Below, piece by piece: positions 1 to 64,000 of a stretch of DNA of 64,000 bases. The stretch lies in assembly GCA_016788425.1 (NCBI GenBank), contig JAEURQ010000004.1, positions 124,001 through 188,000 of the forward strand, given 5' to 3'. Below the pieces are notes generated by a model that searched no databases, was not told the origin of the DNA, and worked only from the letters and a program-made list of their open reading frames with translations. This stretch comes from Chthonomonas sp. (GTDB lineage: Bacteria > Armatimonadota > Fimbriimonadia > Fimbriimonadales > Fimbriimonadaceae). How positions within the stretch are numbered: the stretch's first letter is position 1; each line of letters begins with the position of its first letter. The position numbers were made by a program, and so were the translations under genes.

Positions 1-1
1 G

Positions 2-430
2 CGCAAGATTCGGCTCGGTGGCGAAAGCGACCGCCTGAGTATTTGGGTGTTGCCGTTTATCCTCGGCACCATGGCTCGCTTGGCGGCGGCGCTCACGCTC
101 GCCGGAGTGCGACTGGAACTCATCCCCATTGCGGTGCTGGCGGTGTGGCTCTATCGCATGATGTGTGGACGCGATTTCAGCTTTTTGGGGTTGTTCACGC
201 TCGGCTGCTTGCCGCTCGGCGTGGGCTGGGCGATTTTGCGTCCCGGCTGGTGGGGGCTGCTGTGGGGAGTGATGACATTGGCGTATGTGAGCTACGATCT
301 CGCCGCGCTGCTGCAGCGACGACGCCTCAACGAGGCGGGATTAGCCGTGGTTGACCTCTACCGCGACGTGCTCAACTTCATCAGCTACACTTTTCGGGTC
401 ATCCATCATTGGCGCAACTTCCGCATATGA
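2..430 (+). CDS. BI-1/TMBIM-like membrane protein, 3' part only
   Basis: The frame is open at the left edge of the window, so the true start lies outside; a GTG at 47 is only an internal codon. About 142 residues remain, with three or four hydrophobic segments. The C-terminal part has a Tyr-Asp pair followed by a basic stretch and then a LYRDVLNF-type segment. This resembles the C-terminus of the Bax inhibitor-1 (UPF0005) family, where a YDTQ-like motif precedes an LYLDxxNLF helix. The stop overlaps the ATG of the PII gene (ATGA), so the two are probably translationally coupled. Family assignment is by eye and tentative. Confidence 0.5.
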   Translation, partial: RKIRLGGESDRLSIWVLPFILGTMARLAAALTLAGVRLELIPIAVLAVWLYRMMCGRDFSFLGLFTLGCLPLGVGWAILRPGWWGLLWGVMTLAYVSYDLAALLQRRRLNEAGLAVVDLYRDVLNFISYTFRVIHHWRNFRI

Positions 431-774
431 GCCAGTTTGTTCGCGTGATCGTCTACCTGAAGCCCTACCGCTTGGAAGGGGTGAAGGCCGCCGTCAGCGC
501 GCTCGACGTGTCGGGCATCACGGTGCAAGACGTGCGCGGGCGAGGAACGTCCGAAGAAGCCGCGCGCGTGGTGGGCGGACAGACACTTTCGGTGTCGCTC
601 CCGGTGCGAAGCAAGCTTACGGTGGTGGTGCCGGCGGAGCGCCAAGAGGAGGTGATCGCCACGATTTTGGAGCACGCTCACACCGGCGAGGCGAACGACG
701 GCAAGATTTTTGTGGAGCCGGTGGCCGATGCCATTCGTATCCGCACGGGCGAGCGCGGCGAAGCTGCAATCTGA
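427..774 (+). CDS. P-II family signal protein with divergent T-loop
   Basis: 115 residues, the normal length for GlnB/GlnK. PII proteins are trimeric sensors of ATP/ADP and 2-oxoglutarate that bind target enzymes or transporters. The C-terminal signature is intact: TGxxxDGKIFV at about 86-96 and the RIRTGE stretch at about 104-109. The T-loop is not: positions matching E. coli Gln39, Lys40, Tyr46 and Tyr51 are Ser42, Glu43, Val49 and Leu54, so uridylylation at Tyr51 is impossible. The ATG at 427 is preferred over an upstream in-frame codon at 409 because it overlaps the stop of the preceding membrane protein. It is a PII-fold protein with unknown ligand and partner. Confidence 0.85.
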   Translation: MSQFVRVIVYLKPYRLEGVKAAVSALDVSGITVQDVRGRGTSEEAARVVGGQTLSVSLPVRSKLTVVVPAERQEEVIATILEHAHTGEANDGKIFVEPVADAIRIRTGERGEAAI

Positions 775-845
775 TCGAGGGCATTTTGGCGAGGCCATCG
801 AATTCCTTGCCGCACCAAGACGTCATAATTGGGTTGAGGATTGGA

Positions 846-2633
846 ATGACGAAGGTTCGAATTGGATCTCTGGCCCTGGTGAGCATGCTCGCCGTGACGA
901 CTGCGTTTGCGCAGGTGAAGGTTAGCCTGAACGTAAAGGAAGGCGACAAAATCGGCGTGGAAAAGATGGTGGAGGTCGACCTGCAGAGCAAGGAAGACAT
1001 CACTCAGGTGGAGTTTTACGTAAACAACGAGCTCCGCAACACCGACGACAGTACTCCCTATGAGTTTTTGATTGACGGCTTGACCCAGCCCGAGGGCAAA
1101 CTGACCCTGAAGGTGCAAGCCTACACCGCGACCGGCAAGTCCGGTACGGTTTCGGTGACGCTGAACGTGGACAACGGCCTCGCCGCCGGTCCCGCCCCCT
1201 TTGTGGCGGCGGGCGAAGACTTGTTCCGCAACGGCAAGTTCAGCGAAGCCATTACTCAGGGCCGCCTGGCCCTGAAGGCGCAAAAGGACTACAATCCGGG
1301 CCGCTTGCTGCTGGCGAAGTCGAACCTGCAACTGGGCATTTTCGACCGCGCGGTGAAGTTCGCGGAAGAGATTTTGATTTCGGAGCCGAAAAATCTTGCC
1401 GCTCTCGATTTGGCCAGCGCGGCGAGTCTGCAACAGGCATTCAACTATTCCAACCGGAGCAGCAATCGCGACGAGATTCTCAACGTGCTGGGCGGGGCGT
1501 TTAAGTCCGCCGCCAAGTACCGCCAGAAGGTGTACCAAGCGCGGATTGATGCGTTTGGCGAAGTGAAGGACGACAATCTGCTCGACTACGCCGACCTGCT
1601 GACCCGAGCCGGACGCTATGGCGCAGCCGCCGACGCGTTGATGCCGACCTATATGAAGGATCGCACCAACACGCTGATCGCCAATCGCCTGTTCTACGCG
1701 ATGGTGCGCGGCGGTCGGGCGCAAAAGGCTTACGAACTGATGACCGGCGCTGAGCGACGTAAGGAACTCGATGGTGGCGGCCTGATGATCATGGCGATTC
1801 TGCATGACCTCTACGGCAAAGCCACCCCGTCCATGGATGCCGAGCGCGCCGCGCTGCTCCAGGACAGCACGTCGGCCACGGTCACCACGGGCCAAGCGTT
1901 CTTTGCGCTCGCCAAAAACCGCACCGCTGCTATGCGCGGTGTGCTCACGGCGCTGGGCAAGAACTCGCAAGACCCCGTGAACGGCGCGTACATGTCGCAG
2001 TTCCAATATCGCCTCAACGACTTTGAAGGCAGCCGTCGATCGTTCGAAAGCACCCTTCTGGCCGAGCCGCTCATGTTTGATGCGTTCCTCAGCCGCGCCG
2101 CACAAGCCGTGGACTTCTCGTTCCGCAGCGGGACCGCCGAAAAGGACGCCGAGTACCAACGCCGCGCCGCCCGCATGTATCTGCAATCAGCTCTCGAAGC
2201 CAAGCCGGAATCGTTCCAGGCGCTCACCTCGCTCGCCATTTTGGCAGTGACCGAAAACAAGAGCGAAGAAGCGATTGGCCTGGCGCGCGCCGCGACGAAG
2301 GCCGGTCCCGAATACGGCGGCGGGTTCTACACGTTGGGCATGGTCGCCTCGCTTCGAGCCAAACTGTTTGGCGACCGCGAGCAAGACCTCCTGCTCAAGG
2401 CGAAGCAAGCCGCCGGTAACGGTCTCGCCGAAGACGCGAAGAAGTTCGCCGCCGATGCGGCTTTGGCTGGGGCCGAAAGCCGCAAACTGGCCGCCGAATC
2501 GGATGAGGCCATGCGGACGGCGGGCAAGTTTGATCCCGCGAATCTGGCCGGGCGCACGGTTCCGCAGCCGCTGGTGGCGTGGACCTACGTCAGCACGCAA
2601 GGCCGCATTCCGCTGCTCGCGATGACTCGCTAA
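846..2633 (+). CDS. Secreted TPR protein with N-terminal Ig-like domain
   Basis: 595 residues from an ATG with a GAGG ribosome site eight bases upstream. The first 23 residues form a signal peptide ending in AFA-Q. Residues about 24-110 look like a bacterial Ig-like domain (EVDLQS, VEFYVNN, VTLNVDN strands). From about 125 on there are repeated helical pairs of TPR type, including one at 125-165 and a long run through about 430. The protein is probably exported to the periplasm or cell surface and used for protein-protein contacts. It is single-transcribed and ends at a strong hairpin terminator. No enzymatic motif is visible, so a specific role cannot be given. Confidence 0.8.
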   Translation: MTKVRIGSLALVSMLAVTTAFAQVKVSLNVKEGDKIGVEKMVEVDLQSKEDITQVEFYVNNELRNTDDSTPYEFLIDGLTQPEGKLTLKVQAYTATGKSGTVSVTLNVDNGLAAGPAPFVAAGEDLFRNGKFSEAITQGRLALKAQKDYNPGRLLLAKSNLQLGIFDRAVKFAEEILISEPKNLAALDLASAASLQQAFNYSNRSSNRDEILNVLGGAFKSAAKYRQKVYQARIDAFGEVKDDNLLDYADLLTRAGRYGAAADALMPTYMKDRTNTLIANRLFYAMVRGGRAQKAYELMTGAERRKELDGGGLMIMAILHDLYGKATPSMDAERAALLQDSTSATVTTGQAFFALAKNRTAAMRGVLTALGKNSQDPVNGAYMSQFQYRLNDFEGSRRSFESTLLAEPLMFDAFLSRAAQAVDFSFRSGTAEKDAEYQRRAARMYLQSALEAKPESFQALTSLAILAVTENKSEEAIGLARAATKAGPEYGGGFYTLGMVASLRAKLFGDREQDLLLKAKQAAGNGLAEDAKKFAADAALAGAESRKLAAESDEAMRTAGKFDPANLAGRTVPQPLVAWTYVSTQGRIPLLAMTR

Positions 2634-2640
2634 GACAAAC

Positions 2641-2668
2641 AAAAAAAGGGCCGAAGGGCCCTTTTTTT
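2641..2668. terminator. Bidirectional rho-independent terminator
   Basis: AAAAAAAGGGCC, a GAA loop, then GGGCCC followed by seven T. The A-run on one side and the T-run on the other make it usable from both directions. It lies between the convergent TPR gene and queF. Confidence 0.9.
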
Positions 2669-2671
2669 GTT

Positions 2672-3025
2672 TCAGCCGAGGTCGGGTCGCGGCCCGGTTT
2701 CGACAGTGATGACCGAACTAATGCCGCCGCGTACGGCGAATCGTCCGGTGATGCGCATCCAGCGCGGGCTGCACGAGGCGGCCAGTTCTTCCAGCAATCG
2801 GTTGGATACGGCTTCGTAGAAGATGCCTTGATCACGGAACGAGTGGTAGTAGTATTTCAGGCTCTTGAGCTCGATGCACGTGGCGTCGGGAATGTATTCC
2901 AGATCAATTGTCGCAAAGTCGGGCAGGCCCGTTTTGGGGCAAACGCTCGTGAATTCCGGGCAGCTATGCGCAATCAGGTAGTTCCGCCCCGGCGCGGGGT
3001 TGGGGAAAGTTTCCAGTGGGGACAC
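2672..3025 (-). CDS. queF: NADPH-dependent 7-cyano-7-deazaguanine reductase (QueF)
   Basis: 117 residues, matching the short unimodular (YkvM-type) QueF. The enzyme reduces the nitrile of preQ0 to the amine of preQ1 in queuosine biosynthesis. The catalytic cysteine sits in SVCPKTGLPD near residue 30, and the substrate/NADPH motif appears as ELKSLKYY near residues 53-60. The gene starts three bases after the pcp stop, so the two are co-transcribed. The stop lies directly beside the shared terminator. No other queuosine genes occur in the window. Confidence 0.95.
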   Translation of the reverse strand: MSPLETFPNPAPGRNYLIAHSCPEFTSVCPKTGLPDFATIDLEYIPDATCIELKSLKYYYHSFRDQGIFYEAVSNRLLEELAASCSPRWMRITGRFAVRGGISSVITVETGPRPDLG

Positions 3026-3028
3026 GCC

Positions 3029-3583
3029 TTAAAGGTACCACGCGCGGTGACACTCTTCAACGATCCAGCGGGCTCGGCGAACCTGGCGCGACTTCGACAT
3101 CACCTCGAACGGCGGGATGTGAAGGAAAGCCGACTTGATTTCCGGTCGCCTGGCCAGCGCGCAGAACAACGCGTAGTTGCAAAGGTATCGCCCGGGATCG
3201 GTGCGCAATCGCAAGCCGCGCGTGTTGCCCTCGGCCAGGGTGGTGGCTAGCTCGGCGGGGACAAGGGTTGACCCGAGCCTAGCCGGGGCGTCGGGCACAA
3301 TCGAGCCGCGGCGCGCTTGGCCATCCACATCCACCAGGCCGGTCACTTGGTTGTGACCGATCAACTCCAAGTGCTGCTCCTTGGCGGTGGCGTCCACCCC
3401 GATCATGAGCAGGCATTCGGTGGGACTCAGGTCCGCCAAAAACTGGTCCACCGCCGCGTAGGTCACGGGCAACACAACGGCATCCGGGCTCAATGCCTGA
3501 GCCAAGATGCCGCTGGGGTTTTCGGTGACGTCGCCGAACGGGCCGAAGCCTGTGACGACCCAGCCGGGCGGAAGTTGCTTCAC
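3029..3583 (-). CDS. pcp: Pyroglutamyl-peptidase I (peptidase C15)
   Basis: 184 residues. It removes N-terminal pyroglutamate from peptides in the cytoplasm. The N-terminus carries the family motif VTGFGPFG...NPS (residues about 9-24). The Glu of the triad is in the HLELIGHN stretch, the Cys in YLCNYALF and the His in FLHIP, all in the expected order. Start is GTG with TAGGCT exactly six bases upstream and no Shine-Dalgarno, suggesting a leaderless transcript. It is the first gene of a pcp-queF pair. Confidence 0.88.
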   Translation of the reverse strand: MKQLPPGWVVTGFGPFGDVTENPSGILAQALSPDAVVLPVTYAAVDQFLADLSPTECLLMIGVDATAKEQHLELIGHNQVTGLVDVDGQARRGSIVPDAPARLGSTLVPAELATTLAEGNTRGLRLRTDPGRYLCNYALFCALARRPEIKSAFLHIPPFEVMSKSRQVRRARWIVEECHRAWYL

Positions 3584-3589
3584 CGCCAG

Positions 3590-3595
3590 AGCCTA
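3590..3595 (-). promoter_or_regulatory. -10 element of leaderless pcp transcript
   Basis: TAGGCT on the minus strand, six bases (CTGGCG) before the GTG start of pcp. The predicted transcription start coincides with the start codon. One of a series of such sites in the window. Confidence 0.5.
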
Positions 3596-3605
3596 CCCGT
3601 TGAAC

Positions 3606-4274
3606 CTAGCGCGATCGTCGCCGCAGCAGCATGATGCCGCCGAGGCCGAGCGCGAGCATACTGGCGGGTTCGGGCACCGGCTGACCGTTCACTCGGAACT
3701 GCGAAGGAATCCAATTGGTGTCTTCCCATGCGCCATTGAGGTGCCGCACTTTGGGGTTGTCGCCGATGGTCCAGCCGGACATGCCGACCTCGCCGCCGCC
3801 GCCTTGCGTGTGGCCCCAGCCGTAGATTGCGCCCGGCGCGAGGCTGCTGCCGACGACCCAGTACTTGCGTCCGCCGCGAATGTTGCCGGTGCCATTGGGC
3901 GCGCCCGGTCCACCTGGCTTGTCGCCGCCACTTCCGCTACCCCCGCCGCCAACTGCGGTGGCCGTAAAGTTGTATTCGGACCAGGCGTCGCCCGGATTCG
4001 TGCCGCTGAGGTTAAAAATGATCGCGCCCGGCTTGTTGTTATCGTCCGCGTGGATGTTCATGATCAGCGGCGTCGTGCGGATCATGCCGAATCCCCACAT
4101 GGTGATGCCCGAAATGTTGGCATCGAAACCCGGCGTAAAGCTCATCGCCGTGCTCATGTCGCCGCTACAAATCCACCCCGATTGTTGCCGCTGAAGGTGC
4201 AGATTGCTGACCAAAGTTTGGGCACTGGCCACACCAACCACACCCAGAGACAAAACGAACAGTGTAAGTTTCAT
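3606..4274 (-). CDS. PEP-CTERM sorting domain protein
   Basis: 222 residues. The start is the ATG at 4274, where a signal peptide begins (MKLTLFVLSLGVVGVASAQ); longer upstream frames lack one. The C-terminus has the PEP-CTERM pattern: VPEPAS, a hydrophobic helix (LALGLGGIMLL), then RRRSR. Such proteins are exported and processed by an exosortase, which is not in this window. The middle contains a Gly/Ser/Pro-rich stretch at about residues 110-135. The remainder resembles beta-rich secreted domains, but no named family is recognised. Confidence 0.85.
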   Translation of the reverse strand: MKLTLFVLSLGVVGVASAQTLVSNLHLQRQQSGWICSGDMSTAMSFTPGFDANISGITMWGFGMIRTTPLIMNIHADDNNKPGAIIFNLSGTNPGDAWSEYNFTATAVGGGGSGSGGDKPGGPGAPNGTGNIRGGRKYWVVGSSLAPGAIYGWGHTQGGGGEVGMSGWTIGDNPKVRHLNGAWEDTNWIPSQFRVNGQPVPEPASMLALGLGGIMLLRRRSR

Positions 4275-4416
4275 TGCGAAAAGTTGCGGGCAAGAACCAT
4301 GCCAGCCCCACCGATGCCGTTCCGCTCTCAGTTCGGTGGGTTGGTTGGTGTTCCTACCAGGGGCGGGAAACTCTGGTGAGCATGCGGGCTGGCGGGTTTG
4401 CCGGGTATTCCGAGAC

Positions 4417-5022
4417 ATGCCTTTGCAGAACCGCGTAACGCCCTTTTCCCGGATCGAGCGGTCGGCGGCGCGTGGCCGCGTGATCGGCAATCGCGGGATT
4501 CTGCACAACGCGGCCCAGGAGCTGGAGTGCGAGACGTGGCGGCACAAGGCGTGGATCGCCTGCGCCTTGGAGTTTCGCGGATGGCGACGCCCCGTGATGA
4601 GCGCCCGCTCGTGGACGGAACTGTTCTTTTTGGATGAGGCGGTCGCGTTGGCGGCGGGGCACCGCCCGTGTGCATTCTGTCGGCGCGCGGACTACCTGCG
4701 GTTCTGCGCCGCTTGGGCGGCGGCGTTTGGGGCGCGGGCAAGTGCCAAGGAAATGGATCGCGTGCTGCACGCCGAGCGTGTGCCCATGATCCGCGGCGCG
4801 CGTCCGCCGGTGGATGTTCTCGGGTTGCCGGACGGGGCATTCGTGGAGAGCGCGGGGTCGGCGTGGCTCGTTTGGCGCGGGCAGGCACATCGCTGGTCGC
4901 ACGAGGGGTACTCGGGGGCCGTGGATTTGGGAGCGCTTCGCGACGCGCGGCTTGTCACTCCGCCGAGCTTGGTCGCGGTTCTGCGCGCGGGATATGTGCT
5001 GGCGGAGCCGCCGATGGTATAA
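4417..5022 (+). CDS. Conserved hypothetical protein with Cys pair
   Basis: 201 residues from an ATG at 4417. Longer in-frame extensions back to 4204 overlap the divergent PEP-CTERM gene and look non-coding. The N-terminus (MPLQNRVTPF, then ARGRVIGNRGILH) and the block WTELFFLDEAVALAAGHRPCAFCRR resemble a widespread family of uncharacterised bacterial proteins, recalled rather than searched. The CxxC pair near residues 86-89 could bind a metal. No catalytic function is known to me. The stop is followed after eight bases by the start of the broken beta-barrel gene. Confidence 0.75.
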   Translation: MPLQNRVTPFSRIERSAARGRVIGNRGILHNAAQELECETWRHKAWIACALEFRGWRRPVMSARSWTELFFLDEAVALAAGHRPCAFCRRADYLRFCAAWAAAFGARASAKEMDRVLHAERVPMIRGARPPVDVLGLPDGAFVESAGSAWLVWRGQAHRWSHEGYSGAVDLGALRDARLVTPPSLVAVLRAGYVLAEPPMV

Positions 5023-5030
5023 GTAACCCT

Positions 5031-5690
5031 GTGAACCGACAAACCTGGAGCATCGGGCTGTTCCTCGCCAATCAAATCTTGATGGCGCAGGAAAGTCGTC
5101 CGACTCAGCCGGTTCAGATACCCAGCCAAGTCCCCACGTGAGTCGGATGACCCGGCGAAGGGCAGTTCCTCGGTTCGGGGAGCAATAAGGGGGAAGTGCA
5201 GCTTACGCTGCGCTACGCCAACACAAAGGAGGCGCGTCCGCGATGGCGCTTCAATGCCGCCTACGGCCTGAGCGACCGACTGCTGCTCGGCCTGGAATAC
5301 AATCCCGCCGTCGGCGAGGTCAACCCCACGGCCAACTGGACGCTTCTGCCCGAGAAGATGGATGCCTGGCCGCCGATGATTTCGCTGGGCACGTCCAGCG
5401 ACCGGATATTCTCGCCGCCCGGAACGCAGAGCTACTTCCTGACCTTTGCCAAAAGTTTGCCGCGCCTCAAGCTAGACCCGTATGTTTCGCTCAACTACTC
5501 GGAATGGGAGCGAACGTTCACGGTACCCTTCGGCATCAGTATCGCCCTGCAACCGCAGTGGAGCCTCATGATTCAGAACGACGGACGGAACACCCACTGG
5601 CTCCTAAACCGGACCGGCAAGCGCAACAATGTCTCGCTCATCCTCATCAATGGCCGCCATTTCGGCATTAGCACCGGCGTAAAAATCTAG
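5031..5690 (+). pseudogene. Beta-barrel-like outer membrane protein gene with two in-frame stops
   Basis: A GTG at 5031 (TATAAG seven bases upstream) begins a signal-peptide-like segment ending MAQ. The frame then meets TGA at 5139 and TGA at 5148. The same frame reopens and runs to 5690 as a 164-residue region of amphipathic strands (LTLRYANT, AAYGLSDRLLLGLEYNP, GEVNPTANW), typical of an outer membrane barrel. A GTG at 5196 with a good ribosome site could start this part, but it would lack a signal peptide. Removing one C from CCCC (5132-5135) and adding one G to GGGGG (5189-5193) gives an uninterrupted frame of about 220 codons. Decay, sequencing error or phase variation are all possible. 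Confidence 0.6.
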
Positions 5691-5691
5691 C

Positions 5692-5777
5692 TGGTGCCCG
5701 GGGAGGGACTCGAACCCTCACGGTATTGCTACCAAAGGATTTTAAGTCCTCTGCGTCTACCATTTCGCCACCCGGGC
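5692..5777 (-). tRNA. tRNA-Leu (anticodon UAA)
   Basis: 86 bases on the minus strand. The acceptor stem GCCCGGG pairs with CCCGGGC, followed by A and an encoded CCA. The anticodon loop reads CU-UAA-AA, the T-arm contains GGTTCGAGTCC, and the long variable arm is typical of tRNA-Leu. It lies two bases downstream of the beta-barrel gene, in the opposite orientation. Confidence 0.97.
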
Positions 5778-5789
5778 GGCAGGCAGAGT

Positions 5790-6656
5790 TTACCGGGGTT
5801 CAGATTCGGGCGGGGGTGAACTGCGCGGGTGCGCCGTGCGCACCGTATCGCGTAGCCGCTCGACGCTCACGTGGGTGTAAACCTGCGTCGTGGCCAGGCT
5901 TTCGTGCCCCAAAAGCTGCTGCACCGTTTTGAGGTCCGCGCCGTGATCCAGAAGGTGCGTGGCGAAGGTGTGCCGCAGCGTGTGCGGACTCACGCTGGGG
6001 TCGAGTCCCGCGCGGCGCGCCCAACGCTTCACGACATTGCCCACCGTGCGCACGCTCAGGCGTTGGCCGCGATCGTTGGTGAACAGCGCAGGCTCGCCGC
6101 CACGTCGCTTGGTCAGCCAAAGTTCCAGCGCATCCCGGGCGGTCTCGTTGAGGTGGACGATGCGGTCCTTGTTGCCCTTGCCATGAATCCGAGCCTGCAT
6201 GGTCTTGAGGTCAACATCGGGCAGGTTGACGCCGACCACCTCGCTGGCGCGGAGCCCAGCGGCGTACATCAGCTCCAAAATCGCGGCGTCGCGCTCTGCG
6301 GTCTTGGTCCCTTCGATCTCGTCGAGCAACGCCTGGGCTTGGGGCTCGCTCAGCGCCTTGGGGAGAGTCCGTCGCTGAAAGGGAGCCTGCAGCGACTCGG
6401 TCGGATCGGTATCGAGCATCCCGGCCAGACGCAGGTAGCGGACAAACGACCGAATGGCGGACAGCTTGCGCGCCCGAGTACGGCTTGATGCCCCGTGTTC
6501 GCGAAGGTAAGCGCGGATGGCGGTGGAATCCAGCGGGCGGTCCGGCAAGAACGCCACCAACTGGCGGAGGTCCGAGCCGTACGACCGGACGGAATGCGCC
6601 GAGCGCGTCGCGCTGAGGTGCGCGAGATATTGCTCAAGAGTGGCGGGCCAATCCAT
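5790..6656 (-). CDS. Tyrosine recombinase XerC/XerD
   Basis: 288 residues, the usual Xer length. It cuts and rejoins dif sites to resolve chromosome dimers. An N-terminal SAM-like DNA-binding domain covers residues about 5-85 and the catalytic domain about 100-275. All six expected active-site residues are visible: Arg136 (GLRASE), Lys160 (GKGNKDR), His225 and Arg228 (HTLRHTFATH), His251 (LGHESL) and the nucleophile Tyr260 (VYTHV). Adjacency to tRNA-Leu recalls integrative elements, but the size and sequence are of the housekeeping type and no att repeats were seen. Whether it is XerC or XerD cannot be decided here. Confidence 0.9.
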   Translation of the reverse strand: MDWPATLEQYLAHLSATRSAHSVRSYGSDLRQLVAFLPDRPLDSTAIRAYLREHGASSRTRARKLSAIRSFVRYLRLAGMLDTDPTESLQAPFQRRTLPKALSEPQAQALLDEIEGTKTAERDAAILELMYAAGLRASEVVGVNLPDVDLKTMQARIHGKGNKDRIVHLNETARDALELWLTKRRGGEPALFTNDRGQRLSVRTVGNVVKRWARRAGLDPSVSPHTLRHTFATHLLDHGADLKTVQQLLGHESLATTQVYTHVSVERLRDTVRTAHPRSSPPPESEPR

Positions 6657-6674
6657 GGTCGTTCAAGAAAGAGA

Positions 6675-6704
6675 CGAGGCAGGAAGTCGAAACTTCCTGC
6701 CTCG
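6675..6704 (-). terminator. Rho-independent terminator of the subtilase gene
   Basis: A 13-bp stem, CGAGGCAGGAAGT with ACTTCCTGCCTCG and a four-base loop, lies 17 bases after the subtilase stop. On the minus strand it is followed by TCTCTTTCTTG, a T-rich tail. Confidence 0.75.
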
Positions 6705-6721
6705 TTGGTCAGCGGCCGCGT

Positions 6722-9301
6722 TTAGCTGCCGACGTTGACGGTGGCCGTTTGGCTCACCGAACCGCGCGTGGCGGTGATGGTCACCGGAGTGGCCGAGCCC
6801 GTACCGACCGCGGCACCAACCACGGTGATCGTGGTCTTGCCCGACGGCACCTTCATGGTTTGCGGCACCGAGAGCAGAGCGCTGTTGCTGCTGCTAAGGG
6901 TGTAGACCTGACCGGCGGGGCCGGCCGGACCGTTCAGCGTGATCTTGAGGGTCACGGGACCGGTTCGCAGGCTACCCGGGGTAGCCGTGAAGGTCGTCAT
7001 GGTCGCCGGATTCACTCGCAGCGAGTTGCTGGCGGTGAGGCCCAGGCGAACGGCGGTGATCGTCGTGTCGCTCGAAAGGTTGACGCCGCTGGTGCGAACG
7101 GTGAAGCCACCGAACGTGTTGCCCGCGGGGACGTAGATCCAGTTTCGCGTCGGGCGCGAATCCTTGGTCTTGTCGCTGCGAAGAGCCACGGCCACGCCAC
7201 CCGTCGGCGCCGGTGCATTCAGGTGCACCTTGCCGGTGATGTTGTTGCCGCCGATCACGTCGTTCGAGGTCAGTTCGACCGAAGCCACGCCAATCGGAAG
7301 GACGCTGAGAACAGCGCTTCGACCACCGATGTCCGAGGTCGCCGAGATGGTGACCGGAACTTGGTTGCCGGTTCGAGGTCGTACGTTCTTGGTGGTGATC
7401 GTGAAGTTCACCGAGGTGTCGCCGGTGTTCGCCGTGATCACGCTGGGAACCGTCGCAACCGTCGTGTCGCTGCTGGTGAGTTCAATCGCCAGAGGTTCGG
7501 CAGCCGGTTCGGCGAGGGTAACCGTACCGACGCTGTTTTGCACGCCACCGATAACGCTACCCGGGCTCAGTTCGAGGTCCGAAAGGCCGGTCGGGACGTC
7601 CGCCGAAATGACGACGGAAACGATTTGCGAACCTGCGGGAGCGAGCGAAGCGCCCTTGTGCGAGATACGGATGATGTACTGTCCATCAGGATCGTCAACT
7701 TGGCATTGCTCGGTGTTGTCCACCGTGTTGTCGCCGCGCGTGGCGGGGTCGCCCGGATTTTCCGGATCGAGCTTCCACGGCAGGTAGACATCGCTGGTCG
7801 CGGTGTCGATGATTTGGACATCAATGTCGTTAACCAGGGTCGGCGTGCGGCTGTCCAACACGTTGTTCACGGCAGTGCCTGCCGGGTCCGTCCAGTTGGC
7901 CGTCACGCGGAGCGGTTGGCCACTGCGAGCGGTGATCGGAATGTCAATCACTTGACCCGATCGAACCGTGATGTTTTGCATCATGGCGGCGTTGAGGAGG
8001 CCATTGCTGACAGCAGTTGCGCCCGCGCTGACATCCAGCAGCCCCCAACCATAAATGTAGTCGGGACCGATTTCGCCGGCTTCCTTGGCGGTGTGGAACG
8101 CCACGGCCTTGAGCATCGAAGCGCGCATCGGACCGCCCGTGCGCAAGACATAAAGGTCTTGCAGAAGGCTAAGGCCGCCCGTGGTGGTCGGCGACGACAT
8201 GGACGTACCGCTGAATGCAGCGTAGCCACCGGGGACGGTCGAAACCAAGTCCACACCCGGAGCCGTGATGTCCGGCTTGACGCGGCCATCGTCCGAGGGA
8301 CCCCACGAACCGAAGCCTGACGCGCGGACCGAATTGGGTCCGGTGTACGGGCCGAACAGTTTTTCCGTCGCACCGACGGTCATCATGTTCTTCGCCATCT
8401 TGTCCGAGCCGATTTGCTCGTAGCTAAAGGCGTCTTGGCGGACGTTGCTGGAGCTCGCCCAGTCGCCGTTTTGCCACACCCAGTGATCCACCGGTTGCGT
8501 GTCGGGCGATTCGCCGTGCTTGTTACCGGCCGAGGCTACGTAAAGGTAGAACGGCGCGCTGTACAGCATTTGGTCGATCTGTCGAGCGTAGCCCGAGTAC
8601 ATCCCAAAATTGAAATCCTTGACTTCGCTGACGGCGGGATCGCCGAGCCAAACCCACTTGCCGTCGCCGCGGTAGTTGAACACCCAACCGGCGAGGAACC
8701 CGTAGGAGTGGTTCGAAAGCATGAGGCCGCTGGGGATTTCGCCCACGATTTCGGCGTCATCGTTGCCGGCATCGTAGAACACGCCGGAGCCGTTGTACGA
8801 CATACCCTTGGCTTGCGGATTAAGGCCGACGGCCCAAATGGTTCCGCTGACGTGCATCCCGTGATCGGATACGCTGAAGTTGTCGCCGCGGCGGATGCGA
8901 CCACCGAACTCACCAATGGTGATGTCCGCGCCGCTATCCCACACGCCGACTTTAGCGCGCGAGCCATCGAGGTTGAGACCCGACTTGCCACCGCCCCAAA
9001 GATCGGTCGCGCCGATGTTGCGGGCGGCGGTGAGGTTGTCGAAGGCGCGCCAGATCGGCTTGCCGTTCGCGGCAATGTCATAGATCCATTGCTGCTGGTT
9101 GTTCAAAGTGCGGGTCGACTTTTCACCCGTGCGCGTGACATAGGAAGTAACGCGGGTTGATCGGGCGGCATCGTCGCGCTGAAACTGAGCGCGCATGCGG
9201 TTGAGTTCGACCGTGTTGGTTGTTTGAGCGATCGCCATGCCAGCGGTGGCAAGGGCGAGCGCCACTAGACCAAGCTTGGCGGGCGGGAACGAGATATTCA
9301 T
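6722..9301 (-). CDS. Secreted S8 subtilisin-like serine peptidase with C-terminal Ig-like repeats
   Basis: 859 residues. A 26-residue signal peptide ends GMAIAQ. The subtilase domain (about 110-430) shows Asp122 (GVWDSGAD), His147 (DHGMHVSGT), the oxyanion Asn260 (SAGN) and Ser367 (SGTSMSSP), so the full triad is present. A jelly-roll-like region around 440-560 (DIPITARSGQPLRVTANWTDP) resembles the P-domain or C-terminal domain of large subtilases. From about 580 to the end there are three or four repeats of roughly 90 residues (SVIGGVQNSVGTVTL, DVIGGNNITGKVHL), Ig-like in character. No membrane anchor is seen, so it is probably released or surface-bound. It has its own terminator. Confidence 0.92.
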   Translation of the reverse strand: MNISFPPAKLGLVALALATAGMAIAQTTNTVELNRMRAQFQRDDAARSTRVTSYVTRTGEKSTRTLNNQQQWIYDIAANGKPIWRAFDNLTAARNIGATDLWGGGKSGLNLDGSRAKVGVWDSGADITIGEFGGRIRRGDNFSVSDHGMHVSGTIWAVGLNPQAKGMSYNGSGVFYDAGNDDAEIVGEIPSGLMLSNHSYGFLAGWVFNYRGDGKWVWLGDPAVSEVKDFNFGMYSGYARQIDQMLYSAPFYLYVASAGNKHGESPDTQPVDHWVWQNGDWASSSNVRQDAFSYEQIGSDKMAKNMMTVGATEKLFGPYTGPNSVRASGFGSWGPSDDGRVKPDITAPGVDLVSTVPGGYAAFSGTSMSSPTTTGGLSLLQDLYVLRTGGPMRASMLKAVAFHTAKEAGEIGPDYIYGWGLLDVSAGATAVSNGLLNAAMMQNITVRSGQVIDIPITARSGQPLRVTANWTDPAGTAVNNVLDSRTPTLVNDIDVQIIDTATSDVYLPWKLDPENPGDPATRGDNTVDNTEQCQVDDPDGQYIIRISHKGASLAPAGSQIVSVVISADVPTGLSDLELSPGSVIGGVQNSVGTVTLAEPAAEPLAIELTSSDTTVATVPSVITANTGDTSVNFTITTKNVRPRTGNQVPVTISATSDIGGRSAVLSVLPIGVASVELTSNDVIGGNNITGKVHLNAPAPTGGVAVALRSDKTKDSRPTRNWIYVPAGNTFGGFTVRTSGVNLSSDTTITAVRLGLTASNSLRVNPATMTTFTATPGSLRTGPVTLKITLNGPAGPAGQVYTLSSSNSALLSVPQTMKVPSGKTTITVVGAAVGTGSATPVTITATRGSVSQTATVNVGS

Positions 9302-9416
9302 GGCAGTTGTCTTGAATGAAAAAGTGCGAGGCGAACCCCGTTAAACGTACTATATCACCGGATGCATCGATCCGTTACAGAATAGATGCTTCAGACCGGT
9401 AGAAAGTTGGGTGTTT

Positions 9417-9445
9417 TTCACACATTCGCCAGGAATGGGGTATCT
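9417..9445 (+). promoter_or_regulatory. Candidate sigma70-type promoter for the small basic protein gene
   Basis: TTCACA and GTATCT separated by 17 bases, ending 23 bases before the ATG at 9469. It leaves a short leader that holds the AAGGA ribosome site. Confidence 0.45.
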
Positions 9446-9468
9446 TTCTGGCGTTCAAGGACCATTTT

Positions 9469-9690
9469 ATGCGCATTCGAAACAAGGAACTCCGCAACCG
9501 TTGGCGACGCAAGGAAGATCGCATCAAGGACCTCCGCAAGGAAGCAATGGCCGCCGGCAAGTCCGGCAAGAAAGTCGCGAAAGCAACTGCCGCCCCCAAG
9601 GTCGTGAAGGCCGAGAAGCCGGCTGGCGAACCGAAGCCGAAGAAGGCTCCGGCCGCTAAGAAGAAGGCCGCTGAAGCTCCGGCTGAGTAA
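9469..9690 (+). CDS. Small basic Lys/Ala/Pro-rich protein
   Basis: 73 residues, very basic. The first 30 residues (MRIRNKELRNRWRRKEDR) look like one charged helix. The rest is a low-complexity K/A/P tail of the kind seen in histone H1-like or ribosome-associated bacterial proteins. Start is ATG with an AAGGA ribosome site nine bases upstream and a recognisable promoter. The conserved start and tail suggest nucleic-acid binding, but this is inference from composition. It has no operon partner; the neighbouring MFS gene is convergent. Confidence 0.75.
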   Translation: MRIRNKELRNRWRRKEDRIKDLRKEAMAAGKSGKKVAKATAAPKVVKAEKPAGEPKPKKAPAAKKKAAEAPAE

Positions 9691-9702
9691 AGCCAACCTT
9701 CG

Positions 9703-10962
9703 TTAGGATTCAATCGGTGCCTGCTCCTCAGGAGCGGGCACCGTTATTTGCGCCCGGCGGAACTCCGGCAGCGCCAGGGCGATAAGGCCCACCGCGGTAA
9801 AGCCGAGACCGCTCACCAAGAACGAGGCGTGTAGCCCGAACACTTGGATGAGCTGGCCGAAAATCAGCAAGCTAATCGGCGTCATGCCCATGTTCGCCAG
9901 ACCCATGAACCCGAACACGCGCCCGCGCACCTCGTCGGGCACTTCAAGTTGAACGTAGTTGGTGATCGGAATCTGCAGGTAGGGCACAAAGATGCCGCAC
10001 GCCGCGTTGAGCGCGACGAACACCGCGTAGTTGCGGCCCCACGCCATGGCCGCCACCAGCAAGCCGATGAGCACCACCGGCACCGCGAACGCCAGGCCCA
10101 GCCGACGCACCGGGTGCCGTCCCAAGTAGAGGCTGGCGAGGATCATGAACACAAAAAACGAAGCTTCGACGATCGCCAAGGTCACAAACTCGCCGCCGAA
10201 CCACTGCCGGTTGGCCGCGAGATAGGTCGGATAGAACGAGCCGATCATGAGCGTTGTGCCGCAGCTCAGCGCGACGATCGTCAGCAGCACCCGGTGCGAG
10301 CGCACGTAGTGCCAGCCCTCGCGAAACTCCTCTTTGGCCGAGCCCGAACCGCTGGTCCCGGCGGTGGGTAGCGCGGGCAGTCGCGCGATGAACAGGGCCG
10401 ACGCCAAAAAGCTCGCCGCATTGATAATGATCGCGATGCCAAACCCGAAGCCAAGGCCCAGTTTCGCCAATGCGGTCAGCACCATGGTCGAGCCGAGCAA
10501 GCCCAGCAGCGGCATCGTGTTTTGCGTCGCCAGGCTCAGGCTGTTGGCCTCGTTCACTTGGTCCTCGGGCACCAATCGGCTGATGCTCGCATTTTTGGCG
10601 GGAATGAAGAACGCGTTGACCACCGAAAGCAACGCCGCGACGACAAAGATTTCTGGGACCGTGAGGCCGGAGAGAAGCTGCTTTGCCGCCGCGATCAGCA
10701 AGACCACGGTGCTGGCCACATCGCAGAAAATGAGGATGCGGCGGCGGTCCAGCCGGTCGGCAATGACCCCCGCGTAGGGGCTCAGCACGATGTAGGGAAG
10801 ACCCTGCACCAGCATCACCAAGCTCACGATGCGGGTGTCCTTGGTTAGGTGGTCCACCATGAACCCGAACAGCAAAAAGTAGAACGAATCGCCGAGCTGC
10901 GAGATGAGCTGCCCCAACCAAAGATTGCGAAAGTTTCGGTTTTGGAGGACGCGCCACTGCAC
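9703..10962 (-). CDS. MFS transporter, MFS_3/EntS-like exporter type
   Basis: 419 residues from GTG at 10962. The frame is open to 11070, but the extra residues look non-coding and overlap the divergent ATPase gene. Starting at 10962 puts TAGCTT seven bases upstream. About twelve hydrophobic segments are present. The N-terminus (NRNFRNLWLGQLISQLGDSF) and the loop AGVIADRLDRRR match the MFS_3 group, which includes enterobactin exporter EntS and macrolide exporters. Substrate unknown. It is monocistronic between a convergent small gene and the divergent pilus operon. Confidence 0.85.
   Translation of the reverse strand: MQWRVLQNRNFRNLWLGQLISQLGDSFYFLLFGFMVDHLTKDTRIVSLVMLVQGLPYIVLSPYAGVIADRLDRRRILIFCDVASTVVLLIAAAKQLLSGLTVPEIFVVAALLSVVNAFFIPAKNASISRLVPEDQVNEANSLSLATQNTMPLLGLLGSTMVLTALAKLGLGFGFGIAIIINAASFLASALFIARLPALPTAGTSGSGSAKEEFREGWHYVRSHRVLLTIVALSCGTTLMIGSFYPTYLAANRQWFGGEFVTLAIVEASFFVFMILASLYLGRHPVRRLGLAFAVPVVLIGLLVAAMAWGRNYAVFVALNAACGIFVPYLQIPITNYVQLEVPDEVRGRVFGFMGLANMGMTPISLLIFGQLIQVFGLHASFLVSGLGFTAVGLIALALPEFRRAQITVPAPEEQAPIES
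9715..9743 (+). terminator. Possible terminator overlapping the MFS 3' end
   Basis: A perfect 13-bp stem (CGGTGCCTGCTCC with GGAGCGGGCACCG, one G-T pair) and a three-base loop, followed by TTATTTG. It lies 24 bases after the small basic protein gene but within the last codons of the convergent MFS gene, so codon constraint may explain part of it. Confidence 0.4.
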
Positions 10963-10969
10963 AAAGTTA

Positions 10970-10975
10970 AAGCTA
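10970..10975 (-). promoter_or_regulatory. -10 element of leaderless MFS transcript
   Basis: TAGCTT on the minus strand, seven bases (TAACTTT) before the GTG at 10962. It supports that GTG over the longer start at 11070. Confidence 0.4.
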
Positions 10976-11000
10976 CCAGGAAAGTCTGCCGATAACCCAA

Positions 11001-11840
11001 GTGGTGATCGTGGTGAATGCCGAAACCAGCTACTGGGCTCAGTGGGGCCTCGCGGAGGATCCTTTTGCACAAGGGTACGACCGCCGTTTTGTGCGCCTGA
11101 CCAACTCGCTGGAGAACGCGCTCACGCTCCTCTACTTCACCGTCCAGCGCAATCGCGGCGCGGCTTGCGTCACCGGCGAAACGGGATCGGGCAAGTCCAC
11201 GCTCTTGCATCACCTCAAACAAGTTCTCGTCGAAGAAGGCGCGCAAGTTCTGGCGTTTTCGTTGCGCGGCCTGACCCCGGTCCAGTTGCTGAGAACGATT
11301 CTGCAAGGACTTGGCTGCCCGGCTATCGCCGACGACGTGCAATTGCTGCGGCAAGCCGTGCACCTCGAGCTTTTTGAGCGCGCAGAGCGCGGCCCGCGTA
11401 CGATTTTGATGCTCGACGACGTGGACGCCGTCGAAGACCCGGCGATTCTGGGGCTGCTCGACGAGCTGACCAAGGCTCGCGTGGGCAGCAAGTACCTGAT
11501 CAATTGCATCCTGGCGGGCGGCTCTACGCTGGTGCGCAACCTCTCGATTCACCCCGAGTTTTTCACGCGCCTCGCCTTCCAAGTCCAACTCGCGCCGCTG
11601 ACCGCGGCCGAGGCGAGCGACCTCATTCGCGACCGCTTCGCGGCGGCCGGGTGGAAAGGCGAATCGTTCCCGATCTCGGTTGAGGCGGTCGAGTTGCTTC
11701 ACCAAAAGGCCGCGGGAAATCCGGGCCGCATCTGCCAATGGCTGCACCAAGCCATGGCCAACGAACTCTGCGCCCGTGCGGGCGTGGTTGACCCCTTTTA
11801 CCTCTATCAAGTTTTTAGTCACGGAGAAACAGCCGCATGA
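11001..11840 (+). CDS. ExeA/GspA-type AAA ATPase
   Basis: 279 residues. The family couples ATP hydrolysis to secretin assembly or to DNA/peptidoglycan processes. The N-terminus has the ExeA-like GLAEDPF pattern. Walker A is GETGSGKST (about residues 58-66), Walker B is ILMLDDVD (about 134-141), and a sensor region follows (LAGGS). There is no peptidoglycan-binding or membrane segment, so only the ATPase half of ExeA is present. Several GTG codons (11001, 11004, 11010, 11013) could start it; 11013 has the best upstream purines. The stop overlaps the ATG of the HTH gene. It heads the pilMNOPQ operon. Confidence 0.85.
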   Translation: MVIVVNAETSYWAQWGLAEDPFAQGYDRRFVRLTNSLENALTLLYFTVQRNRGAACVTGETGSGKSTLLHHLKQVLVEEGAQVLAFSLRGLTPVQLLRTILQGLGCPAIADDVQLLRQAVHLELFERAERGPRTILMLDDVDAVEDPAILGLLDELTKARVGSKYLINCILAGGSTLVRNLSIHPEFFTRLAFQVQLAPLTAAEASDLIRDRFAAAGWKGESFPISVEAVELLHQKAAGNPGRICQWLHQAMANELCARAGVVDPFYLYQVFSHGETAA

Positions 11841-12502
11841 ACCTATTCCAACGAATCTTTCACCACCTCGATGAGCTTCACGATTACAGCCCCACGCCGG
11901 CGCGGAAGTTCAGCCCCAAATTTGATGCCACCCCGACGACGAATCCGGTGGCGATTGAACCTGAAGCAACCCCTATGGAGACTGTAATGACCTCGATTAA
12001 CGCCGACGTGAGCGAGACGATCACCACCACCGACCGAACGGACCGCCTGATTCAGGATGCTATCCGCGCGGCGGGCGTCTACGACACAACAAAACCGACC
12101 CAACCGATAAATAGTGCAATCGTTGAGGCTACTTCTCCGTCTTTAGGAACGGAGACCATGGATTCGGTCAGTACAACACAGGATGTCGAGACCTCGGCAG
12201 CGGGCACGAATGCGCTTCAAATGGGGCGGATTTTGCTGGAACTTGACCTCTCGCCCGAGCAATCCATGCAGCTCTTTTCGGCCACCCTCGCGACCAAGCA
12301 GTCGATCATGACGCTGGAAGAAGTCGCCGAGATGCTTCGTCTTGAAACGTTTGAAGTCGCCCAACTCACCCGCCAAGGGCAGTTGCCCGGGTTTGTGGCG
12401 GGCGCGAATCTCCGCTACCGCCGCACGGATGTAGAGGCCTTTGTCGCCTCGCAACTGCACGCCATGCGCACCGAAACCACCCCTCAAAATCATGTCGCGT
12501 AA
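11837..12502 (+). CDS. Protein with C-terminal excisionase/MerR-like HTH domain
   Basis: 221 residues. Residues 1-130 are low-complexity and rich in Thr, Ser and acidic residues, probably disordered. Residues about 155-205 form a winged HTH of the HTH_17/excisionase type: LTLEEVAEMLRL, then VAQLTRQGQLPGF, then LRYRRTDVEAFV. The ATG overlaps the stop of the ATPase gene, and the 3' end overlaps pilM by 11 bases. This tight placement suggests a regulatory or scaffolding job linked to the pilus operon. The specific role is unknown. Confidence 0.8.
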   Translation: MNLFQRIFHHLDELHDYSPTPARKFSPKFDATPTTNPVAIEPEATPMETVMTSINADVSETITTTDRTDRLIQDAIRAAGVYDTTKPTQPINSAIVEATSPSLGTETMDSVSTTQDVETSAAGTNALQMGRILLELDLSPEQSMQLFSATLATKQSIMTLEEVAEMLRLETFEVAQLTRQGQLPGFVAGANLRYRRTDVEAFVASQLHAMRTETTPQNHVA

Positions 12503-13568
12503 ACAAGGTTCAACTCTCGGAATTGATATCGGGCACTCGGCCATTAAGGTGGCCATGGTCGAACCGACGAGCCTCGGTTGGAAGGTCTCCTCGGCGTACA
12601 CCGTTGACACGCCCATGGGCGCCGTCGTCGATGGCGTGGTGGTGGACGTCCCGCTGGTGGGCGGCATTCTCCGCGCCCTGCTTAAGGACAACAACCTCGC
12701 TGGTCGGCTGGTGAACCTCTCGGTGGCTTCGGCCACGGTGGTGGTGCGAACCGTGGCGATGCCGAAGATGACCGCCGAACTCCTGCAGAAATCCATTCGC
12801 TTTGAAGCCGGGCGCTACATCCCGAACTCGATTGAAGACAGCTACGTGGAGTTCGAGATCCTCGGCGATCTCGACGAGACGCAGATGGAAGTCATGCTCG
12901 TCGCGGCCCCCCGCGACCTCGTGAATTCACGTATCGCGGCGTGCGAAGCGGCCGGCCTTGAGGTCGAAGCCGTGGACCTTGAGCCGTTCGCCGTCTACCG
13001 CGCGCTCATCGAGTCGGACAGCCTTTACAATTGGGAAGAAAAGACGTTCGCCCTGGTGGACCTCGGTGCCCGCACGACCAACGTGAGCGTGGTCAGCAAG
13101 GGCCGGTTCATGCTCACTCGCACGATTCCGCAAGGTAGCAACGCACTTTCCGATGCGCTCGCGAACTTCTTTAAGCTCTCGCGCGAAGATGCCGAATCGG
13201 GCAAGGCTCAGCTGGATATCTCGCCGCTGGCAGGAGACGCCGTTGTGGAAGCTGCGCCGCTTCGCGTGCTGCAGCCGCACCTCGAAGAAACTCTGCGCGA
13301 ACTTCGCCGCAGCCTGAACTTCTTCACCACCCAGGCCACCGAGGCCGGTACCCCGGAAGCGGTGACGCACATGGTGTTGACTGGTGGCGGCGCCGAACTG
13401 GGCGGCCTCACCGAGTACCTCAGCGCCAAGCTGGGGCTGAAAGCCTTGAAGATTGGAGTGATGGACAACCCCCGATTCACGTCGGGAGTGAGCCACGACC
13501 TTGGGTCGGGTAGCAACTTCACCGTTGCATCCGGGTTGGCGATGAAGTCCAACGAGCCCGCCGCTTAA
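12492..13568 (+). CDS. pilM: Type IV pilus assembly protein PilM
   Basis: 358 residues, actin-like ATPase fold. PilM is cytoplasmic and binds the N-terminal tail of PilN, linking the inner-membrane PilN/PilO platform to the motor. The phosphate-binding loop GIDIGHSAIK is at about residues 10-19, the second ATPase motif LVDLGARTTNVSVV at about 178-191, and the adenosine loop LTGGGAELGG near 297-306. The start at 12492 overlaps the preceding gene by 11 bases. pilN follows after four bases. Confidence 0.93.
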   Translation: MSRKQGSTLGIDIGHSAIKVAMVEPTSLGWKVSSAYTVDTPMGAVVDGVVVDVPLVGGILRALLKDNNLAGRLVNLSVASATVVVRTVAMPKMTAELLQKSIRFEAGRYIPNSIEDSYVEFEILGDLDETQMEVMLVAAPRDLVNSRIAACEAAGLEVEAVDLEPFAVYRALIESDSLYNWEEKTFALVDLGARTTNVSVVSKGRFMLTRTIPQGSNALSDALANFFKLSREDAESGKAQLDISPLAGDAVVEAAPLRVLQPHLEETLRELRRSLNFFTTQATEAGTPEAVTHMVLTGGGAELGGLTEYLSAKLGLKALKIGVMDNPRFTSGVSHDLGSGSNFTVASGLAMKSNEPAA

Positions 13569-13572
13569 CCTT

Positions 13573-14166
13573 ATGCCAAACATTAACCTCATTCGCGAAC
13601 AACGCATTCTGGTCCGGGCCCAGCGTCGCAAGACGAAGCTGGTGTCGGCGGGCGCCCTCGGCATTTCCGTGCTGGCGCTTGGCTTCCTCGGCATGCAATG
13701 GATGAATCTCTCCGGCAAGCGCGCCGCTCTGGTGGATGCAAAACAAAAGCACGAGCGCATTTATCCGAAGGTCGAGCAAATTGACGAACTCACCGCTCTG
13801 GTGGGCAAGCTCGAACCCAAGATGCAGAATCTCGACGATTCGCAGCGAGCCACGAAGCGCTGGTTTAGAATCCTGAACCACCTCGCCAAGAACACGCCGC
13901 CCGACGCCTGGTTGACGCAGATTCGCTCGACGCAGACCATGGCGACCGAGCCGGTCGCGTTGACGATTCAAGGCATCAGCGGGGGGCAAGGTTCGGCCGC
14001 GGACATGATGAACCGTCTGCAAGCGAGCACCGATTACGAAGGCGTGGTGCTGAACTACACCAACGAAGAAGTTTCGACCGACCGAACGGGCATTAAGTTT
14101 GAGCTCACCGCGCGGGTCGCGGGAACAGCTCAACCGAAGCCGAAGGAAGAGGAGGAAAAGGCATGA
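13573..14166 (+). CDS. pilN: Type IV pilus assembly protein PilN
   Basis: 197 residues. The N-terminus MPNINLIREQR is the conserved PilN motif that docks to PilM. One transmembrane helix follows at about 27-45, then a coiled coil (50-95) and a small periplasmic ferredoxin-like domain ending in an acidic and lysine-rich tail. The stop overlaps the pilO start by four bases (ATGA). Confidence 0.9.
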   Translation: MPNINLIREQRILVRAQRRKTKLVSAGALGISVLALGFLGMQWMNLSGKRAALVDAKQKHERIYPKVEQIDELTALVGKLEPKMQNLDDSQRATKRWFRILNHLAKNTPPDAWLTQIRSTQTMATEPVALTIQGISGGQGSAADMMNRLQASTDYEGVVLNYTNEEVSTDRTGIKFELTARVAGTAQPKPKEEEEKA

Positions 14167-14861
14167 AGAACACGTCCAACCCCACAATGATCGCGGTCTT
14201 GGCAGGCGTGGTGGTCCTCGGCTCCATCGCCGGTGCCATCAGCTTTATGGGCGACGCGGGCAAGAACGATCGCGAAGCCAAGGCTTTGCTCTCGCAGATT
14301 CGCGAAGAAGCGACGGTGGATCGCGAACTCGCGGCCATCAACGAGCGGCTGCAACTTTGTAACAAGCGCCTGGAGCACATTGTTGACGAGCGACCGGAAG
14401 TCGCGGTCTCGGGTTTGATGACCCGCCTCGAGCAAACCGGTATCGCCAACGGCCTCATCGTCACGGGCGTGCGCCCCAAGGACGACGCCAACAAGCCGGC
14501 GCCGAACCAGGGCAAGGAAGGCGACAAGCCGGTTCGCAAGGATTACGACGATCAGCTGATCGAGGTGAAGGGTTCGGGCGAGTACATTTCCGCGCGTCGC
14601 TTCATCGAGGCGCTGGAGAACTTTCCCAACATCGTGCGGATCGAGAGCCTCGATATCTCGCCTCGCCAAAACGGCACCCGCGACAACAGCCGCGGTTCGC
14701 TGGACATGACGATTACTCTGCGCGCTTACCTCTACCCCGAGGTAGAGCAGCCGAAGGCCGGCACCGAAGAGCCGGGCGGCGGAAAGAAGCCGACCACGTC
14801 GGTTGAACCCTCGACTCAGGCGCGCGGCGAAAAGACTTCCCGAGGAGAAAAGAATGGCTAA
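14163..14861 (+). CDS. pilO: Type IV pilus assembly protein PilO
   Basis: 232 residues. It has one N-terminal transmembrane helix (about 9-29), a coiled coil (about 35-75), and a periplasmic PilO domain (GSGEYISARRFIEALENFPNIVRI). PilO forms a heterodimer with PilN in the inner-membrane alignment complex. The C-terminal 40 residues are Pro/Gly/Lys-rich. The pilP-like start overlaps the 3' end. Confidence 0.88.
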   Translation: MKNTSNPTMIAVLAGVVVLGSIAGAISFMGDAGKNDREAKALLSQIREEATVDRELAAINERLQLCNKRLEHIVDERPEVAVSGLMTRLEQTGIANGLIVTGVRPKDDANKPAPNQGKEGDKPVRKDYDDQLIEVKGSGEYISARRFIEALENFPNIVRIESLDISPRQNGTRDNSRGSLDMTITLRAYLYPEVEQPKAGTEEPGGGKKPTTSVEPSTQARGEKTSRGEKNG

Positions 14862-15531
14862 GAGCGAAAAAGAAAAGAAACAGCTCATCGTGATGGGCGC
14901 GTTGATGACGGTGATGGTCGGCGTGGGGGCGTTCTCGTTCCTCGGCGGCAGTAAGCCGACGGCACCCGCCAAGGCGGTGGCCAAGGAAACCTCTCAGCCG
15001 GTCGAGAATCGGGACTATGCCGACGAAAGCGGCGTGAAGGAAGGCATTCGCAAGTATGCCGGCCCCGAGTTTCCGGAGCGCGATCCGTTTAACATCCCCG
15101 GTGGTTTGGGCGCAATCGCGGCTAACACGGCGGCGGCTGGTCCGGCGCCCAAGCCCATTGGCGGCGGCCCTGGCCCGCGAGCCACAAGTGGCGGTGCGGT
15201 GCCCAACACCAGCGGTTTGCAACCCATGCGACCGGACTTGACGCCGATGGGTGGCGAATTGGATCCGACCGCGACCACGGTGGGCAACACCCAGCCGACG
15301 GCGCCAACCAAGGAAACCGAGTTCAAGCCGACTCCCGAAGACCCCGGTCTTTCGGTGGTGGGGGTTGTGAAAGGTGACGTTCCGACCGCGATCCTGCAGG
15401 ACCACGGTGGAAAACAATTTTTAGTAAAACTCGGATCGGAAGCTTTTGATGCGCGGCTTATTGCCGTCGCCAGTCGTCATGTTGTGATTGAGTATGGCGG
15501 CAAACAGCACATCCTTCACTTGGCCCGGTAG
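14854..15531 (+). CDS. pilP: PilP-like pilus assembly protein
   Basis: 225 residues from ATG at 14854 with ribosome site GAGGAG upstream. Lys-rich N-terminus, one transmembrane helix (about 9-28), then a Pro/Gly-rich linker to about 165. The C-terminal domain contains LSVVGVVKGDVPTAILQDHGGKQFLVKLG, similar to PilP/GspC homology regions that contact the secretin. Unlike E. coli-type PilP it seems anchored by a helix rather than a lipid, since no lipobox Cys is visible. The position between pilO and pilQ supports the call. Confidence 0.75.
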   Translation: MAKSEKEKKQLIVMGALMTVMVGVGAFSFLGGSKPTAPAKAVAKETSQPVENRDYADESGVKEGIRKYAGPEFPERDPFNIPGGLGAIAANTAAAGPAPKPIGGGPGPRATSGGAVPNTSGLQPMRPDLTPMGGELDPTATTVGNTQPTAPTKETEFKPTPEDPGLSVVGVVKGDVPTAILQDHGGKQFLVKLGSEAFDARLIAVASRHVVIEYGGKQHILHLAR

Positions 15532-18271
15532 AGCGCAATCACTGCGATCTCGCTGGTTCCTGGGCGCGACTCTGGTTTTCGGAGTCGCGCCTTTTGCGCT
15601 TGCGCAAGCGAAGATCTCGGGCGTGACCACGGGCGTGACCCAGGGGGCCCTTGTGGTCACTGTGGCGGGCACCGATCTCAAGTCGCCGAAGGAACTTCGC
15701 GTCATGCGGGACACGGTGTACATTGCCGAGTTTGAGGCAGCCCTCGCGGGCGGCGTTAAGCCCGGTAAGGTTTCGGTCCGCAAGCAGGGCGTGGAGTACG
15801 TGCAGTACGGTTGGTACACCGCCCGTCCGCCAAAGGTCCGCGTCAGCATTCGCCTGACCGACCCGGCGCTCACGCCGCTGATTACCAAAACCGCGGACGG
15901 TTTCGTGATCACGATTCCGAAGCAAGCCAACGCTGGTTCGGACACCAATCCGTTGCTGCCGAATCCGGCGGAAACGCCGGTCAAGACGGCGAACCAAGAT
16001 TCGACTCCGTTGCTGACGGCGACGAGTGCGCAAGGCGCGCCGGACTTCATGAGTCTGCGCCGCAACGACACGCCGGTCACCGAGCCGACGCCGACCCCGT
16101 TGCCGCAACCGACGCCGAAGCCGCAAGTCCAGACCAAGCCGCAAGCGACGCCTCCGAAGCAAAACGGCTTTGAAAAGGATGTCCGCAGTAACGCGGTCGA
16201 AAAGAAGCGCACCATTTCGCTTGATTTCGTCGCCACGGACGTCAACCTCGTGCTGAAGGCGCTGGCTCTGCAATCGGGCGCGAACATCGTGACTGCCCCG
16301 AACATGAAGGGCACGGTGACGGTGAGCATCGCGAACGTCCCGCTGGATTCGGCCCTTGACTTCGTCACCGTACCGAGCGGTCTGCGATGGGAACGTGTCC
16401 GCGGAACGACTTACGTGGTCGCGCCGAAGGAAAAGATCCGTGAGATCGTCAACGAACTGAGCCGCCGCGACCAGGCCGTGAGCACCACGCTTATCGTGCC
16501 GATCTACAGCGGTGACATTCGCCAGATTCGCGAGACCGTGACCCGCGCGTTCATTCCGAGCACGAGCGAAGGCTCGTTCGAAATGCTGCTGTCCAGCGAA
16601 ATTTCCTCGGAAAAGAAGGAATCGTCCACCTCGGAAAGCGGCGGCGGTTCGACCGGAGCCGAAGCTGATGGCGGCGGTGGCGGAGCTAAGGTCGATCCCG
16701 GCCAAGGTGGCGGCGGCGGTGGATCGTCGTCCAAGTCCGAGAAGAGCACGGCCTCGCTGGCTCCGCTGGACAACCTTTACATGATTCTCATCGGCAACGA
16801 CGAGATGGTGAGCCGAGTCCGTGATTACATTACGCAGCTCGACCGCCAAATCTGCGCCAGCTACGGCATCGAGCCGAGCGTCAGCAGCGCGTTGGTGACC
16901 GACACCTACACCATCCGCTCGAAGACCCTCAAGGCCAAGGCGATGATCGATAACGTGAGCTTCCAAGGGTTTGGCCCTGCCTTCCCGAAGGTTGCGCTGC
17001 ACGCCTCGCCGGAAACCGGCGAGCGCCAGTCGGTGATCATCGTCGGACGCGAATCGGAAGTGGCTCGCGCCAAGCAACTCCTCGCCGAGTTTGATGGCGT
17101 CGGTGACAACATCGCGGTGTACGATCTGAAATTCTCCGACCCGCGCAGTGTCCGCGATCAGGTGATGTCGTTCGTCCCGGGTCTGCAAGTGGACTTCGCT
17201 CCCGCCGGAGCCGGTGCCCCGCGCCTTTACGAAGGCATTCGCGCCGGTAACAAGGCGACCAGCGAAATGAAGGGCGATGGCGGCGGCGGCGACGCGCAAG
17301 ACGTCTCGGCCAAGGGCGAAAGCAAGGACTTTGACAGCGCGCTGAGCCAGCCGTTTAACGAGCTGGAAAAGACCGCTCAACCAATGCGCTTGATTCTGCG
17401 CGGTTCACCCGAGCAGATCACCCGCGCGGCTGCGTTCATCGAGCGCATTGACCTGGAGCCCAAGCAAGTGGCCATTGATGTCCGCGTGGTGGAACTCTCG
17501 CGCAGCGAAGCTCTCAAAATCGGCATCGACTGGAGCATGCTGACCGGCGGTATCGCCCGCTCGATCCGCATCAACCAGAACCCCGGTCGCACTCAAGATG
17601 ACATCGGCACGCTCGAAGGCGAAACCCGCGTCAACTACAACCTGAACGGTCAAACCGGCAGCTTGTTCTCATCGCTGGATCAGCTGGACGCTTCGGGCCG
17701 CGTGATTAGCCGCCCGAACCTGCTGGCCATGGATGGCCGCGAAAGCGAAACCTTCATCGGCGAGACGATCCGCTACGTGGAATCCATTCAGTCCACGCAG
17801 AACGGCGTGACCGTCACGACTGCGTCCATCGGCGTGGGTATCCGACTCGCGGTGATTCCGCGCATCGGTGCCGATGGTAAGATCACGCTCGACATGCGAC
17901 CGGTCATCCGCTCGCTGAAGGGCTTTACCTCGGTCCCCGGCGGCGGCCAACTTCCGCAAACCGTGGAGCGCGTGATGACCAACACCGTCATGGTCAACTC
18001 GGGCGAAACCATCGCTCTAGGTGGCCTGATCACCGACACGGAATCCAAGACCATGGGCGGCATCCCGCTGCTCAAGGACATTCCGCTCCTGGGTCGTCTG
18101 TTCAGCCGCGAAACCAAGAATCGCGATCGCCGCGAACTGGTGTTCTTCATCACCGTGCGTGAGGTGAACACCGAAAATCGAGGCCGCGTGGCCGCTCCCC
18201 GGGATGCTGAGAAAAATAATGGCCTGGTTGAGGAACAAACCAAGCCCGAGAAAGTCAAAAAGAAGGGTTGA
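15494..18271 (+). CDS. pilQ: Type IV pilus secretin PilQ
   Basis: 925 residues. A signal peptide with an extended N-region ends ALAQ near residue 38. Domains in order: AMIN (about 45-135), a Pro/Thr-rich linker, the STN/N0 domain (about 236-315, ISLDFVATDVNLVLKALA), three secretin N repeats interrupted by Gly/Ser-rich loops (about 375-425 and 590-610), and the C-terminal secretin domain from about 650. The secretin signature lies near 800-880 (VPGGG, VNSGETIALGGLI, PLLKDIPLLGRLF). It forms the outer membrane pore for the pilus. The start overlaps the pilP 3' end, and the operon ends at a strong terminator. Confidence 0.95.
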   Translation: MAANSTSFTWPGRAQSLRSRWFLGATLVFGVAPFALAQAKISGVTTGVTQGALVVTVAGTDLKSPKELRVMRDTVYIAEFEAALAGGVKPGKVSVRKQGVEYVQYGWYTARPPKVRVSIRLTDPALTPLITKTADGFVITIPKQANAGSDTNPLLPNPAETPVKTANQDSTPLLTATSAQGAPDFMSLRRNDTPVTEPTPTPLPQPTPKPQVQTKPQATPPKQNGFEKDVRSNAVEKKRTISLDFVATDVNLVLKALALQSGANIVTAPNMKGTVTVSIANVPLDSALDFVTVPSGLRWERVRGTTYVVAPKEKIREIVNELSRRDQAVSTTLIVPIYSGDIRQIRETVTRAFIPSTSEGSFEMLLSSEISSEKKESSTSESGGGSTGAEADGGGGGAKVDPGQGGGGGGSSSKSEKSTASLAPLDNLYMILIGNDEMVSRVRDYITQLDRQICASYGIEPSVSSALVTDTYTIRSKTLKAKAMIDNVSFQGFGPAFPKVALHASPETGERQSVIIVGRESEVARAKQLLAEFDGVGDNIAVYDLKFSDPRSVRDQVMSFVPGLQVDFAPAGAGAPRLYEGIRAGNKATSEMKGDGGGGDAQDVSAKGESKDFDSALSQPFNELEKTAQPMRLILRGSPEQITRAAAFIERIDLEPKQVAIDVRVVELSRSEALKIGIDWSMLTGGIARSIRINQNPGRTQDDIGTLEGETRVNYNLNGQTGSLFSSLDQLDASGRVISRPNLLAMDGRESETFIGETIRYVESIQSTQNGVTVTTASIGVGIRLAVIPRIGADGKITLDMRPVIRSLKGFTSVPGGGQLPQTVERVMTNTVMVNSGETIALGGLITDTESKTMGGIPLLKDIPLLGRLFSRETKNRDRRELVFFITVREVNTENRGRVAAPRDAEKNNGLVEEQTKPEKVKKKG

Positions 18272-18290
18272 CACAACCCCTGCAGATCTG

Positions 18291-18325
18291 CCCTCCCGAC
18301 CAATCGGGAGGGCCCTTTTCTTTTT
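18291..18325 (+). terminator. Terminator of the pilus operon
   Basis: CCCTCCCGA, a CCAA loop, then TCGGGAGGG followed by CCCTTTTCTTTTT, 19 bases after the pilQ stop. Confidence 0.9.
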
Positions 18326-18328
18326 CGC

Positions 18329-18334
18329 CACAAT
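18329..18334 (+). promoter_or_regulatory. Candidate -10 element for the flavoprotein gene
   Basis: CACAAT, seven bases before the ATG at 18342 and just after the pilQ terminator. The first base departs from TANNNT. The spacer AGAGGGC is purine-rich, so it could also act as a weak ribosome site. Confidence 0.35.
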
Positions 18335-18341
18335 AGAGGGC

Positions 18342-19568
18342 ATGGTGATTGTGGTGGGAGCGGGCGCGGCGGGCATCTTTGCGGCGTGGCGCGCGGCTCA
18401 GTGCGGTCACCGCGTGGTGCTGCTGGAAAAGACCGCCCGCATCGGCACCAAGATTTTGATCTCGGGCGGCGGCAAGTGCAACATCTGCCACGCCGGTCCG
18501 ATTGAGGACGTGCTCCGAGCGTTCCGCAAGAACGAAGCCCTGTTCCTGCGTCCGGCCATGTACCGCTTTTCCAACGAGCAGGTGGTGGACCTGTTCACCT
18601 CGCGCGGGCTGGAGGTTTACACGCGGCCCAACGGACGCATTTTCCCGGTGGACAAGACCGCGAAGGACGTGGTCGCGATTTTGGATCGAGTGCTGCGCGA
18701 TGCCGGCGTCGAGGTCCGTGTAGAGACCCCAGTCTTGGGCCTGATTATCGAGGACGGTCGTTGCCTGGGTGTGCGGCTCGGCTCGGGGGAGGAACTCCGA
18801 GGCGAGGCCGTGATTCTGACGGTGGGCGGGAAGTCGTATCCCAACTCGGGCACCACCGGCGACGGATACCCGTGGGTGCGGGCCGCCGGACACACGCTGG
18901 TCCCGATTCGCGCCGCCCTGGCGCCCATGCGCACCGATCCCGCGCGCCCCGAGCTGAGTGGCGTCTCGTTTCGCGATTGCCTGCTCAAGGCGCGAGCGGG
19001 CGGCAAGGAAATCGCGCGCTGGCGAGACGACTTGCTGATGACCCACCGCGGCGTGAGCGGCCCAACCGTGCTCGGCCTGAGCCGAGAATGCGCCGAGGCG
19101 ACCGGGCCGGTCGAACTGCTGACCGACTGCCGTCCCGACCAAAGCTACGAAGCGGTGAGCGAGGAACTTGTGCGGTGGTGTCAGATTCACCCCAAGCGCA
19201 CCATCAAGCGGTGGCTGGAGGAGACGGTAGCGGCGAGCTTGGTGACGGAACTGCTTCGCTCCGCGCAGGTGGATGGCGAGACGTTGGCCACGAACCTCGG
19301 CAAGAAAGAGCGCAATCGCCTGGTCGAGGTGACGAAGAATTGGCCGCTCGGCGGCGTCGCGGAAGTGATTTTGGACAAGGGCGAGGTGGTCGCGGGGGGC
19401 GTCGCCCTCGACGAGGTCGATCCGCACACGATGCGCTCGCGCAAGTGTGAGCGGCTGTTCCTCGCCGGCGAAATTCTGGATGTCGCGGGGCCGGTTGGCG
19501 GCTATAACTTGCAGGCGGCGTTTAGCACGGGTTGGGTCGCGGGCGACAGCGTGAGCAAAAACCCGTAA
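18342..19568 (+). CDS. HI0933/YhiN-family FAD-dependent flavoprotein
   Basis: 408 residues. It is a NAD(P)/FAD-dependent oxidoreductase of the BaiN/RdsA (HI0933-like) family. The N-terminal Rossmann motif is VVGAGAAGIFAA (residues 4-15), followed by the family hallmark KILISGGGKCNICH (about 40-53). The C-terminus has the second FAD motif LAGEILDVAGPVGGYNLQAAFSTG. The start at 18342 lies after the pilQ terminator, so an earlier in-frame start (18204) inside pilQ is rejected. The cellular substrate is not known for most members. Confidence 0.92.
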   Translation: MVIVVGAGAAGIFAAWRAAQCGHRVVLLEKTARIGTKILISGGGKCNICHAGPIEDVLRAFRKNEALFLRPAMYRFSNEQVVDLFTSRGLEVYTRPNGRIFPVDKTAKDVVAILDRVLRDAGVEVRVETPVLGLIIEDGRCLGVRLGSGEELRGEAVILTVGGKSYPNSGTTGDGYPWVRAAGHTLVPIRAALAPMRTDPARPELSGVSFRDCLLKARAGGKEIARWRDDLLMTHRGVSGPTVLGLSRECAEATGPVELLTDCRPDQSYEAVSEELVRWCQIHPKRTIKRWLEETVAASLVTELLRSAQVDGETLATNLGKKERNRLVEVTKNWPLGGVAEVILDKGEVVAGGVALDEVDPHTMRSRKCERLFLAGEILDVAGPVGGYNLQAAFSTGWVAGDSVSKNP

Positions 19569-19600
19569 AACTACCTGCCGCAGGATCGGCGCTTGCCTGT

Positions 19601-19606
19601 TACTAT
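19601..19606 (+). promoter_or_regulatory. -10 element of leaderless PEP-CTERM transcript
   Basis: TACTAT, seven bases (TTATGGG) before the ATG at 19614. A purine-rich GGG in the spacer is too close to act as a ribosome site. Confidence 0.45.
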
Positions 19607-19613
19607 TTATGGG

Positions 19614-20189
19614 ATGAAGTGCTTTTTGTCCCTTGCATTAGTGGCGAGTGTGGGCCTTGCTTCGGCCACCAGCCTCACCCTGAAAATGGTCGCCGACGAC
19701 TTTTTTGAGGCGTACATTTCGACGTCGGACGCTGTACAGGGCACCCAGTTTGCCGCGCAAGTCAACACTTGGCAAGCCGGTACGGTCACCGGAACCGTCG
19801 CGCTGACGCCTGGCATGACCAACTACCTGCACATCCGTGCGCGCGACGTCTTTGGCGCGCCGTCGATGATCGTGGGCGAAGCGTCGCTCAGCGACGCGGG
19901 CTTTGCTTTCGGCAACCTGACGCAGAACCTGCTGACCAACACAACTGATTGGCAAGTAAGCCTCAGCGGATTCGGTAGCGGCTATGTTACGCCGACCCTG
20001 ATCGGCTTTAATGGCGGCGGTCCGTGGGGCACGCAAAGCGGCATTTCGCTGAACGCGGCACGAATTTGGTCGAACCAAACTGCCGGCGAGCACTACTTCA
20101 CGACGGCGATTCGCGTTGTTCCGGAACCGGCTTCGCTGCTGGCCTTCGCGCTGGGCGGTCTGCTGGTCCTTCGCCGCAAGAGCAAGTAA
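19614..20189 (+). CDS. PEP-CTERM sorting domain protein
   Basis: 191 residues. The signal peptide (MKCFLSLALVASVGLASA) starts at 19614. The C-terminus is VPEPAS, then LLAFALGGLLVL, then RRKSK. The body is a compact beta-rich domain with SLTLKMVADDFFEAYISTSD near the start, which recalls carbohydrate-binding or cell-surface modules of other PEP-CTERM proteins. It is transcribed alone and ends at a hairpin. An exported surface protein of unknown function. Confidence 0.85.
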   Translation: MKCFLSLALVASVGLASATSLTLKMVADDFFEAYISTSDAVQGTQFAAQVNTWQAGTVTGTVALTPGMTNYLHIRARDVFGAPSMIVGEASLSDAGFAFGNLTQNLLTNTTDWQVSLSGFGSGYVTPTLIGFNGGGPWGTQSGISLNAARIWSNQTAGEHYFTTAIRVVPEPASLLAFALGGLLVLRRKSK

Positions 20190-20206
20190 CTTAGAGCTTC
20201 ATCGCT

Positions 20207-20240
20207 AACGGGGCACGCCATGCAGCGAGCCCCGTTCTTA
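20207..20240 (+). terminator. Rho-independent terminator after the PEP-CTERM gene
   Basis: AACGGGGC and GCCCCGTT with a 14-base loop, followed by CTTATTG. The T-tail is weak. It abuts the convergent plsC stop. Confidence 0.6.
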
Positions 20241-20837
20241 TTGCCCGGTTAAGCGGCGCAGTTCGCTTTCCAGCCAAGCCATGATCTCCTCGTTTGTGGC
20301 TTCGGGCGCGAAGCGTTGCACGCGCCCAAACCGCGCCCAGACCCACCGGAACGCGGGCCGCGGAATCATGCTGCCGTAGGGGATCACGCGGTTCGTGTTC
20401 TGCAAACCACAGCACACCACCGGCACCTGCGCGCGGCTGATAATCAGCGCGACCCCGCTTAGCAGCGGCTGCAGTTTGCCATCTTCGCTTAGGCGGCCCT
20501 CGGGGAAAATCCCCACCGTTTGGCCCTGGCCAAGGTAGTCAATCGCCTTCTTTAGCGCGGCCCGATCGGGCGCCCCGCGCCGCACCGGGAACGCGCCAAA
20601 GGCGCGGATGAACCAGCCGATGGACTTCATTTCGAACAGCTCGCTCTTGGCCATGAAGGTCACGTGTCGCCGCGCGCCGATGTAAGCAAAAGCCGGGTCG
20701 CAATCCGAGAGGTGGTTGGAGACGATGAGAAGCCCGCCGCGCGGCAACCGCTCTTCATGAATCGAGCGCAGCGGCCCGAGCACGAACGTGACAATGGTGC
20801 CGAACACTCGGCCAAACGCTAACACAAACGGGTTCAA
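20238..20837 (-). CDS. 1-acyl-sn-glycerol-3-phosphate acyltransferase family protein (PlsC-like)
   Basis: 199 residues. It transfers a fatty acyl chain to the sn-2 position of lysophosphatidate at the inner membrane. A hydrophobic N-terminal segment (5-21) precedes the catalytic NHLSDCD motif (His42, Asp47). The substrate motif FPEGR is at about 111-115. The ATG overlaps the purN stop by four bases, forming a purN-plsC pair. Confidence 0.88.
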   Translation of the reverse strand: MNPFVLAFGRVFGTIVTFVLGPLRSIHEERLPRGGLLIVSNHLSDCDPAFAYIGARRHVTFMAKSELFEMKSIGWFIRAFGAFPVRRGAPDRAALKKAIDYLGQGQTVGIFPEGRLSEDGKLQPLLSGVALIISRAQVPVVCCGLQNTNRVIPYGSMIPRPAFRWVWARFGRVQRFAPEATNEEIMAWLESELRRLTGQ

Positions 20838-21373
20838 AGCAGGCTCCTCACCACGCTTGGGTACAGCTCGTGTTCTAAGGCCAACACGCGCGCGGCAACG
20901 TCGTTGGCGGTGTCACCCGGATGCACCGGGCAGCGCAGTTGGCCGAGAATCTGGCCATCGTCGTACACGGACGTCACTTGGTGGACCGTGCAGCCGGTCT
21001 CGGTGTCGCCGCTCGCAACCACGGCCTCGTGCACGTGCATGCCGTACATACCTTTGCCGCCGTGGCGAGGCAAAAGCGCGGGGTGGATGTTCAGCACCCG
21101 CCCCGGGAATGCGTCCAAAACGGAATCCGGCAGCAGCCGCAAGTAACCGGCCAAGCACAGCACCGTGACGCCCGCCGCCTTCAACGGCGCGACCAGGTCG
21201 TCGCGGCGCGGATCGAGCGCCAGAGTCGGCACGCCAAGCTCGGCGGCTCGCGCCAATCCGGGAGCCTCCGGGCTGGGCGCGACCACCAAGGCCACGGGCA
21301 ACCCGGCCTGAATCAGCGCCGCCATGTTGGAGCCGCGCCCCTTGGTCCCGATGAGAATTCCGACCACGCGCAC
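20834..21373 (-). CDS. purN: Phosphoribosylglycinamide formyltransferase
   Basis: 179 residues if GTG at 21373 is used. It transfers a formyl group from 10-formyl-THF to GAR in purine synthesis. The substrate loop GRGSNM is at 12-17. Catalytic Asn95 and His97 are in VLNIHPALLP, and the Asp of the DDG motif is at about 139. A second GTG at 21367 is exactly six bases from TAAACT, so translation may begin there, giving MVGILIGTK. It shares a 65-bp divergent region with ftsK. Confidence 0.9.
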   Translation of the reverse strand: MRVVGILIGTKGRGSNMAALIQAGLPVALVVAPSPEAPGLARAAELGVPTLALDPRRDDLVAPLKAAGVTVLCLAGYLRLLPDSVLDAFPGRVLNIHPALLPRHGGKGMYGMHVHEAVVASGDTETGCTVHQVTSVYDDGQILGQLRCPVHPGDTANDVAARVLALEHELYPSVVRSLL

Positions 21374-21379
21374 AGTTTA
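21374..21379 (-). promoter_or_regulatory. -10 element of leaderless purN transcript
   Basis: TAAACT on the minus strand, six bases before the GTG at 21367 and directly against the GTG at 21373. It favours 21367 as the true purN start. Confidence 0.45.
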
Positions 21380-21381
21380 TC

Positions 21382-21409
21382 TTGCATTTAAGGTCGCTTA
21401 GGCTATACT
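21382..21409 (+). promoter_or_regulatory. Sigma70-type promoter of ftsK
   Basis: TTGCAT and TATACT separated by 16 bases. The predicted start leaves a leader of about 25 bases holding the AAGGAAGG ribosome site. The TGAACCTAAA just after the -10 repeats part of a motif found at gyrA. Confidence 0.6.
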
Positions 21410-21438
21410 GAACCTAAAGCAACGCCAAGGAAGGTGCT

Positions 21439-23712
21439 GTGATGAACAACGAAACGAGATCAAGGATGCCAACCTCCACGCGGTCTAAAACGAAGCGCCG
21501 AGCTGCCGCTGCCCCCCAACGATCGCATCGCCACGACGATACCGCCGGCATTGTGCTGATTGCGGTTGGCGTGGTGATGTTGCTAGCGCTGGCCATGGGC
21601 AACGCAGGCGCGGTGGGGCAAGCCCTTAAAGATGCCGCGTACACGGTGTTTGGCCGAGTCGCTTGGGTGGTGCCGTTTGCGCTCGCCGCCATGGGAGTCG
21701 CGTTCATTCGCGGACGCCAAGCCATGCAGATCACCAGGGTCAGCATCGGCATCGGCCTGTTGTTCCTGTGCATCGTCGGGTTCTTTGCCCGGTCACTTCA
21801 CGGCGATTGGTTTGACCACGCGACAGTGGTCGCCTCGGGCGGCTATGTCGGCGGCGCGGTGGCCTGGGCGCTCAATTGGGCGCTGGGCGGGGCCAGCATG
21901 GTGGGGCTCGGCGCGCTCGGCATGATCGGTATCGTGCTGTGCCGCGAGTTTCCGCTGCGCGACTTTTTCGAACGATTTCAGCTGCAACCCATCGCGGGTC
22001 GTGGCCAAAGCGAAGTGCGCGTGACCGGTCGCGAAGCCCCGGATAAAGCGGTGGTCGTCAACCGCGAACGCATGGCTCGACCCAGCAACGCCGCCGCCGA
22101 GCCGGACGACGAAACTCCGCCAACCCAGCGATTGCAAACCCGGCGCATGCCCAAGATGACCGAGGCGGTGCCGCCGACGAGCCTCACCCAGAATTCCACG
22201 CCCGAACCCAAGGAGGGCTACACGTTGCCTCCAATGACGCTGCTGGCGATGCCTCCGAGTCGGCCCAAGCGCAGCGCCGAAGAGATGCAGCGCAACATCG
22301 AGACCCTCGAAGACACGCTCGACCAGTTCGGGATTGAAGCGAACGTGGTCGAAGTCGCGACCGGTCCGACCATTACTCGCTACGAGATTCAGCTTGGTGC
22401 GGGCGTGCGCGTGGGTCGCATCACCGCGCTCGCCGACAACATCGCCATGAATCTGGCCGCGCGCTCGGTGCGCGTCGAAGCCCCGATTCCAGGCAAGGCC
22501 GCCATTGGCGTGGAAGTGCCCACGACCCAGCCGAGCATGGTCAGCCTGCGCGAGGTGTGCAGTTCGCCAGAATTTCTCGACCACAAGTCGCGCCTTGCTT
22601 TTGCCCTCGGGCAGGATGTCGCGGGTGCGAATCGCTACGCGGACCTCACTAAGATGCCTCACCTGCTGATTGGCGGAGCCACCAATAGCGGCAAATCCAT
22701 TGGCTTGGCGACGATCATCACGAGCCTGCTGGTCCGAAATACGCCGAAGGACCTGCGCATGGTGATGATCGACCCGAAGCGCGTCGAACTCTCGCTGTTC
22801 GACGGGATTCCGCACCTGATGTGCCCGGTCGTCAAGGACGTTAAGGAAGCGCCCGGCGTGCTCCGCGCGGTTTGGCGCGAGATGGACATTCGCTACGATC
22901 TGTTCAGCGAGAAGGGCGTCCGCAACATTGAGGGCTGGAACGCCAAGGCGAGCTTCGCCGACCGCATGCCCTACATCGTGGTGGTCATTGACGAGCTTGC
23001 CGACATGATGATTCAGGCGAAAGCCGAAGTGGAAACCAGCATTGTGCGCCTGGCGCAGCTGGCCCGCGCGGTGGGCATTCACCTGGTGATCGCCACTCAG
23101 CGACCCTCAGTGGACGTCATTACCGGCCTCATTAAGGCCAACGTGCCCTCGCGGATCGCGTTTGCGGTGTCGTCGCAGATTGACTCGCGGACGATTTTGG
23201 ATAGCTCGGGCGCCGAAGATTTGGTAGGCAAGGGCGACATGCTGTTCCTGCCGATTGACGCCGACAAGCCCGTGCGGATGCAGGGCTGCTACGTCAGCGA
23301 ACAGGAAATCGAAGACGTTTGCAAGCACTGGAAGGAGCAAGAACTGCCCAACTACGTCCTGAAGCCGATCACGGTGGAGTCCACGAGCGCGGGCGGCGAA
23401 GATGGCGGCTCCGGCGGCGACCTCGACCCGCTGTTTGGCGATGCTGTGCGGTGGGTGGTCGAGCGCGGCCAAGCCTCCACGTCCATGCTGCAACGCCGAT
23501 TTAGCATCGGGTTCCAACGCGCCTCGCGGCTGCTGGACCTGATGGAAGAAAAGGGCATCGTCGGCCCGCGCGACGGACCGCGGCCGCGCGATGTGCGCAT
23601 TGATGTGCGCGACGTCGAAGGCGTGCTCGGCGGGCAAGGTGTAGCTTTCGACGGCCCCGACCTTGGGTTTATGGACGAGGAAGCCGAAGGTGAGGAACGT
23701 GAACCGTTCTGA
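21439..23712 (+). CDS. ftsK: DNA translocase FtsK/SpoIIIE
   Basis: 757 residues. It pumps chromosomal DNA through the division septum. Start is GTG 21439 or ATG 21442, both served by AAGGAAGG. Four hydrophobic segments lie between residues 37 and 180, followed by a linker (about 185-270). The motor has Walker A GGATNSGKS (about 412-420) and Walker B YIVVVIDELADMM (about 513-525). The C-terminal gamma domain at about 665-735 (LFGDAVRWVVERGQAST...FQRASRLLDLMEEKGIVGP) reads KOPS-like DNA motifs. The linker is short compared with E. coli FtsK. XerC/D lies 15 kb away. Confidence 0.95.
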   Translation: MMNNETRSRMPTSTRSKTKRRAAAAPQRSHRHDDTAGIVLIAVGVVMLLALAMGNAGAVGQALKDAAYTVFGRVAWVVPFALAAMGVAFIRGRQAMQITRVSIGIGLLFLCIVGFFARSLHGDWFDHATVVASGGYVGGAVAWALNWALGGASMVGLGALGMIGIVLCREFPLRDFFERFQLQPIAGRGQSEVRVTGREAPDKAVVVNRERMARPSNAAAEPDDETPPTQRLQTRRMPKMTEAVPPTSLTQNSTPEPKEGYTLPPMTLLAMPPSRPKRSAEEMQRNIETLEDTLDQFGIEANVVEVATGPTITRYEIQLGAGVRVGRITALADNIAMNLAARSVRVEAPIPGKAAIGVEVPTTQPSMVSLREVCSSPEFLDHKSRLAFALGQDVAGANRYADLTKMPHLLIGGATNSGKSIGLATIITSLLVRNTPKDLRMVMIDPKRVELSLFDGIPHLMCPVVKDVKEAPGVLRAVWREMDIRYDLFSEKGVRNIEGWNAKASFADRMPYIVVVIDELADMMIQAKAEVETSIVRLAQLARAVGIHLVIATQRPSVDVITGLIKANVPSRIAFAVSSQIDSRTILDSSGAEDLVGKGDMLFLPIDADKPVRMQGCYVSEQEIEDVCKHWKEQELPNYVLKPITVESTSAGGEDGGSGGDLDPLFGDAVRWVVERGQASTSMLQRRFSIGFQRASRLLDLMEEKGIVGPRDGPRPRDVRIDVRDVEGVLGGQGVAFDGPDLGFMDEEAEGEEREPF

Positions 23713-24334
23713 TTACTTTGCCCGGCTGCGCGCGGCGGGAGTGTCGTTGCCGATGCTGCTGATTCGCGAGGTGCTGTTTAAGCTGGCGGGCAAGCGCATC
23801 CGCGCGGACCACCGCGTGCAGATCCGCGGCCTCAAAAACATCCAGACCAAAGGTCATTTGGAAATCGCGACCGAGTACGTGGGCTTCATGTCGCCGCGCG
23901 AAGGAACCTGGGTGAACGTGCAAGGTGAGATGGTGGTGAACGACTTTTTTGCCTTGGGCCGAGGCTGCCGCGTGGATGTTGCCCCGGGTGGCAAGCTGAT
24001 TTTGCACGGCGGTCGGGTGACGGCGAACACCACGTTCATCGCCACCAGTCACGTCGAAATTGGGCGCGGCTGCACGATTTCGTGGGGCGTGGAGTTTCTG
24101 GATACCGACTTTCACACGCTGAGCTACGACGGCAAAACGGACCGCGACCCGAGCATCGTCATTGGCGAGCGAGCCTGGATCGGGGCTCACGCCAAGATTC
24201 TCAAAGGCGTGCGCATTGGCAACGGGTGTGTCATCGCCGCGAACAGCGTGGTGACCAAATCGTTTGACGGCGACAACTTGCTGATCGGCGGAAACCCGGC
24301 CCGCGTCCTTCGCGAAAACGTCTCCTGGCAGTAA
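23699..24334 (+). CDS. Hexapeptide-repeat acyltransferase
   Basis: 211 residues from a GTG at 23699 that overlaps the ftsK 3' end by 14 bases. A GAAGG ribosome site lies upstream. The central and C-terminal parts show left-handed beta-helix repeats: HVEIGRGCTISWGVEF, IVIGERAWIGAHAKIL, VRIGNGCVIAANSVV. The end IGGNPARVLRENVSW is typical of O-acetyltransferases (LacA/WbbJ type). It probably modifies a sugar of a surface polysaccharide. The active-site His would be in DTDFHTL. Acceptor unknown. Confidence 0.85.
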   Translation: MNRSDYFARLRAAGVSLPMLLIREVLFKLAGKRIRADHRVQIRGLKNIQTKGHLEIATEYVGFMSPREGTWVNVQGEMVVNDFFALGRGCRVDVAPGGKLILHGGRVTANTTFIATSHVEIGRGCTISWGVEFLDTDFHTLSYDGKTDRDPSIVIGERAWIGAHAKILKGVRIGNGCVIAANSVVTKSFDGDNLLIGGNPARVLRENVSWQ

Positions 24335-24337
24335 ACT
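24332..24337 (+). promoter_or_regulatory. -10 element of leaderless folD transcript
   Basis: TAAACT, seven bases before the ATG at 24345. Its TAA is also the stop codon of the upstream acyltransferase, so read-through expression from ftsK is possible too. Confidence 0.4.
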
Positions 24338-24344
24338 AGGGGTC

Positions 24345-25199
24345 ATGCCCCTGCTCCTGGATGGTAAGTTTCTTGCGACCGAACTGAGGAGGGAATTGGC
24401 GGATCGCGTGGCTGCTTTGGTCGCTCGCGGAGTCACGCCGCGCATCGAAGTTGTGGTGGCCTCGCAAGATCCGGCGAGCCTCGCCTACGTGCGAATGAAG
24501 CGTACCTGGGCCGAGAAAGCCGGCATGATCAGCGGCTCGTGGGAAGTCACCGCCCAGACCACGCAAGCCGAACTCTTGGCCAAGATTCACGAATTGAATG
24601 CCGACCCCAGCGTGCATGGCGTGCTGATTCAGCACCCCTTGCCGAAGCACCTGGACGAGGACGCGGCGCTGCTCGCGTTGGGCTCGGCCAAAGACGTGGA
24701 CGGCATCACGCCGGACAGCCTGGGCCGCCTGGTGGCCGATCTGCCCGGATTCCGCTCGGCCACGCCGCTTGGCATTATGCGGCTGCTGGAGCACTTTGGC
24801 ATCGCGTGCTCGGGCAAGCGAGCCATCGTTATCGGCCGCAGCGTGATTTTGGGCAAGCCCGCCGCGCTGATGCTTTTGCAACGCCACGCAACGGTGACGA
24901 TCGCTCACTCGCGGACTGAGAATCTGGCCGAGCTCGTGCGCGAGCACGACATTGTGGTCGCGGCAGTGGGTCGCGCGGAGATGGTTCGCGGCGAGTGGCT
25001 AAAGCCGGGCGCGGTGGTGATTGACGCCGGTTACAACAAGGTCGAGGGTCGCTCGCACGACGTCGGCGACTGCCATTTTGGAAGCTGCGCTGCGGTGGCC
25101 AGTGCGATCACGCCGGTGCCGGGCGGCGTCGGCCCGATGACGGTGGCGAGCCTGTTATTGAATACAGTTGAAGCCGCCGAGCACACGGCGGTACACTAG
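24345..25199 (+). CDS. folD: Bifunctional methylenetetrahydrofolate dehydrogenase/cyclohydrolase
   Basis: 284 residues. It interconverts 5,10-methylene-THF and 10-formyl-THF, the donor used by PurN. The catalytic YVRMK segment is at about 49-53, the substrate motif GVLIQHPLPKH at about 88-98, and KDVDGI at about 113-118. The cofactor loop is VIGRSVILGKP. The C-terminal PVPGGVGPMT is intact. The conserved second Lys after YVxxK is replaced by Trp-Ala-Glu-Lys spacing, but the motif is still recognisable. Confidence 0.95.
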   Translation: MPLLLDGKFLATELRRELADRVAALVARGVTPRIEVVVASQDPASLAYVRMKRTWAEKAGMISGSWEVTAQTTQAELLAKIHELNADPSVHGVLIQHPLPKHLDEDAALLALGSAKDVDGITPDSLGRLVADLPGFRSATPLGIMRLLEHFGIACSGKRAIVIGRSVILGKPAALMLLQRHATVTIAHSRTENLAELVREHDIVVAAVGRAEMVRGEWLKPGAVVIDAGYNKVEGRSHDVGDCHFGSCAAVASAITPVPGGVGPMTVASLLLNTVEAAEHTAVH

Positions 25200-25231
25200 A
25201 ACCGCGTCAACGAGGCCGCACCTGGAAAGCC

Positions 25232-25807
25232 ATGTCCACTTTGCGAGTTTTGATTGCCGACGACGACCCCATTATCCTGCTGGATTTGCGCCAGACGCTG
25301 CAAGCGCTGGACTATGAGATTGTGGGCGAGGCCACCGATGGCCAACAGGCCGTGCAAATGGCCACTCAACTCCAACCCGATGTCTGCGTGTTCGACGTCA
25401 AGATGCCGATTATGGATGGCATTGAGGCGGCGAGCCTGCTGAGCGAGCAGGGCGTGGCGCCGGTGGTGCTGCTCACCGCCTACTCGGATCGCGACCTCAT
25501 TCAACGCGCCGCCGACGCGGCGGTGTTCGGTTATCTGGTTAAGCCGTTTAAGCCCAACGACCTGCCACCGGCGATTGAAGTCGCGCGGAGCCGGTTCGAG
25601 CAAAACGCCGAGCTCAGTAAGTCCGTTTCGAACCTGGAAGAAAAGCTCGAGGTCCGCAAGTTGCTCGACAAGGCCAAGGGGCTGTTGATGCAACAGCAAG
25701 GCATCAGCGAGTCGGAAGCTTATCGCCGGATTCAGACCCAGTCGATGAGCAACCGCAAAAGCATGCGCGAAGTCGCCGAAGCGATTCTCCTGGCTTCGGA
25801 AGTCTAA
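25232..25807 (+). CDS. Response regulator with ANTAR RNA-binding output domain
   Basis: 191 residues. A receiver domain spans 5-120, with the acidic pocket Asp10-12, phospho-acceptor Asp55 (FDVKMP), Thr in LLTAYS and Lys in LVKPF. A short coiled coil leads to an ANTAR domain at about 130-188 (VRKLLDKAKGLLMQQQGISESEAYRRIQ). ANTAR proteins bind paired hairpins in leader RNAs and cause antitermination. No histidine kinase lies nearby. Its stop overlaps that of the convergent helicase gene by three bases. Confidence 0.92.
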   Translation: MSTLRVLIADDDPIILLDLRQTLQALDYEIVGEATDGQQAVQMATQLQPDVCVFDVKMPIMDGIEAASLLSEQGVAPVVLLTAYSDRDLIQRAADAAVFGYLVKPFKPNDLPPAIEVARSRFEQNAELSKSVSNLEEKLEVRKLLDKAKGLLMQQQGISESEAYRRIQTQSMSNRKSMREVAEAILLASEV

Positions 25808-27852
25808 GCTTCCAGGAAACTAAAGCCCACGTGCCCGACCGCATCTGCGGCCTCGGAGAACGACCGCACGCCATCGGGGAGGTTCTCCAAAAAGCTCTCG
25901 CCGTAGGGCTTCAGCGTCAGGCGGGGGTCGAGAAGCGCGACCAAACCGCGATCGCCATCTTTGCGGATAAGGCGGCCAATTCCCTGGCGCATCAGCATCT
26001 TGGCGCTCGGGATTGTCCATTCCTGGAAGCTGTCGCGCTGGTTGAGGCCCATCCACGCTTGTCGGGCAATCTGGAGCGGCTCGATCGGCACCTCAAACGG
26101 AATGCGCACCACGATGACGCAACTGAGCGTGTCGCCGGGCGCGTCGAAGCCAGTCCAAAACGAGCGGAGTCCGAACAGGCTGGCGTGAGGGTCCTTTTTG
26201 AACTTGTCGCCGATGGTGCTCACCGCCCCGCTGGCTTGGGTGAAAACCGGGAGCCACTCGGGCAGCGTCACCCGTTCGGCCACGGCCTCCATTTCGCGGC
26301 GCGAGTGGAATAGGCAAAGGGTGCGCCCGCCCACCAGCTCAATGATCGTCTGGATTTCGGCGGCAATGGCGGTGAAATACTCGGCTTCGAAATCGCCTTG
26401 CCGCGCGGCTGTGGGATCGGGAATTCGACCCTTCTCGGGAACGTACGCGGACATCGAACTGGGGAAGTCGAACGGCGATGGGAGAATCTCCGTGACTTCA
26501 GGCCGAAAACCAATGGTGTCGCCGATAAACTCGAAACTGTGGTCAACCGCAAGCGTGGCCGACATGCAGGTGGTCGGCACCTTCTGCCAGATCAACTCGC
26601 TCAGGGTTGGGCCGAGTTCCACGAGGTCGTTGCGCAGAATGGGCGACCGGCTGGAACCGCCGACGTAGCTGATCGCCGTCCCCGCGGGCGCCATAAAGAG
26701 CTCGCAGCGTCCGGCAAAGTCATCGAGGTAGCCGCGATAGTTGTGGACCTGGCGCTCGACTTCGACCTGTTCACCACGCTTTGCGCCGGGGTTGGCCGGG
26801 CCGAGGATCTTTTCCGCCGCCCGCAGGAATCGCTTGAGATTGGCGGCGAGGGAACTGGTGACTTGCTCCACGCGTGTTTCGCCGGCGGGCAGGTGCATCT
26901 GCTTCAGCGCGTCATACAGCTCGGGCGGCATCGCGGCGACCAACGCGCGGCCCTGATAGTCGCGGTGCAGGTCGCCAATGGTGGTGGTGGCATAGCTAAA
27001 GGTGTCCATCACCAACTCCAGCACGCGCCGCCAATGCGGCTCCCACTCGGCGGCCATGGCCAGGGCGCGACAGGACTCGAAAATACGCATGGCCATGCTC
27101 GCTTGCTGCCGCAGCACCGATTCGCTGATCTCGAATTCGAGGCCGCCTTGCGCGGCAGAATGGAAGTCGTGCGCTTCGTCCACGATCAGGTAGTCGTAGT
27201 CGCCGAGCATGTTGGCTTCGCCGCCAGTGGTCGCCTTGAGCAAGGCGTCCTGAATCACCACCGACTGATTCGTGATGACCAGGCTGGCGTTGGCCGAACG
27301 TCGCCGCGCCTCGTAGTAGAAGCACTTATCGTAGAATTCGCAGGCGCGCGCCGGGCAGGTGGGAGGAGCCGACACTTGCTTCCAGAGTTGCGCGAACTCC
27401 TTTTGCTTCATTTTCGTTTTGCCGCGGAACTCGCTTTCGATGCCGAGCCCGCCGGATTGCTGCAGTTGCTCGCCAAGTTGCGGATCGACTCCGGCAACTT
27501 GAGCAAGGCAGGCGAACCGCTGCCGACCGAGCAGCAGTTGCGTGCTCGGACGGTCATCAAACAGGCTGAGCGCGAACGGCAAGTCTTTGCGCCAATACTG
27601 CTCGGTCAGCACATTGGTAAACGTCGCGATGACGATGCGCTTTTCGCTAGCGAGCGCGTGGGCAATGGCGGGAACCAGGCCGGCAAAGGATTTCCCCAGT
27701 CCGGTGGGCGCTTCAAACGCGCCGTGGCAACCCATGTTGATGCAGTCGCTGATGAGCCTCGCGAGCTGCAATTGCGACTCGCGCACTTCCATGCCAGGCT
27801 TTTCGGCGAGTCGCGCAAAGGCGGCGTCCATGAGTTCGGGGGCGTTGGGCAT
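25804..27852 (-). CDS. DinG/Rad3-like ATP-dependent DNA helicase
   Basis: 682 residues, superfamily 2 helicase of the XPD/DinG group. Motif I is FEAPTGLGKS (about 46-55), motif II is IVDEAHDF (DEAH box, about 223-230), and motif VI is RQGIGRLIRKDGDRG near 630-644. Four cysteines lie between motifs I and II (RFACLAQ, then CPARACEFYDKC), consistent with the 4Fe-4S cluster of this family. It probably unwinds damaged or R-loop DNA. The gene is divergent from fabI with only 17 bases between start codons. Confidence 0.9.
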   Translation of the reverse strand: MPNAPELMDAAFARLAEKPGMEVRESQLQLARLISDCINMGCHGAFEAPTGLGKSFAGLVPAIAHALASEKRIVIATFTNVLTEQYWRKDLPFALSLFDDRPSTQLLLGRQRFACLAQVAGVDPQLGEQLQQSGGLGIESEFRGKTKMKQKEFAQLWKQVSAPPTCPARACEFYDKCFYYEARRRSANASLVITNQSVVIQDALLKATTGGEANMLGDYDYLIVDEAHDFHSAAQGGLEFEISESVLRQQASMAMRIFESCRALAMAAEWEPHWRRVLELVMDTFSYATTTIGDLHRDYQGRALVAAMPPELYDALKQMHLPAGETRVEQVTSSLAANLKRFLRAAEKILGPANPGAKRGEQVEVERQVHNYRGYLDDFAGRCELFMAPAGTAISYVGGSSRSPILRNDLVELGPTLSELIWQKVPTTCMSATLAVDHSFEFIGDTIGFRPEVTEILPSPFDFPSSMSAYVPEKGRIPDPTAARQGDFEAEYFTAIAAEIQTIIELVGGRTLCLFHSRREMEAVAERVTLPEWLPVFTQASGAVSTIGDKFKKDPHASLFGLRSFWTGFDAPGDTLSCVIVVRIPFEVPIEPLQIARQAWMGLNQRDSFQEWTIPSAKMLMRQGIGRLIRKDGDRGLVALLDPRLTLKPYGESFLENLPDGVRSFSEAADAVGHVGFSFLEA

Positions 27853-27857
27853 CCGGG

Positions 27858-27863
27858 TAGAGT
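27858..27863 (+). promoter_or_regulatory. -10 element of leaderless fabI transcript, overlapping a dinG signal
   Basis: TAGAGT, six bases (GATACC) before the fabI ATG at 27870. The opposite strand reads CACTCT, six bases before the ATG of the divergent helicase at 27852. Both starts therefore share almost the same bases. Confidence 0.45.
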
Positions 27864-27869
27864 GATACC

Positions 27870-28634
27870 ATGCTACTCCAAGGCAAGAAGGGCTTGGTGC
27901 TCAACGTCACCAACAAAAATTCGATCGGCTGGGGCATTGCCGAAGCGGCCCGCGCGCATGGCGCGGAAGTGGGCATTGGCGCTCAAAACGCGGACATGGT
28001 GAGCCGCGTGGAGCGATTGATCGACGGGCAGGATGGCTACAAGATTTTCACGGTTGACTTTCAGAACGCCGACGATATGCGTCGCTTGAAAGAAGAAGTT
28101 GTGGCGACGTATGGCAAGATCGACTTTTTGGTCCACTCGGCGGCGTTTGCCAAAAAGGAGGACCTGCAGGGCCGGTTCATCGACACGAGTTTCGACGGGT
28201 TTCAACTGGCGATGGACGTCAGCGTGTATTCGCTGGTGAGCCTTTGTCAGCTGTTGGAGGACGTGATCAACGACGATGGCAGCGTGATTACCCTGAGCTA
28301 CTTGGGTAGCGTACGCGCTGTGGGCAACTACAACGTGATGGGTGTGGCAAAGGCGGCCTTGGAAAGCTCGATTCGCTACTTGTCGCAAGACCTTGGCGTG
28401 CGCGGCATCCGCGTCAACACGCTCTCGCCGGGGCCGATCAACACGATTTCGGCGCGCGGCGTGAAGGACCTCATGTCCATGGTGACCTACGTTCAGGACA
28501 AGGCGCCGCTCAAGCGCGAGTACGGCCAAGAAGAGTGCGGCGGCAACGCGGTGTATCTGCTGAGCGACCTCTCGCGCGGGGTCACGGGGCAGGTGGTCTA
28601 CGTGGATTCGGGCTACAACATCGTGGGCATGTAA
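27870..28634 (+). CDS. fabI: Enoyl-[acyl-carrier-protein] reductase (NADH), FabI
   Basis: 254 residues. It catalyses the last reduction of each fatty acid elongation cycle. The FabI-type motif is complete: Tyr144 in SYLGS, Tyr154 and Lys161 in NYNVMGVAK, matching E. coli Tyr146/Tyr156/Lys163. The cofactor region is NVTNKNSIGWGIA near the N-terminus. It is followed directly by ftcD, whose GTG abuts the fabI stop. Triclosan sensitivity would be expected from the family, but this is inference. Confidence 0.95.
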   Translation: MLLQGKKGLVLNVTNKNSIGWGIAEAARAHGAEVGIGAQNADMVSRVERLIDGQDGYKIFTVDFQNADDMRRLKEEVVATYGKIDFLVHSAAFAKKEDLQGRFIDTSFDGFQLAMDVSVYSLVSLCQLLEDVINDDGSVITLSYLGSVRAVGNYNVMGVAKAALESSIRYLSQDLGVRGIRVNTLSPGPINTISARGVKDLMSMVTYVQDKAPLKREYGQEECGGNAVYLLSDLSRGVTGQVVYVDSGYNIVGM

Positions 28635-29501
28635 GTGGTTCTCACGGTCCCTAACTGGAGTTTCGGGCGGAACCGCGAGTTGGCGCGCCAGTTTGACGAC
28701 GTCCTCTCGGCCTCGGGCCTGCAGGTGCACTTTGCCAGCGGCGACGTGGATCACAACCGAACGGTGACCGCGTTTTCCGGGCCGCTCTTGGGGGTGACGG
28801 ATACACTTTTTGAACTTGCGCGGATCGCGATTCCGGCGATTGACCTGAATCGTCATATCGGGGTTCATCCGCGCATCGGCGCGCTGGACGTGTGCCCGTT
28901 CATCCCGATTACACGCGACGAAAAGGTGGCCGATCTTATTGATGCGGTGGCTGGCATCGGCGAGCGGCTGGCGCGCGAGTTTGACCTGCCCGTGTTTCTG
29001 TATGAAAAGAGCGAACGCGGACGCCACGAGGCCGATTTGCCGACCCTGCGGCGCGGGGGCTTTGGCAGCTTGGCCGGCAAGACGCTCTCGCCGGATTTCG
29101 GGCCAACTCAGGCGCATCCCCAGGCGGGCGCGACGGTCATGGGTGTGAGAGATTTTTTAATCGCCATGAACTCGAACTTCGCGGGCGATGATCTTGGCGC
29201 AGTGAAGCAGGTGGCCAAGGAAATGCGGTTGGCCCGGCAGGAAGGCGACCCGCGATACCTTGGCGTACGCGCGTTGGGACTGCCCCTGGCGAGCCGGGGT
29301 TTGGTGCAGGTGAGCATGAACCTGACGTTGCCCGACTTGGTGAGCGTGGACGACATTTTGGAAGATATTCTGGAGCGGGGTAGCAAGTTGGGCCTGAAGT
29401 GGGCCGAGCACGAACTGATCGGCGTGATTCGTCCGCGCGATTTGGAGCGGGCGACGCGGCTGCCGCATCGGCCGGAACAGGTGGTAAACGTTGAGCTTTG
29501 A
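28635..29501 (+). CDS. ftcD: Glutamate formimidoyltransferase
   Basis: 288 residues, corresponding to the formiminotransferase half of FTCD. It moves the formimino group from formiminoglutamate to THF in histidine degradation. The N-terminal signature is VPNWSFGRN (canonical VPNFSEGRN). Later motifs are DVDHNRTV, HPRIGALDVCPFIP and SRGLVQVSMNL. The cyclodeaminase half is absent, as in many bacteria. GTG start directly follows the fabI stop. hutU, from the same pathway, lies 15 kb away. Confidence 0.9.
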   Translation: MVLTVPNWSFGRNRELARQFDDVLSASGLQVHFASGDVDHNRTVTAFSGPLLGVTDTLFELARIAIPAIDLNRHIGVHPRIGALDVCPFIPITRDEKVADLIDAVAGIGERLAREFDLPVFLYEKSERGRHEADLPTLRRGGFGSLAGKTLSPDFGPTQAHPQAGATVMGVRDFLIAMNSNFAGDDLGAVKQVAKEMRLARQEGDPRYLGVRALGLPLASRGLVQVSMNLTLPDLVSVDDILEDILERGSKLGLKWAEHELIGVIRPRDLERATRLPHRPEQVVNVEL

Positions 29502-30630
29502 CTTTGATTTAGGGTTTCTGGGGGGCGGGCAACTGGCCCGCATGAGCATTCAGGCGGCCCAGCAGATGGGGTTTACGTGCCTCTCTCTCGACCCATCCGG
29601 CGAGAGTCCCGCAAGTCAGGTGGCTCCCGCGGTGACCGGTTCGCTCAGCAATGTCGAGGCGGTGGCGCAGTTGTTCCGCAACTGCGCGCGGGTGACGCTG
29701 GAGAACGAATTCATCCCGGCGGAAGTGATTGTGCAAGCCCTCGAACTGAGCGGCCGCGACCCCAGCACGTTGGTGCCTAATGTGGAGGCGCTCGCCACCA
29801 TTCAGGACAAATTGAAGCAACGTCAGGCGCTGGCCAAGGCCGGCGTACCCGGACCGCGCGCGGTTGAGATTGATTCGGACGGCGTCGGCGCGGTCGCGAA
29901 GATCGGATTCCCGATGGTGCTGAAGGCGCGCTTCGGCGGCTACGATGGCAAGGGCACGCGGTACGCAAAATCGAAAGAGGAGTTCGAAGACCTCCGAAGT
30001 ACCTGGTCGGACGGCGGCTGGATGGCCGAGGAGTTTGTGGACTTTAAGCGGGAACTGGCGGTGATGGTGTTCCGCGACCCGGTTCAGCAGGGCGCGTTCC
30101 CGACCATGGAAACGGTGCAGGTGAAGTCGGTGTGCGACCTGGTGTTTCCCGCGGACGTGGACGCGAGCGAGGTCGCCATGGCGGCGGTTGAGGCGGTGGA
30201 CGGGTTCGGCCTTTTCGGAGTGGAACTGTTCGAAACCAACGACGGCAAGTTCTTGATTAACGAGCTTGCACCGCGCCCGCACAACACCGGGCACTACACG
30301 CTCAACTGGGGTGGCCCTTCGCAGTTTCAGCATCATGTGCGGTTAGTGCTGGGGCTTCCGCCGGCGCCGTTGGATGGGGTGCCGACGTGCATGGCCAACC
30401 TCCTCGGTCAGCCGGGCGCGGGCGACTGGCGGCAGGGGCTCTTCGCGGCCACCGTGAAAGATCCCGCGGTGGCGGTGCATTGGTACGGCAAGGCGGTGGC
30501 AGCTCCGGGCCGGAAGATGGGCCACCTGAACGTGGCCGGCGCGGATTGTGTGGCGCGAGCAAAAGCGGCCCGGGAGCGCTTCTACGCTGCCTGGACCGCC
30601 AAAGAATCGGTGCCGGAAGAGATTGGTTAG
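29491..30630 (+). CDS. purK: 5-(carboxyamino)imidazole ribonucleotide synthase
   Basis: 379 residues, ATP-grasp fold. It makes N5-CAIR from AIR, ATP and bicarbonate. The N-terminal glycine motif GFLGGGQLARM is intact, as are the ATP-grasp elements (GFPMVLKARFGGYDGKGT, about 134-151) and the metal-binding INELAPRPHNTGHYT. The start is TTG at 29491 and overlaps the ftcD 3' end by 11 bases. The purE partner is not in the window. Confidence 0.95.
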   Translation: MSFDFDLGFLGGGQLARMSIQAAQQMGFTCLSLDPSGESPASQVAPAVTGSLSNVEAVAQLFRNCARVTLENEFIPAEVIVQALELSGRDPSTLVPNVEALATIQDKLKQRQALAKAGVPGPRAVEIDSDGVGAVAKIGFPMVLKARFGGYDGKGTRYAKSKEEFEDLRSTWSDGGWMAEEFVDFKRELAVMVFRDPVQQGAFPTMETVQVKSVCDLVFPADVDASEVAMAAVEAVDGFGLFGVELFETNDGKFLINELAPRPHNTGHYTLNWGGPSQFQHHVRLVLGLPPAPLDGVPTCMANLLGQPGAGDWRQGLFAATVKDPAVAVHWYGKAVAAPGRKMGHLNVAGADCVARAKAARERFYAAWTAKESVPEEIG

Positions 30631-31205
30631 CGCACTTGTGTGGGCACGTCGCGGGCGACGGTGATGGCCAGCGGCGGCTGCGGCTCGCTGCGATTGATTT
30701 CTTCCATGCCTTCGCGAGCGCGTTGCTGAATCTTGGTCGCCATGTCGTCCACCTTTTGCAGGATGCCGAACGCGTAGTCGTCGGCGCCGCGTCGGGTGAG
30801 GCTGGCATCTTGCTCCGCGGCGTCGCGGAGCTCTTGGGCTTGCACCTTGGCCAGCCGCACAATCTCGTGCTCGGCAATCAGCTGCTCGCGTTGGGCTTGC
30901 GCTTCGGCGAGGATGTCTTCACGCTCTTTGCTGGCGGCTTCGCGCAGACCTTGCGAGTCTCGCTCGGCGGCCGTGAGTAGCTGGGCGGCTTCCTCGTGCG
31001 CGTTTTCGACGATGCGATCTTTTTCGCGGGCGACGTTCTCCGCGGTGCGGACCTCCTTGGGTAGGGAGGCGCGGATCTTGGCGATCTGCATGGAGATTTC
31101 GTCCTTGTGGAGGCCAAAGGCAATCGGTCCAATCGAGCGCGGTTTGTCCACCGCGATCTCGTGGAGTTGCTCAAGCATCTTGTACAGATCTGTCATTTCT
31201 TTCAT
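30627..31205 (-). CDS. Coiled-coil protein encoded beside coaD
   Basis: 192 residues from ATG 31205 (a second ATG at 31196 is possible). The middle, residues about 50-135, is a long charged coiled coil rich in Glu, Ala, Arg and Gln. No membrane segment or catalytic motif is visible. Similar coiled-coil ATPase-like proteins of unknown role are often found beside coaD in Gram-positive and related genomes, as recalled. It follows coaD by 36 bases and is convergent with purK, overlapping its stop. Confidence 0.75.
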   Translation of the reverse strand: MKEMTDLYKMLEQLHEIAVDKPRSIGPIAFGLHKDEISMQIAKIRASLPKEVRTAENVAREKDRIVENAHEEAAQLLTAAERDSQGLREAASKEREDILAEAQAQREQLIAEHEIVRLAKVQAQELRDAAEQDASLTRRGADDYAFGILQKVDDMATKIQQRAREGMEEINRSEPQPPLAITVARDVPTQVR

Positions 31206-31241
31206 TCTGACTCGGTTTTGTGGCTCTCGGCCCTGCGACAA

Positions 31242-31730
31242 TTACGAGGTCCGCGCCAGGTACTCCCCAAGGATTGAATACACAACCCCCGGTACAAAGG
31301 ACGAGTAATCCCCGCCCAAAAGTGCCACTTCTCGCACGATGCTGCTGGAAAGGTAGCTGTGCTCCCACTTGGTCATGAGGAAAATGGTCTCGAGTTCGGG
31401 CGCGAGGCGGCGATTGGCCATCGCGATTTGGAACTCGTAGTCGAAGTCGCTGGTCGCGCGGAGGCCGCGGACGAGGGCGGTGGCGCCTTGCTCGCGGGCG
31501 AAGTTCACCACGAGACCGTCGAAGCTTTCCACCCGCACGTTGCGGGTTTCTTTGGTTGCCTCGCGGATGCAATGCTCGCGGATGTCGGCCGGGAGCATGG
31601 GCTTTTTGTTGGAGTTGAGGCCGATGGCGACGATGACCTCATCGAACTGGGTGGCCGCGCGTTGAATGACGTCGAGGTGCCCATTGGTGAGCGGGTCGAA
31701 CGAGCCGGGGTAGATGGCGATGCGCGACAT
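31242..31730 (-). CDS. coaD: Phosphopantetheine adenylyltransferase
   Basis: 162 residues. It adenylates 4'-phosphopantetheine in coenzyme A synthesis. The nucleotidyltransferase motif PGSFDPLTNGHLDVI is at residues 8-22, and the second signature WEHSYLSSSIVREVA at about 121-135. RGLRATSDFDYE matches the substrate loop. The gene heads a two-gene unit with the coiled-coil protein. Confidence 0.97.
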   Translation of the reverse strand: MSRIAIYPGSFDPLTNGHLDVIQRAATQFDEVIVAIGLNSNKKPMLPADIREHCIREATKETRNVRVESFDGLVVNFAREQGATALVRGLRATSDFDYEFQIAMANRRLAPELETIFLMTKWEHSYLSSSIVREVALLGGDYSSFVPGVVYSILGEYLARTS

Positions 31731-31760
31731 ATTGAAAGGGAGTGTACGCCAAAAGTACGA

Positions 31761-31790
31761 TGGGCGCGTGATCCGGAGATCACGCGCCCA
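31761..31790 (-). terminator. Hairpin downstream of the PEP-CTERM gene
   Basis: A perfect 13-bp stem (TGGGCGCGTGATC with GATCACGCGCCCA) and a four-base loop, 28 bases after the PEP-CTERM stop. The minus-strand tail is ATCGTACTTTTGG, only modestly T-rich. Confidence 0.6.
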
Positions 31791-31817
31791 AGCGCACTGT
31801 TCAGAATCTTTCGATTC

Positions 31818-32675
31818 TTACTTGCTGCGGCGTCGGAGACCGAGAGCAGCGAGGCCAGCCACGATGGCGGCAGCGGTACCCGGTTCGGGCACGGCTTGCA
31901 CGGTCAGCGAGGTACCGACGCTGTTAGCATCGTTAGCACCGCCGATGAACGTCGACGAACCGCCGTTCGGGGCGCCAGCGCCGGCAACGAAGAGCGAGAG
32001 ACCGTTGTACTGCTCGAATGCAGCCAGGTTGCTCTTGAAGGTCAGGTCAAACAGCTTCACGGCCGTCGAGCCAACCTTGTAGTTCTTACCGGTCGGGTTC
32101 ATTTGGTATTGAACCGAGAGACCAACGCCTCGAGGAGTCGAGGTGTTGCCGGTGAACTGACCGCGGAGAACGCGGCTCAGAGCCGAGATTGCATTGGTGT
32201 CGGCAGCGCCGTCGCCATCGTCGTCAACGTCCGTACCGTCGCCATTGTAGGTTGCGAACGAACCAAAGCCCGTCACCGACGAAGCGATCGTGGTACCACC
32301 GAAGGCGAGCTTCTTATCAAGGAAGGTCGATTCGTTGGCCAGGGTCGACGTCGAGTTTGCAACCGGAGCGCGGTCGTACATAGCGAGAACCGAACCACCC
32401 GAATACAGGGCGTCAGCGTTACCGCCGGTGCGAACTACCATGACCGAGACCTTGAAAGTCTTGCCATCGCCAGCCTTCCAAACCTTGAGCGGAGCGTTCG
32501 TCGGGATTTCTACACCGACAGCTGCGGCCGGGTTCGAAATACCACCGTAGTTCTTCTTTTGGAGCGTGGCCAGGTCGGCATCGCCGTAGGCCAGAAAGAA
32601 TCGAAATTGTGCGTTTGCTACACCGGCAACACCGATGACAGCAGCAAGAGCAATTGTGCGCGTGTTAAGTTTCAT
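31818..32675 (-). CDS. PEP-CTERM protein with acidic Ca-binding-like segment
   Basis: 285 residues. The ATG at 32675 has a strong AGGTGGT ribosome site; the signal peptide ends NAQ. The C-terminus is VPEPGT, a hydrophobic helix (AAAIVAGLAALGL), then RRRSK. Near residues 148-163 lies a dense acidic stretch (DGDGTDVDDDGDGAAD), as in dockerin or thrombospondin type 3 calcium loops. The rest looks like a beta-sandwich of the cohesin-like kind often found in secreted proteins. It is monocistronic with a recognisable promoter. Confidence 0.85.
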   Translation of the reverse strand: MKLNTRTIALAAVIGVAGVANAQFRFFLAYGDADLATLQKKNYGGISNPAAAVGVEIPTNAPLKVWKAGDGKTFKVSVMVVRTGGNADALYSGGSVLAMYDRAPVANSTSTLANESTFLDKKLAFGGTTIASSVTGFGSFATYNGDGTDVDDDGDGAADTNAISALSRVLRGQFTGNTSTPRGVGLSVQYQMNPTGKNYKVGSTAVKLFDLTFKSNLAAFEQYNGLSLFVAGAGAPNGGSSTFIGGANDANSVGTSLTVQAVPEPGTAAAIVAGLAALGLRRRSK

Positions 32676-32753
32676 ACCACCTCTACCTCTTCGAACGAAT
32701 CGAAAAGAAGTCAAGTTCAGCATTCGAGCAAGTCTCATGCCGAAGACAAACCT

Positions 32754-32782
32754 ATTGTATCAGCAACTTGGGCAATCTGCAA
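32754..32782 (-). promoter_or_regulatory. Sigma70-type promoter of the PEP-CTERM gene
   Basis: TTGCAG and TACAAT on the minus strand, separated by 17 bases. This leaves a leader of about 72 bases with a strong ribosome site. Confidence 0.6.
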
Positions 32783-33012
32783 GAGAAATTTTGCCCGCCA
32801 GCGCTCCAGAACCGCGAAAATGGAGAATTTAGGTTCAAATGGTTAAGCCGCCGTCATGCAATTTAGTTATTTTTACCAGGGTCACCATCTGGTCAAAACC
32901 TGTGGAAATTGGCAGGTTCGCCCCGTCAAAGCATCAAGAATTATTCTCGGAGCGTCCGGCAGCTGAGTTCGGTTGAACCTGAACCAAGGAAGAAAAGGGG
33001 TCGGGGGAAGGC
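32783..33012. other. Non-coding stretch between the PEP-CTERM promoter and tRNA-Ile
   Basis: No credible gene seen. It holds AATTTAGGTTCAAAT at 32826-32840, which is repeated exactly (opposite strand) in the gyrA leader, and the related GGTTGAACCTGAACC around 32971-32985. The sequence directly downstream of tRNA-Ile on the minus strand is CCCCTTTTCTTCC, a possible weak termination tract. Confidence 0.4.
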
Positions 33013-33089
<77 letters not shown>

Positions 33090-33220
33090 GACCGAACGAA
33101 ATGATACATCATCGGCCCGGCCCGGCGCAACTGCCCTTGAGGCCCACTTCGAGGCGTTATAGTAAAGATGCGCCGTGACTTCCAGGAGGTCCGGTTCGTC
33201 ATAGTTAAACGGTGGGCCGA

Positions 33221-33250
33221 TAGACAGCCCGCCCCGGACCCCGCTATACT
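33221..33250 (+). promoter_or_regulatory. Sigma70-type promoter of the PQQ-propeller gene
   Basis: TAGACA and TATACT separated by 18 bases. The predicted leader is about 28 bases. Confidence 0.5.
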
Positions 33251-33284
33251 TGCGGTGTACCTACCCGGTGGTTGACAAAGAGAC

Positions 33285-34814
33285 ATGAATTTCTCGAAAA
33301 CACTTCTCGCTTCGACTGTGGCCCTCGCTGCCATGGGGATCGCTTCGGCCCAGTTTGCTGGACCCGCCCCGTTGGCTTGGCGCTGGACCCAGTCCACAAA
33401 GATTTCGCCTTCGGGAGCCATCGTTCCGGTCGGAACGAACCTTGCGGTCGCGACAGGCGGACGCATCTATATGATTGACCAAGCCTCCGGCAACGGGGTT
33501 TGGCGATATCCGGCGGGAGCCGCGCTCGAATCGGGCAGCTTTAACTCCGGCGTCATGGTGATGGACAACCTCGTGGTGGCCGCCGCCGACAACAAGATCG
33601 TCTATGCCGTGGACGCCGAGACCGGCGCCCAAAAATGGCAGTACATCTCCACCGAAAAGATTGTCGGCGCCCCGGCCGCGGTCGGCAAGTTCGTGGCCCT
33701 GCAACTGGGCGATGGCAGCCTCATGGTGATCCGCTCGGAAGATGGCACCCCCGTTTGGGAGAATTCGCTTCGCTTCTTTGGTGGACTCGTCGGGCAAATC
33801 GGCGGCTTCGGCAACACGATTTTGGCCGCCGGTGGCGACCGCAAGATTTATGCAGTGGACGTGGCGAGTAAGAAGGTGCGCTGGCAAACCGCGCTCGGTA
33901 ACCTTCGCGCCGACTTCCGACCGGTCGTGAATGGCGACTATTTATATGTAAGCACCGGCGATTCGATTTCGATTCTGAGCGCCAGTTCGGGCACGCGCCG
34001 CAAGGAGATCATGCTCCGCGAGCCGCTCGGCACCAACCCGGCGTACGGCGAAGGGAAGATTGCCGTGGTCGCCCGCTCGGGCAAGCTCTTTGTTGTGGAT
34101 GATCTCGGCCGACCCATGATGAAGAAGCCGATGGACATCGGCAGCATGCCGATTGTTGACCCCGTGGTCACCAAGAGCGGTGTTAGCGTGATGACCGCCA
34201 ACGGCTCGGTGAACTTCGTGGACTTTGGGATTGAGGCGATCACCTGGAACTATATCGTGCGACCGCTCGTGGCCCCCGCCGACGCGAATACTCCGAACTA
34301 CGTCACGGTTTCGGGCGTTCCGGCCGCGATTGGTAATAGCTTGTTCGCGATGGGTCGCGACGGTAGCTTGCTCTGCTTCGACCGCAAGAACGGCGTGGAC
34401 GTGACCGGCCCCAGCACCAAGATGCTGTTTCCGAACTCGGGCGACCAGGTTTCGGGACAACCGCCGCTGCAACTTTACTTCCGCCTGAGCGACGAATCCA
34501 CCGGCATCGACGAGAAGTCGATTAAGGTGATGATCGACGGCGTGAAGTACAACCACGAATACACGCGCGATGGCTGGGTGATCGTGAAGTTTGGTCCGAG
34601 CGTGAAGAACCCGTATCTGCAAGATGGTCGCAAGAACATCACAGTGGAGAGCGCTGACTGGCTCGGCAACCGAACGGTGGAAACGTTTGCGCTCACCATT
34701 GATAATGGCTTGCGGCCGATTAAGCTTCCGGGCGCACCGGCCAGCGGAACCGATGGCGCGGGCGGACTTCCCGGCGGCCCCGGCGGCGTGGGCGGACGAA
34801 CGGGCGGCAACTAA
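33285..34814 (+). CDS. Secreted PQQ-like beta-propeller repeat protein
   Basis: 509 residues. A signal peptide of about 23 residues ends ASAQ. Residues about 35-375 contain repeated blades with the pattern VYAVDAETGAQKWQ, IYAVDVASKKVRW, LFVVDDLGRPM, as in BamB and quinoprotein dehydrogenase propellers. No PQQ-ligating or catalytic residues are evident, so it is probably a structural or binding propeller. Residues about 385-490 resemble an Ig-like domain (IKVMIDGVKYN...TLTIDN). The tail is Gly-rich. A BamB-like outer membrane role is possible but unproven. Confidence 0.82.
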   Translation: MNFSKTLLASTVALAAMGIASAQFAGPAPLAWRWTQSTKISPSGAIVPVGTNLAVATGGRIYMIDQASGNGVWRYPAGAALESGSFNSGVMVMDNLVVAAADNKIVYAVDAETGAQKWQYISTEKIVGAPAAVGKFVALQLGDGSLMVIRSEDGTPVWENSLRFFGGLVGQIGGFGNTILAAGGDRKIYAVDVASKKVRWQTALGNLRADFRPVVNGDYLYVSTGDSISILSASSGTRRKEIMLREPLGTNPAYGEGKIAVVARSGKLFVVDDLGRPMMKKPMDIGSMPIVDPVVTKSGVSVMTANGSVNFVDFGIEAITWNYIVRPLVAPADANTPNYVTVSGVPAAIGNSLFAMGRDGSLLCFDRKNGVDVTGPSTKMLFPNSGDQVSGQPPLQLYFRLSDESTGIDEKSIKVMIDGVKYNHEYTRDGWVIVKFGPSVKNPYLQDGRKNITVESADWLGNRTVETFALTIDNGLRPIKLPGAPASGTDGAGGLPGGPGGVGGRTGGN

Positions 34815-34823
34815 GCAGAGTTC

Positions 34824-35846
34824 GTGACTCCGACGTTTTGGCAATATCTGCTCGCGGGCAACTTGCGAGGAACCAAAGCGCATGAGATTGTCGAAAGTAT
34901 CCGAGGCGGGGGTTTAAACCCCGTCTCGGCGCTTTTATCGCACCCCCTTTTGACCGCCGCCGAGCGCAAGGCGGTGCAGGGCGCCGACCTCCGCGCCTTT
35001 GAAACGTTTATGCGGCAAGGCGGTCAGGTTATCGAGCGGCCACCATATCGCGGCGGGCTCGATCACACCCAATATCCGCCGGTGCTGTTCGGGCGGGGCG
35101 ATCTATCTGGGTTGGTGGGGCCGACTATCGGCATTGTTGGCACCCGGCAGGCGACCTCCTACGGCCAAACCGTGGCTCGGCGTTTTGCTAGTGAACTCGC
35201 CGCGGCGGGCGTGACGGTCATCAGCGGCGGCGCGCTCGGCATTGATGCTTGTGCCCACGAGGGCGCGTTGGAAACCGGCAAGTCGGTGGCCGTGCTTCCG
35301 TGCGGAGCGGACATCGCCTATCCGCCGGCGCACAAGGAATTGTTCTCGCGCATGGGCCTGGTGAGTCCGTTTGCGGTTGGCGCCAAGCAACGCGATTACA
35401 CGTTTTTAGAGCGAAACGCGATCATCGCCGCGCTTTCGGATGCGCTGCTGGTGGTCGAGGTGCCCGCGAAGTCGGGCGCGACCCGCACGGCGATCGCCGC
35501 GATTGAGCAAGGCAAGCAGGTGTACGTCATCCCCGGGCCGATCACGTCGCCGTCGTTTTTTGGCTCGCACGCGTTGATTCGCGATGGCGCGACCTTGGTT
35601 GTGCACCCGGAGAATATTCTCGCCGAGTACGGCATCGAATCCGCGGTCGCGCCCGCCCCGGCGGAGATTGACCTGACCACGCTGGGCGGGAGGATCCTCG
35701 CCGCGTTGGAGGGCGAGCCAATCACGGCGGAGAAGCTCAGTTCCCGCGTCGGCAGCGAGGTCGCCGAGGTGCTCACCGAACTCACGATTCTCGAAATGGA
35801 GGGTCGCGTGGTGCGGGCCGGCGTGGGGTACGCCTTAAGCTTATGA
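34824..35846 (+). CDS. dprA: DNA-processing protein DprA
   Basis: 340 residues from GTG. DprA protects incoming single-stranded DNA and loads RecA during transformation. The Rossmann core is conserved: GIVGTRQATSYG (about 97-108), ISGGALGIDACAHEGAL (about 133-149) and LPCGADIAYPPAH. FLERNAIIAALSDALLVVE is the next block. The C-terminal 70 residues form the DprA winged helix (LGGRILAALEGEPITAEKLSS). With the pilus operon it suggests competence. It overlaps nagA by four bases. Confidence 0.95.
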   Translation: MTPTFWQYLLAGNLRGTKAHEIVESIRGGGLNPVSALLSHPLLTAAERKAVQGADLRAFETFMRQGGQVIERPPYRGGLDHTQYPPVLFGRGDLSGLVGPTIGIVGTRQATSYGQTVARRFASELAAAGVTVISGGALGIDACAHEGALETGKSVAVLPCGADIAYPPAHKELFSRMGLVSPFAVGAKQRDYTFLERNAIIAALSDALLVVEVPAKSGATRTAIAAIEQGKQVYVIPGPITSPSFFGSHALIRDGATLVVHPENILAEYGIESAVAPAPAEIDLTTLGGRILAALEGEPITAEKLSSRVGSEVAEVLTELTILEMEGRVVRAGVGYALSL

Positions 35847-36871
35847 ACTTCGTCGCCTGGACTTGGGGCCCGCAAGGGTTTGGCACCTACCGCGTGGCCG
35901 GCGGCACGTTTGAACGCACCGACGGGGTCGCCGAATGCGTGCTTGCGCCCGGATTTGTGGACACCCACATTCACGGCGGATTCGGTCTAGATTGGATGGA
36001 GCAGCCCGATTGCCTGCCCGAGTTGGCCGAGCACTTGGCGCGGGTGGGGGTGGAATTCTTCTTGCCGACCACAATTAGCTATCCGCTGGCCGATGTGCGG
36101 CGCGCGATTGGGGGGTTGACCGCCCACCCCATGATCGCCGGATTTCATTTGGAAGGGCCGTTTCTCAGCCGCAAGTATCCCGGCGCGCAGCCCGAATCGG
36201 CGCTCCTCGACCCGGCGGATCGCGGGCCGGGCTGGGACGAGGTGCTGAACGATCCGCGACTCAGGATCGTTTCGATGGCGGGGGAGCTTCCCGGCGCGCA
36301 CGAGCTGGCCGCCAACTTAACGCAGCGCGGCGTCATCGTGAGTCAAGCTCACACCGACGCGACGTACGAGCAAGCTCACGCGGCTTTTCAGGCCGGGGCG
36401 ACGCACCTGACGCACTTCTACAACGCGATGCGCGGATTCACGCACCGCGAGCCGGGCACGGTGGGGTTTGGGCTGACCGAACCAGCCGCAACATGCGAAC
36501 TGATCTACGACCGCGTGCATGTGAACCCCGTGGCCGCCCAACTGCTGCTGCAAAGCAAGCCGGCCGACAAGGTCATCGCGATTAGCGATGCAAGCAAAGC
36601 CGCGGGAATGGCCGCCGGAACCGAGATGCGGATGTGGGGGCACGACGTTCGCGTCGGCGAGGGCGAGGTTCGCCTCGCGAACGGCGCCTTGGCCGGAAGC
36701 GCAGTGACCCTGTTCGATTGCTTCTGCAATTTGGCCGAAGATTTTGGGCTTGAAACCGCCATGCGCCTCACATCTGTGAATCCGCGCAACGCCCTCAAGC
36801 TGCCGCCGCCGCGGCGCTGGGTCGAGCTGAGTCTTAACCTGGAATTGCGAGCGGTCCACGAGGCGTCATAA
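35843..36871 (+). CDS. nagA: N-acetylglucosamine-6-phosphate deacetylase
   Basis: 342 residues, amidohydrolase fold. It deacetylates GlcNAc-6-P in amino sugar recycling. Metal and catalytic motifs are in order: DTHIHGG (about 38-44), HLEGPFLS (about 104-111), SQAHTDATYEQ (about 169-179), HFYNAMRG and ISDASKAAGM with the catalytic Asp. It is slightly shorter than typical (about 380). The start overlaps the dprA stop (ATGA). nagB is not in the window. Confidence 0.9.
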   Translation: MNFVAWTWGPQGFGTYRVAGGTFERTDGVAECVLAPGFVDTHIHGGFGLDWMEQPDCLPELAEHLARVGVEFFLPTTISYPLADVRRAIGGLTAHPMIAGFHLEGPFLSRKYPGAQPESALLDPADRGPGWDEVLNDPRLRIVSMAGELPGAHELAANLTQRGVIVSQAHTDATYEQAHAAFQAGATHLTHFYNAMRGFTHREPGTVGFGLTEPAATCELIYDRVHVNPVAAQLLLQSKPADKVIAISDASKAAGMAAGTEMRMWGHDVRVGEGEVRLANGALAGSAVTLFDCFCNLAEDFGLETAMRLTSVNPRNALKLPPPRRWVELSLNLELRAVHEAS

Positions 36872-36875
36872 TAAT

Positions 36876-36900
36876 GGAGGTCCAATTTTAGGACCACTCA
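36876..36900 (+). promoter_or_regulatory. Small hairpin over the distant ribosome site of the STAS gene
   Basis: GGAGG at 36876-36880 is the only Shine-Dalgarno-like sequence and lies about 19 bases before the ATG. GGTCC (36879-36883) can pair with GGACC (36891-36895), which would shorten that distance or hide the site. Confidence 0.25.
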
Positions 36901-37706
36901 TGATTGTTGAATCGTACGAAGACGTCATTATCCTCTCCGGGGCTCTGCGCCAGAACCACTGGGAGACGATCCACACCGCGGTTTCGCTGACCCTCGACCG
37001 GTATCCGACCGGCGTTATCATCGACTGTTCGGGTCTCACTGAGTGCACCCTTCAGGGCGCGGAAACCTTCCGCAGCGCGCACGAATTTATCCAGGATCAC
37101 GATAGCCGCGTCATCGTCGCCGCGATTCCGAAGCACGTGATGGACGTGCTCAAAGAAGTCTCCGAGGTGCGGAGTCAGCTTTCCATTGCTTGTTCGGTGG
37201 AAGAAGCCCGGGCCAGCCTGAACGTGTTGCAGGAGCACGTCGACATCGAGGAGATGGAGAACGTGAAGGTAAAGAAGGACCGCAGCGTCGCGCCGGGCGG
37301 CACCATCGCGGTGGTTCTCACCATGACTTCGGTAGACGATTATCTGGTGGACTACACGGCCAACCTTTGCGACACGCTCGACGCTGGGATCCGGCTGATT
37401 GCCCCGATTATCGTGCCCCGCGAGTTGCCGATGCAATCGCCGCTTCCGGAAGAAGAGCGGATGGCCGGTGAGGCCGTGATGCGCGCCTATCAGCGCGTGA
37501 AAGAAAAACAGTTTGTGGTTTCAAAAGACTTGGCGCGTGGCCGCGACATGGGCAGCGCGATTGAGGACAGCCTCGAAGGCGAGTCGGTTCTCCAAGTCAT
37601 TCTAGGTCTTAGCTGCAGCGGCGACGATGTCGACGCGAATTGTAAGCTCGTCAAGGCCGTGTTGGGCAAGGTTTCGGTGCCGGTTTCCTTTGTGCGTGGG
37701 CGCTAA
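36900..37706 (+). CDS. STAS domain protein with C-terminal universal-stress-like domain
   Basis: 268 residues. Residues about 1-100 have a STAS (anti-sigma antagonist) pattern: VIILSGALRQNHWETI, VIIDCSGLTECTLQGAETF, with the central IIDCSG strand. Ser or Thr in this loop may be a phosphorylation site. Residues about 128-268 resemble a USP or nucleotide-binding alpha/beta domain (IAVVLTMTSVDDYLVDYTANL, VLQVILGLSCSG, VPVSFVRGR). The next gene starts directly after its stop, so it may regulate that membrane protein. The domain assignment of the second half is tentative. Confidence 0.65.
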   Translation: MIVESYEDVIILSGALRQNHWETIHTAVSLTLDRYPTGVIIDCSGLTECTLQGAETFRSAHEFIQDHDSRVIVAAIPKHVMDVLKEVSEVRSQLSIACSVEEARASLNVLQEHVDIEEMENVKVKKDRSVAPGGTIAVVLTMTSVDDYLVDYTANLCDTLDAGIRLIAPIIVPRELPMQSPLPEEERMAGEAVMRAYQRVKEKQFVVSKDLARGRDMGSAIEDSLEGESVLQVILGLSCSGDDVDANCKLVKAVLGKVSVPVSFVRGR

Positions 37707-39020
37707 GTGACCGACGCACTCCGCGCGAGTTTTTACAACCGACGGCTCTGGCTTCTCTTTATTCCCCTGGCTCTCTCGTGGCTGCTCATGAGCCTGGAAG
37801 GGCCGGTTTCGACCGCGCTCCTCTCGACGCTGCCATCGCCGGACCTTATGCAGGCGGCGTTTGTGCCGCTGTTCGCGGTCTGCTTGTTCATCGAAAGCCC
37901 GGCGATTGACATGCTCAGCACGGGCACGGCTCTGGTTCGCGGGCCGGTTTCGTATCTGAGCGTGCGGAAGTTCTGCTTGTTGCTGCTGGGCGTGGCGACG
38001 TTCTTCCACCTGCTTTTCGCGTTCACGCCGTTCTTCGATTTCGTCACCGGGCCGTTGCTGCACTTTAAGCCCGAACTCGTGGCGCACATGCGTTCGCCCG
38101 CGATTTGCTTTGTCACGTGGACCGCGGCGGTGGGTTGGCGACGGCTGCACCAAGGGATTTTGATTCGGGCGGGGAACACCAAGCCGGTGACTCACGCGAC
38201 CATCGCGCGGCTTGCGACCATGGTGTTCGGCGGGATCCTCATCGCTCAGATTCCGGGCATGACCGGGATTTTCGCGATCTGCGCCGGCATCAATCTCAGC
38301 GTGATTGTCGAGGCGATTTATGTGTATGCGGTGGCGCGCAAGATCATCCGCAGCGCGGAGTTTATCAGCGACGAGGATCGCGTGATTCGCGGCCGCGAGA
38401 TCGCCGCGTTTCACTTGCCGCTCACGCTGAGCACGATGATGATGTTCGCCGGCATGCCCCTGCTCGCGTCAGCGTTCTCGCGGAGCCCGAACCCGATTGT
38501 GAACCTGGCCGCGTGGGGCGTGGCGAGCAGCCTGATGTGGATGACCAAGGCGCCGAGCAACGCCTTGCCCGAGGTCATTATCCGCTCCCTGGGCGAGATT
38601 CCTCGCGCGGCGATGCTGAAATTTGTGGGCCAAGTGGCGATGGTGAGTGCGGGGGCGGCGATGCTGATTTCGCTCACCGGGCTCGATCGCTACTACATCC
38701 ACGGCCTGATGAAGCGCTCAACCGAGGTCGCCGACATCGGGCACGTGCTGCTGGTTTCGACGTTCCTCTTGCCGGTGGTGGCGACGTTTACCAACTACTT
38801 CCGGGGGCTCTTGACGGCCATCCGCGCGACGGCTGTGCGCACGCTTTCAGTTGTGATTGGGCTCGGAATTATGGTCCTGGTGATTGAAGTGGGGGTCCGC
38901 CTTAAATGGCCGGGCATCGCCATTGCCATCGCGTCGCTCACCATGTCGCAACTCGCGGACTTCGCGGTGATGAGCATCGCGTGGATGCGGCTCCGGCACC
39001 AAGCGCCGGTTGCGGCTTAG
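37707..39020 (+). CDS. Polytopic membrane protein, MOP/ANKH-like
   Basis: 437 residues from GTG, with about twelve hydrophobic segments and two-fold symmetry of the MATE/MOP flippase kind. Segments such as TNYFRGLLTAIRATAVRTLSVVIGLG and PLTLSTMMMFAGMPLLASAF recall multidrug or polysaccharide flippases and the ANKH-like group. Substrate unknown. It begins immediately after the STAS protein stop, indicating a two-gene unit. It is convergent with DoxX, overlapping by four bases. Confidence 0.7.
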   Translation: MTDALRASFYNRRLWLLFIPLALSWLLMSLEGPVSTALLSTLPSPDLMQAAFVPLFAVCLFIESPAIDMLSTGTALVRGPVSYLSVRKFCLLLLGVATFFHLLFAFTPFFDFVTGPLLHFKPELVAHMRSPAICFVTWTAAVGWRRLHQGILIRAGNTKPVTHATIARLATMVFGGILIAQIPGMTGIFAICAGINLSVIVEAIYVYAVARKIIRSAEFISDEDRVIRGREIAAFHLPLTLSTMMMFAGMPLLASAFSRSPNPIVNLAAWGVASSLMWMTKAPSNALPEVIIRSLGEIPRAAMLKFVGQVAMVSAGAAMLISLTGLDRYYIHGLMKRSTEVADIGHVLLVSTFLLPVVATFTNYFRGLLTAIRATAVRTLSVVIGLGIMVLVIEVGVRLKWPGIAIAIASLTMSQLADFAVMSIAWMRLRHQAPVAA

Positions 39021-39460
39021 CGTTTGCGCTTAAGGAATTTGTTTTCCAGGGACAGCTGACCGCCGCCGATAAGCATCAGCGCGAGCGACGCGCCCATGAT
39101 GACGAGCGGGAAACCGAGTCCTGAGAACGTTTGCATCGCGTTGGCCTGGGTGTCCACTTGCCAGCCGACTTCCTTGAACTTGGTGATGAGCGCGCCGCCC
39201 ATGGTACACGCCACGCCGAACGCGGCGAACCGCGTGAACACGCCGAAGATGAGGCCGAGGCCGCCGAAGAATTCGGCGAAGATGGCGAGCGCCGCCAGCC
39301 AGGAGGGGATGCCCTGACTGCCCATCCATTTGATGGTTCCGTTAAAGCCCGCGCCGCCGAACGCGCCGAGGAGCTTCTGCGCGCCGAACAGCACCATGAC
39401 AAGGCCCACCGAGATGCGGAGGGCGAGGAGTCCAATGTTGGTCAGCTTGGCGTCGTTCAT
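39017..39460 (-). CDS. DoxX family membrane protein
   Basis: 147 residues from ATG at 39460. Four hydrophobic helices are present with the DoxX-type RISVGLVMVLFGAQKLLGAFGG start and the core FAEFFGGLGLIFGVFTRFAA. DoxX-like proteins sit in the inner membrane and have been linked to redox or thiol stress, but the biochemical role varies. The longer frame to 39640 lies over the aldo/keto reductase gene and is rejected. Confidence 0.85.
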   Translation of the reverse strand: MNDAKLTNIGLLALRISVGLVMVLFGAQKLLGAFGGAGFNGTIKWMGSQGIPSWLAALAIFAEFFGGLGLIFGVFTRFAAFGVACTMGGALITKFKEVGWQVDTQANAMQTFSGLGFPLVIMGASLALMLIGGGQLSLENKFLKRKR

Positions 39461-39489
39461 GGCACTCGTAATTTTACTTACATCAGTCC

Positions 39490-40368
39490 TTACGCCAAAG
39501 CCTTGCCGCGCGCGGCGACAAACATGCGGTACCAATTTTCGCGGCCGATTTTCGTCGGCGTGGCTGCTAGCTCCTGAATCCGCGCGGGGTTGGTGGTGCC
39601 GACAATGGGAATGATTCCCGCCGGATGCTCCATGAGCCAAGCGAGCGCCGCCTGAGCCGGGGTGAGGTCAAGATCGCCGACCTCGAGCTCGGCCAGACCT
39701 TCGCGTCCGCCGCCGAGTGGACTCCACGAAAGTGGGGTGATTCCGTGCTCCAAACACTGATTCAGCGTGCCGTCCTCCAGCGTGTCGAGGTGCCAAAGGC
39801 TGATTTCGACTTGGTTGACGAGCAGCGGATGCCGCACCCAGGCTTGCAGCGCGGTGAACTTGTCGGGCAAGAAATTGCTGACCCCAAACGCGCGCACCTT
39901 GCCGCTTTCGTGAAGCTGATCGAAGGCCTCGGCGATCTCGTGCGGGTTCATCAGGTAGTCCGGGCGATGCAGTTGGTACAGGTCGATGTAGTCGGTTTGC
40001 AGGCGTCGGAGAGAATTCTCGCAGGATTCGATGATCCAATCGGCGCGGAAATCGTAGCGGTGCGGAGCGCCGGGCGGGTCATCCGGGAACCGGATTCCGC
40101 ACTTGGTGGCGACAATCGTGCGCTCGCGCAAGCCCGGCGATTCGGCGAACAGCTCGCCATGAATCTCTTCGCAGGTGCCGCGGCCATAGATGTCGGCGTG
40201 GTCAAAGAGGGTGTAGCCCGCGTCGTAGGCGCTGCGAAGCGCGGCTTTGCCGGCCGCGACTTTCTCGGCGGTGAGCTCGGCGGGGTTCCAGGTGCCGGAG
40301 ATTCGCATGCACCCATAGGCAAGGCGGGACACGACAATGTCGGTCCCGCCCAATTGGATTGTTTCCAT
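39490..40368 (-). CDS. Aldo/keto reductase
   Basis: 292 residues from ATG at 40368. TIM-barrel NADPH-dependent reductase, closest in pattern to the YdhF group. Tetrad: Asp and Tyr in FDHADIYGRG (about 50-59), Lys in IVATKCGIRF, and His in YQLHRPDY. The C-terminal NADPH site is IIPIVGTTNPARIQE. It starts seven bases after the gyrA stop, so it is probably co-transcribed with gyrA. Substrate unknown. Confidence 0.92.
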   Translation of the reverse strand: METIQLGGTDIVVSRLAYGCMRISGTWNPAELTAEKVAAGKAALRSAYDAGYTLFDHADIYGRGTCEEIHGELFAESPGLRERTIVATKCGIRFPDDPPGAPHRYDFRADWIIESCENSLRRLQTDYIDLYQLHRPDYLMNPHEIAEAFDQLHESGKVRAFGVSNFLPDKFTALQAWVRHPLLVNQVEISLWHLDTLEDGTLNQCLEHGITPLSWSPLGGGREGLAELEVGDLDLTPAQAALAWLMEHPAGIIPIVGTTNPARIQELAATPTKIGRENWYRMFVAARGKALA

Positions 40369-40375
40369 GCCCGCC

Positions 40376-42862
40376 TTATTCCTCGCCTGCGACCTCGACT
40401 TCGGTCTCGGTGCCGTCGCCGCCGTCGGGCAGATCGCCCTCATCGGCTTCTTGGATAATCACGGCGATGCTGCGAACGGTGTCGCCCGCGGCCAGATCAA
40501 CCAGTTTGACGCCCTGCGCCACGCGGCCCGTGGTGCGGATTTCCTTCACCTTCATGCGAATCCCCTTGCCGTTCATCGTCATGACGAGCAGCTTGTCGTC
40601 TTGCTCAACCATTTCGGCGCCGACGATCTTGCCGGTCTTCGCGGTGACGTTCATGGTCAGGATGCCGCTACCGCCGCGTCCTTGGATCCGATATTCGTCG
40701 ATGTTGGTGCGCTTGCCGTAGCCGTTTTCGCTGACCACGAGCAGGCTAGCTTCGGCTGTAACCACGGCAGAACTGACGATCACGTCGTCGCCCTTGAGGG
40801 TCATGGCCTTAACGCCGCCCGCGGCGCGGCTTCGATCGCGGACACCCTTTTCGCTAAACCGGATGGACTGGCCTTCGCGGGTGATGATGAGAATGTCGTT
40901 GGAGCCTTGCGTTTTGAGCACCCAGCCGAGTTCGTCGCCCTCTTCGATGTCAAAGGCGTTGAGGCCGTTGGACCGAATGTTGGCGAACTTGCCCATTTCG
41001 GTGCGCTTGATTTCGCCGTAGCGCGTGATCATCGTCAGATAACCTTCGCTGCGGATATCGCGCACAGAAACCGTGGCCGTCACGCGCTCACCGCCTTCGA
41101 TGGCGATGTAGTTGATGACCGGCATGCCCTTGGCGTAGCGTCCGCTTTCCGGAATATCGTACGCGCGGAGCTTATAGACGCGACCGCGATCGGTGAAGAA
41201 CAGGATGTAATTGTGCGTGTTGACCTGGAAGAGGTGCGCCGGTTCATCGTCGCTCTTGAGCGTGTTGTTGACGCCCTTGCCGCCGCGCTTTTGCTGGCGG
41301 TAAGCGTCGATGCTCACGCGCTTGATGTAACCGTCGCGGCTGATCGAGATGATCGCTTCTTCTTCCGGAATCAGGTCTTCTTCGCTGAATTCGCCGGCTT
41401 CGCGGGCAATGATCTTGGTGCGGCGTTCGTCGCCGTACTTGTCGCGAAGGTAGATGACTTCGTCCTTGAGAACGCGGAGCAGACGTCCCTCGTCGTTGAG
41501 GATGTCCATCAGGTTTTGCACCTTGCGCAGGGCTTCCTTGTACTCGTCAATCAGGCGAGTTTGCTCCAGCTGCGTCAGGCGACGAAGCGGCATGTTGAGA
41601 ACGGCATTGGCTTGCAACGGCGACATGGCGAACTGGCGCACCATTTCTTGTCGCGCGGTGTTGGCGTCTTCGGACCGACGGATGAGGGCGATGACATCGT
41701 CGAGGAATCGGCGCGCGATTTGGTAGCCCTCGTTAAGGTGCGCTTCTTCGAACGCCTTGTAGAGCTCGTATCGCGTGCGGCGGTCAATGACTTCGCGGCG
41801 GTGCTTGATGTACTCGTCGAGCAGCTGTTGCAGACCGCAAGTGCGCGGCGCGCCATTGACCAGCGACAGCAGGGTGCAGCCGAAGGTGGTGCGAAGTTGG
41901 GTGTGCTTCAGCAGGTAGTTCAGCGCCTTGTTGGGTTGAATGTCGCGGCGGACTTCGATTTCCACACGCATGCCGCGCTTGTCGCTGAAGTCGGCCACGC
42001 GGACCAGGCCATCGAACTTGCGGTCCTTGATGAGCGAGCCGATGTTCTTGACCAGGTTCTCCTTGGAGACTTGGTAGGGGATTTCGGTGACGACGATGAG
42101 CGACTTGCCCATTTCGCCTGGCTCGATCATGGTTTTGGCCTGCATGATCACGCTGCCGCGACCGGTTTCGTAGGCACTGCGAACGCCCTTGATTCCCATG
42201 ATGATGCCGTAGGTTGGGAAGTCGGGGCCCTGCACGTGCTCCATCAACTCTTCGACCGTGCTTTCGGGGTTGTCCACACGGTGGAGAATTGCGTTGCAGA
42301 CCTCGGTGAGGTTGTGCGGCGGCATGCTGGTGGCCATCCCAACGGCGATGCCTTGCGAGCCGTTACAAAGGAGGTTGGGGAACTTGGCGGGGAGAACCGT
42401 CGGTTCGGGTTCGGATTGCGAGTAGTTCGGCACCCAGTCCACGGTCTCGCGGTCGAGGTCTTCGAGCATTTCCGCAGCGATTTTGGTGAGGCGACATTCG
42501 GTGTATCGCATGGCGGCGGGGCTGTCGCCATCCACGTTACCAAAGTTCCCTTGGCCATCCACCAGCGGGTAGCGGAGCGACCACGATTGGGCCATCCGAA
42601 CGAGCGTCGGGTAGATGACCTGCTCGCCGTGAGGGTGGAAGTCGCCCGAGGTGGTGCCGCAGACCTTGGCGCACTTGGCGTGGCCATGGTCGGGCGTAAG
42701 GTTGAGTTGGCGCATCGCGTAGAGGATGCGGCGCTGCACGGGCTTGAGACCATCGCGGGCATCGGGAAGCGCCCGCGCGATGATGACCGACATCGCGTAG
42801 TTCACATAACTGCGGCTTAACTCATCCTCAACGGATACGGTTGTAATCTGCTCGTCGGACAT
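40376..42862 (-). CDS. gyrA: DNA gyrase subunit A
   Basis: 828 residues. It is the breakage-reunion subunit that introduces negative supercoils with GyrB. The catalytic Tyr120 is in AAMRYTE. The gyrase-specific GyrA box QKRGGKG lies near 530, which separates it from ParC. The C-terminal beta-pinwheel blades follow ([50 protein letters not shown]) and the tail is acidic. In the quinolone region [10 protein letters not shown], the residues at E. coli Ser83 and Asp87 are Gln81 and Pro85. gyrB is not in the window. Confidence 0.96.
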
Positions 42863-42863
42863 A

Positions 42864-42919
42864 ACAATTTAGGGCGCGATCTCCCGGTAAAGAGAGGACG
42901 CGATTTGAACCTAAATTGT
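42864..42919 (-). repeat. 10-bp inverted repeat in the gyrA leader
   Basis: ACAATTTAGG at 42864-42873 and CCTAAATTGT at 42910-42919, separated by 36 bases. The distal arm overlaps TACAAT (minus strand, 42915-42920), a possible -10. The proximal arm ends one base from the ATG. It could be an operator pair or an RNA stem occluding the start. Confidence 0.5.
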
Positions 42920-42941
42920 ACCTGGAAAGCGGGGCGAATTC

Positions 42942-43826
42942 CTAGCTCGGATTGGGGACAAATGGCCCGCCGCGGCACGCTTTAAGATAGTTAAGACCAA
43001 ACACTTGGCCGGTCATCTCCAGATCGTCGCGATAGACCGGGTCGTGCCAGCCCTCAATGTCAATGCAGCCCTCCCATTTGGCCTGCCGAAGGATGGTGAT
43101 GAGGTCGGCCCAATTCGTATCGCCGAAGCCCGGCGTCCGGTGAAACACCACAAATTTGCCGCTACGCGTGCCGAGTTCGCGCACCAGATCGTGCGCAACG
43201 GTTGCGTCCTTGCCGTGGACGTGGTGGATTTTGCCCACCCATTTGCGGAGTTGTGGCAGCGGATCGATGAAGCTGACCATTTGGTGGCAGGGCTCCCACT
43301 GCAGCCCCATGGCATCGCTCGGAACGGCGTCGAACATCATTTCCCAGGCGCGCGGCGAGTGCGCAATGTTCCAGGCCGGGCGCTCCCAATAGCCGCCCAT
43401 GTCGCAGTTTTCAAAGGCGATCTTGACGCCGTGGTCTTCGGCGAGTTTGGCGAGCGGCTCCCACGTCGCGCGGAACTCGTCCATCTGCTCGTCAATCTTC
43501 TTTTCCTCAATGGCACCTGCGAACCCGCAGACCACCTTGGCGCCGAAGTGGTGCGCGTTGCGGATGAACTCGGCGAACGCGTCGCGCGTGAAGTCGTCGC
43601 GCATGGGGTTTCCGTACACGCCGATGCTGCTGATAACCGCCTGGTCGCCGCAGATGTCGCGGATTTGCTGACCCCGTTCGGCCCAGTTGATGCCTTCCGG
43701 AACTCGCGCCCAACTCGTAAGCGAGAAGCTCTCGAAGCCGTGCGGGAGAATTTGGGGCAGGTATGTGTGAGCGTCATCCAGCTTGGCGAGCGTGCCAATG
43801 CGGATGTCGGCGTGGTTTGTGGTCAT
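42942..43826 (-). CDS. Sugar phosphate isomerase/epimerase family TIM barrel
   Basis: 294 residues, xylose isomerase-like AP endonuclease 2 superfamily. Probable metal ligands are Glu in FENCDMGG (about 148), His in HVHGKD (about 214) and Glu in IDIEGWHDP (about 264). An Asp/Glu ligand from the SIGVYGNP region would complete the site. Such proteins isomerise or epimerise sugars and inositols. Start ATG is preceded by TAACCT seven bases upstream. Its substrate cannot be read from sequence. Confidence 0.85.
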   Translation of the reverse strand: MTTNHADIRIGTLAKLDDAHTYLPQILPHGFESFSLTSWARVPEGINWAERGQQIRDICGDQAVISSIGVYGNPMRDDFTRDAFAEFIRNAHHFGAKVVCGFAGAIEEKKIDEQMDEFRATWEPLAKLAEDHGVKIAFENCDMGGYWERPAWNIAHSPRAWEMMFDAVPSDAMGLQWEPCHQMVSFIDPLPQLRKWVGKIHHVHGKDATVAHDLVRELGTRSGKFVVFHRTPGFGDTNWADLITILRQAKWEGCIDIEGWHDPVYRDDLEMTGQVFGLNYLKACRGGPFVPNPS

Positions 43827-43833
43827 GCGGGCA

Positions 43834-43839
43834 AGGTTA
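43834..43839 (-). promoter_or_regulatory. -10 element of leaderless sugar isomerase transcript
   Basis: TAACCT on the minus strand, seven bases (TGCCCGC) before the ATG at 43826. It lies inside the short gap to hutU. Confidence 0.4.
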
Positions 43840-43850
43840 CCCGCGCGACC

Positions 43851-45494
<1,644 letters not shown>

Positions 45495-45500
45495 ACCGAG

Positions 45501-45506
45501 ATTCTA
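45501..45506 (-). promoter_or_regulatory. -10 element of leaderless hutU transcript
   Basis: TAGAAT on the minus strand, six bases (CTCGGT) before the ATG at 45494. Close to the TATAAT consensus and with no ribosome site between. Confidence 0.55.
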
Positions 45507-45553
45507 CGCCATGGGCGGCACCAAACGCTAGATGTTAATTGGGTACCGACTGA

Positions 45554-46021
45554 CTACAAAATTGCTTCCAGATACTGCTTCGACTTGGGGTCGAGTTCGT
45601 TGATGTTCGCGATTTCGAAGCGATTGCCGTCTACATCCAGCAGCACCAGGTGCACGTCGCTCAGCCACTGCGCGTTTTCCTGCAGGCTTTGCGTGACGAG
45701 TTCGCGCTCGCCGCGCTCGGTGATGACGTGCCAATACGTCGCGCCAAATTCCACCTTGGCGTGCGTGATCTTGTGGATCATGGACGTGAGGTAGCGGCGC
45801 TGGATTTCGGTCTCCAACGCTTGGCGGGCTAGCGGGGAGACGCTATCGAGGTCGGGAAGGAGCATGATCTCGGTGCCCTTGCCATCGAGCAGGCACAAGT
45901 ACCGGCTTGGGTGGCTGATTGGGGACGCCCATTTGGGTACCACCGTCAGGTAGCTGCGATCCTCCGGAAGCGTCATGCGCAACCGGTCCTTCGGTTCGAA
46001 AAAGAGTTCTGCTGTGTTCAT
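45554..46021 (-). CDS. DUF1854 family protein
   Basis: 155 residues from ATG 46021. The family is found with ABC exporters in cyanophycin-related clusters, as recalled from annotation of DUF1854 proteins. The start MNTAELFFEPKDRLRMTLPE and the segment YLCLLDGKGTEIMLL..LDSVSPLARQALETEIQRRY are typical. Residues 125-150 repeat a small beta-rich module (VHLVLLDVDGNRFEI). No catalytic motif is evident. The ATG overlaps the stop of the GNAT gene, so it is the last gene of an ABC-GNAT-DUF1854 unit. Confidence 0.85.
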   Translation of the reverse strand: MNTAELFFEPKDRLRMTLPEDRSYLTVVPKWASPISHPSRYLCLLDGKGTEIMLLPDLDSVSPLARQALETEIQRRYLTSMIHKITHAKVEFGATYWHVITERGERELVTQSLQENAQWLSDVHLVLLDVDGNRFEIANINELDPKSKQYLEAIL

Positions 46022-46944
46022 GATTGTGAATTTGGAACCATTTGTTCCCAAATGTCGAATTCGGACGTGATGTGGAATCCGACCGTACGGTTGATGGCGA
46101 GCATCGCCTGGTTGAGCGAGGAGTTGCAGGTCGCCATTTTGGAGGTGCCGCGGTTGGCCTCTTCTTGCATCAGCCGCACCTTAAGCGCCTTGGCGATGCC
46201 GCGACCGCGCACCGCGCGGCGAGTTCCCGTGAAGCCGGTGTCGAAGTGATCTTGCCGTCGCACCGAATGGCATAGCCCAACCGGGACGCCGTTTTCGCGG
46301 GCCACCACAATGAGTCCTTCGTTGTAGTCGGCCAGCTTCCAATAGTTCGTCCACACCTCGCGGCTCGGAACTCCGGTCTCCCGGGTCAGCGGCTCATCGC
46401 TATCGGCCTCGGCGTACGTGTCATAGATTTCCTGCAACCGCGCGTCGTCGGGACTGGCCGCCTGAAACACCTCGACCTCAATGCCGTCGGGCAACGGGAC
46501 GGTGATCGAACTTGGAAGCTCCACCTCTTGGTCCACGTACCGCATCTTGAAGCTGAACCCCATCTCCCGGGCAAACAACTCGTTCTCAGGAAACTGCGCG
46601 TAGCAGCCGCCCATGAGCTTGTTGGCCCCCGCCGCGATGCGGCTGTCCATGACGTGGCGAGCCAGCGCCCGACCCACGCCTTGACGCCGGAACTCGGGGA
46701 AGACACCGACCGAGATTTGATACAAGCCCTCGGGTTCGTAGTACATGCGGCCCCAACGCGCCATGCCAAGAAGCTGGCCATCGCGCTCGGCGACCACAAT
46801 CTCGTGAGTGAGAGCCGTGTAGTTGGCCCAGCGCTCGCGGACCACTTCCTCGGTGATCTCTTCTTGATCGATCATGGAGCGAATGCGGGCGTAAACGCCC
46901 AACTCGCGCTCCATATCCATGAGCCGGATGTTAAAACTGAGCAT
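46018..46944 (-). CDS. Tandem GNAT-domain acetyltransferase
   Basis: 308 residues. The first GNAT domain (about 3-150) shows the acetyl-CoA loop FPEFRRQGVGRALARHV (about 92-108). The second (about 160-300) has TRRAVRGRGIAKALKVRLM (about 241-259). A double GNAT of this length resembles acyltransferases acting on amino acid or peptide substrates. The start overlaps the ABC gene by 14 bases and the stop overlaps the DUF1854 gene by four, so all three are translationally linked. Substrate unknown. Confidence 0.85.
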   Translation of the reverse strand: MLSFNIRLMDMERELGVYARIRSMIDQEEITEEVVRERWANYTALTHEIVVAERDGQLLGMARWGRMYYEPEGLYQISVGVFPEFRRQGVGRALARHVMDSRIAAGANKLMGGCYAQFPENELFAREMGFSFKMRYVDQEVELPSSITVPLPDGIEVEVFQAASPDDARLQEIYDTYAEADSDEPLTRETGVPSREVWTNYWKLADYNEGLIVVARENGVPVGLCHSVRRQDHFDTGFTGTRRAVRGRGIAKALKVRLMQEEANRGTSKMATCNSSLNQAMLAINRTVGFHITSEFDIWEQMVPNSQS

Positions 46945-49150
46945 CGGGCACCACGTCGCTTTCGATGTCGAAGCCGATGATCTCTTGGATCTTGGCTTGG
47001 GTTTGTACCAGGTCGTAGAACACGCCCTTCTTGGTCATCAACTCCTCGTGCGTGCCGGTCTCCACGATCTTGCCCTTGTCGAGCACGATCAGGCGATTGG
47101 CCTCGCGAAGAGTGGAGAGGCGGTGGGCAATGGCGAACGTGGTGCGGCCCTTGACCAGGCGACCAATGGCCTCCTGAATCTTCTTTTCCGTTTCCACGTC
47201 CACACTCGAAGTCGCCTCGTCCAAGATGAGGATGCGCGGGTTGTGCAAGATCGCTCGGGCGATACTAACGCGTTGACGCTCGCCGCCGCTGAGCTTGGCA
47301 CCTCGCTCGCCGACCATTGTGTCGTAACCATCGGGCTTGCTGAGAATAAACTCGTGCGCGTTGGCGGCGCGTGCGGCCTCAATCACCTCGTCAAAGCTCG
47401 CTCCCGGACGACCGTAAGCGATGTTTTCGCCGATGGTGCCGTTAAAGAGGAACGGCTCTTGCAACACGATGCCGATCTGCTCGCGCAGGTCTTGTAGCGC
47501 GATCTCGCGATAGTCGCGGCCGTCGATCTTAATCGCCCCTGCATCCGGCTCGTAAAACCGTGCGATGAGGTTGATGGTGGTGGATTTCCCCGCCCCCGAC
47601 TTTCCGACCAGGCCGATCATTTCGCCCGGCTTGGCGACGAAACTCATCTCCTTGAGCACTGGGTTCGACTTGTCGTAACCAAAGCGCACATTGTCGAATT
47701 CGACTTCGCCGGCCATTTCGTAGCCGGCTTCACGCTTGCCGTAGGTTTCCGGCTGCATGTCCACGATCTCGAAGATACGCTCGGCCCCAGCCATCGCTCG
47801 GCTGAACCAGTTGTTGACCGCCGCGAACCATTGGAGCGGGCCATAAACCAGCGCCAAGTAGGCTTGCACCATGTAGAACTCGCTGAGTTTCAGCTTGCCT
47901 TGCGCGACCAACCAGCCGCCCATCGCCCAGCACAAAATGGTGCCGATGGTCGTGAAGAACATCATTCCGCCGAAGATCGTAAACCAGCGCGCGTCGGCCT
48001 TGACACCGGCGTCGCGGAGCTCGAAGTTGCGGTTTTGAAACTTCGTAAACTCGCGGTCTTCCTTGGCGAATGCCTTCACCACACGGATGCCGTGCAACGA
48101 CTCGTTAAGGTGAATGTGGAATCGCGCCCACTTTTGGCCCACGCGGTGGAAGAGTTGGCTTTGCGGCTTCCAAAACACCACGCCGATGAGCGTGACGATG
48201 GGCACGGGAATGAGCACCACCGCCGCCATGAGCGGATTGATGATGAACAAGAACGCAATAACCCCAACCAGCATAAGGCCGTTGTTGAGGAAGTAGGGAA
48301 CGCCCTCGACAAGGAAGCCCCACACGCGGTCGGTGTCGCTCGTGACGCGGCTGGAGATTGCCCCGACCTGCTTTTTATCGAAGTACGTGAGCTGCAAAAA
48401 CTCGATGGCGCGATACACCGTGGCGCGGAGATCGGCGGCGATGTTGCCGCTCATCCAGGCGACCAAGCGGTCGCGCGTGACGTTCAGCGCGCTGACCGTG
48501 ATGGCGACGCACACCCACGACGTGATGAGCATCCACAGGATGTTCAGGTTGGACTTCGTTTCGAAGACCTCGCCAATGAGCCGACCCTGAAAATAGGGCG
48601 GCAACAGGTTGAGCGAGGTGGTGACCAGGCTCATGATGGCGAGAAACGCCGCTTGCTTTTTGTACGGACCCGCGAAGCGCAGGATGCGGGCCAGCGTTTT
48701 GCCGCGGTCTACGCAAGCGGGGCATACGCCATCGGCCTCGGGCAGTAGACGCGAGCACTTGGGACAGCGCGTGATTTCGCGCTTGAGATTGATACTGAGC
48801 GGTTCGCCTTTGGCGAGTTGCTCAATGCCGCGCGCGGCCTCGCTAAACTTCGCGCCGAGCGTGTGCGTATAGCTGATGACCGGGACGATTTCGCCCGCCT
48901 TGGTGGTGACTTGCAGAATGCCGCCGCCGACCACCGGCTCGTTTCGCGCCGTTGCGATGTCGGCGATGGGAAGGCGCAAGAGTTCGACGCCGTTGGGTTC
49001 GGAGACGCGCACGGTTTCGGCGGTCACCTCCATGCTGAGGGTGCCGAACTGAAACTCTTGATTAAGGTCGGAGTCGAGCGAGATCAATAGTTCCTGATCT
49101 CGCCCTTGAGGAGCCGGTTCTAGGCTCTCGGAATTAGAAGTTAAGCTCAT
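46931..49150 (-). CDS. ABC exporter with N-terminal DUF1854-linked domain and zinc ribbon
   Basis: 739 residues. Residues about 25-115 form a beta-rich soluble domain, and 128-148 a CPKC...CPAC zinc ribbon. The transmembrane domain spans about 155-460 (six helices). The ATPase shows Walker A GLVGKSGAGKST (about 523-534), signature LSGGERQR (about 625-632), Walker B ILILDEATSS (about 645-654) and the H-loop His in AIAHRLS. This architecture matches the ABC transporter recalled as cyanophycin-metabolism-associated. A sigma70 promoter lies about 190 bases upstream. The exported substrate is unknown. Confidence 0.88.
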   Translation of the reverse strand: MSLTSNSESLEPAPQGRDQELLISLDSDLNQEFQFGTLSMEVTAETVRVSEPNGVELLRLPIADIATARNEPVVGGGILQVTTKAGEIVPVISYTHTLGAKFSEAARGIEQLAKGEPLSINLKREITRCPKCSRLLPEADGVCPACVDRGKTLARILRFAGPYKKQAAFLAIMSLVTTSLNLLPPYFQGRLIGEVFETKSNLNILWMLITSWVCVAITVSALNVTRDRLVAWMSGNIAADLRATVYRAIEFLQLTYFDKKQVGAISSRVTSDTDRVWGFLVEGVPYFLNNGLMLVGVIAFLFIINPLMAAVVLIPVPIVTLIGVVFWKPQSQLFHRVGQKWARFHIHLNESLHGIRVVKAFAKEDREFTKFQNRNFELRDAGVKADARWFTIFGGMMFFTTIGTILCWAMGGWLVAQGKLKLSEFYMVQAYLALVYGPLQWFAAVNNWFSRAMAGAERIFEIVDMQPETYGKREAGYEMAGEVEFDNVRFGYDKSNPVLKEMSFVAKPGEMIGLVGKSGAGKSTTINLIARFYEPDAGAIKIDGRDYREIALQDLREQIGIVLQEPFLFNGTIGENIAYGRPGASFDEVIEAARAANAHEFILSKPDGYDTMVGERGAKLSGGERQRVSIARAILHNPRILILDEATSSVDVETEKKIQEAIGRLVKGRTTFAIAHRLSTLREANRLIVLDKGKIVETGTHEELMTKKGVFYDLVQTQAKIQEIIGFDIESDVVPDAQF

Positions 49151-49343
49151 GTGAAAAAAGGAAATGGACGGTCAGGCGAGGCAAAACCCCGGCGAACAGG
49201 CGTGTATTGGGTTCGAGGCGGATGACTTCGCGGGGCGCAAGGTTAGCGCGGCTATCGCATCGTGCGATGGGTTGAAGTCAAATGTTGAAGTTAATCATAG
49301 CGGTCACCTCGGCAGGGTTCCGTGTTGCTCGGACAACTTAGTT
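49151..49343 (-). promoter_or_regulatory. Long leader of the ABC-GNAT-DUF1854 operon
   Basis: From the predicted start near 49337 to the ATG there are about 187 untranslated bases. It holds an inverted repeat ATCGCA-CGA-TGCGAT at about 49249-49263. The ribosome region before the ATG is pyrimidine-rich. No known riboswitch pattern was recognised. Confidence 0.35.
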
Positions 49344-49373
49344 ATCTTAGCCAACTCTTGGCAGAATTGTCAA
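49344..49373 (-). promoter_or_regulatory. Consensus sigma70 promoter of the ABC operon
   Basis: TTGACA and TAAGAT on the minus strand, separated by 18 bases. One of the strongest promoters in the window; the same two hexamers recur before the Lrp gene. Confidence 0.75.
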
Positions 49374-49381
49374 GGCGGGGC

Positions 49382-50977
49382 CTAAGTTTTTCCGGTCGGG
49401 TTAACATGAATCGTCTTTTCGTGGGTGTAGGTGACGAATCCTGGCTTGGAACCCTTAGGGCGCCGAACGTATCTTTTTAACGTGTAATCCACCGGCACCA
49501 TTTGCGCGTGCTTACTCGGGCTATGTTTCGCGGCGATGACCGCCGCCCATGTTAGCGTTTCCTTCGGGACGCGTTCGGGCTGGTTGTTCGCCCGGATGAG
49601 GACGTGGGTAGACGGAGCGCCGCGCACGTGCAGCCACCAGTCGTTGGGTTTGCCCATGCGCATCGTGAGGAAGTCGTTGGCATCGCTGTTCTCGCCATAA
49701 AACACGGCGTAGCCGCCGGGGGCGAGCAGTTCCTTGATCGCGTGGCCCTCGAACGGGCGGTCCTTGGGCTTGGTCTGCGGGGCGACCTGAATCTGCAACC
49801 AATTGCGGGTGGCCGCTTCCTTTTTGACTTCAAGCAGTTGTTCATCCGTGGTCGCTTGGTCGGCCAGTGTGATAAGGGACCGAACGGTTACTAATTCGCT
49901 GCGCATGCGTTCGAGCTGTTCGTTCACTTCGTCGGAGCCATGCTTCGCCTTGCGCGCGCGTAGGAAGTACGCCTCGGCGTTTTCGACTGGCGTGAGCTCA
50001 GGGTTGAGCGGAATCACCTGTTCGTCGTAGGTTTTCAGCATCTTGTCGCCGGGCTGGATGCTGCCTTGGTAGGCGAGAATGAGATTGCCGCGTTCCTGTA
50101 ATTCACTCGCGCGGCGAGCGGTGTCGGCGGCATCTTCCAGGCCACGCACCGCCGTGGCGCGGGCATGCTCGATGCGCTCCAACTGCACGCGCAAGCGGTG
50201 GCGCAGACTCTCTCGTTCGGGTTCGGGCTCCGCTGATTCATATTCGGCGAGGGCCTCGCTGATCGAGTTGAATCGTTTTGGAACCACTTGGTCGCCAAAT
50301 AGTTCTTGCAGAGTTTCCGTGCTTAGCGGGATCGGCGTTACACCAAAACCGGGCACGAGCGTCGCCTTGGCCGAGACTTCGGCGAGGCGATCCAGCACGT
50401 GCTCGGGGCTGTACTCCTGCAACAGCTTTTGCACAAACGGCGAAAGTCCGCCCGGGCCCGATGGGTTAGTTCTGGAAAGCATAGCGCTTGGCTCGCGCGG
50501 GTAGCGCTCGAATGCTCGTCCGGGCAGAATCGCTCGCTCGGAGCGGCTTTTGCCGGTAAATCGGGCCGCGCTTGCCACGCGATCGTCCGCGTCGCGTAGG
50601 ATGATGTTGGAGTTCTTCCCCATGAGCTCGCAGGTGAGAACGTATTTAGATCCCGATTGGTCAAAAACCAAGTCCACCAAGCGTTCTAGAGCAATCTGCT
50701 CCACCGCAACCAGGGTCGCGCGGTTGAGAGAGCGGCGCAGCGTCATCACCCACGGCATGCGTTCGCCGCGCGGCGGAGCCGCGCCTAGGCGAATGCCGTA
50801 GTGATCGGGGTGCGAGCGGATATGAACCCAGTGCGGGCGACCATCCCAAAACTGCAGAGCCACGCCGTGCTCGCCCAGCGACTCGGCGTTTTGACACTCG
50901 ATTCCGACGAGGGATTGCAGCTCCAACACCACCGCGCGAAGGCACCAGGCATCGAACCTCAGTCGTTTAACTTTCAT
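49382..50977 (-). CDS. RqcH/NFACT-type ribosome quality control protein
   Basis: 531 residues from ATG at 50977. NFACT proteins bind stalled 50S subunits with peptidyl-tRNA and recruit tRNA-Ala for C-terminal Ala tailing (RqcH), and were once called fibronectin-binding proteins. An NFACT-N domain covers about 1-180 (SKYVLTCELMGKNSNIIL, about 108-125). A coiled coil lies at 250-390. The NFACT-R domain (about 425-520) contains FYGENSDANDFLTMRMGKPNDWWLHVRGAPSTHVLI. A slightly longer TTG start (50983) is possible. It overlaps the divergent Lrp promoter. Confidence 0.9.
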   Translation of the reverse strand: MKVKRLRFDAWCLRAVVLELQSLVGIECQNAESLGEHGVALQFWDGRPHWVHIRSHPDHYGIRLGAAPPRGERMPWVMTLRRSLNRATLVAVEQIALERLVDLVFDQSGSKYVLTCELMGKNSNIILRDADDRVASAARFTGKSRSERAILPGRAFERYPREPSAMLSRTNPSGPGGLSPFVQKLLQEYSPEHVLDRLAEVSAKATLVPGFGVTPIPLSTETLQELFGDQVVPKRFNSISEALAEYESAEPEPERESLRHRLRVQLERIEHARATAVRGLEDAADTARRASELQERGNLILAYQGSIQPGDKMLKTYDEQVIPLNPELTPVENAEAYFLRARKAKHGSDEVNEQLERMRSELVTVRSLITLADQATTDEQLLEVKKEAATRNWLQIQVAPQTKPKDRPFEGHAIKELLAPGGYAVFYGENSDANDFLTMRMGKPNDWWLHVRGAPSTHVLIRANNQPERVPKETLTWAAVIAAKHSPSKHAQMVPVDYTLKRYVRRPKGSKPGFVTYTHEKTIHVNPTGKT

Positions 50978-51005
50978 TGACAAAACTCGCGGATCATGCT
51001 AAGAT
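50977..51005 (+). promoter_or_regulatory. Consensus sigma70 promoter of the Lrp gene
   Basis: TTGACA (50977-50982) and TAAGAT (51000-51005) with a 17-base spacer. The start would fall at about 51012, inside the AAGGAG site, so the leader is very short. TTGACA also covers the first base of the divergent rqcH ATG. Confidence 0.6.
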
Positions 51006-51021
51006 AGTAAGGAGAACCGGT

Positions 51022-51486
51022 ATGAAAGAGCATCTTGACGAAACAAATTTAGAAATTCTCCGCATTTTGCAGGCCGATGGAAGCATTACCAATGCGGACC
51101 TCAGTCGCAAGATCGGGCTCAAGCCGCCGAGCGTGTTGCAGCGCGTGCGCAAGCTGGAGCAGCTCGACCTCATCAAGGGTTATACCGCTCACCTCAACGC
51201 CGAAGAACTGGGCTTCGGTCTCACCATCTTCGCGCAGGTCAGTCTGGCGCTACACCAAGATCAGCCGATTGAGAACTTTGTGAACTCGGTCTCGGGCATT
51301 CCGGAAGTACTTGAAGTCCACCACGTCAGCGGGGAATTCGACTTTCTCCTCCGCATTGTCGTGCAGAATATGCGCCACTACGAACAGCTGATTCGCGACC
51401 GACTGAGCTCGATTAAGGGCATGGGCAAGTTGCAAAGTTGCTTCGTGTTGGCCTCGCCCAAGGAGTCCTACGCGCTTCCCATCTAG
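51022..51486 (+). CDS. Lrp/AsnC family transcriptional regulator
   Basis: 154 residues. The start at 51022 has AAGGAG seven bases upstream; the frame open from 50977 overlaps rqcH. An N-terminal winged HTH covers 5-60 (LDETNLEILRILQADGSITNADLSRKIGLKPPSVLQRVRKLE). The C-terminal RAM/AsnC effector domain follows (about 70-150, HHVSGEFDFLLRIVVQN). These proteins sense amino acids and often regulate themselves. Its own consensus promoter fits autoregulation, but no targets are shown here. Confidence 0.93.
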   Translation: MKEHLDETNLEILRILQADGSITNADLSRKIGLKPPSVLQRVRKLEQLDLIKGYTAHLNAEELGFGLTIFAQVSLALHQDQPIENFVNSVSGIPEVLEVHHVSGEFDFLLRIVVQNMRHYEQLIRDRLSSIKGMGKLQSCFVLASPKESYALPI

Positions 51487-51522
51487 GCAGAAACTCGGAA
51501 CTTCGAGGCGGGTTCACCCGTT

Positions 51523-52059
51523 ATGAAAGGCAGTATGACGATTTCAAAAGCAATCACCATCGCCGGGCTTGGCTGTCTTGGCGTAATCGCCGCGATGCAA
51601 ACCGGCGCACAAGGCGGGGCGACCATGACCGGCAAGGCGTTGCCGACATTCTCGGCCAAGAGCCTCAGCGGCGCGAAGGTGTCCAACGCGACCCTTAAGG
51701 GCAAGGTTGTGCTCCTCGATTTCTGGGCCACCTGGTGCGGTCCGTGCGTCAAGATGAGCCCGACCATGCAAAAGCTGCACACCAAGTACAACAAAAAGGG
51801 CTTGGTCGTGATCGGAATGAACCTGGAAGGCGGCACCGAAGACAGCGACAAGGCGAAGGCAATGGATTACGTGAAGAAGCACAAGTACACGTATCTCAAC
51901 ACGATCGGCAACGACGGCCTCGCCAGCAAGCTGCAAGTCAGCGGCATCCCGCGCTTCGTCCTGGTGGACAAGAAGGGCAAGATCATCGGCGACTGGACCG
52001 GCTCAAGCGATGGCTTCGAAAAGGCGGTAACCCCGCTCATCGAAAAGGCGCTTAAGTAA
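51523..52059 (+). CDS. Thioredoxin-like TlpA/ResA family protein
   Basis: 178 residues from the first ATG, or 174 from ATG 51535, which has AAAGG four bases upstream. An N-terminal signal segment (about 6-29) directs it to the periplasm. The redox motif WCGPC holds Cys72 and Cys75 (FWATWCGPC). The cis-Pro is in SGIPRFVLVD. It is close to TlpA/ResA reductases used in cytochrome maturation or periplasmic thiol balance. It ends at a strong terminator shared with rmuC. Confidence 0.9.
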   Translation: MKGSMTISKAITIAGLGCLGVIAAMQTGAQGGATMTGKALPTFSAKSLSGAKVSNATLKGKVVLLDFWATWCGPCVKMSPTMQKLHTKYNKKGLVVIGMNLEGGTEDSDKAKAMDYVKKHKYTYLNTIGNDGLASKLQVSGIPRFVLVDKKGKIIGDWTGSSDGFEKAVTPLIEKALK

Positions 52060-52073
52060 GCCGCTGAAAACAG

Positions 52074-52106
52074 AAGCCCCCGAGCGAGTTGCTCGGGGGC
52101 TTTTTT
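52074..52106. terminator. Rho-independent terminator between thioredoxin and rmuC
   Basis: AAGCCCCCGAGC, a five-base loop, GCTCGGGGGC, then six T. The A-bearing 5' side lets it also serve the convergent rmuC gene, whose stop is at 52108. Confidence 0.88.
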
Positions 52107-52107
52107 G

Positions 52108-53541
52108 TTAGTTCGGTTCGAACAGGCTACCGATCGCTCGGTCGTCGGGTGGCTTGAGTGCCTTAAGCTCCGGCGATTGGATGACGCGGGTGCGCTCGTC
52201 CACCGGCTGAAGCTCGTCAATCTCCTCGGTGAGGTGCGTATCGAGTTCCTTGAACTTGCGCGCGCCCGGCAGGACGCGGCTTTCCAGCGCGCCGATCGCC
52301 TGGTTGTAGCTGTTCACGGCCTGGTTGAGGTTGCGGCCGACCTTGCCGAAGTGGTCGCTCAGCGTGCCCAGCCGCTTGTAGAGGTCGCGGCCAAGGTCGC
52401 TGATCTCCTTGGCGTTTTGACGGACCTGCTCTTGTCGCCAAAGTGTTGCCGCACTACGGAGCATCACGATGAGCGTGCTCGGCGTGCAGAGCATCACGCC
52501 GCTTTGCGCGGCGTCTTCCCAGAGCGAGCCATCGTGCTCCAGCGCGTGCGAGAGCATGGGGTCGGCGGGGACAAAGAGCACCACAAAGTCGAGCGCGCCT
52601 TCGAACTGCTTTTGGTAACCGCGCTGGCCGAGTTTCGTGACGTGATTGCGGACCTGCCGCGCGTGCGAGATCATGTGTTCGCGCCGCAGGTCGTCGTCGT
52701 CGGCCTCAATCGCCTTGCTGTAGGCGTCAAAGGGAACCTTCGCGTCCACGATAATTTCGCGACCGCCGGGCACGTGAACGATCATGTCGGGGCGCAGACG
52801 TCCGCCGGCATCGCTTTCGCCCGTCACCTGCGTGTTGAAGTCGCAGTGCTCAATCATGCCCGCGAATTCGACCACGCGGCGAAGTTGGACTTCGCCCCAA
52901 CGACCGCGCTCGCCCGGATTGCGCAGGGCGCGGATGAGGTCGCGCGTGCTTTTGTCCACGTTGCGCGATTGGTCCATCATCTGCTTGACTTGCTCGGTGA
53001 GCGTGCCGTATTCCTCACGGCGCTTCTCTTCGATGGCGCGGTGAGATTCGTCGAGTTTGCCCAGCTTTTCTTCGATCGGCTTGACGAGGTCCTGAATTGC
53101 CAGTTGGCGCTTTTCCAATTCTGAGCGTTGCTCCTTGGTGAGGCCGTCGAATCGCTCGCTGGCGAGTTTGAGAAACTGCTCGGCGCTCTGGTTCATCGCT
53201 TGGTTCGCGAGGTCTTTAAACACCGCTTCGAACTGGTCCTTCGCTTCGGCGAAGGCGCGCTGCGTGCTTTCTTGCTCCTCTTCCGAGCGGGCGAGCTTTT
53301 CGCGGTAGTCGCTAATCTGGTCGTTGCGAGCGGAGAGATCGTCTTCCAATTCTGCTTGCTTTAGCTCCAAGCGACCGACTTGCTTTTCGACTTCTTGCAG
53401 GCGACCGATCTCGACCCGCAGATCCGACTTTTCGGCTTCCAGCGCCACGGCGCGCATAAACTCGGCGCGATGCTGGCGATAGAAATGCCATGCCACGCCG
53501 CCGCCCAAAGCCAATCCAACAATCAAAAATACGATTTCCAT
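52108..53541 (-). CDS. rmuC: DNA recombination protein RmuC
   Basis: 477 residues. A hydrophobic N-terminal anchor (about 2-20) is followed by a long coiled coil (about 30-190) and the RmuC endonuclease-like core from about 200. The core shows GERGRWGEVQLRRVVEFAGM, RLRPDMIVHVPGGREIIVDAKVP, and the LEDGSLW-like block EHDGSLWEDAAQSGVMLCTPSTLIV. RmuC limits DNA inversions. TAGTAT sits eight bases upstream of the ATG. Confidence 0.93.
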   Translation of the reverse strand: MEIVFLIVGLALGGGVAWHFYRQHRAEFMRAVALEAEKSDLRVEIGRLQEVEKQVGRLELKQAELEDDLSARNDQISDYREKLARSEEEQESTQRAFAEAKDQFEAVFKDLANQAMNQSAEQFLKLASERFDGLTKEQRSELEKRQLAIQDLVKPIEEKLGKLDESHRAIEEKRREEYGTLTEQVKQMMDQSRNVDKSTRDLIRALRNPGERGRWGEVQLRRVVEFAGMIEHCDFNTQVTGESDAGGRLRPDMIVHVPGGREIIVDAKVPFDAYSKAIEADDDDLRREHMISHARQVRNHVTKLGQRGYQKQFEGALDFVVLFVPADPMLSHALEHDGSLWEDAAQSGVMLCTPSTLIVMLRSAATLWRQEQVRQNAKEISDLGRDLYKRLGTLSDHFGKVGRNLNQAVNSYNQAIGALESRVLPGARKFKELDTHLTEEIDELQPVDERTRVIQSPELKALKPPDDRAIGSLFEPN

Positions 53542-53607
53542 AGTGGCGAATACTAGATAGATTCAGACGAAGCGGAGCGCGGGCTCGTTGCAAACGCTTT
53601 TCCCCCT

Positions 53608-53613
53608 CATAAT
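53608..53613 (+). promoter_or_regulatory. Candidate -10 element for the M50-like gene
   Basis: CATAAT, six bases (GGGGCT) before the ATG at 53620. One base off TATAAT. Confidence 0.4.
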
Positions 53614-53619
53614 GGGGCT

Positions 53620-54324
53620 ATGAAACTCGACGCGCGCCGGACGCTGGTGGTCGGGCTGGCGATGATCATCGGCATCATGCCGTTTGTGCCGCTGGTGCGC
53701 TCCCTCGCGTTCCCGGTGTACCTGCTGAATACTCACCTGCACGAGTTTTGCCACGCCGTCGCGGCGTATCTCACGGGCGGCTACGTGGACTACATCCGCG
53801 TGGAATCGGATATCTCGGGCGTGACCATGCTGGCGACTCGCGCGCCGGTGGTCACGGCTTCGGCGGGCTACGTCGGGGCGAGCATCATCGGCGCGCTGGT
53901 GGTGGTGGCGTCGCGCACTCCGCGCGGAGCGAAGATCGCCCTGTATGCGTTGGCCGCGTGCCTATTGTTCTCGCTGACGTTTTGGGTGCGGGGCTCGGCG
54001 GTCGGCGTGGGCATCGGCATTTTGTGGGTTGGTTTGTTGGTGGCCGGCGGCACGTTTCTGCGCGGCGAAACCTTGGCCGGCGTCGCGCAGGTGGTCGGTT
54101 TGGCGCAGTGCTTCGCCGCGATCATGGGTGTGTTCGAACTGTTTAAGGTCGCGGCGGCAGGCGAAGAAGCGGGCGACGCCGCAAACATGGCCGCTTACAC
54201 CGGGATTCCGGCTTCCATTTGGATGCTGCTGTGGGCGATTGCCAGCATGGCGCTCGCCTGGATGAGCCTTAAGCGGGCGTGGGGCGTCGATCAGCCCGAA
54301 GGGTCAGTCCGCCGAGAACCATAA
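53620..54324 (+). CDS. M50-like membrane metallopeptidase family protein
   Basis: 234 residues with six or seven transmembrane segments. A HEFCH motif (His41, Glu42, His45) fits the HExxH zinc site of the peptidase M50B-like family. The usual C-terminal Asp ligand (an LDG or NxxPxxxxDG motif) is not evident, so proteolytic activity is uncertain. CATAAT lies six bases before the ATG. The 3' end overlaps the convergent lnt by 56 bases. Confidence 0.75.
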   Translation: MKLDARRTLVVGLAMIIGIMPFVPLVRSLAFPVYLLNTHLHEFCHAVAAYLTGGYVDYIRVESDISGVTMLATRAPVVTASAGYVGASIIGALVVVASRTPRGAKIALYALAACLLFSLTFWVRGSAVGVGIGILWVGLLVAGGTFLRGETLAGVAQVVGLAQCFAAIMGVFELFKVAAAGEEAGDAANMAAYTGIPASIWMLLWAIASMALAWMSLKRAWGVDQPEGSVRREP

Positions 54325-55699
54325 ACGCGGCGAGGAACGGCACCCAGCCGCGCGCGGGCGGGTTCGGCGATCCGTCCGGAACCTGAACTGTGGCGCGGAT
54401 CACGCGGCGCTGGCCGTATTCGGCGAGGGCAACCGTCCGACCAAACGCGTCGAAGATGAGGGAGCGGCCCATCGTCGCCGAGCGGACGAGCGGCAAACCG
54501 CTCTCGATGGCGCGGATGCGGCTCGCGAGTTGAAGCTGCTCCGGCGCGGCGGAACCTAGGTACCAATCGTCAATCGCCATGACCGCGATGAGTTGCGCGC
54601 CTTGCTGCGTTTGCGAATAGCCGACGTGCGGGAAGAGCGCCTCGAAGCAAAGTTGCGGCCCGACGCGAACCTCGCCGACGCTCAGCGTGCGGATGGTCTC
54701 GCCGGGCGTGAGGTCCGCCTGCGGCAAGCGGAACGAGGCGGGCAGGTACTGGCGGAAGGGAACGTACTCGCCGAAGATCACCAGCTGCGTTTTGTCGGCA
54801 AAGGCGGGCTTGGGCGCGGTGGTGTACGCGCTTTGGTAGGTTGTCGTTTCGACCGTGCGCGAGCCGCCGAAGAGCGCGGGCAAGGTCGGGTCGGGATCGA
54901 ACGGCGGGTTGCCACCCTCGGTGATGCGCTCGGGAAAGACGACGAGATTCGCGCCGGCGGCTTGCGCGTAGAGATCGCGGCACACGCTGGCGAGTTGGCT
55001 GCGATCACCGAACGCGACGTCAATGCCCGGTTGGGCGGCGGCCACCACCAATTTGCGACCCGGCAATGGCCGCAGCATGAGGGCGAACGTCCCCACCAAC
55101 ATGAGCAGGAACACGGTGACGTAGCGCGCGGTGACGCGCGGCTCCCACTTTTGGCCCACCATCACCAGGCAAACTGAGGCGAGGCACACCCAAGCCGAAA
55201 CCAGCCCGATTTGGCCGTAGGCGGCCCACTGCACGAGCTCCGGCATTTGCGCGAGCGGCAATGCCAGCGGCGACCAAGGAAACGCGAACGGCCCTTGCCG
55301 GCCCACGACGAACTCGGCGAGCAGCCACACCAGCGGAATGATCCACGGGCGGCGCACTTGCCAGGCTCGGTTGACGGCGAGCGCTGCAAAGCCAAACACC
55401 CAACACAACACGAGGGGTCCGAGGAGCGTGACGAGGATGCCGATCCACGCCATTTGGGTCCACTTGAACACAAACTGCCCGAGCCAGATAAGTTGAATGA
55501 GATAGAAAACGTAGCCGAAACGCCATCCGCGCCAGAACGCGGCTTTGCCCGAATCCTCGATCAGCGCACGCAAGAGCGGGGCCAGCCCCACAAACGCGAG
55601 CAACACCAAGTTGACCGGCGGAAACGCCAGCGAGAGGATCGCCGCCGAGGCGAGCTCGGGCAGAAACGGCTTAACGGATTTGAAGATTGTGGGCATCAA
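54269..55699 (-). CDS. lnt: Apolipoprotein N-acyltransferase
   Basis: 476 residues. It adds the third acyl chain to lipoproteins at the inner membrane. Eight or so N-terminal transmembrane segments precede the nitrilase-type domain (about 220-450). The triad is visible: Glu in VFPERIT, Lys in FADKTQLVIFGEYVP and Cys in QLCFEALFP. A full Lnt supports a diderm cell with mature lipoproteins. The 5' end overlaps the phosphatase gene by 29 bases, so the two may be co-transcribed. Confidence 0.92.
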   Translation of the reverse strand: MMPTIFKSVKPFLPELASAAILSLAFPPVNLVLLAFVGLAPLLRALIEDSGKAAFWRGWRFGYVFYLIQLIWLGQFVFKWTQMAWIGILVTLLGPLVLCWVFGFAALAVNRAWQVRRPWIIPLVWLLAEFVVGRQGPFAFPWSPLALPLAQMPELVQWAAYGQIGLVSAWVCLASVCLVMVGQKWEPRVTARYVTVFLLMLVGTFALMLRPLPGRKLVVAAAQPGIDVAFGDRSQLASVCRDLYAQAAGANLVVFPERITEGGNPPFDPDPTLPALFGGSRTVETTTYQSAYTTAPKPAFADKTQLVIFGEYVPFRQYLPASFRLPQADLTPGETIRTLSVGEVRVGPQLCFEALFPHVGYSQTQQGAQLIAVMAIDDWYLGSAAPEQLQLASRIRAIESGLPLVRSATMGRSLIFDAFGRTVALAEYGQRRVIRATVQVPDGSPNPPARGWVPFLAAFMVLGGLTLRADRRPTPA

Positions 55700-56315
55700 T
55701 CATCGGGGCGCTGGGCTCGCTCAGGTGGGCGGTGCAGCCGAATCGCACTAGGCGGAAAAAGCCGTCGGGACGACGGACAAGCTCGGTAATGGCGGTGTTC
55801 TCAAATCGGAACGAGCGCGTGCTCTCCATCGTTCCGCGCAAAAGCTGGGCGAGGAGTTGAGCGCACACGCCGCCGTGCGAAACAATGGCGATGGGTTGCT
55901 CGGCCTCGCGCAGACGGGCGACGATGGACTCGACTCGGTGCCACACGTCGAGCACCGATTCGCCGCCCGGGGGGCGCGCATGAAACTCGCTGATGTCCAC
56001 CTCGGCGCTCGCCTCGCGCAGACGGGTGTGGACATCGTTGTAGGCAAAACCTTCCCACTCGCCAAAAGCGCGTTCGCGCAGGGCAGCGTCGGTCGTGAGG
56101 GCGGCGCCGGTAGCGCGGGTCAGGGCAGCAGCCGTGCTGGTTGCCCGCACAAGGTCGCTACTCCACACCTGGCCAAGGGGGCGGCCGGCGAAGGCGGTTT
56201 CGAGTTCGCTCACTTGCCGCTGGCCGGTTTCGTCGAGGTCAATATCCGTGTGGCCCTGGGCCTTGCCGAGTCGGTTCCACTCGGTTTGACCGTGGCGAAT
56301 GAGATAGACCTGCAT
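55671..56315 (-). CDS. Histidine phosphatase family protein
   Basis: 214 residues from ATG at 56315. Phosphoglycerate mutase-like fold with the catalytic RHGQTEWN (Arg7, His8), the family Glu in ERAFGEWEG and the second His in IVSHGGV. It resembles CobC/GpmB-type phosphatases. The substrate is not determined by sequence. It overlaps lnt, and a TACACT lies nine bases upstream of the start. Confidence 0.9.
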   Translation of the reverse strand: MQVYLIRHGQTEWNRLGKAQGHTDIDLDETGQRQVSELETAFAGRPLGQVWSSDLVRATSTAAALTRATGAALTTDAALRERAFGEWEGFAYNDVHTRLREASAEVDISEFHARPPGGESVLDVWHRVESIVARLREAEQPIAIVSHGGVCAQLLAQLLRGTMESTRSFRFENTAITELVRRPDGFFRLVRFGCTAHLSEPSAPMIDAHNLQIR

Positions 56316-56389
56316 ACGGGAGCAAGTGTACTGAATTCGCAAGAATCGCCACGCATTGCCGTGGGACGTGACCCTACAATAGAAGCATC

Positions 56390-56746
56390 ATGGACGGCAT
56401 GAATACCCTTTGTCATCTCGAGTATGAAGTCACCGACATCGCTCGCTCGCAACAGTTTTTGGAGGGGATGTTCGGCTGGACGTTCCGCCAATTCACTCCC
56501 GACATGGTGGTGTTCGGCCAGGGCGATACTCACATCGGCGGGTTACTCCGCGTGCACGCAGTCAAGCCCGGGACGTCGCCGAGCCTGTGGTTTAAGGTCG
56601 CCGATTTGGATGCGATGGTGGCGAAGGCCAACGCCAGTGGCGGTCGGGGCGAGGGCGAAAAGTCGCCCGTGCCCGGCGTGGGTCACAGCACCGTGGTCTA
56701 CGATCCAGACGGAAACATGATCGGCCTCGTGCAGTACGACGCCTAG
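56390..56746 (+). CDS. VOC family (glyoxalase-like) protein
   Basis: 118 residues. Two beta-alpha-beta modules of the vicinal oxygen chelate fold: LCHLEYEVTDIARSQQFLEGMFGW and VADLDAMVAKANASGG...VYDPDGNMIGLVQ. The potential metal residues are sparse (His9, Glu11, Gln115), so the enzymatic class is unclear. TACAAT at 56375-56380 is nine bases before the ATG. The stop overlaps that of the convergent AraC-type regulator. Confidence 0.88.
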   Translation: MDGMNTLCHLEYEVTDIARSQQFLEGMFGWTFRQFTPDMVVFGQGDTHIGGLLRVHAVKPGTSPSLWFKVADLDAMVAKANASGGRGEGEKSPVPGVGHSTVVYDPDGNMIGLVQYDA

Positions 56747-57144
56747 TCTGGCGACACGAGGCGGCGCACCTCGCTGGGCGCGCAATCCATGACCCGTCGA
56801 AACACGCGGGCGAGTTGCTGGGGTGAGTCGTAGCCGACGGTTATCGCCGTTTCGGAGACGCTCATCCCGGCCGCGAGGTGGCTCCATGCTCGCAGCAATC
56901 GCACGCGTTCGCCGTAGGCGCGCGGACTGTGGCCGAAGGTCGCGGCGAAGAGGCGCTGCAAGTGATGCGGCGACAGGCCAACCTCAGCGCCCAGAGCCTC
57001 AAGGCGCGCAGTGTCGGGGTTGCGTTCGAGTTCCAATCGGGCGGCCTCCAGTGCTGTAATCAGGTCGGCTTTGGTCGCCCACCGCTTCACCGGCACGCGG
57101 GTGAGGCTCAGCGCGAGCGGGCAGGGTTGGCGGCGGTCGGACAT
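56743..57144 (-). CDS. Short AraC-family transcriptional regulator
   Basis: 133 residues. Essentially one AraC DNA-binding domain at about 30-128 with its two HTH motifs: LEALGAEVGLSPHHLQRLFAATFGHSPRAY and VSETAITVGYDSPQQLARVFRRVMDCAP. No effector domain is present. Such stand-alone domains resemble the Ada N-terminal or MarA/SoxS type. Start is ATG. The targets are unknown. Confidence 0.88.
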   Translation of the reverse strand: MSDRRQPCPLALSLTRVPVKRWATKADLITALEAARLELERNPDTARLEALGAEVGLSPHHLQRLFAATFGHSPRAYGERVRLLRAWSHLAAGMSVSETAITVGYDSPQQLARVFRRVMDCAPSEVRRLVSPD

Positions 57145-57180
57145 GGCAACGGCGGAACTTACCGCGGGGGTCGCAGGTTC

Positions 57181-57186
57181 TATAAT
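57181..57186 (+). promoter_or_regulatory. -10 element of leaderless lptCA transcript
   Basis: A perfect TATAAT, six bases (GAACCG) before TTG 57193. The predicted first transcribed base is the T of the start codon. Confidence 0.55.
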
Positions 57187-57192
57187 GAACCG

Positions 57193-58788
57193 TTGGCGCG
57201 ATGTTCTCTCCCCATTATTCCCCTTCTGCTGATGGCGATTGTCGCGATCGGTGGCTGTGGAGGCGGCAAGTCCGGCGGGGCCAAGAAGTCAAATGCCTCG
57301 ACGGCCAACGCCGACGAAGAGCGTCGCAAGTTTAGGACCGGCGCGGTGACCCTGCACCAGTTCGACGAAGCGCGCAAACCGCAATGGAGCGTCTCGGCGA
57401 AGGATGCCGCGCTCGTGTTGGAAGATGGCAAGGCGCGCGGCGAACTCATGCAGCTGACGGGCACGGTGTACCGCGACGGCGAACTCACCGGCGAAGTCGC
57501 GGCCGACCGGGGCTTAGCCAACCAAAACGAAAAGACCCTGCGGCTCAACGGCGACGTTGAAATAAAGGCCGCCGACGGGCGCACCCTGACCTCGGGCGTC
57601 GCGGAATATTTGCCCGGCTACGAGCTTTTGCACGCCGGCGATACGGTTGGCGTCGTCACTCCCAAGTACAAGTTAATGAATATTCCTGCCGTTGTGGCAA
57701 CCGCCGACCTGCGCGAAATCGGCACGCCGGACATGTTTCGCGACAAAATTCAAGCACTCATGCGGAAACTGAAGGTCGAGCCCAAGCCGAATAAACTAAA
57801 GCTGGCGATGCTGGCGGGGATTCTGGCGCAGACCGGCGTGGCCGGAGCGCAGTCGACCTTTCAAACCGAGACCATTACGATCCGCGGTTGGCGCAGCATC
57901 AAGACCAGCGAACTCGCGGATGGCCGGGTGAAGTTTCTGCTGAGTGGCGGGCGCATCACCGGCGAATCCAAAAACAAGGGCTTGGTCGCGGTCGGCAATC
58001 GCATCGAGGGGACGCTCAAGGAAGTGAACGGCAAGCGCGTGATCGAGACGGCGTCGTTCTCGGGTGATGTGCAGGTGACGCTCGACAACGGCGGCGGACG
58101 CTCGGTGCTGACCACGGCCTCGGCGAACCTCATCAACGGCGAAACCCCCGTGCTGAGCGCGCCCGGCGCGGTGACGCTCATGCGCCACGATAGCGGCGGT
58201 CAAGAGACGACCGTGCGAGGGGCCAGTGCCGTGGCGCGATTAGCCCCGCTGGATTCCGGCGCGAAGCAGCCTGTGCGGCGCATTGAGCTTTCGGGGGGCG
58301 TGACGATGACCGTGACCGGAGGCGCGAATGGCACGCTCCGCGCGACGACGGGGTCGGTGACGATGGTGCCGGGCGATGGCACGGACGATTTTGACTTTAA
58401 CGGTTCGACCAAATTGACGCAGGAGACCGACTTGCGCAGCGTGGAACTGACCGGTTCGGGCGGCACCGCGACCATCGGCCGCGGAGCGTACCCGTTGCAA
58501 ACCGCTCGCCTCACCGGGCCGGTGCGGGCCAAAATGACGCGCTCGAACAAGGGCTTCGCCGAGCAGTATCTGGCGACCGGCGGGGGGTTGACCTACAACG
58601 ATTCGGCGCGCAACGTGAAGCTGACGGGGAACGTGGTGCTCAACGCCAAGGCGCGGTTGTTCGAGGGAGAAAACCGCGGCACGGAATTGATTTTGAGTCT
58701 CAACGACAAGCGGGAGGTGGCCGAAATCGAGATGAACGGCGAGCCCGGTAGCACGGATTACACGCCCAAGAAGGAGCCGAATCGGTGA
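57193..58788 (+). CDS. LptC-LptA fusion lipoprotein for LPS transport
   Basis: 531 residues from TTG 57193; ATG 57232 is a shorter alternative that loses the lipoprotein signal. Residues 1-22 form a lipoprotein signal with lipobox IGGC (Cys22). Residues about 45-180 match LptC (strands such as GELMQLTGTVYRDGELTGEVAADRG). At Met190-Gln220 a second signal-like segment occurs: a basic stretch, then KLAMLAGILAQTGVAGAQ. Residues 220-520 are OstA/LptA-like beta repeats (VTLMRHDSGG, RRIELSGGVTM, NVKLTGNVVLNAKARLFEG). A genuine fusion of LptC and LptA is likely. It is the first gene of the lpt operon. Confidence 0.8.
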   Translation: MARCSLPIIPLLLMAIVAIGGCGGGKSGGAKKSNASTANADEERRKFRTGAVTLHQFDEARKPQWSVSAKDAALVLEDGKARGELMQLTGTVYRDGELTGEVAADRGLANQNEKTLRLNGDVEIKAADGRTLTSGVAEYLPGYELLHAGDTVGVVTPKYKLMNIPAVVATADLREIGTPDMFRDKIQALMRKLKVEPKPNKLKLAMLAGILAQTGVAGAQSTFQTETITIRGWRSIKTSELADGRVKFLLSGGRITGESKNKGLVAVGNRIEGTLKEVNGKRVIETASFSGDVQVTLDNGGGRSVLTTASANLINGETPVLSAPGAVTLMRHDSGGQETTVRGASAVARLAPLDSGAKQPVRRIELSGGVTMTVTGGANGTLRATTGSVTMVPGDGTDDFDFNGSTKLTQETDLRSVELTGSGGTATIGRGAYPLQTARLTGPVRAKMTRSNKGFAEQYLATGGGLTYNDSARNVKLTGNVVLNAKARLFEGENRGTELILSLNDKREVAEIEMNGEPGSTDYTPKKEPNR

Positions 58789-59519
58789 AGATTCAAGCCG
58801 AAGGACTGGTGAAAGAATACAAGCGCAACCGCGTGGTGGACGGGGTGACGTTTGAGTTTGAGCAGGGCGAGATTGTGGGTCTGTTGGGGCCGAATGGCGC
58901 GGGCAAAACCACGACGTTTTATATGATCACGGGGTTGGTCAAGCCGACTCAGGGACGAGTGTTGTTCGACGGCACGGACGTGACGACCCAGCCCATGTTT
59001 CGCCGGGCCCGAGCCGGCGTGGGATATCTACCGCAGGAAACCAGTGTGTTTCGCCGGCTGAGCGTGCGCGACAATTTTCGCCTTGTCATGGAGATGAACA
59101 AGTATTCGCGGGCGCAGATTAAGGAGCGCACCGACGAACTCGCCGAGGAACTCCACATCACCGACAAGCTCGACCGCATGGCGGGAGTGCTTTCGGGCGG
59201 TGAGCGGCGGCGGGTTGAAATCGGCCGCGCATTGGCCACCGACCCCAAGTTCATCCTGCTCGATGAGCCATTTACCGGGATTGACCCGGTGACCATCGAG
59301 GAGATTCAGCACATTATTTTCAAGCTGAAAAGCAAGGGCATCGGCATTTTGATTACCGACCACAACGTGGCGGCGACGCTCCGGATTACCGATCGAAACT
59401 ACATCCTCATCGACGGCAAGATTTTCTTGCAGGGGCAGGCGGCGGAGATTCTGGCCGACGAAAGCGTGCGCAAGCACTACCTCGGGCAGCAATTCAACGA
59501 CCCGCCCGCTGAATCATGA
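58785..59519 (+). CDS. lptB: LPS export ABC transporter ATP-binding protein LptB
   Basis: 244 residues. It supplies ATP power to the LptF/G permease. Walker A is GPNGAGKTTT (about 35-44), the signature LSGGERRRVEIGRALA (about 137-152), Walker B ILLDEPFTGIDP (about 160-171) and the H-loop His in ITDHNV. The YKRNRVVDGVTF start and KHYLGQQF end are typical LptB. The GTG start overlaps the lptCA stop. Confidence 0.96.
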   Translation: MKIQAEGLVKEYKRNRVVDGVTFEFEQGEIVGLLGPNGAGKTTTFYMITGLVKPTQGRVLFDGTDVTTQPMFRRARAGVGYLPQETSVFRRLSVRDNFRLVMEMNKYSRAQIKERTDELAEELHITDKLDRMAGVLSGGERRRVEIGRALATDPKFILLDEPFTGIDPVTIEEIQHIIFKLKSKGIGILITDHNVAATLRITDRNYILIDGKIFLQGQAAEILADESVRKHYLGQQFNDPPAES

Positions 59520-60625
59520 AGCGCGTCGATAAACTCGTCGTCCAAGAAATCTTGGGTCCGTGGATTTTTGGCGTCGCCATTTTCACGGTGCTGATCATGG
59601 CCGGAACCTTCCTGTTTAAGGTCACGGAGTTCACTGTCAAGGGCGCGGGCTCGGCGATGGTGCTCGAGTACACCATGCTCGTGGTGCCGGGCGTCATGGC
59701 GAAGACCTTCCCCATGGCGGTGCTGCTCGCGACCCTGCTCGGCTTTGGTCGGCTCAGCGGCGAAAGCGAGCTCGTGGCGCTTCGCGCCCAGGGCATCAGT
59801 TTGTGGCGCATCATGGCGCCGGTCGCGGCGTTCGGATTTCTCGTTTCGGTGCTCGCGTTCTCGTTCAACGAGATCATCGTGCCGCGCGCGGCGATCCGCT
59901 CAACGGAGCTTGAGCAGCAGATTAAGAACAATATCGCCGGAAAGCAAGTGCGAGCGACCAGTTACGCGGTGAGCAACAAGCAGGGTCAATTGATCGCGCA
60001 GGTCATGGCCGCCGATTTTGACTTTAGCGCGGGCACGTTGACCGGCGCGACGATTAGCGCCTACGACCCCAAGGGCGAGATCACGTACACCGTAACCGCC
60101 GACGCGTTGCAGTACAAAAGCGAGCGCGAATGGTCCATCAAGGGCCGCGCGGTGATGATGAACGCCGACGGCACGAGCGTGGTGGAGCTGAAGCAAGGGC
60201 TCTGGCCCAGCGAGGTGCCGCCGCCCGACTTTACGCCCGACGAAATTAAGGCGGCGAGCGTAAAGGACCTCGATGCCTACAGCATGAGCCGCATGGGTGA
60301 ACTCATCGAAAAGGCGCAGTCGAACCCCAAAATCACGCGCGACCAGGTCGGCAACTTGCAGTACGGCTACTGGAACAAAATCGCCTTGCCGCTGGCCGCG
60401 CTCATCTATGCGTTGGTCGGCGCGCCGCTCGGCATTCGCAATCACCGCACGGGCGCGGCGACCGGCTTCTGGCTCGCGGTCCTCATCATTTTCGCGTATC
60501 TGATGATCGGCAACTTCATGTCGCAGTGGGCGCGGGGCCAGGTTATTCCGGCGTGGGTGGCTTCATTTACGCCACTTGTCATCGGCTTAGTTGTGGCAGG
60601 CGTCACAATACACCGTAAGAATTAA
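59516..60625 (+). CDS. LptF/LptG family permease
   Basis: 369 residues, YjgP/YjgQ family. Three N-terminal transmembrane segments, a large periplasmic beta-jellyroll domain (about 135-270) and three C-terminal segments. The N-terminal coupling region (MKRVDKLVVQEILGPW) matches LptF/G. The ATG overlaps the lptB stop. Only one permease is found in this operon; other genomes have paired LptF and LptG. Confidence 0.92.
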   Translation: MKRVDKLVVQEILGPWIFGVAIFTVLIMAGTFLFKVTEFTVKGAGSAMVLEYTMLVVPGVMAKTFPMAVLLATLLGFGRLSGESELVALRAQGISLWRIMAPVAAFGFLVSVLAFSFNEIIVPRAAIRSTELEQQIKNNIAGKQVRATSYAVSNKQGQLIAQVMAADFDFSAGTLTGATISAYDPKGEITYTVTADALQYKSEREWSIKGRAVMMNADGTSVVELKQGLWPSEVPPPDFTPDEIKAASVKDLDAYSMSRMGELIEKAQSNPKITRDQVGNLQYGYWNKIALPLAALIYALVGAPLGIRNHRTGAATGFWLAVLIIFAYLMIGNFMSQWARGQVIPAWVASFTPLVIGLVVAGVTIHRKN

Positions 60626-60631
60626 CAGGGT

Positions 60632-62176
60632 ATGGATCTATTTGGCGGACTCGTGGTTCTGGGGTTTTGCGTGGTCGGGGCGATTGTCGCCTTGTTCGCG
60701 GATAACTTGGGCCGTAAGCTCGGTAAAAAGCGCCTCTCGTTGTTCAAGCTTCGCCCTCGCCATACGGCGACGTTGCTGACCGGGGCGGCGGGCTTTAGCA
60801 TTCCGCTGGTGACCGTGCTGCTCATGGCGCTGGCAAGCGGCGAGGTGCGCACGATTCTTCGCGAGGGAAGCCAGCTCCGGGCTCAGCGCGACGTGGCGCG
60901 GCAATCGCTCAACAAAGCGACCAGCGACCTGACCAGCAAGACCAGCGAAGTCGAAGCGCGGCAAAAGGAAATTGGCGTGCTCGGCGGCCAGGTCAAAACC
61001 ACGCAGTCGAAGCTGGAGGCGAGCAACAAGGAAATTGCGGCCAAGGTGCGGCAGGCCATGGCGCTCACCGGCAAGGTCTCGCGACTGCAGGGCCAGTTGG
61101 GCAAGTTCCAGCGCGACTTTGGCCGGATCAGCGCGCAGGTGCGGGTGTTGAAACCGCAACTGGTGCGGGCCAAGGCCGAGTATGCCGACCTGCAACAGCG
61201 GACCAAAATCGCGAATGTGCAGTTGACCTCGGTGAACGGCGAACTCCGCGCCGTGAACACGCGCGCGACCGAACTGGACCTGCAAAACACGCAGTTGGAG
61301 CGCTCGATCAAGGCGAAGGAGGGGGAGATCAAGGACCTCACCGCTCGCCAGACGCAGATTCAAAAAGAGTTTGATTTGGCGCGCCAACAGTACGACCTGG
61401 CGATTAAGAATCTGGACCAAGAGCGCGGCAAACTCACCGACGAACTCGGACAGTTGCAAGGCCAGTTTGACGCCCTATCTCGCGACGTGGAAGACCTCCA
61501 AACAATCAGCCAGGGCCTGCAGGCGAATGCGCAAAGCGCGCGTACCAAGTCGCTGATCGTGGCTCGTTTTGACGAGTTGGCGCGGCTCCGCATTCAGCCG
61601 GGCCTCACCGCCGAAGAAGCGCGCATCCAGGTGGAAAGCGCGCTCGTGCAAGCGCGTCGAGAGACCCAAAAGCTCGGGGCCAAGCCCGATGCCAACGGCC
61701 TGACGGCGAACCTGGTGCAGGTGCAATTCCGCGATACCGTGAAGACGCCCGATGAGCAAGTGGCCGACGCGATCAAGGCGATCACGGGCAGCAAGGACCA
61801 GATGGTGGTCCTCGTCAACTCGCTGTTCAACGCGTTTCAGGATGAGAGCGTGCCGGTGCTGTTGCAGGTCCGCAAGAACCCGGTGGTGTTCAAACCGGGC
61901 GACGTGATCGCCGAGGCACGGATTGACGGCTCGAAGTCGGATGACCAAGTCGTGCAGGAACTGACCACATTTTTCACCAAAGACTTGCGAGATTCCGCCG
62001 TGAAAAAGGGCATGATCGCGGCGATCGGGCGGCCGCTCGGTGAGGTCGGTCCGGAGCAACTGATTCAGCTGGTGCAAGACGTGCGGAGCACCCAGCGACG
62101 CCTGCGCGTGATCGCGGTCGCCACTCGCGAAACCCGCGCCGCGGACACCCTCGTCATGGAGTTTCGCTACCGATGA
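60632..62176 (+). CDS. DUF3084 family membrane-anchored coiled-coil protein
   Basis: 514 residues. Two hydrophobic segments at about 4-23 and 47-68 anchor it, and a very long coiled coil runs at 75-305. A globular C-terminal domain (about 320-514) follows. DUF3084 is known from cyanobacteria and a few other phyla, typically beside a RuvC/YqgF-like nuclease as here. Its function is not known. It lies six bases after the LptF/G stop, so it is in the same operon. Confidence 0.85.
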   Translation: MDLFGGLVVLGFCVVGAIVALFADNLGRKLGKKRLSLFKLRPRHTATLLTGAAGFSIPLVTVLLMALASGEVRTILREGSQLRAQRDVARQSLNKATSDLTSKTSEVEARQKEIGVLGGQVKTTQSKLEASNKEIAAKVRQAMALTGKVSRLQGQLGKFQRDFGRISAQVRVLKPQLVRAKAEYADLQQRTKIANVQLTSVNGELRAVNTRATELDLQNTQLERSIKAKEGEIKDLTARQTQIQKEFDLARQQYDLAIKNLDQERGKLTDELGQLQGQFDALSRDVEDLQTISQGLQANAQSARTKSLIVARFDELARLRIQPGLTAEEARIQVESALVQARRETQKLGAKPDANGLTANLVQVQFRDTVKTPDEQVADAIKAITGSKDQMVVLVNSLFNAFQDESVPVLLQVRKNPVVFKPGDVIAEARIDGSKSDDQVVQELTTFFTKDLRDSAVKKGMIAAIGRPLGEVGPEQLIQLVQDVRSTQRRLRVIAVATRETRAADTLVMEFRYR

Positions 62177-62583
62177 CGAAGACCATTTTGGCGATTGATC
62201 CGGGTACCAGCAAATGCGGATTTGCGTTGGTGCGCCGCGAACTGGATGGCTCGCTAACTCTGGTCGAGCACGAGGTCGCGCCGCTCGACGACCTGGTGGC
62301 GCGAGTGCAACAGTTTCAGGCCAACCACCCCTTTGCCATGGTCATCGTGGGGTCGAGCACCAACTCCAAAGAGGTGGTGGGCCGCCTGCGCGAACACCTT
62401 CCGGCGATCGGCGTGATGGTGGTGGATGAGCGCAACACGAGCGAGGAGGCGCGCGCCCGTTATTGGGAGCATAACCCGCGCCGCGGATGGCGACGGCTGT
62501 TGCCTTCCACACTGCAACTGCCTCCGGTGCCGATCGACGATTTTGCCGCCTTGGTGCTCGCCGAACGGGTGTTGCTGGAGTAG
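62173..62583 (+). CDS. RuvX/YqgF-like RNase H-fold nuclease family protein
   Basis: 136 residues. The RNase H-like fold begins with LAIDPGTSKCGFALV, where Asp9 is the first acidic residue. The next blocks are VIVGSSTNSKEV, VVDERNTSEEARARYW (Glu in ERNTSEE) and PIDDFAALVLAERVL with the last Asp pair. The family processes pre-16S rRNA or Holliday junctions. The neighbourhood with DUF3084 is a conserved one. The ATG overlaps the DUF3084 stop. Confidence 0.8.
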   Translation: MTKTILAIDPGTSKCGFALVRRELDGSLTLVEHEVAPLDDLVARVQQFQANHPFAMVIVGSSTNSKEVVGRLREHLPAIGVMVVDERNTSEEARARYWEHNPRRGWRRLLPSTLQLPPVPIDDFAALVLAERVLLE

Positions 62584-62591
62584 CGCTTCGG

Positions 62592-62597
62592 TAAACT
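62592..62597 (+). promoter_or_regulatory. -10 element of leaderless purS transcript
   Basis: TAAACT, six bases (AGCGGC) before the purS ATG at 62604, with no ribosome site. Confidence 0.5.
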
Positions 62598-62603
62598 AGC
62601 GGC

Positions 62604-62837
62604 ATGACCAAAGTCCGCCTCTTCGTCACGCTCAAGCCTTCGCTTCTCGATTCGGCGGGCCGCACGGTGACCAACTCGCTCCACGATTTGGGATTTGGCG
62701 AAGTGGAGACCGCGCGGATTGGCAAGATGATTGAGCTGAACGTGGAGAACTACGATCCGGCGCGCATTGACGACATGTGCCGCAAGTTGCTGGCGAACCC
62801 CGTGATCGAAGACTACAGCTACGAGGTCGTGCAGTGA
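62604..62837 (+). CDS. purS: Phosphoribosylformylglycinamidine synthase subunit PurS
   Basis: 77 residues, the standard length. PurS bridges PurL and PurQ in the three-subunit FGAM synthase. Motifs: [19 protein letters not shown] and [15 protein letters not shown]. It starts without a Shine-Dalgarno but has TAAACT six bases upstream. The stop overlaps the purQ GTG. Confidence 0.95.
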
Positions 62838-63487
62838 GAGTCGCGGTACTTCGATTTCCGGGCAGCAACTGCGACCAAGACGCGCTGTACGCTTGCCGCG
62901 AACTTGGCATGGGCGCCGAGTTTGTTTGGCACGCCGAGACCTCGCTGGCCGGATTCGACGCCGTGTTCGTGCCGGGCGGGTTTAGCTACGGCGACTATCT
63001 TCGCTGCGGAGCGATGGCCTCGCGAGCGGCGATCATGGCGGAAGTTCAGCGGTTCGCCGAGGAAGGCCGCCCGATTATCGGCGCGTGCAACGGGTTTCAG
63101 GTGCTGTGCGAAAGCGGGCTTTTGCCCGGCGCGTTGTTGCTCAACGAGGGTCAAAAATTTGTCTGCCGCGACGTCACGTTGCGCGCGGAAAACCGCACGA
63201 GTTTCTGGACACGCGACATCAAGCAGGACCTCACGTTGCCGATTGCCCATGGCGAGGGCCGCTACACCTGCGACGACGAGACTCACGCGAGGCTGGTCGG
63301 CGAGGGCTTGATCGCGTTTCGCTACGTGGACAATCCGAACGGCAGTCGCGATGATATCGCGGGCGTGGTGAACGAGCGCGGCAACGTGCTGGGCCTCATG
63401 CCACACCCCGAACGAGCGGTCAATGGCTTGGCCGGAAAAACCGATGGCCGACTGCTACTGAACTGCCTCACCCTTTTGAACGTCTAG
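62834..63487 (+). CDS. purQ: Phosphoribosylformylglycinamidine synthase subunit PurQ
   Basis: 217 residues from GTG 62834. It is the glutaminase subunit that supplies ammonia to PurL. The N-terminus [14 protein letters not shown] and nucleophile region [14 protein letters not shown] (Cys near 86) are intact, as are the catalytic MPHPER (His, Glu) and [13 protein letters not shown]. The GTG overlaps the purS stop. purL is not in the window. Confidence 0.96.
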
Positions 63488-63510
63488 AACAGTGCCGATA
63501 ACTGAAAAGG

Positions 63511-64000
63511 ATGACTGCGCACGCCCGAAAACCCTGGATACGAATTGCCGCGATCGTGGCGATTTTGACTTTGGCCCTGCCCGCCTTTGCAAAAAAGCAG
63601 GTGCTCGGCAAGTTGGGTCAAACCGTGCAGGCAACCAAAATTCTGGCGCAACCCGCGGCCCGCGCAAAGGTTTATTACAGCGCCAAGGCGTTTGAATATC
63701 TCATCGTCAACGACAGTAAGTACGACACTTGGCTGAAGGTTAAGCTCAAGAATGGTCGCGATGGCTACATCGCCCGCAACGCGGTCGCGAAGTTGCCCTA
63801 CGACGTAACGCAAACTACGAACGGCGAAACCGGATTTGAAAGTGGGCTCGACAAAACGAGCATCCCCGGCTATGCGCTCAAGTACGTCGGCACGCCCTAC
63901 GTATGGGGCGGAAATAACCTCAAGGGCGGCATCGACTGCTCCGGGTTTGTGCAACAACTTTACGGCAAAATCGGCATGAACCTGCCGCGCACGGCCAGTG
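63511..64000 (+). CDS. NlpC/P60 family peptidoglycan hydrolase, 5' part
   Basis: The gene runs off the right edge; 163 residues are visible. A signal segment (about 9-27, ending ALPAFAK) is followed by an SH3-like domain (about 35-95) and the NlpC/P60 domain, starting with YVGTPYVWGGNN and reaching DCSGFV with the catalytic Cys near 146. LPRTAS is at the cut; the catalytic His lies beyond it. It would cleave stem peptides of peptidoglycan. Start is ATG 63511 with GATAACT before a purine-rich stretch. Confidence 0.88.
   Translation, partial: MTAHARKPWIRIAAIVAILTLALPAFAKKQVLGKLGQTVQATKILAQPAARAKVYYSAKAFEYLIVNDSKYDTWLKVKLKNGRDGYIARNAVAKLPYDVTQTTNGETGFESGLDKTSIPGYALKYVGTPYVWGGNNLKGGIDCSGFVQQLYGKIGMNLPRTAS

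Follow-up and report, generated by a model that had tools for sequence, protein, structure and literature searches.

ExeA-like ATPases are already known to recur at secretin and pilus loci, and there is no agreement on their role. In type II secretion, the gene of an AAA_22 ATPase (GspA/ExeA) is followed by that of a partner (GspB/ExeB), and the two are tied to the secretin system. PA14_66580 (PA5037) of Pseudomonas aeruginosa carries a SPOR domain. According to the openly available text of the study concerned, this ExeA-like ATPase is encoded beside pilMNOP (PMC6321873), and the same kind of partial account places the ExeA-like ATPase gene mshM in the type IV pilus (MSHA) locus, adjoining the secretin gene mshL (PMC4624765), and terms MshM mandatory in the MSH model (PMC6668835). 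In these accounts the experiments disagree, because deletion of PA14_66580 lowers twitching, leaves PilQ multimers unchanged and gives fewer pili (PMC6321873), whereas surface pili stay at the wild-type level when mshM is deleted in Vibrio cholerae (PMC4624765). Here we describe a pilus locus from an order of poorly studied bacteria in which such an ATPase is paired with an HTH_17 protein.

Layout of the pil locus

In the window, as we call the whole 64-kb stretch of DNA analysed, the genes for an ExeA-like AAA+ ATPase and an HTH_17 protein are followed in a compact row by pilM, pilN, pilO, pilP and pilQ. The initial annotation had placed two extra genes before pilMNOPQ, joined by an ATGA and an 11-base overlap, and the coordinates bear this out.

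11001..11840, + strand: ATPase, ExeA/GspA-like AAA+, 279 aa, cytosolic (open reading frame, profile match)
11175..11198, + strand: Walker A of the ATPase, GETGSGKS, residues 59-66
11415..11420, + strand: Walker B of the ATPase, residues 139-140, DD where the order-wide form is DE
11837..11840, + strand: ATGA shared by the stop of the ATPase gene and the start of the HTH gene, 4 bases
11837..12502, + strand: HTH protein, winged-helix, HTH_17, BldC-like fold, 221 aa
11843..11872, + strand: predicted N-terminal helix of the HTH protein, residues 3-12, altered counterpart of MN[LF]xDA[IL]R
12056..12067, + strand: DAIR of the HTH protein, residues 74-77, within a predicted helix at 65-80
12305..12475, + strand: C-terminal part of the HTH protein, a folded winged-helix domain with a long final helix, residues about 157-213
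12492..12502, + strand: 11 bases shared by the end of the HTH gene and the start of pilM
12492..13568, + strand: pilM, from the ATG at 12492
13573..14166, + strand: pilN, N-terminus MPNINLIREQR
14163..14861, + strand: pilO
14854..15531, + strand: pilP-like, start about 14854 (gene order and family profile)
15488..18271, + strand: pilQ secretin, start uncertain (about 15488)
18290..18313, + strand: terminator-like hairpin, 10 pairs, T-rich tail

The exact start of the ATPase is uncertain (11001-11013), because its reading frame opens with GTG, lacks an ATG start and holds several in-frame GTGs (11001, 11004, 11010 and 11013). The pil genes stand in the M, N, O, P, Q order of a type IVa pilus operon and match PilM_2 (4e-53), PilN (8e-12), PilO (6e-10) and Secretin (1e-38); PilP, which has no Pfam match and a weak GspC-type one, is assigned by gene order and the family profile only. 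The hairpin, strong and terminator-like, lies 18 bases past the pilQ stop and therefore likely marks the operon end, and a search of the region, which is a weak test, found no sigma-70-like promoter. The seven genes are one operon, with co-transcription predicted from the sequence. The ATPase and HTH genes have a codon-position GC close to that of the pil genes, and the overlaps are kept across loci more often than chance would give: of 66 distinct loci, 48 have the ATPase and HTH genes overlapping by 4 bases, and 49 have an ATG where the HTH gene and pilM overlap by 11 bases. Identical copies and the L194 ATPase, which is truncated, do not enter these counts or those for Walker B below.

The ATPase and its HTH_17 partner

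The ATPase matches AAA_22 (4e-14) and keeps Walker A and the Walker B Asp, with the catalytic Glu of Walker B changed to Asp in the window protein. As the initial annotation had held, the peptidoglycan-binding part of ExeA is missing: domain profile searches found no such domain, and neither the ATPase nor the HTH protein has a membrane-spanning segment or any stretch with hydropathy near that of PilN or PilO. The ATPase is also more conserved than any other protein of the operon, with a core-core identity of 71% compared with 55% for PilM. A clade with such a highly conserved ATPase, free of membrane or cell-wall portions and tied to a single soluble protein, isolates the cytosolic function of these ATPases. 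In a tree that leaves out the ATPase of G180 (L220, with only 89 residues aligned), the pil ATPases, that of G017 included, form a supported clade (98/99). Related ATPases elsewhere in the phylum adjoin replication or ParA genes.

The HTH protein matches HTH_17 at residues 158-206 (2.7e-7; 31.2 bits, above the cut-off of 27), and in an AlphaFold2 model its C-terminal domain has a BldC-like fold, the closest solved folds being 6ama, 6amk and 4j2n. The long N-terminal part is modelled with low confidence, which agrees with the Thr-rich disordered N-terminus described at the outset, but this feature is peculiar to the window protein, and its relatives instead conserve a short helix motif, MN[LF]xDA[IL]R, present in 32 of 38. 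The window protein has the motif in altered form only, and its DAIR segment is possibly a displaced copy. PilN binds PilM through its N-terminus, MPxINLI..R, and one idea is that MNLADAIR could mimic that sequence.

Despite the HTH_17 fold, the basic DNA-contacting recognition helix of HTH_17 DNA-binding proteins is not found here. In most orthologues this helix is acidic, the segment having a median charge of -2 (range -3 to +1) over 64 distinct domains drawn from 87 sequences, and the same segment in nine comparator HTH_17 proteins has charges of -2 to +3; because the sequences are related, the p-values of the charge comparison overstate how independent they are. The median net charge of the whole domain is -1 for the 64 distinct domains versus +4 for the nine comparators, which are HTH_17 proteins caught by a pattern (L203 and L217-L219 gave none) and include L200 of G017, a distant member of the same ATPase-HTH pair. 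The basic residues of the wing are kept. Because orthologues share the helix motif at the N-terminus and mostly have an acidic recognition helix, the protein looks more adaptor-like than a normal DNA binder; judged from its sequence, the acidic helix weighs against ordinary DNA binding, and the winged-helix domain probably binds protein rather than DNA.

Distribution among genomes

The pair had been expected in close relatives and is present there, with ATPase orthologues in 52 of the 61 genomes of the family and the HTH gene in 50, so that refutation by absence fails; every HTH match in these genomes adjoins an ATPase gene. At the level of the order, the ATPase occurs at 40 of 42 loci and the HTH gene at 38, and 49 relatives were found when 84,980 species genomes were scanned, all with the ATPase just upstream (49/49). 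Orthologous pilM is absent from 10 of 20 genomes examined, and all 10 are without both genes, while in G224 and G233 the ATPase and HTH genes are still paired though unlinked from pilM. The pair is dispensable, because four genomes (G012, G148, G173 and G194) keep pilMNOPQ without it and two (G214 and G227) keep the ATPase without the HTH gene; those four have 10 T2SSE ATPases (PF00437) each, as do most pair-keeping genomes, so that this count gives no hint of what disappears along with the pair. In a mirror-tree comparison aimed at contact between ATPase and HTH protein, their co-divergence is weak when genus g1 is excluded, the partial rank correlation falling from 0.44 to 0.33, the same value as with PilM and PilN.

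Outside the order, the pair lies close to pilM in G017, which belongs to another family, and G180 has an ATPase and a PilZ gene upstream of pilM; in 13 genomes of other families the slot upstream of pilM is taken by MglA-type GTPase genes. G017 and G180 weaken the case that the pair is exclusive to the order, and what survives of the lineage-specific module first proposed is an accessory module tied to pilMNOPQ and found order-wide. The natural variants (both genes lost, HTH gene lost, pair unlinked, Walker B changed) provide ready-made comparisons.

Candidate roles and known systems

Our preferred reading, to which we give a probability of about 0.5, is that the two proteins form a cytosolic ATPase-adaptor module that controls how many pilus machines there are, where they are placed or how active they are. 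The ATPase is of the ExeA/GspA-type AAA+ kind with only the AAA part left, and its translationally coupled partner joins the N-terminal helix motif, through a variable linker, to a BldC-type winged helix with an acidic recognition helix. The motif may dock on the ATPase (or PilM), with the winged helix docking on a different part, and nucleotide-driven switching at the cytoplasmic face of PilM/PilN would set the number of machines built, their position or the timing of their activity. This reading draws on the layout, conservation, co-occurrence with pilMNOPQ, soluble make-up, motif, acidic helix and ATPase clade, and the physical contact, target and effect that it assigns to the module are what we infer. 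In its favour are also the MglA-type GTPase genes and the ATPase and PilZ genes that fill the slot before pilM elsewhere, and the precedent of the PA14_66580 deletion. Against it count the losses of the pair or of the HTH gene from genomes that keep pilMNOPQ or the ATPase, which make the module non-essential, the basic residues kept in the wing, the weak co-divergence outside genus g1 and the wild-type-level pili of the V. cholerae mshM deletion in the available account (PMC4624765).

The basic residues kept in its wing leave some probability to DNA binding by the HTH protein, and a transcription regulator (autoregulator) of the pil operon, with the ATPase as its nucleotide-dependent switch, would also fit the BldC-type winged helix as closest solved fold, the position of the pair as first genes of the operon and the finding that, in other families of this phylum, certain ExeA-like ATPases have RHH-like or HTH_17 proteins as neighbours. 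We nevertheless consider such a regulator unlikely, given an acidic recognition helix and a negative domain charge unlike those of most other same-genome HTH_17 proteins and, more weakly, the lack of a detected sigma-70-like promoter in the region to anchor its site. Less probable still is an ExeA/GspA-like assembly factor, in which the pair helps PilQ to cross the cell wall or to be anchored there and the HTH protein takes the place of GspB; the ATPase-then-partner gene order agrees, as does the best match in a plasmid collection (a GspA-type ATPase followed by gspB), but neither ATPase nor partner has a transmembrane or peptidoglycan-binding part, and PilQ multimers are normal in the PA14_66580 deletion as far as the accessible report goes (PMC6321873). 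A passing mobile element deserves hardly any weight, even with the replication and ParA neighbours of related ATPases in its favour, because position and overlaps are conserved order-wide and the pil ATPases are a separate clade; that conservation rules out chance neighbours.

The genus of the window calls for a separate judgement. The window ATPase is an outlier: the core ATPases are 71% identical to one another, and it shares 31% identity with them (about 31-43% for the ATPases of the genus). Its Walker B is DD and that of the congener G202 is DN, while the other 66 distinct ATPases all have DE (L176 being counted as DE, as read from its sequence). Its branch of 2.09, on a shared stem of 0.77, compares with about 0.1-0.5 in other members, and the N-terminal motif is altered in both the window and G202 proteins, whereas PilM shows no acceleration. 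The change in the ATPase (Walker B DE to DD/DN) has gone hand in hand with that in the motif, so that in this genus the module may have become weaker or its activity may differ. Decay or repurposing there, with position conserved and ATPase activity lost or changed, is a tentative reading that we put at less than even odds, compatible with an ATPase-adaptor module elsewhere in the order; it has to contend with intact reading frames, retained overlaps and Walker A, and normal codon-position GC. Simple pseudogenes are unsupported, both frames and overlaps being intact.

Among known systems, the GspA-type protein of Ideonella, with gspB next to it, is 38.5% identical in its ATPase part to a typical orthologue, but its annotated coding sequence is 548 aa long compared with 270-279 aa for the pil-locus ATPases. 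GspA/ExeA has membrane and peptidoglycan-binding parts, which the pil-locus ATPase lacks, and the partner here is a soluble winged-helix HTH_17 protein rather than one of GspB type. The MSHA locus, compared here by its description, differs in its own gene order and its MshN (TPR) neighbour, with no HTH partner in the accessible descriptions; the window locus is pilMNOPQ with PilM_2 and has no msh-specific best match. PA14_66580 likewise has no HTH partner in the available portion of its description. The XrtA/PEP-CTERM-associated ATPase (TIGR03015) is the best full-length NCBIfam match (205.6 bits for a typical orthologue), but the cut-off of 324.5 is not reached (66.9 bits for the window protein) and the locus is not an exosortase locus. 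The BldC or excisionase-type winged helix (HTH_17) shares the C-terminal fold and differs from the pil-locus HTH protein in the latter's acidic recognition helix and extra N-terminal motif and linker. The part of the openly available literature that was consulted names no pairing of an ATPase with an HTH protein at a pil operon. The MglA-type GTPase of other Armatimonadota families, with its DUF4388 partner, is also an NTPase gene with a partner gene in the corresponding position before pilM, but it is an unrelated Ras-like GTPase and the likeness is one of position only. A bolder proposition, which we consider rather unlikely, is that in the place of these polarity GTPases a winged-helix DNA-binding domain turned protein adaptor links the pared-down ExeA ATPase with the PilM ring throughout the order, and that this is a new way of controlling how many type IVa pili there are or where they stand.

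Operon layout and relatives of the locus

The ATPase and HTH genes and pilMNOPQ form one compact run of genes, to which the following features belong.

11001-11840, + strand, ORF of the ExeA-like ATPase
11837-12502, + strand, ORF of the HTH protein
12056-12067, tetrapeptide DAIR (HTH protein, residue 74), matching the relatives' N-terminal motif
12492-18271, + strand, ORFs of pilM, N, O, P and Q
18290-18313, hairpin of 10 pairs with a T-rich tail, 3' of pilQ (terminator search)

The ATGA overlap and the 11-base overlap described in the initial annotation are both present in the ORF coordinates exactly as stated there. Pfam and NCBIfam matches across the operon were AAA_22, HTH_17, PilM_2, PilN, PilO and Secretin; PilP had no Pfam match and was assigned through gene order and its family profile. 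Consensus terminators of the hairpin's kind numbered 9 overall, against a mean of 9.0 expected in shuffled sequence; this hairpin surpasses the others of the 9 in stem length and in number of G-C pairs and sits where the operon end is expected. Downstream, 19593-20189 encodes a small protein whose C-terminal PEP-CTERM motif for sorting scores barely above the cut-off (20.8 versus 20.7 bits). On other contigs of the 2.67-Mb assembly lie an additional PilM-like gene accompanied by a PilN-like one (L215:8504-10945, C3) and a pseudopilin/secretin-type cluster (L214:3905-12406, C1), so that the genome has at least two type IV filament systems.

In relatives, a gene for a predicted lipoprotein of ~135 amino acids, a candidate pilotin, directly follows pilQ, often with a one-base overlap (L088:11739-12146, L207:9532-9930, L216:3819-4220 and L205:11666-12067); the L088 copy has no Pfam match, and no such gene was seen immediately after pilQ in the window.

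Distribution of the ATPase-HTH pair

The pair is a real, conserved accessory module. Among 61 genomes of the Fimbriimonadaceae, the ATPase was matched in 53 and the HTH protein in 50, every one adjoining its ATPase; the G105 ATPase match (4.5e-4, within an 831-aa frame) is unrelated and was not counted, leaving 52. Of 42 loci from the order (the window, 40 others of the family and one from another family), 40 carry the ATPase and 38 the HTH gene; neither was found at 39 pilM loci from other families of the phylum. A scan of genome contigs with the HTH alignment, which is blind to orthologues lacking the motif because it required the single pattern MN[LF][AV]DAIR, matched 90 stretches and confirmed 49, with the ATPase directly upstream in all 49 and pilM recognized in 47 (the exceptions being loci L193 and L196). 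The scan matches that bear names come for the most part from records of Fimbriimonadaceae, Fimbriimonadales or Armatimonadetes. One record titled Methanoregulaceae archaeon (L158, JADZEW010000018.1) carries a Fimbriimonadaceae-type pilus locus and comes from the same genome as G198 of the family; it is likely a mislabelled bin.

Of 20 genomes examined, 10 have a close orthologue of pilM (E below 1e-85), and both genes of the pair are absent from all 10 genomes without one (G051, G105, G226, G235, G181, G185, G230, which is only 73% complete, G123, G133 and G138). Against a strict link, pilMNOPQ is kept without the pair in G012, G148, G173 and G194, and the ATPase without the HTH gene in G214 and G227. 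The pair is retained 178 kb away from pilM in G224 and on a different contig in G233. Given this co-loss, the pair-less pilMNOPQ loci and the unlinked pairs, the two genes behave as one unit, dependent on the pilus locus but not indispensable to it.

Among 201 genomes sampled across the phylum, including 34 from the order, the only strong ATPase orthologue outside the order was that of G017 (1.7e-116), where the genes run ATPase, HTH, ACT-domain gene, pilM, pilN. A weaker match in G180 (L220:1-5721) is followed by a PilZ gene and then pilM-N-O-P-Q; this PilZ gene, of the c-di-GMP receptor type, stands where the HTH gene would otherwise be. In a tree built from 41 ATPases, the pil-linked ones, including that of G017, fall in one group (support 98/99) separate from GspA-type, XrtA-type and other ATPases; the order's ATPases alone form a group with weaker support (74/94).

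The remaining ExeA-like ATPases of the phylum sit elsewhere, several beside genes for replication proteins, ParA or proteins that we read as RHH-like (one was scanned, with no Pfam match). Small proteins that end in an RHH-like stretch lie near an ExeA-like ATPase at L224, L225, L228-L231, L233 and L238, several of which also have a replication-type protein (Phage_rep_O in L229), and we read these loci as plasmid- or phage-like cassettes. Some of the phylum's ATPases accompany HTH_17 proteins that have another N-terminal motif in common; one like RRRKLDELFADxPYLSATM is shared by proteins adjoining ExeA-like ATPases, some with HTH_17 and some beside ParA (L204:763-5577, L221:1281-2719, L237:4729-6783 and L202:5300-5893), and such loci are perhaps a partition system.

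Divergence of the two proteins in the window

The ATPases of typical relatives begin MYExYWGL.EPPF.LTPDPRFLY and carry the motifs GDIGLGKT and IDEAHLI. Walker B has D-E in 66 of 68 distinct ATPases, a set including G017 and G180; in the other two, it reads DD (the window) or DN (its congener G202). Within the core set, ATPases share a mean identity of 71%, PilM proteins 55%, HTH proteins 42% and PilN, O, P and Q 33-38%. The window ATPase is 31% identical both to the core and to the congener, its PilM 48% and 59%, respectively, and its HTH protein 27% versus the core's 42%. Since N, O, P and Q of the window are only 4 to 9 points under the core means, it is the ATPase that has accelerated strongly in this genus, followed by the HTH protein; of all the loci, the window, with the most diverged ATPase, is the least typical one in which to study the module. 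The predicted structure of this ATPase (pLDDT 86.8) resembles Orc/Cdc6, TnsC and MuB.

The HTH protein opens with MN[LF]xDA[IL]R in 32 of 38 relatives. The window protein has MNLFQRIFHHLDEL at the motif position and DAIRAAG at residue 74, both inside helices predicted with modest confidence; the DAIR at 12056-12067 could be a displaced copy or chance. The model of the C-terminal domain, in which most of residues 161-210 exceed a pLDDT of 90, resembles BldC and Xis. The median net charge of 64 distinct HTH domains is -1 (window -2), compared with +4 for a set of nine comparators that includes six from the same genome. Across the 64, the segment of the recognition helix has a median of -2, and the wing remains basic.

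Possible function and known systems

No membrane segment was found in the ATPase or HTH protein by a measure that detects one in PilN and PilO, and because both proteins are soluble, direct action on the cell wall in the manner of ExeA is disfavoured. Given that the two genes are tightly coupled, that both are missing where the pilus locus is missing and that the helix is acidic, we favour a pair that would work as a protein complex more than as an ordinary regulator, though the HTH protein may bind DNA.

In other families of the phylum, a DUF4388 gene and an MglA-like GTPase gene head the pilM locus (L115, L123, L126, L128 and others). Among 18 phylum genomes matching the GTPase, pilM starts 0.8-3.7 kb downstream on the same strand in 13; four of the other five have pilM on another contig and in one pilM is not listed. 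The DUF4388 gene lies between GTPase and pilM in both loci scanned, and at the threshold applied the GTPase was matched in none of the 34 genomes of the order. Pfam gave weak Arf/Ras matches only, and the MglA assignment is our own reading. In Myxococcus, type IV pili at the pole are activated by MglA (PMC7668184, PMC11580455). The shared position just upstream of pilM hints at a role of this kind, and by that analogy the ATPase and its putative adaptor may serve placement or activation of the pilus.

Our literature search, which covered sources in part, found no published account of an ATPase and an HTH gene paired at a pil operon; the available text of the genome paper on Fimbriimonas ginsengisoli lists pilus genes and does not mention the pair (PMC4072686). 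Like the window ATPase, MshM, from the MSHA pilus locus (PMC4624765), and PA14_66580, whose gene adjoins pilMNOP (PMC6321873), are described as ExeA-like proteins encoded at pilus loci. Deletion of mshM left surface pili the same as in the wild type (PMC4624765); cells lacking PA14_66580 twitched less and had fewer pili, and their PilQ multimers were normal (PMC6321873).
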